Virus record (IMG/VR): IMGVR_UViG_3300049893_003853
Span: 1-35,925 of that record
DNA length: 35,925 nucleotides
Source: a virus
Direction: 5' to 3' (one strand)
Part shown: positions 1 through 35,925 of the stretch, piece by piece
Numbering within the stretch: position 1 is the stretch's first letter
Layout: each line of letters starts with the position of its first letter
Notes under the pieces: generated by a model
Seen by the model: only the letters and a program-made list of their open reading frames with translations
Databases searched by the model: none
What the model was told of the DNA's origin: nothing
Made by a program: the position numbers and the translations under genes

Positions 1-156
1 GACAGACTCGTGGATATTTGCGCCGCATTTTACCGTGATGGTGAAGAATCGGCAACAAGTAAACTCCAAGAGAAACACAAGAAGGAGTTGGAGGAAGCAT
101 TTGCCAACGGTTTCAAAATAGGACAGGAACAGTTCAAGATGGTAAACAGGTTGTAA
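1..156 (+). CDS. 3' part of a small charged helical protein, partial or GTG-started
   Basis: Reading frame 1 is open from the first base to TAA at 154-156 (51 codons). The peptide is rich in Lys and Glu in its middle (residues 21-35) and looks helical. No ATG precedes it in the window. If the sequence is a closed circle, the TAA at 35923-35925 lies directly upstream and the only candidate start is GTG at 10-12, giving 48 residues. It sits 2 bases before the next gene, as is usual here. I do not recognise a family. Confidence 0.5.
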   Translation, partial: DRLVDICAAFYRDGEESATSKLQEKHKKELEEAFANGFKIGQEQFKMVNRL

Positions 157-158
157 AT

Positions 159-530
159 ATGTTCTACAAACTCACCCGCCAAGGAAACAGAGACTGCGAA
201 ATAGGCATCTACAAAATACGAGAGACTCCACAGAAATTTATATTCTCGCAAAAGGAATGTTTCTCGGACTCCGATTGCAGAGCGACAAAAGGAAAGGACA
301 TTGTTCTGCAGAAAGACCACTGGGGAGATAACGCTTGGTTTACATTTGAAAACAGAATATACACATATTTACAAAGAGCCGGAATACCTTATTTATTTGA
401 ACCATATGCTCTACCTATTACCCTTCGGTCCGAAAGCCAAGAGCAAGTGCTACACACAACACTGCCTAGTGAGATTTCAAGAGAGGATACACCGGTCAAA
501 GAAAATCAGTTGCAGTTGCGCATTGATTAA
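159..530 (+). CDS. hypothetical protein, 123 aa
   Basis: ATG at 159 follows the previous stop by 2 bases. The first 80 residues have a mixed alpha/beta composition with aromatic residues and four Cys (residues 13, 34, 40 and nearby); the last 40 are polar and less convincing. No motif or family is recognised. A second frame overlaps from 301, but it looks like a shadow until its internal ATG at 532. Position among small early genes suggests an accessory role. Confidence 0.5.
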   Translation: MFYKLTRQGNRDCEIGIYKIRETPQKFIFSQKECFSDSDCRATKGKDIVLQKDHWGDNAWFTFENRIYTYLQRAGIPYLFEPYALPITLRSESQEQVLHTTLPSEISREDTPVKENQLQLRID

Positions 531-531
531 G

Positions 532-702
532 ATGGTACGCTCGATTTGCAAAGCTGCATGGTTAGGACTAGCAGAACCACAACCGGTTAGAAATAACGCA
601 TGGAAAACAGTATGGAACGGAGTAGAGCTTGTTACTACAATGCACCCTGTTATTCACTGCCGAGAAAAGAATTTTGTTTGTATTACTTGTATACCTTCCT
701 AA
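532..702 (+). CDS. small Cys-containing hypothetical protein, 56 aa
   Basis: I chose ATG 532 because it lies one base after the TAA of the preceding gene (528-530), the tight spacing typical of this phage. The same frame is open back to 301, but that stretch overlaps the 159-530 gene. The C-terminal part has H-C, C and C residues spaced as in a small metal site (CREKNF then CITC). No family recognised. Confidence 0.4.
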   Translation: MVRSICKAAWLGLAEPQPVRNNAWKTVWNGVELVTTMHPVIHCREKNFVCITCIPS

Positions 703-757
703 CCACCCTCCCCACAAAGACTCGTGAGAGTTGAAAGTGGTTGGAGTAACAACACTT

Positions 758-931
758 ATGAGTAACTTTACAAGTACATTCATGCATATTCATCAAGATA
801 TTACATGCGCTTGCGGGTGCAAGTATTGTCCGAACTGCTATAATGGTTGTCCGCAGTGTCACAGAGGTGAAATGAGAACAGAATTGACATCTACCACGAC
901 GACTATCCAATTTATTCCTCTCACCAAATAA
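758..931 (+). CDS. small zinc-finger-like protein, 57 aa
   Basis: A cluster of six Cys lies between about residues 16 and 33 (CACGCKYCPNC, then CPQCH), the pattern of a small zinc ribbon or knuckle. The frame is open from a TTG at 731, but ATG 758 is preferred; a GGAG lies 11 bases upstream (743-746), one of few such purine tracts before a start in this window. The Ser/Thr-rich C-terminus follows. Function unknown; tiny Cys-rich early proteins of phages often bind host proteins, but nothing here shows that. Confidence 0.5.
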   Translation: MSNFTSTFMHIHQDITCACGCKYCPNCYNGCPQCHRGEMRTELTSTTTTIQFIPLTK

Positions 932-933
932 CC

Positions 934-1176
934 ATGCACATCGAAACAAAGTACGACATAGGGCAGGAGGTGTATTTTACTCCATTTATAGATTTGTTTT
1001 TAGGTAAGATTGTTGGAATAGATACATTCACTTCAAATACTGCACGCTATGTTAGATATAGTATCATGCAGAAAGATGAGCCGAGAGAGTGGGGAGTGAC
1101 AGAAGAAGATATTTTTCCCACCCTCGCTCTCGCCCAAGCAGAATGTGAACGAAGGAACAAGAAACTTAACTCATAA
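934..1176 (+). CDS. small beta-barrel-like phage protein, 80 aa
   Basis: The N-terminal half alternates hydrophobic strands and Gly turns (YDIGQEVYF, GKIVGI), followed by VTEEDIFPTLALAQAECERR, a short helix ending. This strand-strand-helix plan resembles small phage accessory proteins with a Tudor- or SH3-like barrel. Starts 2 bases after the previous stop, without an SD. Exact role unknown. Confidence 0.65.
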   Translation: MHIETKYDIGQEVYFTPFIDLFLGKIVGIDTFTSNTARYVRYSIMQKDEPREWGVTEEDIFPTLALAQAECERRNKKLNS

Positions 1177-1185
1177 GTTGCTACC

Positions 1186-1485
1186 ATGGACACCACAAAA
1201 GACTTGAAGCAAATCCAATACTGTCAACTTCCGAAAGACGTTCAAGAGGATTTTTATTTCTTGGATAATGAAGAAAAGAAAATGAAAAATAAAAAAATCG
1301 AGGATTCTGGTATGTTCTTAGCAATTCCATTCATACTTATAGTACTGGCAATTCCGGGTGCATTTATTGTCAGCCTATCGCATTATATCTGTGGTGAAAC
1401 TGGTGTTGTTTGGACTATTGGTTCATTATTTATATTAGCACTTATTGGTTGTTTTATTTCAGAACAACAAAACTCTAAAAAATAA
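1186..1485 (+). CDS. small membrane protein, two TM segments, 99 aa
   Basis: A charged N-terminal region (residues 1-41, Lys/Asp/Glu-rich) precedes two hydrophobic segments at about residues 43-68 and 73-92, with a Cys in the turn and a short polar tail. This is the topology of a small inner-membrane protein with the N-terminus probably inside. It lies among early-type small genes, so an accessory or superinfection role is as likely as lysis. No family recognised. Confidence 0.6.
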   Translation: MDTTKDLKQIQYCQLPKDVQEDFYFLDNEEKKMKNKKIEDSGMFLAIPFILIVLAIPGAFIVSLSHYICGETGVVWTIGSLFILALIGCFISEQQNSKK

Positions 1486-1488
1486 CCT

Positions 1489-1608
1489 ATGCAAGAACTA
1501 CTCAATGACATCCGACAGCTTGATTCAATGGTACTAAAACTCCTTGAACAAGCACAGACTCTCCATGCACAGGTTAAACAGGCACAATTACTCAATAACA
1601 AACAATAA
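1489..1608 (+). CDS. very short coiled-coil protein, 39 aa
   Basis: ATG 1489 follows the previous TAA by 3 bases. The 39 codons encode a continuous amphipathic helix with heptad-like Leu/Val/Ile spacing (LLNDIRQLDSMVLKLLEQ) ending in Gln/Asn. Tight spacing on both sides and the clean helix pattern support it as a real gene. Function unknown. Confidence 0.5.
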   Translation: MQELLNDIRQLDSMVLKLLEQAQTLHAQVKQAQLLNNKQ

Positions 1609-1612
1609 TATC

Positions 1613-1762
1613 ATGAATCATAATGATGAATCACAGAACTTCCAAATTCTGCAATTGTCTCTTTCAAAAGAAGAATGGGAAGAAAGACCTTTGTTTTTTA
1701 GGGTGAACCTTAGAATTTTTTCCTTCTTATTCCCTTCTGTGCTTAAAATTATTTTAAAATAA
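1613..1762 (+). CDS. small hypothetical protein, 49 aa
   Basis: ATG 1613 is 4 bases after the preceding TAA; the frame is open further upstream from 1544 but that part overlaps the 39-residue gene. The sequence has an acidic first half and a basic, aromatic second half ending in a hydrophobic stretch (IFSFLFPSVLKIILK) that could insert in or lie on a membrane. No family recognised. Confidence 0.45.
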   Translation: MNHNDESQNFQILQLSLSKEEWEERPLFFRVNLRIFSFLFPSVLKIILK

Positions 1763-1766
1763 GACC

Positions 1767-1862
1767 ATGTTAATACTTAAGATGCTTATAGTATCACTAC
1801 TGATGCTCCATCTTATACATGTATTGAACGCTCGGAACAATCAAGAAAATAGAACAAAATAG
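1767..1862 (+). CDS. single-span membrane peptide, 31 aa
   Basis: ATG 1767 to TAG 1860-1862, 4 bases after the previous gene. Residues 1-20 are almost purely Leu/Ile/Met/Val and form one membrane helix; the remaining 11 residues are polar and basic. It is one of the few genes here ending in TAG. Function unknown. Confidence 0.4.
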   Translation: MLILKMLIVSLLMLHLIHVLNARNNQENRTK

Positions 1863-1908
1863 TTTTGCAAAATACTTTTCCTGCGTATACTGAACTCAAG
1901 AAAACACT

Positions 1909-2214
1909 ATGCTTTACTCCGACGCAAAAAAACGCTTTCCAAAGTCCATATCCGGATTCCAATACTTCCGCACGTTCTCAGAACTCGCTGAAAGTATCAT
2001 GCCAGAATACCAAGAGCACGTCCGTGAGATCACGGTACGTTGGATGGCACGCAATGGACTTCTGATCATAGCAAACCTTGGACTCTACAAGAAGAATTAC
2101 AAAATGGTTTCCATTTTCCGCTGCGTTCCACACCTGACTGGTCACGACTTCCGGAAATATTCGAAAGAAGCCATGAAAGACCACGCCGAGAGAAAAGCAA
2201 ATAAAGTTTCCTAA
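1909..2214 (+). CDS. hypothetical basic protein, 101 aa
   Basis: ATG 1909 to TAA 2214, directly upstream of ssb. The protein is basic, with an aromatic N-terminal third, a central helix (MPEYQEHVREITVRWMARNG) and a Lys/Arg-rich C-terminus. The upstream 46 bases contain no other start. No motif recognised; position beside ssb suggests a nucleic-acid-related early protein, which is inference only. Confidence 0.55.
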   Translation: MLYSDAKKRFPKSISGFQYFRTFSELAESIMPEYQEHVREITVRWMARNGLLIIANLGLYKKNYKMVSIFRCVPHLTGHDFRKYSKEAMKDHAERKANKVS

Positions 2215-2227
2215 CCCATTTTTCAAT

Positions 2228-2605
2228 ATGTCCTCGCTCAACTGTGTCCACATCATCGGCAATATGTGCCAAGACCCAGAAGTGAAAGAAACACAGTCTG
2301 GAAATAAGGTAGCCACCTTCTCAGTGGCAACGAACCGATCGTTCAAGGATAAGTCCGGCGTGAAGCAAGATGAGGTACAGTTCCATAATATCGTCCTTTG
2401 GAACTCCGCCGCCGATTTCGCAGAGAAGTACATCAAGAAGGGAAACAAGGTCTATATTCAAGGACGATTACAGACGCGCACATGGGACGATCAGTCAGGT
2501 AAGAAACTCTATAAGACCGAGATTGTCGCTGACCAGTTCACCAGTCTTACACCAAAAGATCAAACAAAAAAAGAAGAAATTGACATCGCTGACGTTCCAT
2601 TTTAA
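2228..2605 (+). CDS. ssb: single-stranded DNA-binding protein
   Basis: Bacterial-type SSB of 125 residues that coats ssDNA during replication and recombination. It has the family start (NCVHIIGNMCQDPEVK), the strand segment GNKVATFSVATNRSF, the FHNIVLWN and AEKYIKKGNKVYIQGRL motifs of the OB fold, and the acidic C-terminal tip ending DVPF that recruits replication proteins. The linker between fold and tip is very short, so the protein is shorter than most cellular SSBs (about 150-180 residues). The ERF annealing protein at 32482 is the likely partner. Confidence 0.95.
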   Translation: MSSLNCVHIIGNMCQDPEVKETQSGNKVATFSVATNRSFKDKSGVKQDEVQFHNIVLWNSAADFAEKYIKKGNKVYIQGRLQTRTWDDQSGKKLYKTEIVADQFTSLTPKDQTKKEEIDIADVPF

Positions 2606-2625
2606 TACTTCATTATCTCAATACT

Positions 2626-2877
2626 ATGGCACCCGCAAGACAGATTGTGTTTCCCAACGCAGGAACACAGGCAGATAGAATGCTCCAAGCGTTCATCGAC
2701 AACAAAGGAAAGATGACCACAAAACAACTGATGAAGCTCGGCATTGCCTCTCATACCAAGATTCTCCAAATCCTCAGGTCCATGGGATACGAATTTGACA
2801 AGACCTATAAATCGGTGAAAGTATCTTGGAGCAAGAACCCTCAACTGCACGTTACCTATCGACTCATCGGTGCCTAA
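2626..2877 (+). CDS. winged-helix DNA-binding protein, 83 aa
   Basis: After a short basic N-terminus, residues 18-60 form a helix-turn-helix (LQAFIDNKGKMTTKQLMKLG then SHTKILQILRSMGY), and the remainder a beta wing (TYKSVKVSW ... HVTYRLI). This is the plan of small phage winged-helix proteins that sense or regulate promoters. It overlaps the next gene by one base (TAATG). Likely an early transcription or replication accessory factor; target unknown. Confidence 0.7.
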   Translation: MAPARQIVFPNAGTQADRMLQAFIDNKGKMTTKQLMKLGIASHTKILQILRSMGYEFDKTYKSVKVSWSKNPQLHVTYRLIGA

Positions 2878-3242
2878 TGACCACTAGAACTCACAAAACC
2901 ACCCTTCGCAGTAAAGCAAAGGGTGGAAAACCGGGGGAAGCGGTTGCCCGAGTGGGCAAAAGCAAACTACCGAAAGACCCAACTTTCCGCAAGTCCCAGT
3001 TCGGACGACCGGTTGGTTCTGGAAATTTCCCATCGTATAAAGTCCCTGACTGGAGAAAAAAGGACATCGCCGAAAGAGAACTGTCCGCTATCAAGAACAC
3101 AGGAAAGAGATGCGAAGAGGAACAACAGCGTCTTTTGGAGCAAGAACTCTATGGAACCGCCTGCAACTTTGTTCGCTCTATCCTCGAGATTCCCGGAGAA
3201 GCACCCGAGAAAGTCTATGGATCAACAGCTACACGATACTAA
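2877..3242 (+). CDS. basic hypothetical protein, 121 aa
   Basis: Starts at ATG 2877 inside the TAATG overlap with the previous gene, so it is probably translationally coupled. The N-terminal 55 residues are strongly basic with many Gly/Pro and look disordered; residues 57-100 are helical and charged (KKDIAERELSAIKN). The frame 2923-3384 also stays open but reads as an Arg/Ser-rich shadow. No family recognised. Confidence 0.55.
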   Translation: MTTRTHKTTLRSKAKGGKPGEAVARVGKSKLPKDPTFRKSQFGRPVGSGNFPSYKVPDWRKKDIAERELSAIKNTGKRCEEEQQRLLEQELYGTACNFVRSILEIPGEAPEKVYGSTATRY

Positions 3243-3251
3243 CATCTACCC

Positions 3252-3674
3252 ATGCCCACAAACGTCCTCATTGCTCTTACAAAACTTCCTGAACAAGGTG
3301 AAACCATCGTCGTCAAAGACGATATCTTCGAGTTTGTCCGTGGGAAGCATGAAGTCCAGAAAGGACACATCCCAGTACGCGTGAAGGTATCTATCAAGCA
3401 GACGATCAAGTCACTCAACGAGGCAGTCAAACATCTCGACATCAATTTTATTGAAACCCGGCCATTGACGTGTATAATCCACACGAACGACAACGACCCA
3501 CACAAGCAGGTCACTTTCACGGATATTTTCAAGAAGCTCAAGACATCTATCCAGTTACCCGCAGATCAAAAGATACAGTGGGTACAGCGTGCAGGGTTGA
3601 AGGTACTGGCCCAGAAGATGCAATGCACCGTTCAGGACATCACACGCTCCTATAAAGAAGCCATAATCCAATAA
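3252..3674 (+). CDS. hypothetical protein, 140 aa
   Basis: A mixed alpha/beta protein. The first half has strands (MPTNVLIALTKLP, TIVVKDDIFEFVRG, IPVRVKVSIKQ), the second half two basic helices and a terminal helical motif (AGLKVLAQKMQCTVQDITRS) resembling a short DNA-recognition helix pair. It is the penultimate gene before the packaging genes. Family and role not recognised. Confidence 0.6.
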   Translation: MPTNVLIALTKLPEQGETIVVKDDIFEFVRGKHEVQKGHIPVRVKVSIKQTIKSLNEAVKHLDINFIETRPLTCIIHTNDNDPHKQVTFTDIFKKLKTSIQLPADQKIQWVQRAGLKVLAQKMQCTVQDITRSYKEAIIQ

Positions 3675-3678
3675 TCCT

Positions 3679-3864
3679 ATGTGGGGAGCAATCAGAGATT
3701 TATCTCAAAAAGTGATGGCAATATCCGTAGCCATTATCGCAATAGGTCAGTTATTGGAATATCACAATGTTCCGAGCGATCCGAACTACCAAGAGCCGGT
3801 CACCTACGCCGTCGTAGCAGCCATCGTTTGGTTGATTGCAGTCTACCAAGAGAATAAACAATAA
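3679..3864 (+). CDS. small two-TM membrane protein, holin-like in size
   Basis: 61 residues with hydrophobic segments at about 12-27 and 42-57, a short polar loop and a polar C-terminus (QENKQ). Length and topology match class II holins, but so do other phage membrane proteins, and the recognisable lysis genes are elsewhere (28382-30759 and 34230). It lies 5 bases before the small terminase gene. Confidence 0.55.
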   Translation: MWGAIRDLSQKVMAISVAIIAIGQLLEYHNVPSDPNYQEPVTYAVVAAIVWLIAVYQENKQ

Positions 3865-3869
3865 AGAAC

Positions 3870-4235
3870 ATGCCAGCCGGACGACCTCATAAATTCCAAG
3901 ATCCAAAAGAGCTTGAAGCGAAGATAGAAGAATACTTCGCAAAGGCAGGTGAGAAGCCTACGATAACCGGTCTGGCGTTGCATCTTGACTGTGAGATAGA
4001 AACCATTAAAGACTACTCTGAAAAGGACGAATTTTCCGCACCGATAAAAAGAGCATATCTCCGAGTACAGAACGGATATGAAAACAGGATGTACGAGACT
4101 GGGCCAACTGGAGCCATCTTCGCACTCAAGAACTTTGGGTGGAAGGACAAGACCGAAGTGGAGCAGAAGACCGACCTGACCATTGACTTCGACAAGCTCA
4201 CGGATGCAGAACTGGCTAAAATTGCGAAGATATAA
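3870..4235 (+). CDS. terS: terminase small subunit
   Basis: The DNA-recognition subunit of the packaging motor; it binds the packaging site and brings in the large subunit. Its 121 residues start with the family signature (AGRPHKFQDPKELEAKIEEY), followed by a helix-turn-helix (TITGLALHLDCEIETIKDYS, about residues 32-50) and the family block GAIFALKNFGWKDKTEVEQK. The C-terminus is acidic. The large subunit lies 10 kb away at 14242, which is unusual because the two are normally adjacent. Overlaps the next gene by one base. Confidence 0.88.
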   Translation: MPAGRPHKFQDPKELEAKIEEYFAKAGEKPTITGLALHLDCEIETIKDYSEKDEFSAPIKRAYLRVQNGYENRMYETGPTGAIFALKNFGWKDKTEVEQKTDLTIDFDKLTDAELAKIAKI

Positions 4236-4630
4236 TGCTCTACTACTTCGGAAACAACATTGAGACCGCCCGCCTGAAACTCGCACAGGACGGGCGTTTT
4301 CGTTTATTATTCCGAGGTAAAGCAGAACTGGGCGACGTCTACGAACCGCAGGTGACACTCTCGCAGATGACCTGTCTTCTCCGTCACTTAGGATTCAATC
4401 AAGAGGTTCTGAACAGTCCTGTATCAATCATCGTCTCCAGGGATAGCATACCAGATCGCTGGCGACAGGCGCCCGAGCTTTGTCTCCGTTCCACCATACC
4501 GGCTCTCTTCCGAAAGTACGGGTACGAATGCGATGTGAAAGAAAGCGGACCAGATGCGTGGATTCTCATATTTTCTCCAGAACACAAAGAATTGCTCCGT
4601 GTCGCTTGCGTCAATTACCGCTTGGCATAA
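4235..4630 (+). CDS. hypothetical protein, 131 aa
   Basis: Begins at the TAATG overlap with the small terminase. Mixed alpha/beta composition with several Cys and the C-terminal segment GYECDVKESGPDAWILIFSP. Its codons 11-21 coincide with a terminator-like hairpin (4267-4296 plus TTTT), so its expression may be attenuated, or a downstream start such as ATG 4367 may be used. No family recognised. Confidence 0.5.
   Translation: MLYYFGNNIETARLKLAQDGRFRLLFRGKAELGDVYEPQVTLSQMTCLLRHLGFNQEVLNSPVSIIVSRDSIPDRWRQAPELCLRSTIPALFRKYGYECDVKESGPDAWILIFSPEHKELLRVACVNYRLA
4267..4305 (+). terminator. terminator-like hairpin inside the start of a gene
   Basis: Outer arms CGCCCG (4267-4272) and CGGGCG (4291-4296) pair, followed inward by CCTG (4273-4276) with CAGG (4286-4289), leaving one bulged A and a 9-base loop. 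TTTT begins at 4297 and more T follows after CG. This is a 10-bp GC-rich stem with a T tract, just downstream of the small terminase. Confidence 0.55.
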
Positions 4631-4652
4631 ACTGAACTCATAAGAAATTTCT

Positions 4653-5261
4653 ATGTCCTCACTTGTCACCCTCCGGTCACTGGTACGCAGCGAAATGAAG
4701 AACATGGACCCCAACGGAAAGGTTTGGGATGATTCTTCCGTAGACGCTTCCGTCAATCAAGGACTCTTGGAAGTCCAGAAGCGCGGGAACTTCGCCTGGC
4801 CTCTCAACTCCGCAAGTTCCAGTGTTGCAGTTGTTGCTGGTACACAGGAATATGCACTCCCGGCAGACTTCATTCGGATGAATACGATTGCCAACACTCC
4901 CTGGAGCGTTTCAAACGTAGAGAAGGCCGACGTTTTCGGACAATCTACCAGTGGCGTCCCGAGCAAATACTACCTTGACGGTGCGAACATTGGGTTCTAC
5001 CCGCTTCCTTCCTCAAGCGCAACGGTTCCGTTTATGTACTGGCGACAGCTACCCACCGTCACTTCATCGGTGGATTGTGTGCTTCCGTCTCGCTATGACG
5101 TAGCCATTGCAAAAGCTGCTTCCTACTACCTGCTCTCCGGTATGCCACGGTATGCTGCCAGCGCGCAACAGAAGCTTGTTGAACTCTCCAATGAAATCTC
5201 CCTCCTTACGACCGCCGATCGCTTCCGCGTTGATGGCCAAAGTTGGAATGTAACCCGCTAA
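4653..5261 (+). CDS. head-tail adaptor protein
   Basis: 202 residues with the plan of podovirus adaptors that dock under the portal ring (P22 gp4 type). The start LVTLRSLVRSEMKN leads to DDSSVDASVNQGLLEVQKRG, the usual motif in which an Asp/Ser-rich turn precedes a helix. Then come a beta section (GTQEYALPADF) and a C-terminal helix with ALPSR-like residues (VLPSRYDVAIAKAASYYLL). It sits directly before the nozzle-like protein, the expected order. No SD; the upstream 22 bases hold no other feature. Confidence 0.75.
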   Translation: MSSLVTLRSLVRSEMKNMDPNGKVWDDSSVDASVNQGLLEVQKRGNFAWPLNSASSSVAVVAGTQEYALPADFIRMNTIANTPWSVSNVEKADVFGQSTSGVPSKYYLDGANIGFYPLPSSSATVPFMYWRQLPTVTSSVDCVLPSRYDVAIAKAASYYLLSGMPRYAASAQQKLVELSNEISLLTTADRFRVDGQSWNVTR

Positions 5262-5263
5262 AT

Positions 5264-7285
5264 ATGTCCGTAAAAGAGTTTCCACAGATCTATAAGGGGC
5301 TATCTACCAATCCTGCCAATAACACGGATTACTTCGAGGTGGCACAGAACCTCGTCTATTCCCGTGATAAAAGACTGCGGACCCGCAACGGATACGTTGG
5401 ATATGGCCAACCGGTTCCAGACGCAGCCGTAACGCTCGATCTGTGTGACGCGACGACAGGCTGGGGAGTCTCAGAAGACGCAAACACTCTCGCCACTGGT
5501 ACGGCCCTGCGTGGAACCAACAGCGTTTCCTTTGCCATAACGCCATCGGCTGGTGCTGCAAGCCTGACCAAGTCTACACTCTCTGCCAACCTCTCCACCG
5601 CAAAAGGATACGTTGGTTTTTTCCTTTTTGTCCCGACTGGGTTCAAGACGAACCTGACGGACGTGAAGTTCCGGATTGGGTCGGACTCCTCGAACTACTA
5701 CGAGTGGACGGTAACGATCGGAACCGAGAATCAAGGAGTGTACTATGCACTTCCGTTTTCTTCTGCAACTACGACAGGTACTCCCGTGGATACGACGATA
5801 GCCTACGCCCGTTTACGTGCAACCTTCACAGGCTCCTACGCTGCACAAGCTGGTATCAGGTTTGACGACCTACGAGCCTATTCCGCAACGTACAACTCCC
5901 CCGTCACGTCGCTCTTCTGCCACCTCCGTGACGACACCCAGAAGAACTATATCCTCGCTGCCTCGGGGACATCACTCTGGAGCATGGAGGACAACCTCTA
6001 CTGGACACAGATCGTTTCTGGACTGACAGAGTACGAAACAACCGCAGGATGGACCGACTGTCGCACACGCTGGAGCTTTGCCGTGTACAAGAACGTGGTG
6101 TATATGTGCAATGGCGTGGATGCCTACCGAGCCTGGAACGGAATCGCCCAGACTGTCTATGCAGCCCAGCCGAAGGTCCGCTTCCTCCGCTACATGGCCG
6201 ATCGTGTCTTTGGTGCTGGTGAAGATGCCAACCCGACGACGCTTTACTACACCGCTACTCTTCCGGCAGATGCCAGCGCCATCAACGCAAACTCTGGCGT
6301 TATTGGTGGAGACGAAGAAGGACGCATCCAAGGTCTAAAGGATCTCGGGTCGTCTCTTTTGGCAGCAAAGGACCGAAAGATCTACAACGTGGGACTCTCT
6401 GGCTCATTTACAGCCACGGGACTCGACCCGCGCAACGGAGTACTTTCCCACCGCTCTATCGAAGGTTCAGGGAATGCACTGCTCTACTTCAACGACTCCG
6501 GCATCGACCAGCTTGCCAACCGAACCAGCACCACGGGTGCCGCTGGATTGGGAGAAGTGAGTATTGGGGACGAAGTGGCAACGCTGCTCAACGTTCCAGG
6601 ACGCTTTACCGACCGACAGGCCGTCAAAGGATTTTACAGCACAGAACTCAAGAACTATTACCTGTTCTTCCCAACCTCCGGGAACGTACCGGATTCCTGT
6701 TTGGTCTATTCCGTCCTCGGTGGGTGGACACAGTACATCCTCCCGGCCGTCTATGATGCCTCGTTGCTGAAGCGCACCGATGGGACGAAAAAGATATTGT
6801 TGGCACAGGGTACATCCGGGCAACTTCTTTCTCTGGAAGAAGGGTTTGACGACAACGACGACCCGATGGTGGCACGTCTTCTCTCCAAGAAGCGTGACTT
6901 TGGAACTTCTGGCATCTTCAAGTTCATCGAATGGGTGGACGTGATTGGGTACAAATCTCCCGGTGATCCACTCGACGTGAACATCTACCTCGACGGAACT
7001 GTTATTTCTAGCGGCCGCGTTACCGATTCCATGTTAGATTATACATCCGGAGCGTTCTCGATTGGATCGAATCCGCTGGGAGACGTTGCTTTGGGAGGAG
7101 GAAAGACTTCTTCCAACCTGGAAATGTATCCTTTCGTACTACGCCTCCCGGTCTATGCAGACGGGAACGCCTTCCAATATGAACTCTCCAGCGAATCATC
7201 TTCGCTTGCATGGGGCTTGCAAAAAGTCCGAGTTTCGGTTGAATCAGAACAGTTGGATTTTATCGCTTCTTCATCCCTCGCCTAA
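5264..7285 (+). CDS. tail nozzle / DNA-stabilisation protein (P22 gp10 or T7 gp12 type)
   Basis: 673 residues from ATG 5264 (an earlier in-frame ATG at 5243 overlaps the adaptor gene and is rejected). The N-terminus gives the typical start of tail-hub propellers: target list, then VAQNLVYSRDKRLRTRNGY. A beta-rich insertion (about residues 60-215) is followed by propeller-like repeats with NYILAASGTSLW, VVYMCNGVDAYRAWNG, RYMADRVFGAGE and NPTTLYYTAT, the motifs seen in podovirus nozzle proteins. It would form a ring below the adaptor. Homology is judged from motifs and order, not from a search. Confidence 0.72.
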   Translation: MSVKEFPQIYKGLSTNPANNTDYFEVAQNLVYSRDKRLRTRNGYVGYGQPVPDAAVTLDLCDATTGWGVSEDANTLATGTALRGTNSVSFAITPSAGAASLTKSTLSANLSTAKGYVGFFLFVPTGFKTNLTDVKFRIGSDSSNYYEWTVTIGTENQGVYYALPFSSATTTGTPVDTTIAYARLRATFTGSYAAQAGIRFDDLRAYSATYNSPVTSLFCHLRDDTQKNYILAASGTSLWSMEDNLYWTQIVSGLTEYETTAGWTDCRTRWSFAVYKNVVYMCNGVDAYRAWNGIAQTVYAAQPKVRFLRYMADRVFGAGEDANPTTLYYTATLPADASAINANSGVIGGDEEGRIQGLKDLGSSLLAAKDRKIYNVGLSGSFTATGLDPRNGVLSHRSIEGSGNALLYFNDSGIDQLANRTSTTGAAGLGEVSIGDEVATLLNVPGRFTDRQAVKGFYSTELKNYYLFFPTSGNVPDSCLVYSVLGGWTQYILPAVYDASLLKRTDGTKKILLAQGTSGQLLSLEEGFDDNDDPMVARLLSKKRDFGTSGIFKFIEWVDVIGYKSPGDPLDVNIYLDGTVISSGRVTDSMLDYTSGAFSIGSNPLGDVALGGGKTSSNLEMYPFVLRLPVYADGNAFQYELSSESSSLAWGLQKVRVSVESEQLDFIASSSLA

Positions 7286-7286
7286 T

Positions 7287-8687
7287 ATGGCACTCAATTT
7301 TTACCCACTCCGAGATGGCTTTGATACGACGCTTACGCAACGCCTTGACTCGGCAACTGGTGCTGGAGGTTATATCAACGTTGCTGCAACGCCTGACTTC
7401 ACTCTCCCATCGGGCGTCACGACTTCTCTCCGTCTTGATACTGGCAACGATCGTGCGGAAGAGATAGAGATTGACTTGATCGACTCCGCCAACAAGCGGT
7501 TGCGCATAAAGACCCGCAACATCACCCAAGGGAACGGCGTCACTACGACCGCACAGACGCACCCGGCGGGTGCTTCTTGTATCATCTCGGACTCCTACGC
7601 CTTTTGGAAGGCAATTGTGGACGCCATTAACGGATTCTCCGGTCCTTTTATCACCTACGCAGACGACGCAGCGCGCGACGCAGCTATTCCTTCTCCGGTA
7701 GACTATCAGGTTTGCGGAAACACAGCAGCCGGTGCGGTTCAGGTCTATGTCGGTGGGAACTGGGAGAACCTGGCCACCGGAGACGACGAAGCTATTACAC
7801 GCGCCTGTTCTACCACCGACGCTCTCAATGGAGAACTCTTCCGGGACTCGGGAGCATCGAATGCGCTCAAATACAAGGACAATGGAGGAACCGTAGTTGA
7901 CCTTACTGCCGCGCTCAACGCTGCGAATTTCATACAATACGCGGTATCTTCCGATGTGAGTGACACCTACACGGCGACATTTATACCTACCGTCACTCTC
8001 GCTGCAGGTGTGAAGATGCGCGTGAAATTCACCACCGCCAACACAGGAGCTTGCACGCTCAACACCAAAGCCATCAAGACCTTGGCTGGGAACGACCCGC
8101 AGGACGGAGACATTGCTGCCAACTCAATACACGAACTGACCTACGACGGAACAAACTTTATTCTTGACTCTTTCCGGGCAACGTCGGCAGAAAAAGGAGA
8201 GGTAGAACTTTCCACAGACCAAGAAATTTTGGCAGGATCCAGCACGGTCTTGGTTCCCACGGTAGAACAAACCGACAAGTTCCACGCACAGGCTGTTGGA
8301 GCAGGCACGACATTCACGGCAAACGTAGCGAACACAGAAAGAAGTTCCAACTCGACAAGTTACGTAAAAGTAAAGGAAATAGTCTGTCCCGTGGCTGGAA
8401 CCTATACAGTTACATTTTCTTTGAAGACCAGTTCTGGTTCTGGTACGGCGAATGGAAGAATTTATAAAAATGGTGTTGCCGTTGGAACAGAAAGGGCAGA
8501 CTCTACCGGTGGCTACCAAACTTTCGCAGAGAACCTTACTTTCGCGTCCGGTGATTTGATACAGCTCTATTATAAGATTTCCAGCGGCGTCTACAGTGCA
8601 TATGTAAAAGACTTTAGCGTGAAGTATGCTTTGACGCCGAAGATTTCTACGTATATTGCGGCCAATTCTACCGTCAACCAAGACTAA
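7287..8687 (+). CDS. tail fibre or appendage protein
   Basis: 466 residues from ATG 7287, one base after the nozzle gene. The N-terminal domain (residues 1-115) is conserved-looking and probably attaches to the virion. The middle contains a fibre-type linker (GEVELSTDQEILAGSSTVLV, near residue 305) like the GVVELAT...AGTDT...VTP linkers common in tail fibres. The C-terminal 120 residues form a Gly/Ser-rich beta sandwich (GTYTVTFSLKTSSGSGTANG) of C1q/TNF-like type, a plausible receptor-binding tip. Confidence 0.7.
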   Translation: MALNFYPLRDGFDTTLTQRLDSATGAGGYINVAATPDFTLPSGVTTSLRLDTGNDRAEEIEIDLIDSANKRLRIKTRNITQGNGVTTTAQTHPAGASCIISDSYAFWKAIVDAINGFSGPFITYADDAARDAAIPSPVDYQVCGNTAAGAVQVYVGGNWENLATGDDEAITRACSTTDALNGELFRDSGASNALKYKDNGGTVVDLTAALNAANFIQYAVSSDVSDTYTATFIPTVTLAAGVKMRVKFTTANTGACTLNTKAIKTLAGNDPQDGDIAANSIHELTYDGTNFILDSFRATSAEKGEVELSTDQEILAGSSTVLVPTVEQTDKFHAQAVGAGTTFTANVANTERSSNSTSYVKVKEIVCPVAGTYTVTFSLKTSSGSGTANGRIYKNGVAVGTERADSTGGYQTFAENLTFASGDLIQLYYKISSGVYSAYVKDFSVKYALTPKISTYIAANSTVNQD

Positions 8688-8696
8688 TTTTCTCCT

Positions 8697-11231
8697 ATGC
8701 CCACATCTCAAGAACTCGCACGCCAGAACCTCATCAATCAATATGGTGGGGTGAGCCAAGCCGCTGAAGCTGCTCGGCGTTTTAAGTCTGGGCAATACAC
8801 GGCAGAAGACACACAACGGCTGTCTACTGCCACAGGGATGAACGATGCGGCTGCGAAAGCATCGGCTGCACTCAATCCGAAACCAGTTACATCACCCACT
8901 CCGGTAGCACCAGTCGCTCCGATAACTCCTGTTGTTCCTGCACAAATACCATCCCCGCTCATTCCGATTGCCACACCAACCGTAGGCGTGGTAGAACGTC
9001 CGGCCGTGGGTGCTTCCAGTACTCCAGTTCCCGTATCGACGACCGGATCTACCGACGCTGACAAATTCTTGCAGATTTCTGCAAAAGACCCGACAAAACT
9101 GACGGAGGAAGAGCGCACGTTCATGCGCCAAATCAACGCCAAGGCCGCCCTGATGGGCGGTGTGAGCCAAGCTCTCGGAATGGACGGGACAACCTTCGGA
9201 GGAAACAGGGTTGAGATGTCTTCGGACGTCAAACTAACGAACCGCACAGATGGTACACCTTCTTTCATTCTCACTGACGCAAACGGAGTCCAACGAGTTG
9301 CTACTCCCGCAGAAGCAGAGCAAATTCGACGTTCTACGGTGGGTAAGAATGCCGAGAAAGCCTACCAAGAGCAAGAGACAGCCAGAAAGCAGCTCGAAGC
9401 GTCCCAAGCGTCGTTTGAGTCCGAGAAAGCCCGACGCGCCCAAGCCGACCAAGAAGCCATGAAAGCGTACGAGCAAACACTCCGAGCGACTGCTGACAAG
9501 AGCATTGCCTCTATCCGGGAGCAAGGGAACCAGAGAAAGTCCACGATTCAGAACAACTTTTCCGCAATGGGTGGTGGACGTTCTACGGACGCACTCAAGT
9601 CCGTCGATGAAGTTCAGAAGTCTATCGACCAGCAGGTCCAGGCAGAAGAGGCAAAGTACCAGGCGCAAGTACAGATGTACCTCCTCCAGCAACAGAACGC
9701 CGACGCGGAGGCATTGAAGCCCTACCGAGACGCTATCAACAACCTCGACATACAACTCGGTCAGCTCCAAGCGACCGCTTTTCAACGTATGCAGGAGGCG
9801 AACCAGAAAGGACAGGTACAGAACGAACAGGCATTGCAGAACCTGCTCAGCACGATGACGACCCAAGCAAAAGCAGAACTGAGCCTTGCAGGGTTTGACC
9901 AGGCAGAGTCCGCAAAACTCGGGTATTTTGTGAAGAAAGACGCACAAGGAAACGTTGTTCCGTTGACAGACAAGAACGGGAACCCGATAGAATTTAAGAA
10001 GGCCACGCTTGCCGCAGCAAAGGCTCCGAATGTTCAGAAGATAGGACAGGATGATAATGGCGTTGATATCATGGGCTACTGGGACGAGACACAAGGGAAG
10101 TTTGTCCGTGCGGATGTTGGTGTTACGGGGGCCACTGGAACTCCGGCAGAAACTGGTGGAGCTTCCGACTTCCGCACAGACCGCAACCTAAATCCAACTG
10201 CCATGACGACGGATGTTGCTCGATCTCTTGGGATGGTGGAGGGAAAGGACTTTGTACAGGGTGACCCGTTCACCTCTGCGAGTGGGAAGACGCTCTACAC
10301 AGCCAAGATGCTTGTACCAACCGGGGTAGATGCAATCGCAAATACCGTAAGACAGTTTGATGAAGCAGTGGCAAGCGGTAAAAATCTGTTTTCTACGAAA
10401 AGTGGCACGCCGCGCTGGACGCATACAAGCATGACGAATCAACAATGGTCATCTCTTTCTGAAGAAGAGAAACGCGCAGCGGTGGAAAAAATGTACAAGA
10501 ATGAGGGCGGGTCAGGAGTATTATCGCAAGTTCCGACTCAACAACCTTCCACCGGAGGTGTATTGTCAGCTGCCCAAAAATCCCAAATCGACGCTCTCAA
10601 GGGTGATTTCTTCTCGAAATCCGGTCTTGCAACGCTCAAAAAGGCAGGAGTTACAAAAGACCAGGTGGATGCTTACCTGAACTCGAAACAGCAAGAGGCG
10701 GGCGGCTCTCTCACCGACGACCAGCGCATATTCCTCAATCAGATCAAGACAGAGTTCCGGTCTGATCCGCAGATAAAGGCGTTTGAGGACAGCATTGCAT
10801 CTTGGAACACCGTCAAGTCTTCTCTGGAGGACGTTAGCGGAGCTGGAGATATGGCCGGTATCTTCGCATTTATGAAGACACTCGACCCAAGCTCAACAGT
10901 GCGCGAGGGAGAATTCCAACTGGCAGCATCGTCCGCTGGAGTTGCTCGCAAGGCCTGGAACACAATCTACAACAAGCTCTGGAATGGAGAGATTCTGGAT
11001 GATGGACAGAGAAAAGACTTTGCTCGGATTGCTAAAAAGTATGTTGAGAACCGATCGGAAACCTACAAGAGAAAATATGAGGACATGAAGCGTTCCGCGC
11101 AGAAAATGAAAATAGATACCGAATTTCTTCCGGTACCAGCAACAGCAGCACTTGAATTAGGATCTATGGGCGTTGCGGATACGGGAAATGTAGGTACAAA
11201 TGAGGCAGACCCGCTTGGGATTCTTGATTAG
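8697..11231 (+). CDS. large internal virion (ejection) protein, 844 aa
   Basis: Pro/Thr-rich linker at residues 60-115, a long coiled coil at about 215-400 (Gln/Ala/Glu-rich), and a conserved C-terminal domain at about 715-820. That domain carries MAGIFAFMKTLDPSSTVREG and GVARKAWNTIYNKLWNGE, matching the block common in podovirus internal or ejection proteins (pattern DLALIFAFMKxLDPxSVVREGEF). Such proteins are packed in the head and ejected to form a conduit across the envelope. It ends in TAG and is followed by another giant internal protein. Confidence 0.75.
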   Translation: MPTSQELARQNLINQYGGVSQAAEAARRFKSGQYTAEDTQRLSTATGMNDAAAKASAALNPKPVTSPTPVAPVAPITPVVPAQIPSPLIPIATPTVGVVERPAVGASSTPVPVSTTGSTDADKFLQISAKDPTKLTEEERTFMRQINAKAALMGGVSQALGMDGTTFGGNRVEMSSDVKLTNRTDGTPSFILTDANGVQRVATPAEAEQIRRSTVGKNAEKAYQEQETARKQLEASQASFESEKARRAQADQEAMKAYEQTLRATADKSIASIREQGNQRKSTIQNNFSAMGGGRSTDALKSVDEVQKSIDQQVQAEEAKYQAQVQMYLLQQQNADAEALKPYRDAINNLDIQLGQLQATAFQRMQEANQKGQVQNEQALQNLLSTMTTQAKAELSLAGFDQAESAKLGYFVKKDAQGNVVPLTDKNGNPIEFKKATLAAAKAPNVQKIGQDDNGVDIMGYWDETQGKFVRADVGVTGATGTPAETGGASDFRTDRNLNPTAMTTDVARSLGMVEGKDFVQGDPFTSASGKTLYTAKMLVPTGVDAIANTVRQFDEAVASGKNLFSTKSGTPRWTHTSMTNQQWSSLSEEEKRAAVEKMYKNEGGSGVLSQVPTQQPSTGGVLSAAQKSQIDALKGDFFSKSGLATLKKAGVTKDQVDAYLNSKQQEAGGSLTDDQRIFLNQIKTEFRSDPQIKAFEDSIASWNTVKSSLEDVSGAGDMAGIFAFMKTLDPSSTVREGEFQLAASSAGVARKAWNTIYNKLWNGEILDDGQRKDFARIAKKYVENRSETYKRKYEDMKRSAQKMKIDTEFLPVPATAALELGSMGVADTGNVGTNEADPLGILD

Positions 11232-11236
11232 CCGTT

Positions 11237-14071
11237 ATGCCTACTTTCTCCACAAAGCAAGAAGCACTCGACTGGCAGAAGAAATATGGTGGCGCGACCA
11301 TTGGTGTGGCGTCACCTTCTGCTATTCCTCTGGAACAGATGAAAAACCCAGAGTTGGGTCAAGAGGCGGTAGCTGCACTCGGGGCTAAGACAAAAGCTAA
11401 GTATCCGACTGCCTATGGAAAATTCACCGACGAAGAAGTGGGGCAGAAGGTGTTGAAGAAATACCCGCAGTATTCGGAGTTTGTGAAGTCCTATGACCCC
11501 TACGCACAGAAGACGACGATTGAAGAACAGGGTGGAGGAATCACCGGATTTGGGAAGGCTTTCGTCAAGAATATTATCCCGGAGGCAAAGAATATCGGAA
11601 CATTTATTGCTCGTAATGCTACTGGTAAGGAAAATATACTCGATACAGCCGGAAAGATTCTCCAAGCACCTGGAGAACTCGCAAAAACGGCCATTCAGCC
11701 TTCAGGTCAATTTTTTAATCAGTTCACACAGGAACAAGCTACGCAGGATGTGGTAGATAAAGCAAAACAAGTTGGCTCAGCTGTGGCAGAGTCAGTTGCG
11801 GAAGACCCGATCGGAACTCTTCTCGCAGCTGGTACCACAAAAGTTGGGAAAGCAGCATTAAAGGCCGGAACTGCTAAGGTGGTTTCCGGGGCCGAGAAAG
11901 TGGCCGAAGCGACTCCAAAAATACTCAAAACGGCCGCAACATCCGTAGCGAAACCGATTGAGCGTGCTGGACAGGCTGTCTCCGAGACTACAAAATCTCT
12001 CGCCGCACAGATACCGGGATTGAATAAAACCACGGTTGAAGAGGTCATCAATAACACGCAACTTCCAAAATACCGTGAAATTGGCGTAGATAACGCACGT
12101 AGGAGCGTTCTTGAGAACGTTATTGACGCCACCGATAAGCGGTTGCAAGAGCTTTCAGAAGGTGGGAAGCTCTATGAAAAGGCACGTCAGCAAGTCACAA
12201 CGCTTTCTAAAGAAGATGTTCTCGGTGCCTTGGAAAAGAAGCTCTCCGAGACGGCCAAATATGAAAACGGACAAGTGAAGACGGTCGGGACGTCTCTCAC
12301 GACTGCGGAAGGGAAGAAAATACAAGGAGCCTTGGACGAGATACGGGCAGACGTTCAAGCGGCGGATAATATCTCCGGTCAAACACTCCACGACATTCGC
12401 CAAAAGCTCGACAAATACATTGATTTCACCGACCCGTCGGTCAAGACTGCTAACGGACTGATTAAAAATCTCCGCTCCACCATCGACGACTTGGCAAAGA
12501 AGAATGTGGCAGGTCTCCAAGAGCTGGACGCAGTTTATGCTCCCGAGCGTGAGTTTATGAACCGCCTCAAAAAGGATCTGTACAAGTCAGACGGTACGCT
12601 CAAAGATAATGCGGAATCCATTGTTGCTAATCTTGCGAACAAAGGAAATGAAGGAAAACTGGCAAGAATGGAAAAGTTGCTCCCAGGGATCGAGAAAGAA
12701 ATCAAAGCTATCAGAGCCTTAGAGGACATCGAATCCGCAAAGGGAATAAAGGTCGGAACTTATATCCGAGGTGCTTTGATCGGTGGAGCTGCCATCGGAT
12801 CCGGTGGAACAACCGCGCTGTTGACCTACCTTGCTACGAATCCTTCGGTTATCGTAAAAATTCTGGAGACTTACGGAAGACTCAAGCGATCCATACTGTC
12901 TAAGATCAAGACGGGAGCGAAATTAAGCAACTCCGAGAAAAAAAGCGTTTTAGAGTCATTTAAGCGTGCAGAAGAAAAGATGAAAGAAGGTGTTGTGGCA
13001 GAGTCGGCTCACACCGTTGATACTTCCATGCCTTCTCCCCGTTCCGTACTCGGACAACAAGCCGGACGCGGAGTGATCGAGAACGTCGGTATGCCACGAC
13101 AGGACGTCCTCGCCGGTGGCCAAGGTGTATTGGTGAAAGGAAACCGTCCAACAGGTACTCCGTTGCTCCCAGCTCCAAAGTCTACCCGCAGCGTTCAGGC
13201 CGTGGTCGCAGAAGCAGAACGCGCCATGAACAACCGTTTCGCCTCCGGCGACTGGGCACAGGAAGCCGTCAATGCGACCCGCCGCGCCGTGGGTGAAGGA
13301 CGACTCTCACCCTCGTTTGCAGAGACCGTTATTGACGAAGCCGCCCAGAATGCACTTGAAAAGGCAGCTACACCATCCGCCGCAAATGTGATTCTCCAAC
13401 GCGCCAAGTGGGCCAAGGAGCGTTTGTACGTAGAAAATGGGCTGGGACTCTCTGGAGACCCGGTACCGCGTGGTATTGGAACAGCCGTGCAAGAGGCACC
13501 ATCCTCGCAAGCGTCCAGCATCTTTGGAAACTTGGAAACAGCGCAACCGAAGACGCAGTTGGAGACGATGTTTGAAGGATTGGGGGACGAATTGACACCG
13601 GAGACTATGAAAAACTCTCCAGTAAATTTAGAGAAATACACATCTTCAAATTTAGAGAGAAGTGCCAATAATATGGCAGAGTATGCAATAGATAAGATTT
13701 CAAAAAAGATTACTTCTGGAGAACATCCGATGAATATGGATAATATGGCCTCTCTCTATAATTCTATTAAAAAGAATAACGCCGGGACTAAGTTTGTATT
13801 GGGTGATTTAATACAGGATTCAGAAATAAGGGAACTCTACAAAGACGCACTCGATACCCCAATAACAATAGTTGATAAGTCGATGAAAAGGAGCGAGGTT
13901 TTGAATGCTTCCTATGTCCCAATGGGTGAGTCAAAACTTGGAGGAAACATAATTTTTTACGGTGGAGATAAACTCGGAAACATTGTTCCTACTCTATTAC
14001 ATGAAGCAGAACACGCATTGCGTGATTCTTTAGGAAGAAGTATGAAACATGATTACTCAATTAAGAAATAA
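11237..14071 (+). CDS. giant internal virion protein with C-terminal HExxH motif, 944 aa
   Basis: Residues 1-110 include a short start resembling the preceding protein in length and Lys/Tyr content. Then follow Ala/Lys-rich helices, a coiled-coil region (280-480), a hydrophobic Gly/Ala segment at about 505-540 that could insert in a membrane, and basic helices. The last 150 residues differ: base composition becomes AT-rich from about 13615 and the end carries LLHEAEHALRD, an HExxH zinc-peptidase motif at residues 922-926 (DNA from 14000). A His at 938 might be a third ligand; the protein stops 18 residues after the motif, so the peptidase may be minimal or truncated. As an ejected protein it could cut an envelope or host protein. 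Confidence 0.7.
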   Translation: MPTFSTKQEALDWQKKYGGATIGVASPSAIPLEQMKNPELGQEAVAALGAKTKAKYPTAYGKFTDEEVGQKVLKKYPQYSEFVKSYDPYAQKTTIEEQGGGITGFGKAFVKNIIPEAKNIGTFIARNATGKENILDTAGKILQAPGELAKTAIQPSGQFFNQFTQEQATQDVVDKAKQVGSAVAESVAEDPIGTLLAAGTTKVGKAALKAGTAKVVSGAEKVAEATPKILKTAATSVAKPIERAGQAVSETTKSLAAQIPGLNKTTVEEVINNTQLPKYREIGVDNARRSVLENVIDATDKRLQELSEGGKLYEKARQQVTTLSKEDVLGALEKKLSETAKYENGQVKTVGTSLTTAEGKKIQGALDEIRADVQAADNISGQTLHDIRQKLDKYIDFTDPSVKTANGLIKNLRSTIDDLAKKNVAGLQELDAVYAPEREFMNRLKKDLYKSDGTLKDNAESIVANLANKGNEGKLARMEKLLPGIEKEIKAIRALEDIESAKGIKVGTYIRGALIGGAAIGSGGTTALLTYLATNPSVIVKILETYGRLKRSILSKIKTGAKLSNSEKKSVLESFKRAEEKMKEGVVAESAHTVDTSMPSPRSVLGQQAGRGVIENVGMPRQDVLAGGQGVLVKGNRPTGTPLLPAPKSTRSVQAVVAEAERAMNNRFASGDWAQEAVNATRRAVGEGRLSPSFAETVIDEAAQNALEKAATPSAANVILQRAKWAKERLYVENGLGLSGDPVPRGIGTAVQEAPSSQASSIFGNLETAQPKTQLETMFEGLGDELTPETMKNSPVNLEKYTSSNLERSANNMAEYAIDKISKKITSGEHPMNMDNMASLYNSIKKNNAGTKFVLGDLIQDSEIRELYKDALDTPITIVDKSMKRSEVLNASYVPMGESKLGGNIIFYGGDKLGNIVPTLLHEAEHALRDSLGRSMKHDYSIKK

Positions 14072-14076
14072 TAACT

Positions 14077-14238
14077 ATGAAACCCACCAAGCAGCAGAAG
14101 AAAATCGGAAAGGTACTCCATGAGTTCAAGACTGGAACCCTCAAGTCCTCTTCCGGAAAGCCTGTTAAGAAACGTTCACAGGCCATCGCCATCGCTCTTT
14201 CAGAAGCAAAGTACCAGTCCAAGAATCGTAAAAAATAA
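14077..14238 (+). CDS. DUF6496-like small basic protein, 53 aa
   Basis: The whole length follows a common small phage family: KVLHEFKTGTLKSSSGKPVK then RSQAIAIALSEAKY, the DUF6496 signature as I recall it. It is very basic (about a quarter Lys/Arg) and typically encoded near packaging or head genes. Its role is unknown. Tightly packed: 5 bases after the internal protein and 3 bases before the large terminase. Confidence 0.75.
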   Translation: MKPTKQQKKIGKVLHEFKTGTLKSSSGKPVKKRSQAIAIALSEAKYQSKNRKK

Positions 14239-14241
14239 ACA

Positions 14242-16779
14242 ATGACTGGGGAAGTCGCTCTTGTCCACGCCGCCCGTAAGGCTCTCGCCATACGAAAGCT
14301 CGAACAACGGAGAGAGGTCGAAAGGACTAACCTTTTGGCCTTTATCAAGTATTTCTTTCAACACGAGAAAGGAAAGAATTTTGCCGAGAACTGGCACTAT
14401 TCCGTTCTCGCAGAATCGTTGTCGGATGTTCTGGCAGGAAAATGCCCGCGCCTCATCATCAACGTGCCACCTGGGTCCGGTAAAACAGAACTGATCACCA
14501 AGTGTTTCCCCGTATGGGCGCTTGGGAACCGTCCAGACCTGCAAATCATCGCCACGGGCTATTCCACGACCCTGACGCAAACCTACGGTTCCGAAGCGCG
14601 TGACTACTATCAGTCCGAGACGTTCAGCCAGGTATTCCCACGTCGTTCCCCCATCCGAGAAGACACCAACACGAAGGGTTTTTGGAAGAACGAAGCGGGG
14701 GGGAGTTACTACGCTACCGGAACGGGCGGTTCGATCACGGGAAACCGGGCAAACTGCGTCCGGTGGGATACTCTTATTGAAACAGAGAATGGTACGATAA
14801 GAATTGAAGACCTTGCGAAGTCATGCGTTCCGAGTAAAGTACTTTCTGTAAATCATGCCACAGGTAAGGCGGAGTACCGCCGAGCATTGGCATTTATGGA
14901 ATCGAATAACTCGGAAACATATGCCATTACCACATCTACGGGAACTGTCATTAACTGCACTGGAGAACACAAATTCTTCGTATTACGAAAAGGCTACGTT
15001 GAGGCGAAAGATATTGTTTCCGGAGATAAAGTCATTGAAGCGCACGTGTCATGTGTGCGGGAACAAGGCGGGAAAGAAATCGAAAGTGTGCAAAGCATGC
15101 TACTTCAAGATGAGAAAAGTAGAAGTTTCGGTAGCTTGCGACTTCTGCGGCAAGGAAATGAAACTGAAAATGTACGATGCCAGAAAGAAGGTAGCAAGAA
15201 ACAACAAATCTTGTTTTTGCTCAAGAGAGTGTTCACACGAAGCATATTGCGCAACGCATTTCAGAAAGTGTCTTCAGTGTGGAAAGAAAACGGAGACAAA
15301 GATAAGGAGATTCTGCGGGGAAGAATGCAAAAAGATTTACCGGAAAAGTCACAGAATCCTATCGGATATTTCCTGCGCAACCTGTGGGGTTATTTTCAAG
15401 CCGTTATCACACAGGACAAAGTTTTGCGGGATGGATTGCAAAAACGCACACCACTCGCTAAAAATGTCAGGAAAAGGAAACTCCAGATATTCGCATGGAA
15501 AAAGCTATGCTCTGTGGTTTTATCTTATGCGTCCAGTCATTTTAGAAAGGGACGGAAAGTCATGCGCAATTTGTGGTTGTGGATCAAAACTACATATTCA
15601 CCATGTCAATCACAATCCTGCCGACAACAGAGCCAACAATCTGATAACTCTGTGCAGCACACATCATTCGATACACCATCACTCCGCGTTGTCACCGTTT
15701 CCTCAGTTGGCGTCCATCGCGGAAAGCAGGAGCGATTCTATGACATCCAAGTTGAAGGAAACAGCAACTTCTTTGCAAACTCGGTTCTTGTCCACAACTG
15801 CTTCATAATCGACGACCCAATAAAGCCTGATGAGTCTGGGTCAAACATTATCCGCACGGGCGTCAACAACTGGTATGACAATACCGTTCTTTCCCGTCTT
15901 TTCGACCCGTTGAAAGACTCGGTGATCATCATCATGCAGCGTACGCACGAAGACGACCTTTGTGGATACTTGCACGAAAAGGAAAAGAATGGTACGGGCG
16001 AGAAATGGCGACGGATTATCCTTCCGTCCATCGCAGAAGTGGACGAATTACCATACCGGAAGGCCGGAGAAGCCCTCCAAAAGAACCGTTACCCGCTCGA
16101 AGCGCTCGCCGCGCTCAAGCTCTCACTTGGACCGGCAAACTTTGCAGCGCAGTACCAGCAGGATCCGGTTGACCCTTCCTCTCGTGAGTTTCACCCGGAG
16201 TGGTTCAAGTATTATGTGGACCGCCCGGACGGAGCGCGCCGAGTCTTCACCGCCGTTGATCCTGCATTCTCACAAAAGGACTCTGCGGACGACTCCGCAA
16301 TTGTGACGGGGGCGTTTGAAGGCGACAAACTCTACATTTTGGAGATCACCGCAGGACACCTCGACCCTTTCCAACTAGAAAACGAGATCATACGACATCT
16401 GAAGGTCTGGAGGTCGGAGAAGGTCGGTATCGAATCGGTACAGGCCCAACAAGCCATATCGTTTTCTCTGAAACACCGCATTTCAAAAGAAAATATCCCG
16501 GCACTCTGCGAAGACATCCCCGCACGACAGGATAAAGATCTTCGCATCCGCCGTCTTATACCGCTTTATGCGCGTGGGCTTATCCACCACAAGAAAAACA
16601 CCGGTTGGGTGGAGAAATTGGAAGACCAACTTGTGAAGTTTCCCCGCGGACGACACGATGACGTAATAGACGCCTTGCAGTATCTCTACGAACTGTATAC
16701 ACTACACCCGAACACAGGTGTGCGGTATTCCCTCCCGACCGTCTCCTTTGATACTATGGGGAGGACCATTTTCAACTAA
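14242..16779 (+). CDS. terL: terminase large subunit, interrupted by an intein
   Basis: Packaging motor ATPase and nuclease. The 845-residue precursor contains an intein at residues 172-519; splicing would give 497 residues, normal for TerL. The N-extein has Walker A (VPPGSGKT, residues 75-82) and the block GTGGSITGNRAN. The C-extein resumes with CFIIDDP, where IIDDP is Walker B, so the insertion is immediately before the catalytic Asp. The nuclease domain is complete: FTAVDPAF with DDSAIV, GIESVQA, and RGRHDDVIDAL supply the acidic residues. Without splicing the ATPase would be dead, so the intein frame must stay open. A zinc-ribbon/HNH gene lies in another frame across the intein (see that entry). 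Portal follows 3 bases later. Confidence 0.93.
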   Translation: MTGEVALVHAARKALAIRKLEQRREVERTNLLAFIKYFFQHEKGKNFAENWHYSVLAESLSDVLAGKCPRLIINVPPGSGKTELITKCFPVWALGNRPDLQIIATGYSTTLTQTYGSEARDYYQSETFSQVFPRRSPIREDTNTKGFWKNEAGGSYYATGTGGSITGNRANCVRWDTLIETENGTIRIEDLAKSCVPSKVLSVNHATGKAEYRRALAFMESNNSETYAITTSTGTVINCTGEHKFFVLRKGYVEAKDIVSGDKVIEAHVSCVREQGGKEIESVQSMLLQDEKSRSFGSLRLLRQGNETENVRCQKEGSKKQQILFLLKRVFTRSILRNAFQKVSSVWKENGDKDKEILRGRMQKDLPEKSQNPIGYFLRNLWGYFQAVITQDKVLRDGLQKRTPLAKNVRKRKLQIFAWKKLCSVVLSYASSHFRKGRKVMRNLWLWIKTTYSPCQSQSCRQQSQQSDNSVQHTSFDTPSLRVVTVSSVGVHRGKQERFYDIQVEGNSNFFANSVLVHNCFIIDDPIKPDESGSNIIRTGVNNWYDNTVLSRLFDPLKDSVIIIMQRTHEDDLCGYLHEKEKNGTGEKWRRIILPSIAEVDELPYRKAGEALQKNRYPLEALAALKLSLGPANFAAQYQQDPVDPSSREFHPEWFKYYVDRPDGARRVFTAVDPAFSQKDSADDSAIVTGAFEGDKLYILEITAGHLDPFQLENEIIRHLKVWRSEKVGIESVQAQQAISFSLKHRISKENIPALCEDIPARQDKDLRIRRLIPLYARGLIHHKKNTGWVEKLEDQLVKFPRGRHDDVIDALQYLYELYTLHPNTGVRYSLPTVSFDTMGRTIFN
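14755..15798 (+). other. intein (348 aa) at the Walker B site of the large terminase
   Basis: Begins at Cys172 (TGC 14755-14757; CVRWDTLIETENG is block A, with WDT where GDT is usual). Block B is TGEH (residues 240-243, Thr and His of the TxxH motif). Another splice-domain stretch, KGYVEAKDIVSGDKVIEAHV, ends near 15048. Block F is RFYDIQVEGNSNFFAN and block G is SVLVHN, with penultimate His518 and terminal Asn519; the +1 residue is Cys520. All residues for standard Cys-type splicing are present. The stretch between about 15049 and 15682 is open in this frame but looks like an out-of-frame translation (Lys/Arg/Gln/Ser-rich, no domain pattern). Confidence 0.9.
15035..15808 (+). CDS. zinc-ribbon HNH homing endonuclease in the +1 frame of the intein
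   Basis: From TTG 15035 (GGAG at 15022-15025, 9 bases upstream) this frame gives 257 residues: four Cys4 zinc ribbons (C5/C8/C19/C22; C35/C38/C62/C66; C79/C82/C94/C98; C114/C117/C131/C135) and an HNH nuclease (CAICGCG at 177, HIHHVNH at 187-193, NRANNLITLC at 198-207, then HH at 210-211). It is a textbook phage HNH enzyme. The last 40 residues, to TAA at 15806-15808, look like out-of-frame intein sequence, as does everything upstream of 15035; the open frame continues back to ATG 14855. It could be made by internal initiation or by frameshifting on the terminase message. It would cut an intein-less terL allele to spread the intein. Confidence 0.82.
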   Translation: MKRTCHVCGNKAGKKSKVCKACYFKMRKVEVSVACDFCGKEMKLKMYDARKKVARNNKSCFCSRECSHEAYCATHFRKCLQCGKKTETKIRRFCGEECKKIYRKSHRILSDISCATCGVIFKPLSHRTKFCGMDCKNAHHSLKMSGKGNSRYSHGKSYALWFYLMRPVILERDGKSCAICGCGSKLHIHHVNHNPADNRANNLITLCSTHHSIHHHSALSPFPQLASIAESRSDSMTSKLKETATSLQTRFLSTTAS

Positions 16780-16782
16780 AGT

Positions 16783-18603
16783 ATGAAGGCACTCCCACTA
16801 GAACAGCAAAGCAAGGCAGTTCTGCACGTTATGGACGTGCGAAGCCAGTATGATGATCTCATGCAGGACTGGCGAGACCGGAACATGCGTGTCTATGACG
16901 CCGTGACGACCTTCGAGGCTGGAAAATCCAACGATTGGGACACGAATTTCAAGGTCAACAAAGCCTTTGAAATCGAGAACAAGTGGCTCGGAAGACTGTT
17001 TGCCAAGGCTCCCAACCCGATTGTCTCCGTCCGAACGGACATTTTTGACGAGGAAACTGACAGAAAACAGACTGCGGAAGAGCGCAACAAGAAGCTGGAG
17101 ACGATGGACTTGTACGCCCGCGCTGCGCAGGACTATCTCAAGAGCGTCTTCAACCGGAAAGAACAGAAGAAAAAGATCCGTTCCTGGGTCCGTTCGATGG
17201 TCCGTTATGGTCTCGCCCACACCGAAATTCAATACCGGTCGGTTCTCCGCAATTCCTACCGAGAGGACGGGAGCAAGGTGGAGAAGGTCGTTGACCAATA
17301 CCCGACCATTGAGAATATCAGCTTCACCGACGTCTTCTTCGATCCGCGCTATACCTCGCTGGACGAGATGCCCGCATTTATCACGGTCCGCCGTGGTGTT
17401 CGGTTCTCCGAACTGAAAGGAAACAAAGAATACTTCAACCTGGACAAAATTGCCGAACTTCCAGATTATTCTATCTACAAAGAAAAGCTGGATACCTACA
17501 AGGCCCAAGTGGCCAATATCGCTGGTATTCCTGCGGGGAGTGTGATCGACTACCTCGACCGTGACAACCTGGACATCACCAAGTTCTACGGATGGTTTTC
17601 CGAGACGGAAGACGTCCGGGATGAAAAATACTGCGAACTGACGATTGCCGGAGGAATCCTTTTGATTGGATACAAAGAAATTACTGAAAAGCCCATCGAA
17701 AAGATTTCGGCGTTTGATGATACCGAGACCTATTTCGCCACAGGAATCGTCGAGCCAATTCTCGGCCTGATGAACGAGACCAACTTCAAAAAGAACGCAG
17801 CTGCTGCCTTTATCAACCTGAACCTCTCCCGTCCATTTTTCTGGTCTGCACTTTCCCAGGTAAACCCTTCCGATCTTGCCTCGGCTGGACGGAGAAACGG
17901 TGGAATCATCCCCGTCGGTGGTTCGACGGAAGTCGCACTCAAGGAAATCCAAGAGTACCCGCTTTCCGAACTGAACGCATCGTACTTCCAAGAACAGAAC
18001 AACTTTGAACGGGACATGCAGAATGCCTCGTTCATGGTGGATACCTCACAACAGCCGGGAGAACAGGCGCTCACTAACACCGCCACAGGTGCAAAGATTA
18101 AGTTCTTCGAGTCCAACGCCGTGATTGCGATGGTCCGGGACAACTTTGAAGAAGGTCTCCGCTCGCTCTGTTACAAACTCTTGCTCTCTGCCTTCGACAA
18201 CATCAAGGGCAACGTGGTGATCAAGAAGTCAGACGACACGGGTTTCTGGGAAGTAAACAAAGAAATGTTCCGGAATGCCATCGAGCGTTTTGACATTCAG
18301 ATCGAAATCGACTCGTCCAGCTTGGAAGGACCGGCCAACCGTTCTCAACAGGCCATCGCCTTGATGAACATTCTGATGAACGCGCAGAAGATGGGCGTGA
18401 ACGTCAACACCGAAGAAGGTGTAAAGGACGTGATCCGCACGATGGAAGGCATGAAGCCTGAGAAATATATCCTCCCTCCAGCTCCTGCGATGGGACAGAT
18501 GGTTGGAGGCTCTCCCATCGCCGCCCCAGTGTCGAATCCCTCCGAAGCAGCACAAACCACGCAGGACGTGATCGGCAAGGCATCTATTATTAACGGACTG
18601 TAA
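16783..18603 (+). CDS. portal protein (P22-like podovirus type)
   Basis: 606 residues, the size of P22/podovirus portals, forming the dodecameric DNA gate at one capsid vertex. Seen are the N-terminal wing (QYDDLMQDWRDRNMRVYDAV, EIENKWLGRLFAKAP), the segment IRSWVRSMVRYGLAHTEIQY, ISFTDVFFDPRYTSLDEMPA (typical of portals that describe a site for a linker), the stem region GIVEPILGLMNETNFKKNAA and the C-terminal crown helix. Located immediately after terL and before the scaffold, as expected. The C-terminus ends in an Ala/Pro/Ser-rich tail. Confidence 0.88.
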   Translation: MKALPLEQQSKAVLHVMDVRSQYDDLMQDWRDRNMRVYDAVTTFEAGKSNDWDTNFKVNKAFEIENKWLGRLFAKAPNPIVSVRTDIFDEETDRKQTAEERNKKLETMDLYARAAQDYLKSVFNRKEQKKKIRSWVRSMVRYGLAHTEIQYRSVLRNSYREDGSKVEKVVDQYPTIENISFTDVFFDPRYTSLDEMPAFITVRRGVRFSELKGNKEYFNLDKIAELPDYSIYKEKLDTYKAQVANIAGIPAGSVIDYLDRDNLDITKFYGWFSETEDVRDEKYCELTIAGGILLIGYKEITEKPIEKISAFDDTETYFATGIVEPILGLMNETNFKKNAAAAFINLNLSRPFFWSALSQVNPSDLASAGRRNGGIIPVGGSTEVALKEIQEYPLSELNASYFQEQNNFERDMQNASFMVDTSQQPGEQALTNTATGAKIKFFESNAVIAMVRDNFEEGLRSLCYKLLLSAFDNIKGNVVIKKSDDTGFWEVNKEMFRNAIERFDIQIEIDSSSLEGPANRSQQAIALMNILMNAQKMGVNVNTEEGVKDVIRTMEGMKPEKYILPPAPAMGQMVGGSPIAAPVSNPSEAAQTTQDVIGKASIINGL

Positions 18604-18606
18604 TCT

Positions 18607-18921
18607 ATGAAAACCGGGGTTTTGGAACTTCTCAAAGAGTGGCGGGCAAACCGTACTTGGGAAACCGAGAAGAACGGCGCCCAAGAGGCGTTCAACCGTC
18701 AATGCGCTGCCGTCCAGGAAATATCCAGGACCCCTGGATATTCCGAAATTCTCCGTTTCTTCATGGAATCGGAACGCTTCGCCATCGACCGTTCTCTCTC
18801 GGCGGGAGGTGAAAAAATGTTCGAGGCACAGTGCGAGGCGAGACTCTGCCGCAAATTTCTTGGATTTCTTCGCTCAAGAGAGCTTGCGCAAATCGAAAAA
18901 AAGGATATTAAAGAAGAGTAA
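18607..18921 (+). CDS. hypothetical protein between portal and scaffold, 104 aa
   Basis: Mostly helical and charged, starting MKTGVLELLKEWRANRTWE and ending in a Glu/Lys-rich helix; three Cys. Small helical proteins in this position occur in many podoviruses but I cannot name the family. Starts 3 bases after the portal stop; its own stop is followed by a structured intergenic segment. Confidence 0.65.
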   Translation: MKTGVLELLKEWRANRTWETEKNGAQEAFNRQCAAVQEISRTPGYSEILRFFMESERFAIDRSLSAGGEKMFEAQCEARLCRKFLGFLRSRELAQIEKKDIKEE

Positions 18922-18952
18922 ATCGCTCGTTAATATCTCTGGCAACGCTCGA

Positions 18953-19006
18953 ACTCACCGAAAAACCGGTGGGTTTCATGGGTTGCAAGACCCTTTATCT
19001 TTTTAC
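18953..19006 (+). terminator. double hairpin with T tract before the scaffold gene
   Basis: Hairpin one pairs ACTCACCG (18953-18960) with CGGTGGGT (18967-18974) around a 6-base loop (one T-G pair). Hairpin two pairs GGGTT (18980-18984) with GACCC (18989-18993) around the GNRA loop GCAA, followed by TTTATCTTTTT (18994-19004). The second resembles a weak rho-independent terminator, the first a stabilising element. Together they would reduce or re-start transcription between portal and capsid genes. Confidence 0.5.
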
Positions 19007-19017
19007 CACGCAGTCCC

Positions 19018-19644
19018 ATGACGGACTCCAATAACATCACCATCCACGAGGATGACTCTGATGTGGAACTCTCCAACGAGGACGGCGGCTCCGGGGAAGA
19101 CGGAACCGACGGGAATAATGGTTCGGATGATACTCCTAAAAAAGAGGATCAACCCGACTCTGGCAAGCAGAACGCTGAACCAGAAGACATCGAAGTGTTG
19201 AAGAAACGCTTCAAGGATACGCAGGACGCCCTCCGTATCGCTAAGGAAGAATTGAAGAAGAAGTCCGGAGCTGGTGAACCCAAGGCCGGAAAGGTTGACC
19301 TCACGCCCGAGATGATCGAACAGATCAACGAAAACGTGCGTGTTGATGAACGCTTTTTCTCGCAGAACCCAGAACTTGAACGGCAGAAGGAACTACTCCG
19401 AGACCTTCGCGCCACGAAATTCACGCCCACAACGCCACTTTCTGAAGTAGCTCTTCGGTATGGCTTGGTAGAGCAAGAAAAAGTGGACGCAGCCCGATCT
19501 CGCACAGAGAAAGGAACTGTGGTTCTCAAGTCCAAGGATCCAGATGACATCCCCGATTTCAAGAAAGATCCCGTTGGCTATGACAAGTGGAGCAAAATCC
19601 ACCTGAATCGCCGCGGAGGTGTTTACAACCAAATCGGAAGATAA
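19018..19644 (+). CDS. scaffolding protein
   Basis: 208 residues with a strongly acidic, Asp/Asn/Gly-rich first 55, a central coiled coil (EDIEVLKKRFKDTQDALRIA), and a basic C-terminal third ending RRGGVYNQIGR. This composition and the place directly before the coat gene are typical of capsid scaffolds, which assemble the procapsid through a basic C-terminal helix-turn-helix. Assigned by context and composition rather than by a specific motif. Confidence 0.75.
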   Translation: MTDSNNITIHEDDSDVELSNEDGGSGEDGTDGNNGSDDTPKKEDQPDSGKQNAEPEDIEVLKKRFKDTQDALRIAKEELKKKSGAGEPKAGKVDLTPEMIEQINENVRVDERFFSQNPELERQKELLRDLRATKFTPTTPLSEVALRYGLVEQEKVDAARSRTEKGTVVLKSKDPDDIPDFKKDPVGYDKWSKIHLNRRGGVYNQIGR

Positions 19645-19650
19645 AAAATA

Positions 19651-19684
19651 GTGGGGAAGCGGAAAACATTTAATTTTCCGCCAC
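19651..19684 (+). promoter_or_regulatory. hairpin directly upstream of the major capsid gene
   Basis: GCGGAAAA (19659-19666) pairs perfectly with TTTTCCGC (19674-19681) around a 7-base loop; GTG (19651-19653) can also pair with CAC (19682-19684). The stem ends 4 bases before ATG 19686. A purine tract GGGGAA (19653-19658) lies just 5' of the stem; with the stem folded it would be about 4-5 bases from the start codon. It may stabilise the abundant coat mRNA or control its translation. Confidence 0.5.
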
Positions 19685-19685
19685 T

Positions 19686-20876
19686 ATGGCAAACGTTCGT
19701 ACATTTGCGACCGTCTCGTCTGCTGAATATCAGCGCACGTTTCAGGCCGAAGCTCTCTCGCTCGAAGTAGCCGACCTCTCTGGTAAGTCTCAACTTTCCA
19801 AGGGTCAAATCTTCTCCAAGTCCTACGCAACCGAAGTTCTCCCGGACGTGTACAGCCGCTCGGCTGACATGACTCCCGCTGACATCGCCGATGCCGCCGA
19901 GACTTTGACGGTTGACAAGGAATACTACATCTCCCGCTACATCGACAAACACGATGACTTGCAGGACCCGAAGAACGCTGGTGCAAAATACGGCGAAGTC
20001 GATGGTCGCGCTATGGCGAACCAGGTTGACTGCAACGTGTTGGGCGAAGTGTTCAACGCTGCAAACACGATTGACGACGGAGATTTGGGTGGAACGTCCG
20101 GCAACTCGATTGCCCTGACGGCTGCCAACATCATCGACGTGATCGGTTTGGCAAATGAAAAGCTGGACCTCCAGAACGTTCCTCGCGGAAACCGCGTGGC
20201 CGTTGTGAACCCTCGCTTCCGCCGCATCCTCACTGCCTACGGTATTGGAAAGGACACCCAGATGGGTGATCAGTTCTTCTCCAAGGGAGGTGCTGGTATG
20301 GTTGATGGATTCCGCTTGTACTTCTCCACGCTCACTCCGACGTCTTACGTTCTCGGTTTGGCTACCAACCCGACGGATGGCGACACGGTGACGATCGCTG
20401 GTCAAGTCTTCACTTTCGTTTCTTCGATTGGAACCACGGCTGGAAACGTTTTGATCGGTGCCGATGCTGATGCTTCTCGCCTCAACCTCGCCACATTGAT
20501 CAACACTCCAGGCACTTCCACTTCTACGGGCCGCGCCCTCACCGGCGAAGCTCTGAAGCGCTTCAAGCTCCGCGTGTCTGCCGTAAACGATGCCACTGCG
20601 AACACTCTCACGGTCAAGTACCTGGGCGGTTCCAACAGCTCCGTTTCCGAGACTCTGACAGCTGCTGCTGACGTTTGGGATGCAAACAAGTCCACTTCTC
20701 ACATCATCTTCATGCACGACCGCGCGATTTCCGCCATCGTTCAAGAAGCTCCGAGCATGGACATCAACAAGGCCCCGCTCCGCAATGGCTACTTCCAGAA
20801 CATCACTTCTCTCTACGGCACCAAGCTCTTCTTGGATGGCACGAAGATGGTGGTGAACACGAAGATCAAGCTCTAG
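19686..20876 (+). CDS. major capsid protein (HK97 fold, P22-like) with an inserted domain
   Basis: 396 residues, the main shell subunit. The N-terminus (FQAEALSLEVADLSGKSQLS) and the segment DVYSRSADMTPADIADAAET are typical of podovirus coats of the P22 gp5 kind, as are DGRAMANQVDCNVLGEVFNA and GNRVAVVNPRFRRILTAYG. Residues about 215-332 form a separate beta domain with NPTDGDTVTIAGQVFTFVSS and NVLIGADADASRLNLATLIN, a module also found in phage tail and head proteins. The HK97 part resumes at HIIFMHDRAISAIVQEAPS. Ends in TAG and is followed by a GC-rich hairpin. Confidence 0.9.
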   Translation: MANVRTFATVSSAEYQRTFQAEALSLEVADLSGKSQLSKGQIFSKSYATEVLPDVYSRSADMTPADIADAAETLTVDKEYYISRYIDKHDDLQDPKNAGAKYGEVDGRAMANQVDCNVLGEVFNAANTIDDGDLGGTSGNSIALTAANIIDVIGLANEKLDLQNVPRGNRVAVVNPRFRRILTAYGIGKDTQMGDQFFSKGGAGMVDGFRLYFSTLTPTSYVLGLATNPTDGDTVTIAGQVFTFVSSIGTTAGNVLIGADADASRLNLATLINTPGTSTSTGRALTGEALKRFKLRVSAVNDATANTLTVKYLGGSNSSVSETLTAAADVWDANKSTSHIIFMHDRAISAIVQEAPSMDINKAPLRNGYFQNITSLYGTKLFLDGTKMVVNTKIKL

Positions 20877-20884
20877 TCGGTAAG

Positions 20885-20912
20885 AGGGGGAGGGTTTACC
20901 TCCCCCCTGCTT
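20885..20912 (+). terminator. GC-rich hairpin after the capsid gene
   Basis: GGGGGAGG (20886-20893) pairs with CCTCCCCC (20899-20906) with loop GTTTA. The following bases (CTGCTTTAACC) contain only a short T run, so it is a weak terminator or a 3' stabiliser of the coat message. Confidence 0.55.
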
Positions 20913-20928
20913 TAACCTAAGCACTCAC

Positions 20929-21390
20929 ATGGCAAACGCATATCGCTCCGGAAACGGAGAAAAGGTATTCAACCGAGACATTCATTTGTCTCCCGGTTGT
21001 TCCCAAAAGCAGAACGGCGCCTATATCACCACTACAGTCCAAAAGACGTGCGTGGCAAACGCCGAATGTATTGACCAGAACATCTTTGTGGCAAACCGAC
21101 GCTGGCGCGTTGTCGGTATCTCCGAGGTTCACACCACGGCAGGTTCTGATGGCTCCGCAGTCTCGGTTCAAGTCAAGAAGTGTTCCGGTACAACGGTTCC
21201 CGCATCTGGAACAGCTCTTCAAACAGCTGCTTTCGATGCCAAGGGTACCGCGCAAACGGTTCAGTCTGCCACTTTGGCCTCTGATTCCATTTGCACGATC
21301 GAAGCCGGAGAGCGCCTGGCTCTGGACTTCACTGGTACAATCACTGCCCTCGCTGGCGTGTGCGTATCGGTCGATCTTATCCCAGCGTAA
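20929..21390 (+). CDS. capsid decoration-like protein, 153 aa
   Basis: The C-terminal two thirds follow a pattern seen in small phage head proteins: RWRVVGISEVHTTAGSDGSA, VQVKKCSGTTVPASGTALQT, AFDAKGTAQTVQSATL and AGERLALDFTGTITALAG. It is a beta sandwich just after the coat, between two hairpins, which suggests high expression. The exact location (capsid surface or tail) is inferred from position. Six Cys are present, unusually many for a cytoplasmically assembled protein. Confidence 0.65.
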   Translation: MANAYRSGNGEKVFNRDIHLSPGCSQKQNGAYITTTVQKTCVANAECIDQNIFVANRRWRVVGISEVHTTAGSDGSAVSVQVKKCSGTTVPASGTALQTAAFDAKGTAQTVQSATLASDSICTIEAGERLALDFTGTITALAGVCVSVDLIPA

Positions 21391-21395
21391 TAAAC

Positions 21396-21416
21396 GCCCC
21401 CTCACGGGGGCTTTTT
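21396..21416 (+). terminator. rho-independent terminator
   Basis: GCCCCC (21396-21401) pairs with GGGGGC (21406-21411) around TCAC, directly followed by five T (21412-21416). Clear intrinsic terminator, 5 bases before the next start codon at 21421. Confidence 0.88.
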
Positions 21417-21420
21417 CACT

Positions 21421-21711
21421 ATGAGAGTATCAGTCCCAACCACCTCTGCAAACATGAAATCGCTCCTCACTCCAGAGGAATTTTCTGCTGCACACCGTGG
21501 GCTTGTCACGCAAGACGGAATGTTTCGCTTCACCATTCAAAATCTCGGTGAAACGAACATATTTTACGAAAACGGTTTTGACGCGACAGTCGAAAATGGG
21601 ACCAGAATTTGTCCGGGAGCGATATTTGTGAACTCTTCCGACAACCTGACCAAGGTACGACTCATTTCGGAGGGAAGCACCAATGACCAAATCCGCATAA
21701 GCATATCCTAA
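21421..21711 (+). CDS. small beta-rich structural protein, paralogue of the 28078 gene
   Basis: 96 residues. Aligns along its whole length with the 97-residue protein at 28078: both start with a VP-x-S/T motif, share a short helix near residue 15-30, then QDG followed by strands ([18 protein letters not shown] here; YNVRIANTGANIVYIEMG there), GT-x-I, a DNL/ENLSK turn, and end VR/IR-x-x-IS. They probably form small trimers or caps on fibres or capsid. Starts immediately after a terminator. Family name not known. Confidence 0.65.
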
Positions 21712-21712
21712 C

Positions 21713-24541
<2,829 letters not shown>

Positions 24542-24553
24542 CCTTTCAACAAC

Positions 24554-27500
24554 ATGGCAAACCGTTACTGGGTCGGTGGAAATGGAACATGGAATGCAAG
24601 CAACACCACAAACTGGTCTGCCTCTGACGGTGGAACAGGTGGTGCCTCCATCCCTACTTCCTCTGATAGTGTTTTCTTCACCAACCTTTCTTCCACTGCA
24701 AATGCGGCGTATACAGTAACGCTTGGAGCATCTCAGCCATGTCTTGACTTCAACATGGCAGGTCCAGGGGCATCAAATGCTGTAACGTTTGCTGGGGCGC
24801 AAACACTAAATATCTATGGAAATTTTTCTATTACAGGAAGTGCAACAGAAGTTTTATGGACACATACTGGAACGATAAGTTTTCAAAGTACACTTACAAC
24901 AGACAAAACAATTGCTTCTAACGGAGTTGTATTGCCAAAGATTCTTCTTGCAGATACAAACGGGAAAAGAATGCTTTCTGATAACCTGACACTTAATGGT
25001 TCATCTGCTTTTCAAATAAATGGAGGGATATTTGACCCAAATGGTAAAAAGGTGAAATTGACAAATACTCTTGCAACAATAACTTCAAACGTTCCAGTTA
25101 CATTTTATGATCTTGAAATAGCACCAGCTACTCCTAGTAAAGGTTCATATTTTAGCATTGGAACTTATAAAATTACAGTTACAAATACATTAACTATAAA
25201 TGGTGGAACAAACCAATATGATCGTGTTTTAGTTCAAAGTGTTACTCCTGGACTAGAATGTGAAATTTCTGCTGGAATCACAGCTATAAATAATACCGAC
25301 TTTAGGCTTGTCCGTGCGTCTGGAGCTGCAGGTTGGGATTTATCATCCGCAACAGGGTATTCCGGTGACTGCGGTGGAAACACTGGTATTACTTTTACTA
25401 CACCGTCAGATCAGCATTTTACAAACGTAAATGGAGGAACGTGGTCGACAGTAGCAAACTGGACTTCTCGCATACCACTCCCACAAGATAATGTTATTAT
25501 TGATACGGCATTTGGTACATCAAAAACAATAACTTTGGATGTTCCAAGAGCCGGAAAGGATATAGATTTTTCTGGAGCAACTTGGACAACTGGACTTACG
25601 CTTTCTGTTTCTCTTGGGTCTACTGTCTCACTATATGGATCGATAAAATTAAAGACTGGGATGACGGTTTCAGGGAGTGACACTGTATCACCATCAGGAT
25701 TATCGAGTCATACAATTGATACCCAGGGAGTTACCATGCCTGCAAATATGAACGTAAACATAAATACGCCTTCTGGGACATATTCTCTGGCAAACCATTA
25801 TACTTCTCTATCAGCGTTTGTCGTCAATGCTGGAACATTTAAAACGTTGACATATAATCTCACTTGTACGGCGTTTTCAGCATCGCTGAGTTCAACATAT
25901 ATTGCTATAACATTGGATTTCGGAAGCGGAACCCACACAATGACGGCAGCATCAACAGCATTCAACGTATCAAATACATCAAAATATGTCACTGTCATAC
26001 CGGGAACTTCTTCCATAAAATTTACAGATTCAACCAACTCAACACTTACATTCAACTGTGTCAAGAAACTCTACAATGTAAGTTTTGAAAGAGGAACAAG
26101 CACTGGGCAGATTGCTATATCGAACGGGTTTGTTTGTAATAGTTTCCAAGATATAGGAACGGCTGCTCACACCATAACGCTTCCGTCAACAGCCTGTATG
26201 TTTAACTCGTTCAGTGTTTCCGGCACTTCTGGGAACGTAAAGACACTTTCTGGAGCTGGAGCAACGACACCATCGCATCTATTGTGTAAAAGCGGGACGA
26301 TTACTCTCGATTATGTGACAGTCACAAATCTCGTAGTTGGTGGAGGAGCAACTTGGAACTTAGGAACTGGAGCAACGGTAAGCACTGGAAACTACTTTGG
26401 AACTGGTTTTGGTTTTGCAAACGCAACCGACGCGCAGAAAAAGAGATATTGGGTTCCTGGCGGAACCGGAAACTGGAACAGCACGACCAACTGGTCTACT
26501 TCATCAGGAGGAGCATCCGGTGCGTCTGTCCCAGTCGGTGAGTCGGTATATTTTGATGCAAACTCTGGTTCTGGAACCTCCACCATAAATGCGTCTTCAA
26601 CGTGTGGAAACCTAGATTGCACTGGATTTACTGGAACACTGGCTGGATCTTCACAGATTCAGGTATATGGGAGTTTCAAATTATCATCTGGAATGACCTA
26701 TTCCCACACGGGAGCCGTATATTTTTATAGGTCCGGATCTAGTAAGACCATAGATATGTCAGGAAAGACAAAAACATCGGGTGTAATGTATTTTAATGGT
26801 ATTGACGATATGAATCTGAACATACCCTATGAAAATGGATTCGGAGATACATATACACTGAGTTCTGATATAAACACAATTGATGCCACCGGAATTTCTC
26901 ATCTATCCGGTACAATAAACGCAAACGGATACAACGTAAATGCAATGGCATTTTCACATACCCAGGCAGGATATCCTAGAATGCTCTATATGGGTTCTGG
27001 AACTTGGGATATGAATGGATCTTCAAGTCCTTGGTCATATTTTGGAAGCTTTACGTTTGTATATCCACAAACTTCAACTCTTAAATTTTCCGATAAAACA
27101 TCGACAACTTCTAGAAACGTGTTTTTTGGTGATTATGAACTTAATAATCTATGGTTTGACTGTTCTGCGCCAATAAGTATCAACCCATCAACAACAGGTA
27201 CATGCTTAAAGTGCAAAGATTTCCGTTGTGACCTACTTGGTTCGCAATTTACTTTCAGCCCTGGAATGTGGGTGTATTTCAATACATTCTCTATCCCAAG
27301 TACCGTTGGTAAAAAGACTTCACTGCAGTGTTCGTCAACTGGAAACTACGTCTACTTTGTACCCAGAAACGGGAGTTTCTCTATAAATGGTGTTATACTC
27401 ACGGGAATATATGTAATAGGAACCGGGTTTGCTGGAAATAATTCAGGGCCAAATTCACTTTTTGATTCCAAAAATATCATACTTTCGACACCATCTTCCG

Positions 27501-27724
27501 TTGTGTCCGGTGTAGTTTCAAATTCTGGTTCTCCCGTCAGCGGAGCCATTGTGAAACTTATACGTCAGGAAGATGATTATATAATTGGAGAGACAACTAC
27601 AAATGGAAGCGGCGTTTACTCCTTCTATGCCGATCCATCGAAAAAGTACCACGTCGCTGTGGAATATGAAAATGGCGGAACAAAGTACAATGCAAAAAGC
27701 CTTTGGGATGTAACCCCAGCATAA
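24554..27724 (+). CDS. giant repetitive adhesin / tail fibre, 1056 aa
   Basis: Three related modules start with a Trp-rich motif: RYWVGGNGTWNASNTTNWSA at residue 4, GGTWSTVANWTSRIPLPQDN near residue 293 and RYWVPGGTGNWNSTTNWST at residue 631. Each is followed by long Thr/Ser/Asn-rich stretches with regular strands, consistent with beta-solenoid or right-handed repeats. The last 70 residues look like a carboxypeptidase-regulatory (CarboxypepD_reg) type beta sandwich (SGVVSNSGSPVSGAIVKLIR, then NGSGVYSFYADPSKKYHVAV). From about 24800 the gene is visibly AT-richer than the virion genes to its left. Probably the main host-surface adhesin. Confidence 0.75.
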   Translation: MANRYWVGGNGTWNASNTTNWSASDGGTGGASIPTSSDSVFFTNLSSTANAAYTVTLGASQPCLDFNMAGPGASNAVTFAGAQTLNIYGNFSITGSATEVLWTHTGTISFQSTLTTDKTIASNGVVLPKILLADTNGKRMLSDNLTLNGSSAFQINGGIFDPNGKKVKLTNTLATITSNVPVTFYDLEIAPATPSKGSYFSIGTYKITVTNTLTINGGTNQYDRVLVQSVTPGLECEISAGITAINNTDFRLVRASGAAGWDLSSATGYSGDCGGNTGITFTTPSDQHFTNVNGGTWSTVANWTSRIPLPQDNVIIDTAFGTSKTITLDVPRAGKDIDFSGATWTTGLTLSVSLGSTVSLYGSIKLKTGMTVSGSDTVSPSGLSSHTIDTQGVTMPANMNVNINTPSGTYSLANHYTSLSAFVVNAGTFKTLTYNLTCTAFSASLSSTYIAITLDFGSGTHTMTAASTAFNVSNTSKYVTVIPGTSSIKFTDSTNSTLTFNCVKKLYNVSFERGTSTGQIAISNGFVCNSFQDIGTAAHTITLPSTACMFNSFSVSGTSGNVKTLSGAGATTPSHLLCKSGTITLDYVTVTNLVVGGGATWNLGTGATVSTGNYFGTGFGFANATDAQKKRYWVPGGTGNWNSTTNWSTSSGGASGASVPVGESVYFDANSGSGTSTINASSTCGNLDCTGFTGTLAGSSQIQVYGSFKLSSGMTYSHTGAVYFYRSGSSKTIDMSGKTKTSGVMYFNGIDDMNLNIPYENGFGDTYTLSSDINTIDATGISHLSGTINANGYNVNAMAFSHTQAGYPRMLYMGSGTWDMNGSSSPWSYFGSFTFVYPQTSTLKFSDKTSTTSRNVFFGDYELNNLWFDCSAPISINPSTTGTCLKCKDFRCDLLGSQFTFSPGMWVYFNTFSIPSTVGKKTSLQCSSTGNYVYFVPRNGSFSINGVILTGIYVIGTGFAGNNSGPNSLFDSKNIILSTPSSVVSGVVSNSGSPVSGAIVKLIRQEDDYIIGETTTNGSGVYSFYADPSKKYHVAVEYENGGTKYNAKSLWDVTPA

Positions 27725-27725
27725 T

Positions 27726-27869
27726 ATGGGATATACACCACCCTCTGGGAACGCAGCCAACTTCGAACTTACTACTTTCACTCCACCAACTGGGAATGCA
27801 GTAAACTTTGATTTTGGTGGCACACCAGTTACCGAGAATACAAGCAACTTCTTTCTATTTTTTAATTAA
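27726..27869 (+). CDS. short tail-associated peptide with YTPPSGNAxNF repeats, 47 aa
   Basis: ATG 27726 is one base after the adhesin stop. The peptide repeats GYTPPSGNAANFEL and FTPPTGNAVNFDF, the YxPPxGxAVNF repeat found in many phage tail proteins. It may be a detached C-terminal piece or a small partner of the adhesin. Confidence 0.6.
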   Translation: MGYTPPSGNAANFELTTFTPPTGNAVNFDFGGTPVTENTSNFFLFFN

Positions 27870-27874
27870 AGAAT

Positions 27875-28027
27875 ATGTTTGAATTCTTTACTGCTGAGAT
27901 AACTCTTGAAGAGTCTACGCTACAACTTTTGTTGCAGCCAGTTCCTACCATAGAACAAGTCCTGTCAGAATACGAACAAGCAGGACTACCAGAACTGGGG
28001 AAGCAATTGACCGATCTTTTCCAATAG
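27875..28027 (+). CDS. small acidic hypothetical protein, 50 aa
   Basis: ATG 27875 to TAG 28025-28027. Amphipathic and acidic (EFFTAEITLEESTLQLLLQP), followed by a Pro turn and a second helix. Spacing of 5 bases from the preceding gene supports it. No family recognised. Confidence 0.5.
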   Translation: MFEFFTAEITLEESTLQLLLQPVPTIEQVLSEYEQAGLPELGKQLTDLFQ

Positions 28028-28077
28028 GTTTGCCATAAATCGGGGAATCGGTACATTTTGTCTGTAACTTCTTTTTT

Positions 28078-28371
28078 ATGCTCATCACTGTCCCTTCTGC
28101 CGCTACGGCAACCCTGAACAGCCTTATGACGGAAGCACAGCGCACTGCTGCTGCAAACTCCATCATCAAGCAAGATGGACGCTATAACGTCCGTATCGCC
28201 AACACTGGTGCGAACATCGTCTACATTGAGATGGGAGCCGCTGCTGCCACAGCTTCTGGCACTCCGATCGCTGCTACCTCTGGTGTTTTGGAACTTACGA
28301 CAGAGAACCTGTCCAAGATCCAGCTCATCGCTGCTACGGGAGACACAGCAGTTCGGGTTTTGATTTCCTAA
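28078..28371 (+). CDS. small beta-rich structural protein, paralogue of the 21421 gene
   Basis: 97 residues that align end to end with the protein at 21421 (see that entry for the shared blocks), but with higher Ala content. The pair brackets the two long fibre genes, so they may be alternative caps, trimerisation elements or decoration subunits. The 50-base gap upstream contains TTGCCA (28030-28035) and TACATT (28052-28057) at 16-base spacing, a weak promoter-like pair. Confidence 0.65.
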   Translation: MLITVPSAATATLNSLMTEAQRTAAANSIIKQDGRYNVRIANTGANIVYIEMGAAAATASGTPIAATSGVLELTTENLSKIQLIAATGDTAVRVLIS

Positions 28372-28381
28372 ATTAAAAACT

Positions 28382-28642
28382 ATGCTTCCATTTATCCGGG
28401 TCTGGATAGACAAGGGGTATATTCCAGCATGGTTTGGTCGCTTGTTGGAGTCACTCTTTTATGGAGTATGTATTTCTGTGTGCATCTATGCACAGGAAAT
28501 CTTCTCTGGAAATATAGTGTTTTCCTGGAAGATGCTTTTTGTGGTAATAGGCACGGCTCTTTCTTCCGGTGCGTCAAAATTTTTCCGTGATATTCAAGTA
28601 AAACTTGAAGAGAAGAAATTTGTTGCCAAAATCCAGAAGTAA
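28382..28642 (+). CDS. two-TM membrane protein, candidate holin, 86 aa
   Basis: Two hydrophobic segments (about residues 21-38 and 46-62) and a basic charged C-terminal tail (FFRDIQVKLEEKKFVAKIQK), the layout of class II holins. It opens a cassette of small membrane or basic proteins that ends with a peptidase carrying a lysin-like tail (29881), supporting a lysis role. No specific holin family recognised. Confidence 0.55.
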   Translation: MLPFIRVWIDKGYIPAWFGRLLESLFYGVCISVCIYAQEIFSGNIVFSWKMLFVVIGTALSSGASKFFRDIQVKLEEKKFVAKIQK

Positions 28643-28650
28643 TTTATACT
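28623..28650 (+). promoter_or_regulatory. sigma70-type promoter
   Basis: TTGCCA (28623-28628) and TATACT (28645-28650), each 5 of 6 consensus bases, with a 16-base spacer. It overlaps the end of the holin-like gene and precedes the start at 28670 by about 20 bases. Confidence 0.55.
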
Positions 28651-28669
28651 GCCAATATAAATCACTCCT

Positions 28670-28795
28670 ATGGAATGCAAGAAAGGAAAATTGATGAAGG
28701 CTCCGGCTCGAAAGTTAATGCGGGCACCAGTCCGTGTTCTACGCTCGATGTCCGCTAAGCCTCTCGCTCGTGCGCAAAAAAAGACGTTACGCTAA
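28670..28795 (+). CDS. very basic 41-aa peptide
   Basis: ATG 28670 to TAA 28793-28795. About a third of residues are Lys or Arg, arranged with small residues and Leu (LMKAPARKLMRAPVRVLRSM). It could bind nucleic acid or membrane. It follows a good promoter and lies 4 bases before the next gene. Function unknown. Confidence 0.5.
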   Translation: MECKKGKLMKAPARKLMRAPVRVLRSMSAKPLARAQKKTLR

Positions 28796-28799
28796 AAAT

Positions 28800-29069
28800 A
28801 TGGGAAGCGACGTACGAAAATTTTCTGTTCCTGCCACAATTGCAGTAGCCGTTGCTGCCGCATTTTTTGGTTGGGGTGTTACTTGGGCACAGCAAACTGG
28901 ACGTGTAGACAGTCTTGAAAAAGATGTTATCGACATGAAAACAACAATTGCAAGCCTTGCCGATATAAAGACTGGGTTTGCACTTTTACAACAGAAGGTG
29001 CAGAATCAAACAGAAGCCCTGAGGACGAACACAGAAAAGATCGACGCACTCACGGCTATGGTAAAATAA
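28800..29069 (+). CDS. membrane-anchored coiled-coil protein (XhlA-like layout), 89 aa
   Basis: ATG 28800 chosen 4 bases after the previous stop (the frame is open from 28734). One TM helix at about residues 9-30, then a coiled coil (RVDSLEKDVIDMKTTIASLA, TEALRTNTEKIDALTAM). This order is like XhlA-type lysis accessory proteins or an inner-membrane spanin, though spanins usually have a longer helix. Placement in the lysis cassette supports that group. Confidence 0.6.
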   Translation: MGSDVRKFSVPATIAVAVAAAFFGWGVTWAQQTGRVDSLEKDVIDMKTTIASLADIKTGFALLQQKVQNQTEALRTNTEKIDALTAMVK

Positions 29070-29101
29070 TTCAAAATATGCCATGTGATAACTGCAATTT
29101 G

Positions 29102-29130
29102 AAGCTCCCCTGTCCGAAGGAGCTTTTTTT
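29102..29130 (+). terminator. rho-independent terminator
   Basis: AAGCTCC (29102-29108) pairs with GGAGCTT (29119-29125) around a 10-base loop, and the T run extends 29124-29130. It lies inside the first 18 codons of the open frame that starts at ATG 29078, which is why I place the gene start at 29159. Confidence 0.78.
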
Positions 29131-29158
29131 GCGCTCAGGTAGTGTCAAGGATCAGCGA

Positions 29159-29371
29159 ATGCGGGTACAGATAAGGGTGTTTGAGATACTTACACACGAA
29201 ATAGACGGAACTAGCGTACGAGCTACTCTAGAAGAACAGAACATTGCCCTGTCTCGAGTTGCCGAGGAGTTTGCACCAATCTACGAAAATGGTGTTCGTT
29301 GCCCGCTCAAAATAGCTGAAAAGATAGAGGGTATTTTATTAGAAGAAGTTATGCAAAAATTATCAAAATAA
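29159..29371 (+). CDS. hypothetical helical protein, 70 aa
   Basis: ATG 29159 has the best SD of the window (AAGGA at 29147-29151, 7 bases upstream) and lies after a terminator. The longer frame from 29078 would translate the terminator and adds a Cys-rich CDNCNLKLPCPKE segment; I consider it less likely but not excluded. The protein is acidic and helical (SRVAEEFAPIYENG, AEKIEGILLEEVMQKLSK). No family recognised. Confidence 0.5.
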   Translation: MRVQIRVFEILTHEIDGTSVRATLEEQNIALSRVAEEFAPIYENGVRCPLKIAEKIEGILLEEVMQKLSK

Positions 29372-29372
29372 T

Positions 29373-29405
29373 TTGACACTCAATATATAAGTGTTATCGT
29401 ATACT
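29373..29405 (+). promoter_or_regulatory. candidate promoter with perfect -35
   Basis: TTGACA at 29373-29378. The -10 could be TATCGT (29395-29400, 16-base spacer) or TATACT (29400-29405, spacer too long at 21). It lies in the 61-base gap before the start at 29433. Confidence 0.4.
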
Positions 29406-29432
29406 TGCCATCTATTCCTAACCAATCCATAT

Positions 29433-29642
29433 ATGGCCATCGAATTAGTAGACTTGAACAAGGTAACACTTGGCGTCACAGAGCTTGTACAAATAGCCAA
29501 GTTTGAGGCTCGATTTGCAGCACGACAAGGAACAAAGAACCTACAGAACAGGACACAGGTTGCAGTCTTAGATGCTATAACAAGAATGCATAATTCTGGT
29601 ACCGAAATTCCATCTATTCCAGGAGCAGAAGGAGCACGATAA
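29433..29642 (+). CDS. small helical protein, 69 aa
   Basis: ATG 29433 preferred over the upstream in-frame start at 29391, which falls on promoter-like sequence. Helical, basic middle (KFEARFAARQGTKNLQNRTQ) and a Gly/Pro-rich end (SGTEIPSIPGAEGAR). Function unknown. Confidence 0.55.
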   Translation: MAIELVDLNKVTLGVTELVQIAKFEARFAARQGTKNLQNRTQVAVLDAITRMHNSGTEIPSIPGAEGAR

Positions 29643-29651
29643 TATCTACTT

Positions 29652-29894
29652 ATGAAACTCCACACATTTTTTAAGACAGAGGACGGCCGTATTCTTCATG
29701 CCCTACCGAATGGACAAGAAGTAGTATATACTTCCTGTTTAGAAATAGCAGATAGATTCTCCTCTGTCGTTGCGCGTATTATAGCACGCTCCGATCTTAA
29801 AGAGGCTCGTGTGACTGAAGAGATAAACGGACGTGAGAGAGTGTTTGTGATAGAGCCATTCTCACATATACAAAAGCCGTATGGATCACAATAA
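29652..29894 (+). CDS. hypothetical protein, 80 aa
   Basis: Beta/alpha composition (HTFFKTEDGRILHALPNGQE, then a helix DRFSSVVARIIARS and strands RVTEEINGRERVFVIEP). It overlaps the peptidase gene by 14 bases, so the two are probably translationally coupled. No family recognised. Confidence 0.6.
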   Translation: MKLHTFFKTEDGRILHALPNGQEVVYTSCLEIADRFSSVVARIIARSDLKEARVTEEINGRERVFVIEPFSHIQKPYGSQ

Positions 29895-30759
29895 ATTTCA
29901 TAATATACAACCTGATGCCTGTATCGACCGTCCAGATTATAGGGACTGGAGGTCAGATGATATTTGTGGATCCGTTGTTGAGATACCGGAACGCGTGAAT
30001 CTCTGGGAAACTCCTATCTATAATCAAACACTAGATAAGTCCACCGAGTACGCATGTACTCTTTATGGCTTGACTCATTCTTCCAACGAGGAAAACTTTG
30101 AAGAATTTGTGAGGAATAAGCTCTCTGGACTCTTTTTCACCCCGAAAAATCCGAATTCATTTATAGACGCGGCGCAAAAAGCAGGGTGGTTCAACCCAAT
30201 CAAGGGTGGAGCCTTACAAGATGCCTTGAAATTCTTCCGTGATGATTTGAAACTCATCTCCGGTTGGGGGAGAATAACCTCATTCGAAGGTGTAAAACAG
30301 GCCCTAGCGCGTGGCAACACGGTCTATACGGGGTCGAACCAGGCAGATTGGACTACAACGGCCTCTACGGGCATTTTTACCCCCGCCACGTCGTCCTACG
30401 GACATGCCTTCATGTTCGATGGGTACGATGGTGACGAAATGGGAGACTTTCTCTGGCTCCGGAACTCCGGTGGGGTAACGTGGGGGTTGGCCGGTCGGTG
30501 CAAGCTCTACGTTGAGAACTTTAGAAACCTCTTTTCCGCGTATGAAGTGTTCGATCAATCAAGCGCAGATATTATTTCTAACTTCCGTAAGAAAATGGAC
30601 ACAGCTATTATCCAGGCATTGAAAGAAGCTGGTATTACCAACGGTGAGAGACCAAATGACAACGTGACCCGCCAAGAAACTTGGCTCATGTTGGGACGTA
30701 CACTCCAGAAACTTGACCCAGCTTTCTCCGAAAAGGTAAAAGGCTTGTTTAATAAGTAG
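29881..30759 (+). CDS. papain-like (C1) peptidase with SLH/endolysin-type tail, 292 aa
   Basis: Catalytic residues of the papain fold are visible: Cys59 (STEYACTLYG), His175 (SYGHAFMFDGYDG) and Asn195 (WLRNSGGVTWG). Between them is a domain of normal length for C1 peptidases. Residues about 242-278 carry KEAGITNGERPNDNVTRQET, the SLH-like tail found at the end of many phage endolysins (pattern GITNGxRPNDPATREE). A peptidase coupled to a wall- or S-layer-related tail at the end of the lysis cassette suggests a lysin that cuts an envelope protein, such as an S-layer, instead of glycan. It could instead act in virion entry. Ends in TAG, followed by a terminator. Confidence 0.75.
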   Translation: MDHNKFHNIQPDACIDRPDYRDWRSDDICGSVVEIPERVNLWETPIYNQTLDKSTEYACTLYGLTHSSNEENFEEFVRNKLSGLFFTPKNPNSFIDAAQKAGWFNPIKGGALQDALKFFRDDLKLISGWGRITSFEGVKQALARGNTVYTGSNQADWTTTASTGIFTPATSSYGHAFMFDGYDGDEMGDFLWLRNSGGVTWGLAGRCKLYVENFRNLFSAYEVFDQSSADIISNFRKKMDTAIIQALKEAGITNGERPNDNVTRQETWLMLGRTLQKLDPAFSEKVKGLFNK

Positions 30760-30782
30760 TTTGCTGATGCATGGCAAACTGG

Positions 30783-30805
30783 GCGGCCGAGCGGGCCGCT
30801 TTTTT
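30783..30805 (+). terminator. terminator of the late operon
   Basis: GCGGCC (30783-30788) pairs with GGCCGC (30794-30799) around GAGCG; six T follow (30800-30805). It lies 23 bases after the peptidase stop. Confidence 0.88.
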
Positions 30806-30897
30806 GGCGACGGCTTAAGCTGGCCTAAGCTGCCTATGTTTGGCTTACAGATGCGGAGCGCATTAAAAATGCCGACTTATTCCCAACTCGTGCCGCT

Positions 30898-30937
30898 TTT
30901 CTTTTTGACAAAAGTCGTGACATGAAACCGACAAAAT
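30898..30937 (+). repeat. control-region direct repeat, copy 1
   Basis: Begins TTTCTTTTTGACAA and continues with CGTGACATG and a CGACAAA segment. It shares about 40 bases with copy 2 (31032-31071), differing by a 1-base indel and scattered substitutions. Each copy holds two TGACA motifs. Possible sites for a regulator or initiator. Confidence 0.65.
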
Positions 30938-31031
30938 CCGAATCCCACCGAATTTTCCCGAATAGTTCAGACTGCGCCAGTTCTTCAATCCTGCACTGCT
31001 CCGGGGCTTTTTGTCCAGATTTGCGCCATAC

Positions 31032-31071
31032 TTTCTTTTTGACAATCCCGTGACATGGAACTGGCAAATTT
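31032..31071 (+). repeat. control-region direct repeat, copy 2
   Basis: Second copy of the unit at 30898, 134 bases downstream, beginning TTTCTTTTTGACAA followed by CGTGACATGGAAC. Both copies are followed by a CCCGAATA-type stretch (30957-30964; 31076-31082), so the similarity extends beyond the core. Confidence 0.65.
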
Positions 31072-31097
31072 GCTCCCGAATAATTTTTGAGTATTAT
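31070..31097 (+). promoter_or_regulatory. candidate promoter for a short RNA
   Basis: TTGCTC (31070-31075) and TATTAT (31092-31097) at 16-base spacing. The next feature downstream is a terminator at 31170-31193, giving a predicted transcript of about 90 nt with no gene. Confidence 0.35.
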
Positions 31098-31169
31098 GGT
31101 GGCGCATAGGGTTAGGAACACGCCGAGGCTATTATGCCATGCCCTGATGGGTAGCGTGACTCATGCAAG

Positions 31170-31193
31170 TCCCCGCTTCGGTGGGGATTTTTT
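31170..31193 (+). terminator. UUCG-tetraloop terminator
   Basis: TCCCCGC (31170-31176) pairs with GTGGGGA (31181-31187) around TTCG, closed by C-G; six T follow (31188-31193). Textbook intrinsic terminator. Nothing coding lies directly upstream, so it ends an RNA, not a gene, or isolates the next promoter. Confidence 0.9.
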
Positions 31194-31218
31194 CTTCTTT
31201 ACTTTTTGAAAAAGTGCG

Positions 31219-31224
31219 TATAAT
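31219..31224 (+). promoter_or_regulatory. perfect -10 box (TATAAT) of the leader before the initiator gene
   Basis: TATAAT preceded by GTGCG; the best -35-like hexamer is TTTACT (31198-31203, 15-base spacer). Predicted start of transcription is near A31231, which is the first base of a short ATG frame (31231-31290), so that frame would be leaderless. Confidence 0.5.
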
Positions 31225-31230
31225 CCCGGT

Positions 31231-31366
31231 ATGTCCCCGACCAATCGAAAGGTTGTGCGGGCTCTGACTTGCCGTAGCGGCCAGGTCTGAGCCCACCCAC
31301 CAGGGAGGGAGACAACAAACTAAACGCCCCGTTCATACAGCCGCTACTGTGTACGGGGCTTTTTTA
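31231..31366 (+). ncRNA. structured leader or small RNA with complementary hairpin loops
   Basis: Stem 1: GGGCTC (31259-31264) with GAGCCC (31289-31294), then GACTTG (31266-31271) with CAGGTC (31282-31287), loop region CCGTAGCGGC. Stem 2 is the terminator 31326-31359, whose loop is CCGCTA. The two loops are complementary: GTAGCGGC (31274-31281) is the exact reverse complement of GCCGCTAC (31340-31347). That allows a loop-loop contact or a switch between structures. A free-standing ~135-nt RNA or an attenuator for the replication operon both fit. The fold is by eye. Confidence 0.5.
31326..31365 (+). terminator. terminator/attenuator before the replication operon
   Basis: GCCCCGT (31326-31332) pairs with ACGGGGC (31353-31359); inner ACAG (31337-31340) pairs with CTGT (31347-31350). 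Six T follow (31360-31365). It ends 11 bases before ATG 31377, so transcripts must read through it for the initiator to be made from the upstream promoter. Confidence 0.82.
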
Positions 31367-31376
31367 ATTTTCACAT

Positions 31377-32084
31377 ATGGGAAACAAAAAGAGTGTCGAC
31401 CAGCATGCCAGACTTCCAGCTTCTATCATAGCAAGCGATCTTACACTTCGTCAATTCAAAGTATACGCAGCACTTTCATTTTTTAAGGGTGGTAACGCGA
31501 CTTGTTGGCCAAAGATCGCCAAGCTTTGTAAGATGACTAATATCGATGATAGAAATTTGACGAGAATACTAAAAGAACTTGAGGAGCTTGGACTCATTAA
31601 AAGGGAGTTACGGAATATAGAATGCCAGTCTACGATATATACTCTTTACGAGCCAGACGTAGAAATTTTTGTTGACGAAGATAGTTCAGACCTCCCGGCT
31701 AGCGTGGCCACTACCCTCCCGGCCAAATTAGCCACCACCCCTCCCGGCCAAATTAGCCGGGACATAGAACAATACAGTATGAACAATACAAAAGAACAAA
31801 AAACAATAACCCCCTTACCCCCTAAAGGGGGAATGAGTGAGGATTCACTTTTTGAATCATTCTGGAACTCTTATCCAAGAAAAGTAGGAAAGGGCCAAGC
31901 GCGGAAAGCATTTACAGCGGCATTGAAAAAAGCAGACGTTCAAACCATAGCCGCAGGTTTCAAAACATTTCTTCCGAGCGTCGAAGGAAAAGAAGAACGC
32001 TTTATTCCACACGCCGCAACATGGCTCAATGGAGAAAGATGGCTGGATCAACCGAAGCAAGAACAAAAAATAAACTTCTTTTAA
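31377..32084 (+). CDS. replication initiator (lambda O-like plan), 235 aa
   Basis: Residues about 15-95 are a helix-turn-helix DNA-binding domain of replisome-organiser type (LRQFKVYAALSFFKGGNATC, IAKLCKMTNIDDRNLTRILK, LEELGLIKRE). A low-complexity linker follows (residues 100-155). The C-terminal domain has FESFWNSYPRKVGKGQARKA and IPHAATWLNGERWLD, a block common at the end of phage replication proteins that handle the host helicase or its loader. The linker DNA holds three direct repeats followed by an AT-rich run (see the origin entry). It is the first gene of the replication operon, immediately after the attenuator. Confidence 0.78.
   Translation: MGNKKSVDQHARLPASIIASDLTLRQFKVYAALSFFKGGNATCWPKIAKLCKMTNIDDRNLTRILKELEELGLIKRELRNIECQSTIYTLYEPDVEIFVDEDSSDLPASVATTLPAKLATTPPGQISRDIEQYSMNNTKEQKTITPLPPKGGMSEDSLFESFWNSYPRKVGKGQARKAFTAALKKADVQTIAAGFKTFLPSVEGKEERFIPHAATWLNGERWLDQPKQEQKINFF
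31691..31831 (+). repeat. three direct repeats plus AT-rich run: candidate replication origin
   Basis: Repeats start at 31692, 31716 and 31741 (period 24-25). The second and third share 20 identical bases (CCCTCCCGGCCAAATTAGCC, 31114-31133 and 31139-31158 in the 31,000 numbering plus 600, that is 31714-31733 and 31739-31758), yet they are read in different frames (LPAKLATT versus PPGQISRD). The first shares CTCCCGGC and GCCAC. Directly downstream 31762-31809 is almost pure A/T, then CCCCC-TAAA-GGGGG can pair (31818-31831). Iterons plus an unwinding element inside the initiator gene is the lambda O/ori arrangement. Confidence 0.65.
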
Positions 32085-32094
32085 TCACCATACT

Positions 32095-32451
32095 ATGCTT
32101 CCACAAATCTATCGTCCTCTCTGTGTCGTTATTCTGAAAGATGGCCGCCGGTTCTTTTTTGACCGCATAGAAAAGGAAAGTTACATTAAGAAAGTGAACG
32201 AGTCCTATATGGTCGAGACTCCCTGGGGAGCCACCGCACGAGCGAACGTAAGCGATATCGAAGACTTTGACGCCAAGAGTGAAGAAGACCAGTTCCTGAT
32301 TTCTCTTCCCTATAAAACACGCCTGCGTTTGGAAGAGGAATGCAAAAAGCATATGGATGCTATCGGGAAGACTATGCCACTATACCGTATGCGCCTCTTT
32401 GTACAATCATTTGAAAAGAAAGATTTGCAAAACGAAACGGAAGCCATATAA
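32095..32451 (+). CDS. hypothetical protein of the replication operon, 118 aa
   Basis: A beta-rich N-terminal half (RPLCVVILKDGRRFFFDRIE, ESYMVETPWGATARANVSDI) resembling a small barrel, then a charged helical C-terminus. It lies between the initiator and the ERF gene, so a DNA-metabolism role is likely, but no family is recognised. Confidence 0.6.
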   Translation: MLPQIYRPLCVVILKDGRRFFFDRIEKESYIKKVNESYMVETPWGATARANVSDIEDFDAKSEEDQFLISLPYKTRLRLEEECKKHMDAIGKTMPLYRMRLFVQSFEKKDLQNETEAI

Positions 32452-32481
32452 TACTCACGCCATATTTCCTAACCTAACCCT

Positions 32482-33273
32482 ATGGCAGAAAAGATTTATC
32501 AGCAAATCGCTGCTGCGAAGAAAGACGTTAATGCTGTTGGGAAGAATCGCAAGAATCAACAGCAAAACTACTCTTTCCGTGGAATAGACGACGCGATGGA
32601 CGCATTCGCCCCACTGCTCGCAGAACACGGGCTTACCATCATTTGCGAGAAGATCGAACACTTGGCAAATCAGGACGTTGTTTCCAAGGCTGGGGCAGCC
32701 GGATACCGCGTGGTGAATAATTACACGTTCCGGGTTTTCGCCGACGATGGTTCCAGCATACAAGGGCAATCCGACGGCGAAGCAATCGACTACGGCGACA
32801 AGTGTACAACCAAGGCACAATCCGTCGCCCTGCGCGAGTTCCTCTTCAAAACCTTCATGGTTCCATTCCACACGGTGGAAGACATCGAAGAAACGGGACA
32901 CACACTTTCGATAAAGAAACCAGCACCCAAGAAAGAGACCTTTGAAAAGCCAGCCTGGGACGACGACAAGAAGTCAGAACCGAAGAGCGCACCGGAAAAG
33001 TCCTTGGAAGACACCATTTCCGACGTGATTGCCCAAGAACGCGCCGCAGGTACCAAGGCCAGCGCACTGCAACACAAGAAACTGTCCGAACACTGGAACA
33101 ATCCGGAACTGACGGCCGAGGCTCTCAAGCTCCGCACCAAAGACGTTTTGGACTCCCTGTGCAAATCAAAGGGACTCGCCGAAAAATCGGAAGACCTGAC
33201 ACCGACCGGTATTGAAAGCCTTATCACGTTGGTGATTGAACGCAACCTTTCCTACATCCAACCCAAGCAATAA
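32482..33273 (+). CDS. erf: ERF-family single-strand annealing protein
   Basis: Anneals complementary ssDNA in phage recombination. The N-terminal 140 residues carry the ERF signature: KDVNAVGKNRKN, NYSFRGIDDAMDAFAPLLAE, HGLTIICE, and SDGEAIDYGDKCTTKAQSVA. A Lys/Pro/Glu-rich linker (about residues 145-180) leads to a helical C-terminal region (SLEDTISDVIAQERAAGTKA). The SSB at 2228 is a likely partner. No paired exonuclease is recognised nearby, although the VRR-NUC gene at 35270 could supply nuclease activity. Confidence 0.9.
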   Translation: MAEKIYQQIAAAKKDVNAVGKNRKNQQQNYSFRGIDDAMDAFAPLLAEHGLTIICEKIEHLANQDVVSKAGAAGYRVVNNYTFRVFADDGSSIQGQSDGEAIDYGDKCTTKAQSVALREFLFKTFMVPFHTVEDIEETGHTLSIKKPAPKKETFEKPAWDDDKKSEPKSAPEKSLEDTISDVIAQERAAGTKASALQHKKLSEHWNNPELTAEALKLRTKDVLDSLCKSKGLAEKSEDLTPTGIESLITLVIERNLSYIQPKQ

Positions 33274-33274
33274 T

Positions 33275-33715
33275 ATGGCTAACCTCATCCAACTCCCCGC
33301 CAGTTACGCGCTGACACAGAGTAAGCTCTACGCCGCCCGCGCGGCGGTTGAACAAGCAAAAGCAAAACTTGAATCAACGGCGGAGTTCTCCGCCCTCAAG
33401 GTCGCTGAAAACGAACTGAAGGAAATTGAACTGTTTGACTCCGAAGTACGCCGCACGATCGGAGATATGATGGAAGCCGAAGGAAAAGAGACGCTGGAAG
33501 TCGGCGGCCAGAACTGGAAACTTTCTTACACGTCCGGCTCCTTCAAAATAAAGGACGAACAAAAGTTCATGGAACTCTACCCGCAATTCACCAAGACCAA
33601 GACGACCACGGAGCCAAGTGTCACGGATGCCAAGAAGGCCATGAAAGAAGGGTTCATTTTTGACCCGGCCATTGCCTCTCTGATTCAGAAGCGAGAAATT
33701 ACTATCGTGGAATAA
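33275..33715 (+). CDS. recombination-module protein, 146 aa
   Basis: ATG 33275, one base after the erf stop. Residues 15-60 are a coiled coil (KLYAARAAVEQAKAKLESTA), then a beta hairpin (EVGGQNWKLSYTSGSFKI) and a C-terminal helix. The coiled-coil-then-beta plan is seen in phage proteins near annealing enzymes, but I cannot name the family. Overlaps the next gene by one base. Confidence 0.65.
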   Translation: MANLIQLPASYALTQSKLYAARAAVEQAKAKLESTAEFSALKVAENELKEIELFDSEVRRTIGDMMEAEGKETLEVGGQNWKLSYTSGSFKIKDEQKFMELYPQFTKTKTTTEPSVTDAKKAMKEGFIFDPAIASLIQKREITIVE

Positions 33716-34218
33716 TGCGCCACTTCCTCCAAATTTCCGACACCGGGGAGGCCAAGAACCTTTCAGAATTTGCGAAAGCCTTGGCCCCCTTCCGGGGGAA
33801 ATGGGTACAGGTGGAAGTCAAAGCCCTATCCTGCCCACCCGACGAACTCGCCCAAGAAAAACAACGGACGCTGGAACAGAACAATTATTACTGGGGCGTG
33901 GTGATTCCGGCCATCTCCGACTACTGCGGAATGTCTCCGGACGAAACCCACGAAGCACTCAAAGAAAAGTTCCTCACTGTGAAAGCCCGGCTCAAGTGGG
34001 ACAAGCGGAAGAAAATCAAATATACCAAGTCAACGACCCAGTTGGTCACCAAGGATTTCGCCGCCTATATCCTCCGCATCAGAAACTACTTTGCGACGGA
34101 CATTGACGGACAACGGTACTCGGTCGCTGGCGCACCGAATCAGGTCTCCGATATGACACACGATGGAACACCGGTGTATCTCGTCGATCCCGTCGAACTT
34201 TCAAAACTTACTTTATAG
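33715..34218 (+). CDS. NinB-like recombination protein, 167 aa
   Basis: The central block RTLEQNNYYWGVVIPAISDY, CGMSPDETHEALKEKFLTVK and STTQLVTKDFAAYILRIRNY match a conserved phage family found next to ERF/RecT genes (NinB/YqaN-like; the RSLEQNRYYW motif). Such proteins assist ssDNA recombination; the activity of this one is unknown. Overlaps the preceding stop by one base (TAATG) and ends in TAG. Confidence 0.68.
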   Translation: MRHFLQISDTGEAKNLSEFAKALAPFRGKWVQVEVKALSCPPDELAQEKQRTLEQNNYYWGVVIPAISDYCGMSPDETHEALKEKFLTVKARLKWDKRKKIKYTKSTTQLVTKDFAAYILRIRNYFATDIDGQRYSVAGAPNQVSDMTHDGTPVYLVDPVELSKLTL

Positions 34219-34229
34219 CATCACATAAT

Positions 34230-35267
34230 ATGCGTATCAATATCGAACAATCATTCCTCTCACGGTTTCCGCTCAAGTCAAAAATCATCATCGTTTTGGC
34301 CATTGGTTTCGTCGTAGCGATGATTGGATTCATTTTTGGTATCTTGGCACCTATTTCCGCAGAAGAACGTATCCAGCGTACAATCAAGGCACTCGATGAA
34401 GAGAAAGCATCCATCTTGATCGAGGCAAGCCGCGCTGAATTATCGGCCACCTCCTTTCTGAAAGACGCTGAAACCTACCTGAAAGAGGCTGATCGATTGA
34501 ACTCCGAAGCAAGGAAAGCACAATCCTGGGCGCAGTCCTGCCGTGCCGCTAACCAAACAGGGACGCTTTCTCTCCCGGTAGATTGCTCTACCATGACGGT
34601 CACCGAAGATTCCGAACAAGAAATCAATGTGATTATGGAAAAGATAATGCCACAAGCGGCAGCAGATATTCCAAAGGCTGACCTCTCGAATAGCATTTTA
34701 TTCCTCAACCCAGGGCATGGACTCGGGGAAGGTGGGAGCAGAGATTGGGGAGCAACGATTTATGCAGAAGATGGGAAAACAGTCCTGTTTTCTGAACGCT
34801 CCACCGTCAAAGAGATTGCTTCCAAGCTCCAAGTGAAATTGATCGGTTCTGCTTTTTCCACCGTTGTCCCGGTCGGATATGCTCCGAACACGCTCCGAAG
34901 CAATATCGAATATGCGAACAAGAAAGCTCGAGAACTCAACTGCACACCTGAAACCTGCTACCTTTTGAGCATTCACGCCAACGCTTCTGATACTCCGACG
35001 TCTTCCGGTGCGGTCGTTTATTACAATGCTGCCATGCCAGGGGCAAGGACTATGGCCGCACGTATTGCACGCTCTGCCAACCAGGAGAACTGGCGCGTTG
35101 CGGAAGATACAGCGAACAAAAACAAGCGTTTGGGAATGGTACGGGATGTAGAAGGTGTAAACTCTTTCCTTTTGGAGGTAGGGTATATGTCGAACCAAGA
35201 CGACCTCAAGCGTATGCTAAATGCAGATAAAGTCGCCACGTCTATTGCAGAAGAATTTACAAAATAG
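34230..35267 (+). CDS. membrane-anchored N-acetylmuramoyl-L-alanine amidase (Amidase_3)
   Basis: Cleaves the amide bond between MurNAc and the stem peptide. The Zn ligands of Amidase_3 are present: His163 (FLNPGHG), Glu189 (SERSTVKEIA) and His249 (LSIHANAS); catalytic Glu316 is in FLLEVGYMSN. The N-terminus has a TM segment at about residues 18-40 and a helical stalk (45-105), so it is exported with a membrane anchor, as in SAR-type or anchored lysins. Odd: it sits in the replication operon, away from the lysis cassette; two Cys in the stalk (104, 119). Ends in TAG. Confidence 0.88.
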   Translation: MRINIEQSFLSRFPLKSKIIIVLAIGFVVAMIGFIFGILAPISAEERIQRTIKALDEEKASILIEASRAELSATSFLKDAETYLKEADRLNSEARKAQSWAQSCRAANQTGTLSLPVDCSTMTVTEDSEQEINVIMEKIMPQAAADIPKADLSNSILFLNPGHGLGEGGSRDWGATIYAEDGKTVLFSERSTVKEIASKLQVKLIGSAFSTVVPVGYAPNTLRSNIEYANKKARELNCTPETCYLLSIHANASDTPTSSGAVVYYNAAMPGARTMAARIARSANQENWRVAEDTANKNKRLGMVRDVEGVNSFLLEVGYMSNQDDLKRMLNADKVATSIAEEFTK

Positions 35268-35269
35268 GT

Positions 35270-35704
35270 ATGAAAAACATGATCCCAACTGAAGAACAAG
35301 AACAGCGCGCCTTTGTCGAGTGGCTTACATTGAATGGGTACGAATTTACCGCCCTCGGACAAAGCACCCCGGCGGGATCCATGCGCGGCGGGAAGTGGTC
35401 GCCCAACTACAAGACGCTGGCACGGAATAAAGCGATGGGTATTCGCAAGGGATTTCCGGATATGTGTATCTATACTCCAGGAAGCGCAGTGATATTTGTG
35501 GAACTGAAAAGAAAAAACGGTGTTCCTTCCGATGTTTCACCAGAGTAAAGGAAGTGGATTGACGCACTCCGAGATTCTGGAGTCACAGCAATTGTGTGTT
35601 GTGGTGCATTGGAAGCTATCAAGGCAATACCTGCCTGCCATTATGGGGAGAAATGGGTCGCTAGCATTTGTTCAACTGATAACGACTTTGGAACATGGAA
35701 CTAA
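35270..35704 (+). pseudogene. VRR-NUC nuclease interrupted by an in-frame TAA
   Basis: VRR-NUC family (PD-ExK fold) nuclease. The first 92 residues carry GIRKGFPDMCIY and IFVELKRKNG, that is Asp and the ExK pair. TAA at 35546-35548 follows SPE; beyond it the same frame stays open for 51 codons and continues the family (RKWIDALRDSGVTAIVCCGA, LEAI) to a second TAA at 35702-35704, overlapping the next ATG in the usual way. In relatives the position normally holds Gln (SPEQ), so TAA is one change from CAA. Either a nonsense mutation, a base error or readthrough. Confidence 0.8.
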
Positions 35705-35925
35705 ACGCAAAGCGTTGCTGGAGATGCAAATTTCCTTTCCCTCCCTACGCGCTGTATAGCCGCGTTGACGAAAGCAACCGATCCATCACAATGAACGCGC
35801 CGGAACTTTGCTTGGAGTGCTACATTGCCTCATATCCAAACGAACATGATGTTCAAAACATTCTTCAAGAGCGACGTATTGCCGCCGAAAAAGCAAAAGA
35901 AGGCGTGGAAGCCCAAGGCGCGTAA
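35695..35925 (+). CDS. small zinc-finger protein, 76 aa
   Basis: Two Cys-x2-Cys pairs (RCWRCKF, residues 8-11; LCLECYI, about 39-42) form a probable zinc finger; the C-terminus is a charged helix (LQERRIAAEKAKEGVEAQ). The start overlaps the reading frame of the interrupted nuclease by 10 bases. The stop codon is the last three bases of the window. Function unknown. Confidence 0.6.
   Translation: MELNAKRCWRCKFPFPPYALYSRVDESNRSITMNAPELCLECYIASYPNEHDVQNILQERRIAAEKAKEGVEAQGA

Follow-up and report, generated by a model that had tools for sequence, protein, structure and literature searches.

TerL inteins that carry an HNH endonuclease in a different reading frame

Introduction

In textbook inteins, the endonuclease is an in-frame domain of the intein itself. 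Fractured genes with split inteins, attributed to Dassa and colleagues in 2009, reportedly carry instead a free-standing endonuclease between the two halves.

The site at which endonucleases are inserted into inteins has been described as highly conserved (PMC6801210). The dCTP deaminase of cyanophage CL131 harbors an in-frame HNH intein (PMC6293099), and the TerL inteins of mycobacteriophages, located in the ATPase domain, harbor LAGLIDADG endonucleases between blocks B and F (Kelley et al. 2016, PMC5050341). An out-of-frame HNH endonuclease has been described in the ShiLan domain, an insertion in a phage DNA methylase in which the authors found no splicing domain (Arsenault, Gosselin, and Gogarten 2025, PMC11855218). 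ShiLan elements spread selfishly, lie in a nonessential host gene, and are described from Mycobacterium phages only, and no Shine-Dalgarno (SD) sequence was found for them. For overlapping frames in Actinobacteriophages, that article refers to Gorbalenya 1998 and to a 2025 preprint ("Non-Canonical Architecture") whose subject is actinobacteriophage inteins. Here, we describe a TerL intein that shares features with each of these systems and matches none of them.

Results

The DNA examined was a 35.9-kb IMG/VR virus contig (the window; 35,925 nucleotides). Its TerL gene spans positions 14242 to 16779, and a frame scan found the reading frame uninterrupted from 14239 to 16776. The gene contains an intein of 348 residues (14755 to 15798), inserted between ..SITGNRAN and CFIIDDPIK in the Walker-B region, and the intein is overlapped by an HNH reading frame, as follows.

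14242 to 14754, + strand: TerL N-extein (ATPase domain, to ..SITGNRAN); Pfam Terminase_6N and PHROG terminase matches
14755 to 15045, + strand: intein N-terminal splicing (Hint) domain; TIGR01445 and PF14890 matches, Cys1 at 14755 to 14757, block B T69/H72
14921 to 15808, + strand: HNH nuclease gene nested in the +1 frame (295 codons and a TAA stop); its start, ATG 14921, is inferred from the position at which starts are conserved in relatives
15035 to 15037, + strand: alternative start TTG with GGAG at 15022 to 15025 and a spacing of 9; seen in the sequence, position not conserved as a start in relatives
15046 to 15678, + strand: host-frame intein linker, stop-free (0 stops), amino acids not conserved (low pLDDT; pN/pS)
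15047 to 15682, + strand: HNH core with four zinc ribbons (CHVCG.. to KFCGMDC) and the HNH motif (HIHHVNHNPADNRANNL..CSTHH); PHROG 1271 match
15679 to 15798, + strand: intein C-terminal splicing domain (blocks F/G, ..FYDIQVEGNSNFFANSVLVHN); TIGR01443 match, Asn at 15796 to 15798
15799 to 16779, + strand: TerL C-extein with Cys+1, FIIDDPIK (Walker B), the nuclease domain and the stop; Pfam Terminase_6C and TIGR01630 matches

A sequence-only reading of this DNA had placed intein splice blocks on both sides in the TerL frame and an HNH nuclease between them in the +1 frame, and profile matches and ORF positions bear this out. In the TerL frame, Pfam Intein_splicing was matched with an E value of 3e-17, and NCBIfam intein_Nterm and intein_Cterm with 2e-9 and 3e-8, respectively. 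Intein-free phage TerLs align across the insertion site as two pieces. The residues required of a class 1 intein are also in place: the nucleophile Cys1 at 14755, which is invariant in 28 relatives; the TxxH of block B (T69 and H72); and a C-terminal H347-N348 followed by Cys+1. Within the aligned intein N-domains, C1, G13, T69, and H72 are invariant. A Hint fold is supported by PF14890, TIGR01445, and TIGR01443 as well as by a structure model and its Foldseek matches to mini-inteins. Two features that would have placed the element among known types are missing. The endonuclease is not in the intein reading frame, since the HNH is in +1 in the window and in 43 relatives, and the intein halves are not on separate ORFs, as expected of a fractured gene, since every intact +1 member tested has a single continuous TerL frame.

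The +1 frame is open from 14852 to 15808, its core running from CHVCG to HHH, and its stop codon (TAA, 15806 to 15808) falls just within the TerL C-extein. The core boundaries given by the sequence-only reading were right to within a few bases. The core matched the PHROG 1271 HNH endonuclease family (E value of 1e-21), and the ribbon cysteines and the H-H-N-N-C-H pattern are invariant in a nine-member HNH alignment, as required of an HNH homing endonuclease motif. An HNH profile gave no matches when compared with PDB sequences, and Foldseek with the HNH model returned only weak HNH-fold matches (DotN and Cap5, E value of about 0.05).

AlphaFold models built from alignments of the two frames agree with this division. 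For the host frame, pLDDT values were 92 to 98 for residues 1 to 90, 85 for residues 91 to 100, and 94 to 98 for residues 311 to 348, and mostly below 55 in the linker. For the HNH alignment, pLDDT values were mostly 80 to 95 but were low at both termini and dipped near residues 184 to 200. The Hint halves are thus predicted with confidence in the host frame while the linker is not, and most of the HNH is predicted with confidence in +1.

Relatives were gathered starting from the HNH, and their frames were assigned with intein and HNH profiles; for bacterial contigs, the search profile was made from a closer subset of the nine aligned HNHs. Scanning viral sequences with the full-length TerL-intein protein gave no matches. 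At least 44 loci, each with the insertion at the TerL Walker-B site, were found to have the same two-frame layout. These include IMG/VR contigs, Gordonia phage Clown, Synechococcus phage S-EIV1, four Streptomyces plasmids, and bacterial contigs of Streptomyces glaucescens, Planctomycetaceae, Armatimonadetes (two), and Polaromonas. Wherever a strong HNH match was accompanied by both intein flanks, the HNH was in +1, the host frame had no stop, and the TerL site was the same; the sole exception was a bacterial copy (L096) in which indels break both frames. Two loci (L003 and L045) retain only degenerate HNH remnants, and their host frame is still open. The two-frame reading would have failed had the homologues all been fused in frame, but in every close homologue that has intein flanks the HNH is out of frame. 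In databases, the loci of Clown and S-EIV1 are annotated as plain terminase, and those of the Streptomyces plasmids as an HNH gene with a hypothetical protein after it.

Mean identity among the loci was 0.41 for the HNH, 0.38 for the Hint domain, and 0.30 for the extein, and HNH identity was unrelated to extein identity. A homing element is expected to spread sporadically among distant hosts while using a single insertion site, and the +1 elements fit this description. The common site in unrelated TerLs and the HNH and Hint identities above that of the extein suggest that the element has spread, although differing functional constraint could contribute to the difference in identity.

The sequence-only reading had also held that the TerL frame stays open across the HNH more than chance allows and that the host frame is barred from gaining a stop. 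Within the HNH core, a TerL-frame stop arises where a codon ending in T precedes a codon beginning with AA, AG, or GA. In the window, third-position T occurs at 0 of 54 such stop-making sites, at each of which a synonymous codon with T is available, and at 47 of 113 others (Fisher p=4e-10). Synonymous-codon reshuffling of the core gave a mean of 12 to 17 TerL-frame stops and never reached zero in 20,000 trials, and the third, unused frame of the same core contains 11 stops. Over 39 loci, 340 host-frame stops were expected from synonymous reshuffling and none was observed, with T at 0/1633 stop-making sites versus 1515/5078 other sites. By comparison, T was present at 235 of the 478 stop-making sites in twelve HNH relatives without detected intein flanks, which are free-standing as far as seen, and the third frame over the HNH stretches of 44 loci contains 366 stops. 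Because the loci are related, pooled p-values overstate their independence; nevertheless, the test on the window alone is already decisive. Chance openness is ruled out by the reshuffling and by the counts over 39 loci, and there is strong support that the TerL frame across the HNH is kept free of stops by selection.

A substitution comparison of both frames, proposed with the original observation, was made in the Streptomyces relatives. As seen in these pairs, pN/pS in the HNH frame was 0.12 to 0.39, with changes falling mostly at its third positions, and the ratio for the host frame over the same bases was 1.6 to 3.9; in more distant groups, the host-frame ratio was near 1. Since the ratio is low in the HNH frame and high in the host frame, purifying selection acts on the individual residues of the HNH protein, whereas the host-frame product is constrained mainly by the need to lack stops.

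The sequence-only reading left two options for how the HNH is translated, either a nested gene with internal initiation at TTG 15035, preceded by GGAG, or two frameshifts. Both sequence elements are present as described, but the conserved start lies further upstream. In an alignment of 32 loci, one column of the intein N-domain carries an HNH-frame start codon in 18 (15 ATG, 1 GTG, and 2 TTG), far above other columns, and the hotspot as a whole covers columns 53 to 57. SD-like sequences precede this column in many loci (for example, AGGAGG in L023); in several others, the window included (-3.5 kcal/mol), the SD at the proposed start is weak. Codon choice was evaluated in loci where the host residue at the start column is Asp, Asn, His, or Tyr and the next codon starts with G. 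At 15 of 16 such codons NAT, which makes ATG, was used rather than NAC, versus 38 percent over the remainder of the same genes; for the seven Streptomyces loci, NAT was used 7/7 times, versus 7 to 18 percent elsewhere. Host-codon resampling independently gave a step at this point: before column 50, 80 HNH-frame stops were observed and 75 expected, and after column 57, 2 were observed and 35 expected. Since both stop avoidance and codon choice in the HNH frame step in there, the nuclease reading appears to begin within the intein N-domain, which in the window would be at ATG 14921. TTG 15035 was rejected as a shared start, having no equivalent conserved position in relatives and lying where the HNH frame is already protected upstream; for the window itself, TTG with GGAG is still possible. 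Exceptions are L018 and L029, which lack a canonical start at the start column, and two loci with an HNH-frame stop, at the start column (L029) or downstream of it (L015); the nucleases of L015 and L029 may start later.

A second type of intein was found in five loci, namely, L048, L061, L077, L084, and Rhodobacteraceae phage LS06-2018-MD07 (L092), in which the HNH is in the +2 frame and the host frame is open. The host was identified as TerL from the annotation in L092 and judged from the extein sequence in the other four. These inteins are at C-terminal sites, and their HNH, arranged differently from that of the +1 type, has a relative in the ShiLan HNH of Mycobacterium phage Mantra, also +2. 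Since stops are rarer in this relative frame, the evidence from single loci is weaker: 1.7 (L061), 0 (L084), 3.4 (L048), and 0.5 (L077) host-frame stops were expected, and 0 was observed in each. One scan for more members of the +2 type returned the known locus only. HNH inteins fused in frame also exist, in two ThyX loci (L053 and L082) and in three genome loci (L117, L146, and L150). Stops interrupt the other frames of these inteins; the two-frame layout is therefore not shared by HNH inteins in general.

Discussion

We consider it highly probable that the window carries a mobile TerL intein whose homing endonuclease is a separate nested gene in the +1 frame and not an in-frame domain; splicing, internal initiation, cleavage, and homing are inferred, since no expression, splicing, or cleavage data exist. 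Ribosomes translating the TerL frame would cross the HNH region and, at the point where inteins usually have their endonuclease inserted, produce a meaningless linker of about 210 residues without stops. The Hint halves that flank it would then excise the intein and restore TerL. Ribosomes that initiate internally in the intein N-domain, at ATG 14921 or, less likely, at TTG 15035, would release an HNH nuclease of about 295 residues as a free protein, its C-terminal tail being a shifted reading of intein blocks F/G. This nuclease would then cut intein-free terl at the Walker-B site, which would let the entire element be copied into the gene.

The +1 direction is that of one common kind of programmed frameshift. 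The HNH could accordingly be made without an internal start, by a programmed +1 shift in the intein N-domain that yields a TerL-N/intein-N/HNH fusion, and the few loci without ATG, GTG, or TTG at the start column would fit such a route. However, frameshifting predicts neither an HNH-frame constraint that sets in at a conserved start codon nor a codon choice biased to keep ATG, and a shift at the 15047 junction would not give rise to this pattern. Inspection by eye revealed no shared slippery sequence at the HNH junction, and the second intein type uses the +2 frame. As judged from these sequence comparisons, internal initiation is favored, in line with the nested-gene half of the sequence-only proposal, and we regard frameshifting as unlikely. 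Slightly less credit still is given to the possibility that the HNH is a packaging cofactor kept in TerL, like the HNH proteins encoded beside terminases, and not a homing enzyme. Its location in terl is compatible with this role, and HNH proteins are known as parts of packaging machines (Kala et al. 2014, as cited in PMC12613952). Yet the HNH sits within the intein, is missing from most TerLs, persists as degenerate remnants in two loci, and does not track the extein in its identity, as would be seen in a mobile element.

Two further explanations retain almost no weight. A pair of single-base indels at the junctions, introduced by sequencing or assembly, could split an ordinary in-frame intein-HNH fusion and produce the same picture in one contig, and one bacterial copy is indeed broken by indels. 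This is refuted by the relatives, which come from different sources, with named complete phages and plasmids among them, and have the same frame relation; in addition, the insert itself shows selection against host-frame stops. Since relatives share the layout, read-level indels are excluded as its cause. Equally improbable is that the HNH frame is a fossil and that selection acts on the host-frame linker only. A host frame that never acquires a stop would agree with it, but the pN/pS values of the two frames contradict it, and the zinc ligands and HNH residues are invariant.

The separate nested gene that we propose resembles several known systems in part. Like canonical endonuclease-containing inteins, the element lies in an active-site motif and has the endonuclease where inteins usually have it, between the N- and C-terminal splicing blocks of a Hint domain; unlike them, it does not fuse the endonuclease in frame, and in canonical inteins the other frames have stops. 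With the mycobacteriophage TerL inteins it shares the location in the TerL ATPase domain and the presence of a homing endonuclease, which there is an in-frame LAGLIDADG enzyme and here a nested HNH in another frame. As in the fractured genes, the endonuclease would be a separate translation product between two intein halves; there, however, host gene and intein are split into ORFs, whereas here one through-frame is overlapped by the endonuclease gene. The closest likeness is to ShiLan, also an insertion that leaves the host frame open and encodes an HNH in another, overlapping frame. The TerL element differs in being a genuine intein with a full Hint domain, in its essential host gene, its +1 frame, and its other HNH lineage, and in its occurrence in several phyla.

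In view of ShiLan, the statement in the sequence-only reading that no such arrangement had been described was too strong, although the methylase insertion lacks intein splicing domains. The closest precedent that we found in the literature is this non-intein insertion, and an out-of-frame HNH inside a genuine intein appears to be new, besides being widespread and statistically unambiguous. The 2025 preprint and Gorbalenya 1998 may already describe some of the nested-HNH intein layout, and their overlap with the present work is not established; it is unlikely that either covers the lineage of the window or the present tests.

Overall, we lean toward the broader view that out-of-frame nested-endonuclease inteins are a third widespread architecture beside in-frame fusions and split inteins. 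They would have at least two origins, one with a four-ribbon HNH in +1 at the TerL Walker-B site and the other with a ShiLan-related HNH in +2 at TerL C-terminal sites. The overlap may shield the nuclease, since an indel that shifts its frame would also break the essential TerL gene, so that decay by frameshift would be blocked. The layout explains why such loci are misannotated in databases, as in Clown, S-EIV1, and the Streptomyces plasmids, and provides a clean, quantifiable natural case of gene overlap, with constraint at every residue of one frame and, in the other, hardly any beyond the need to lack stops. Laboratory phages or Escherichia coli would allow separate tests of splicing, the initiation site, and homing. 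With splicer and nuclease separated by frame, different amounts of the two can be made from one stretch of DNA, and the layout is a possible intermediate between fused and split inteins.

Layout of other loci

A second nested type, with the HNH nuclease in the +2 frame, was found inside inteins at C-terminal TerL sites in five loci, and the host frame is open in these. The HNH of ShiLan, an insertion in a phage DNA methylase that carries its HNH out of frame and, by its authors' account, no splicing domains (PMC11855218), is kin to the HNH of these inteins. Five further loci carry an HNH fused in frame with the intein and serve as in-frame controls for the two-frame layout.

Inteins with an HNH in the +2 frame or in frame (coordinates local to each locus)
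L048 3738-4643, +2 frame
L061 3594-4433, +2 frame
L077 3735-4559, +2 frame
L084 2786-3535, +2 frame
L092 2142-2951, +2 frame, Rhodobacteraceae phage LS06-2018-MD07
L053 3398-4348, in frame, ThyX-like host
L082 3713-4510, in frame
L117 3608-4441, in frame, host apparently ribonucleotide reductase, by eye
L146 818-1651, in frame
L150 3587-4423, in frame, host apparently ribonucleotide reductase, by eye

In the Streptomyces plasmids L006-L009, which may be phage-plasmids, the gene for TerL and its intein is annotated in two pieces, an "HNH endonuclease" and, downstream, a "hypothetical protein" (the TerL C-part), so that the intein and the TerL N-part go unseen.

Overlapping frames in the window

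Both frames appear to be constrained across 14921-15046, where the intein splicing domain and the nuclease N-terminus form a true dual-coding zone, whereas across 15047-15682 the host frame encodes only linker.

Elsewhere, a 397-codon open frame lies on the minus strand (16798-17991), antisense to the gene after terl; it is probably a by-product of codon usage, an explanation with no test behind it. Two long plus-strand ORFs, 5243-7285 and 7062-8687, overlap by more than 200 bases (7062-7285), and a PHROG search gave no match for either.

Possible decayed copies

Three loci carry damaged elements.

Damaged copies (local coordinates)
L003 2-418, intein with HNH remnant
L045 988-1629, intein with HNH remnant
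L096 3718-4807, related element on a Clostridia bacterium contig, both frames broken by indels

The L096 element is either a decayed copy or an assembly error. In L003 and L045, the intein occupies the same TerL site and the host frame is open, with a +1-frame HNH remnant that is truncated or contains stops, as expected for a decay stage of the homing cycle.
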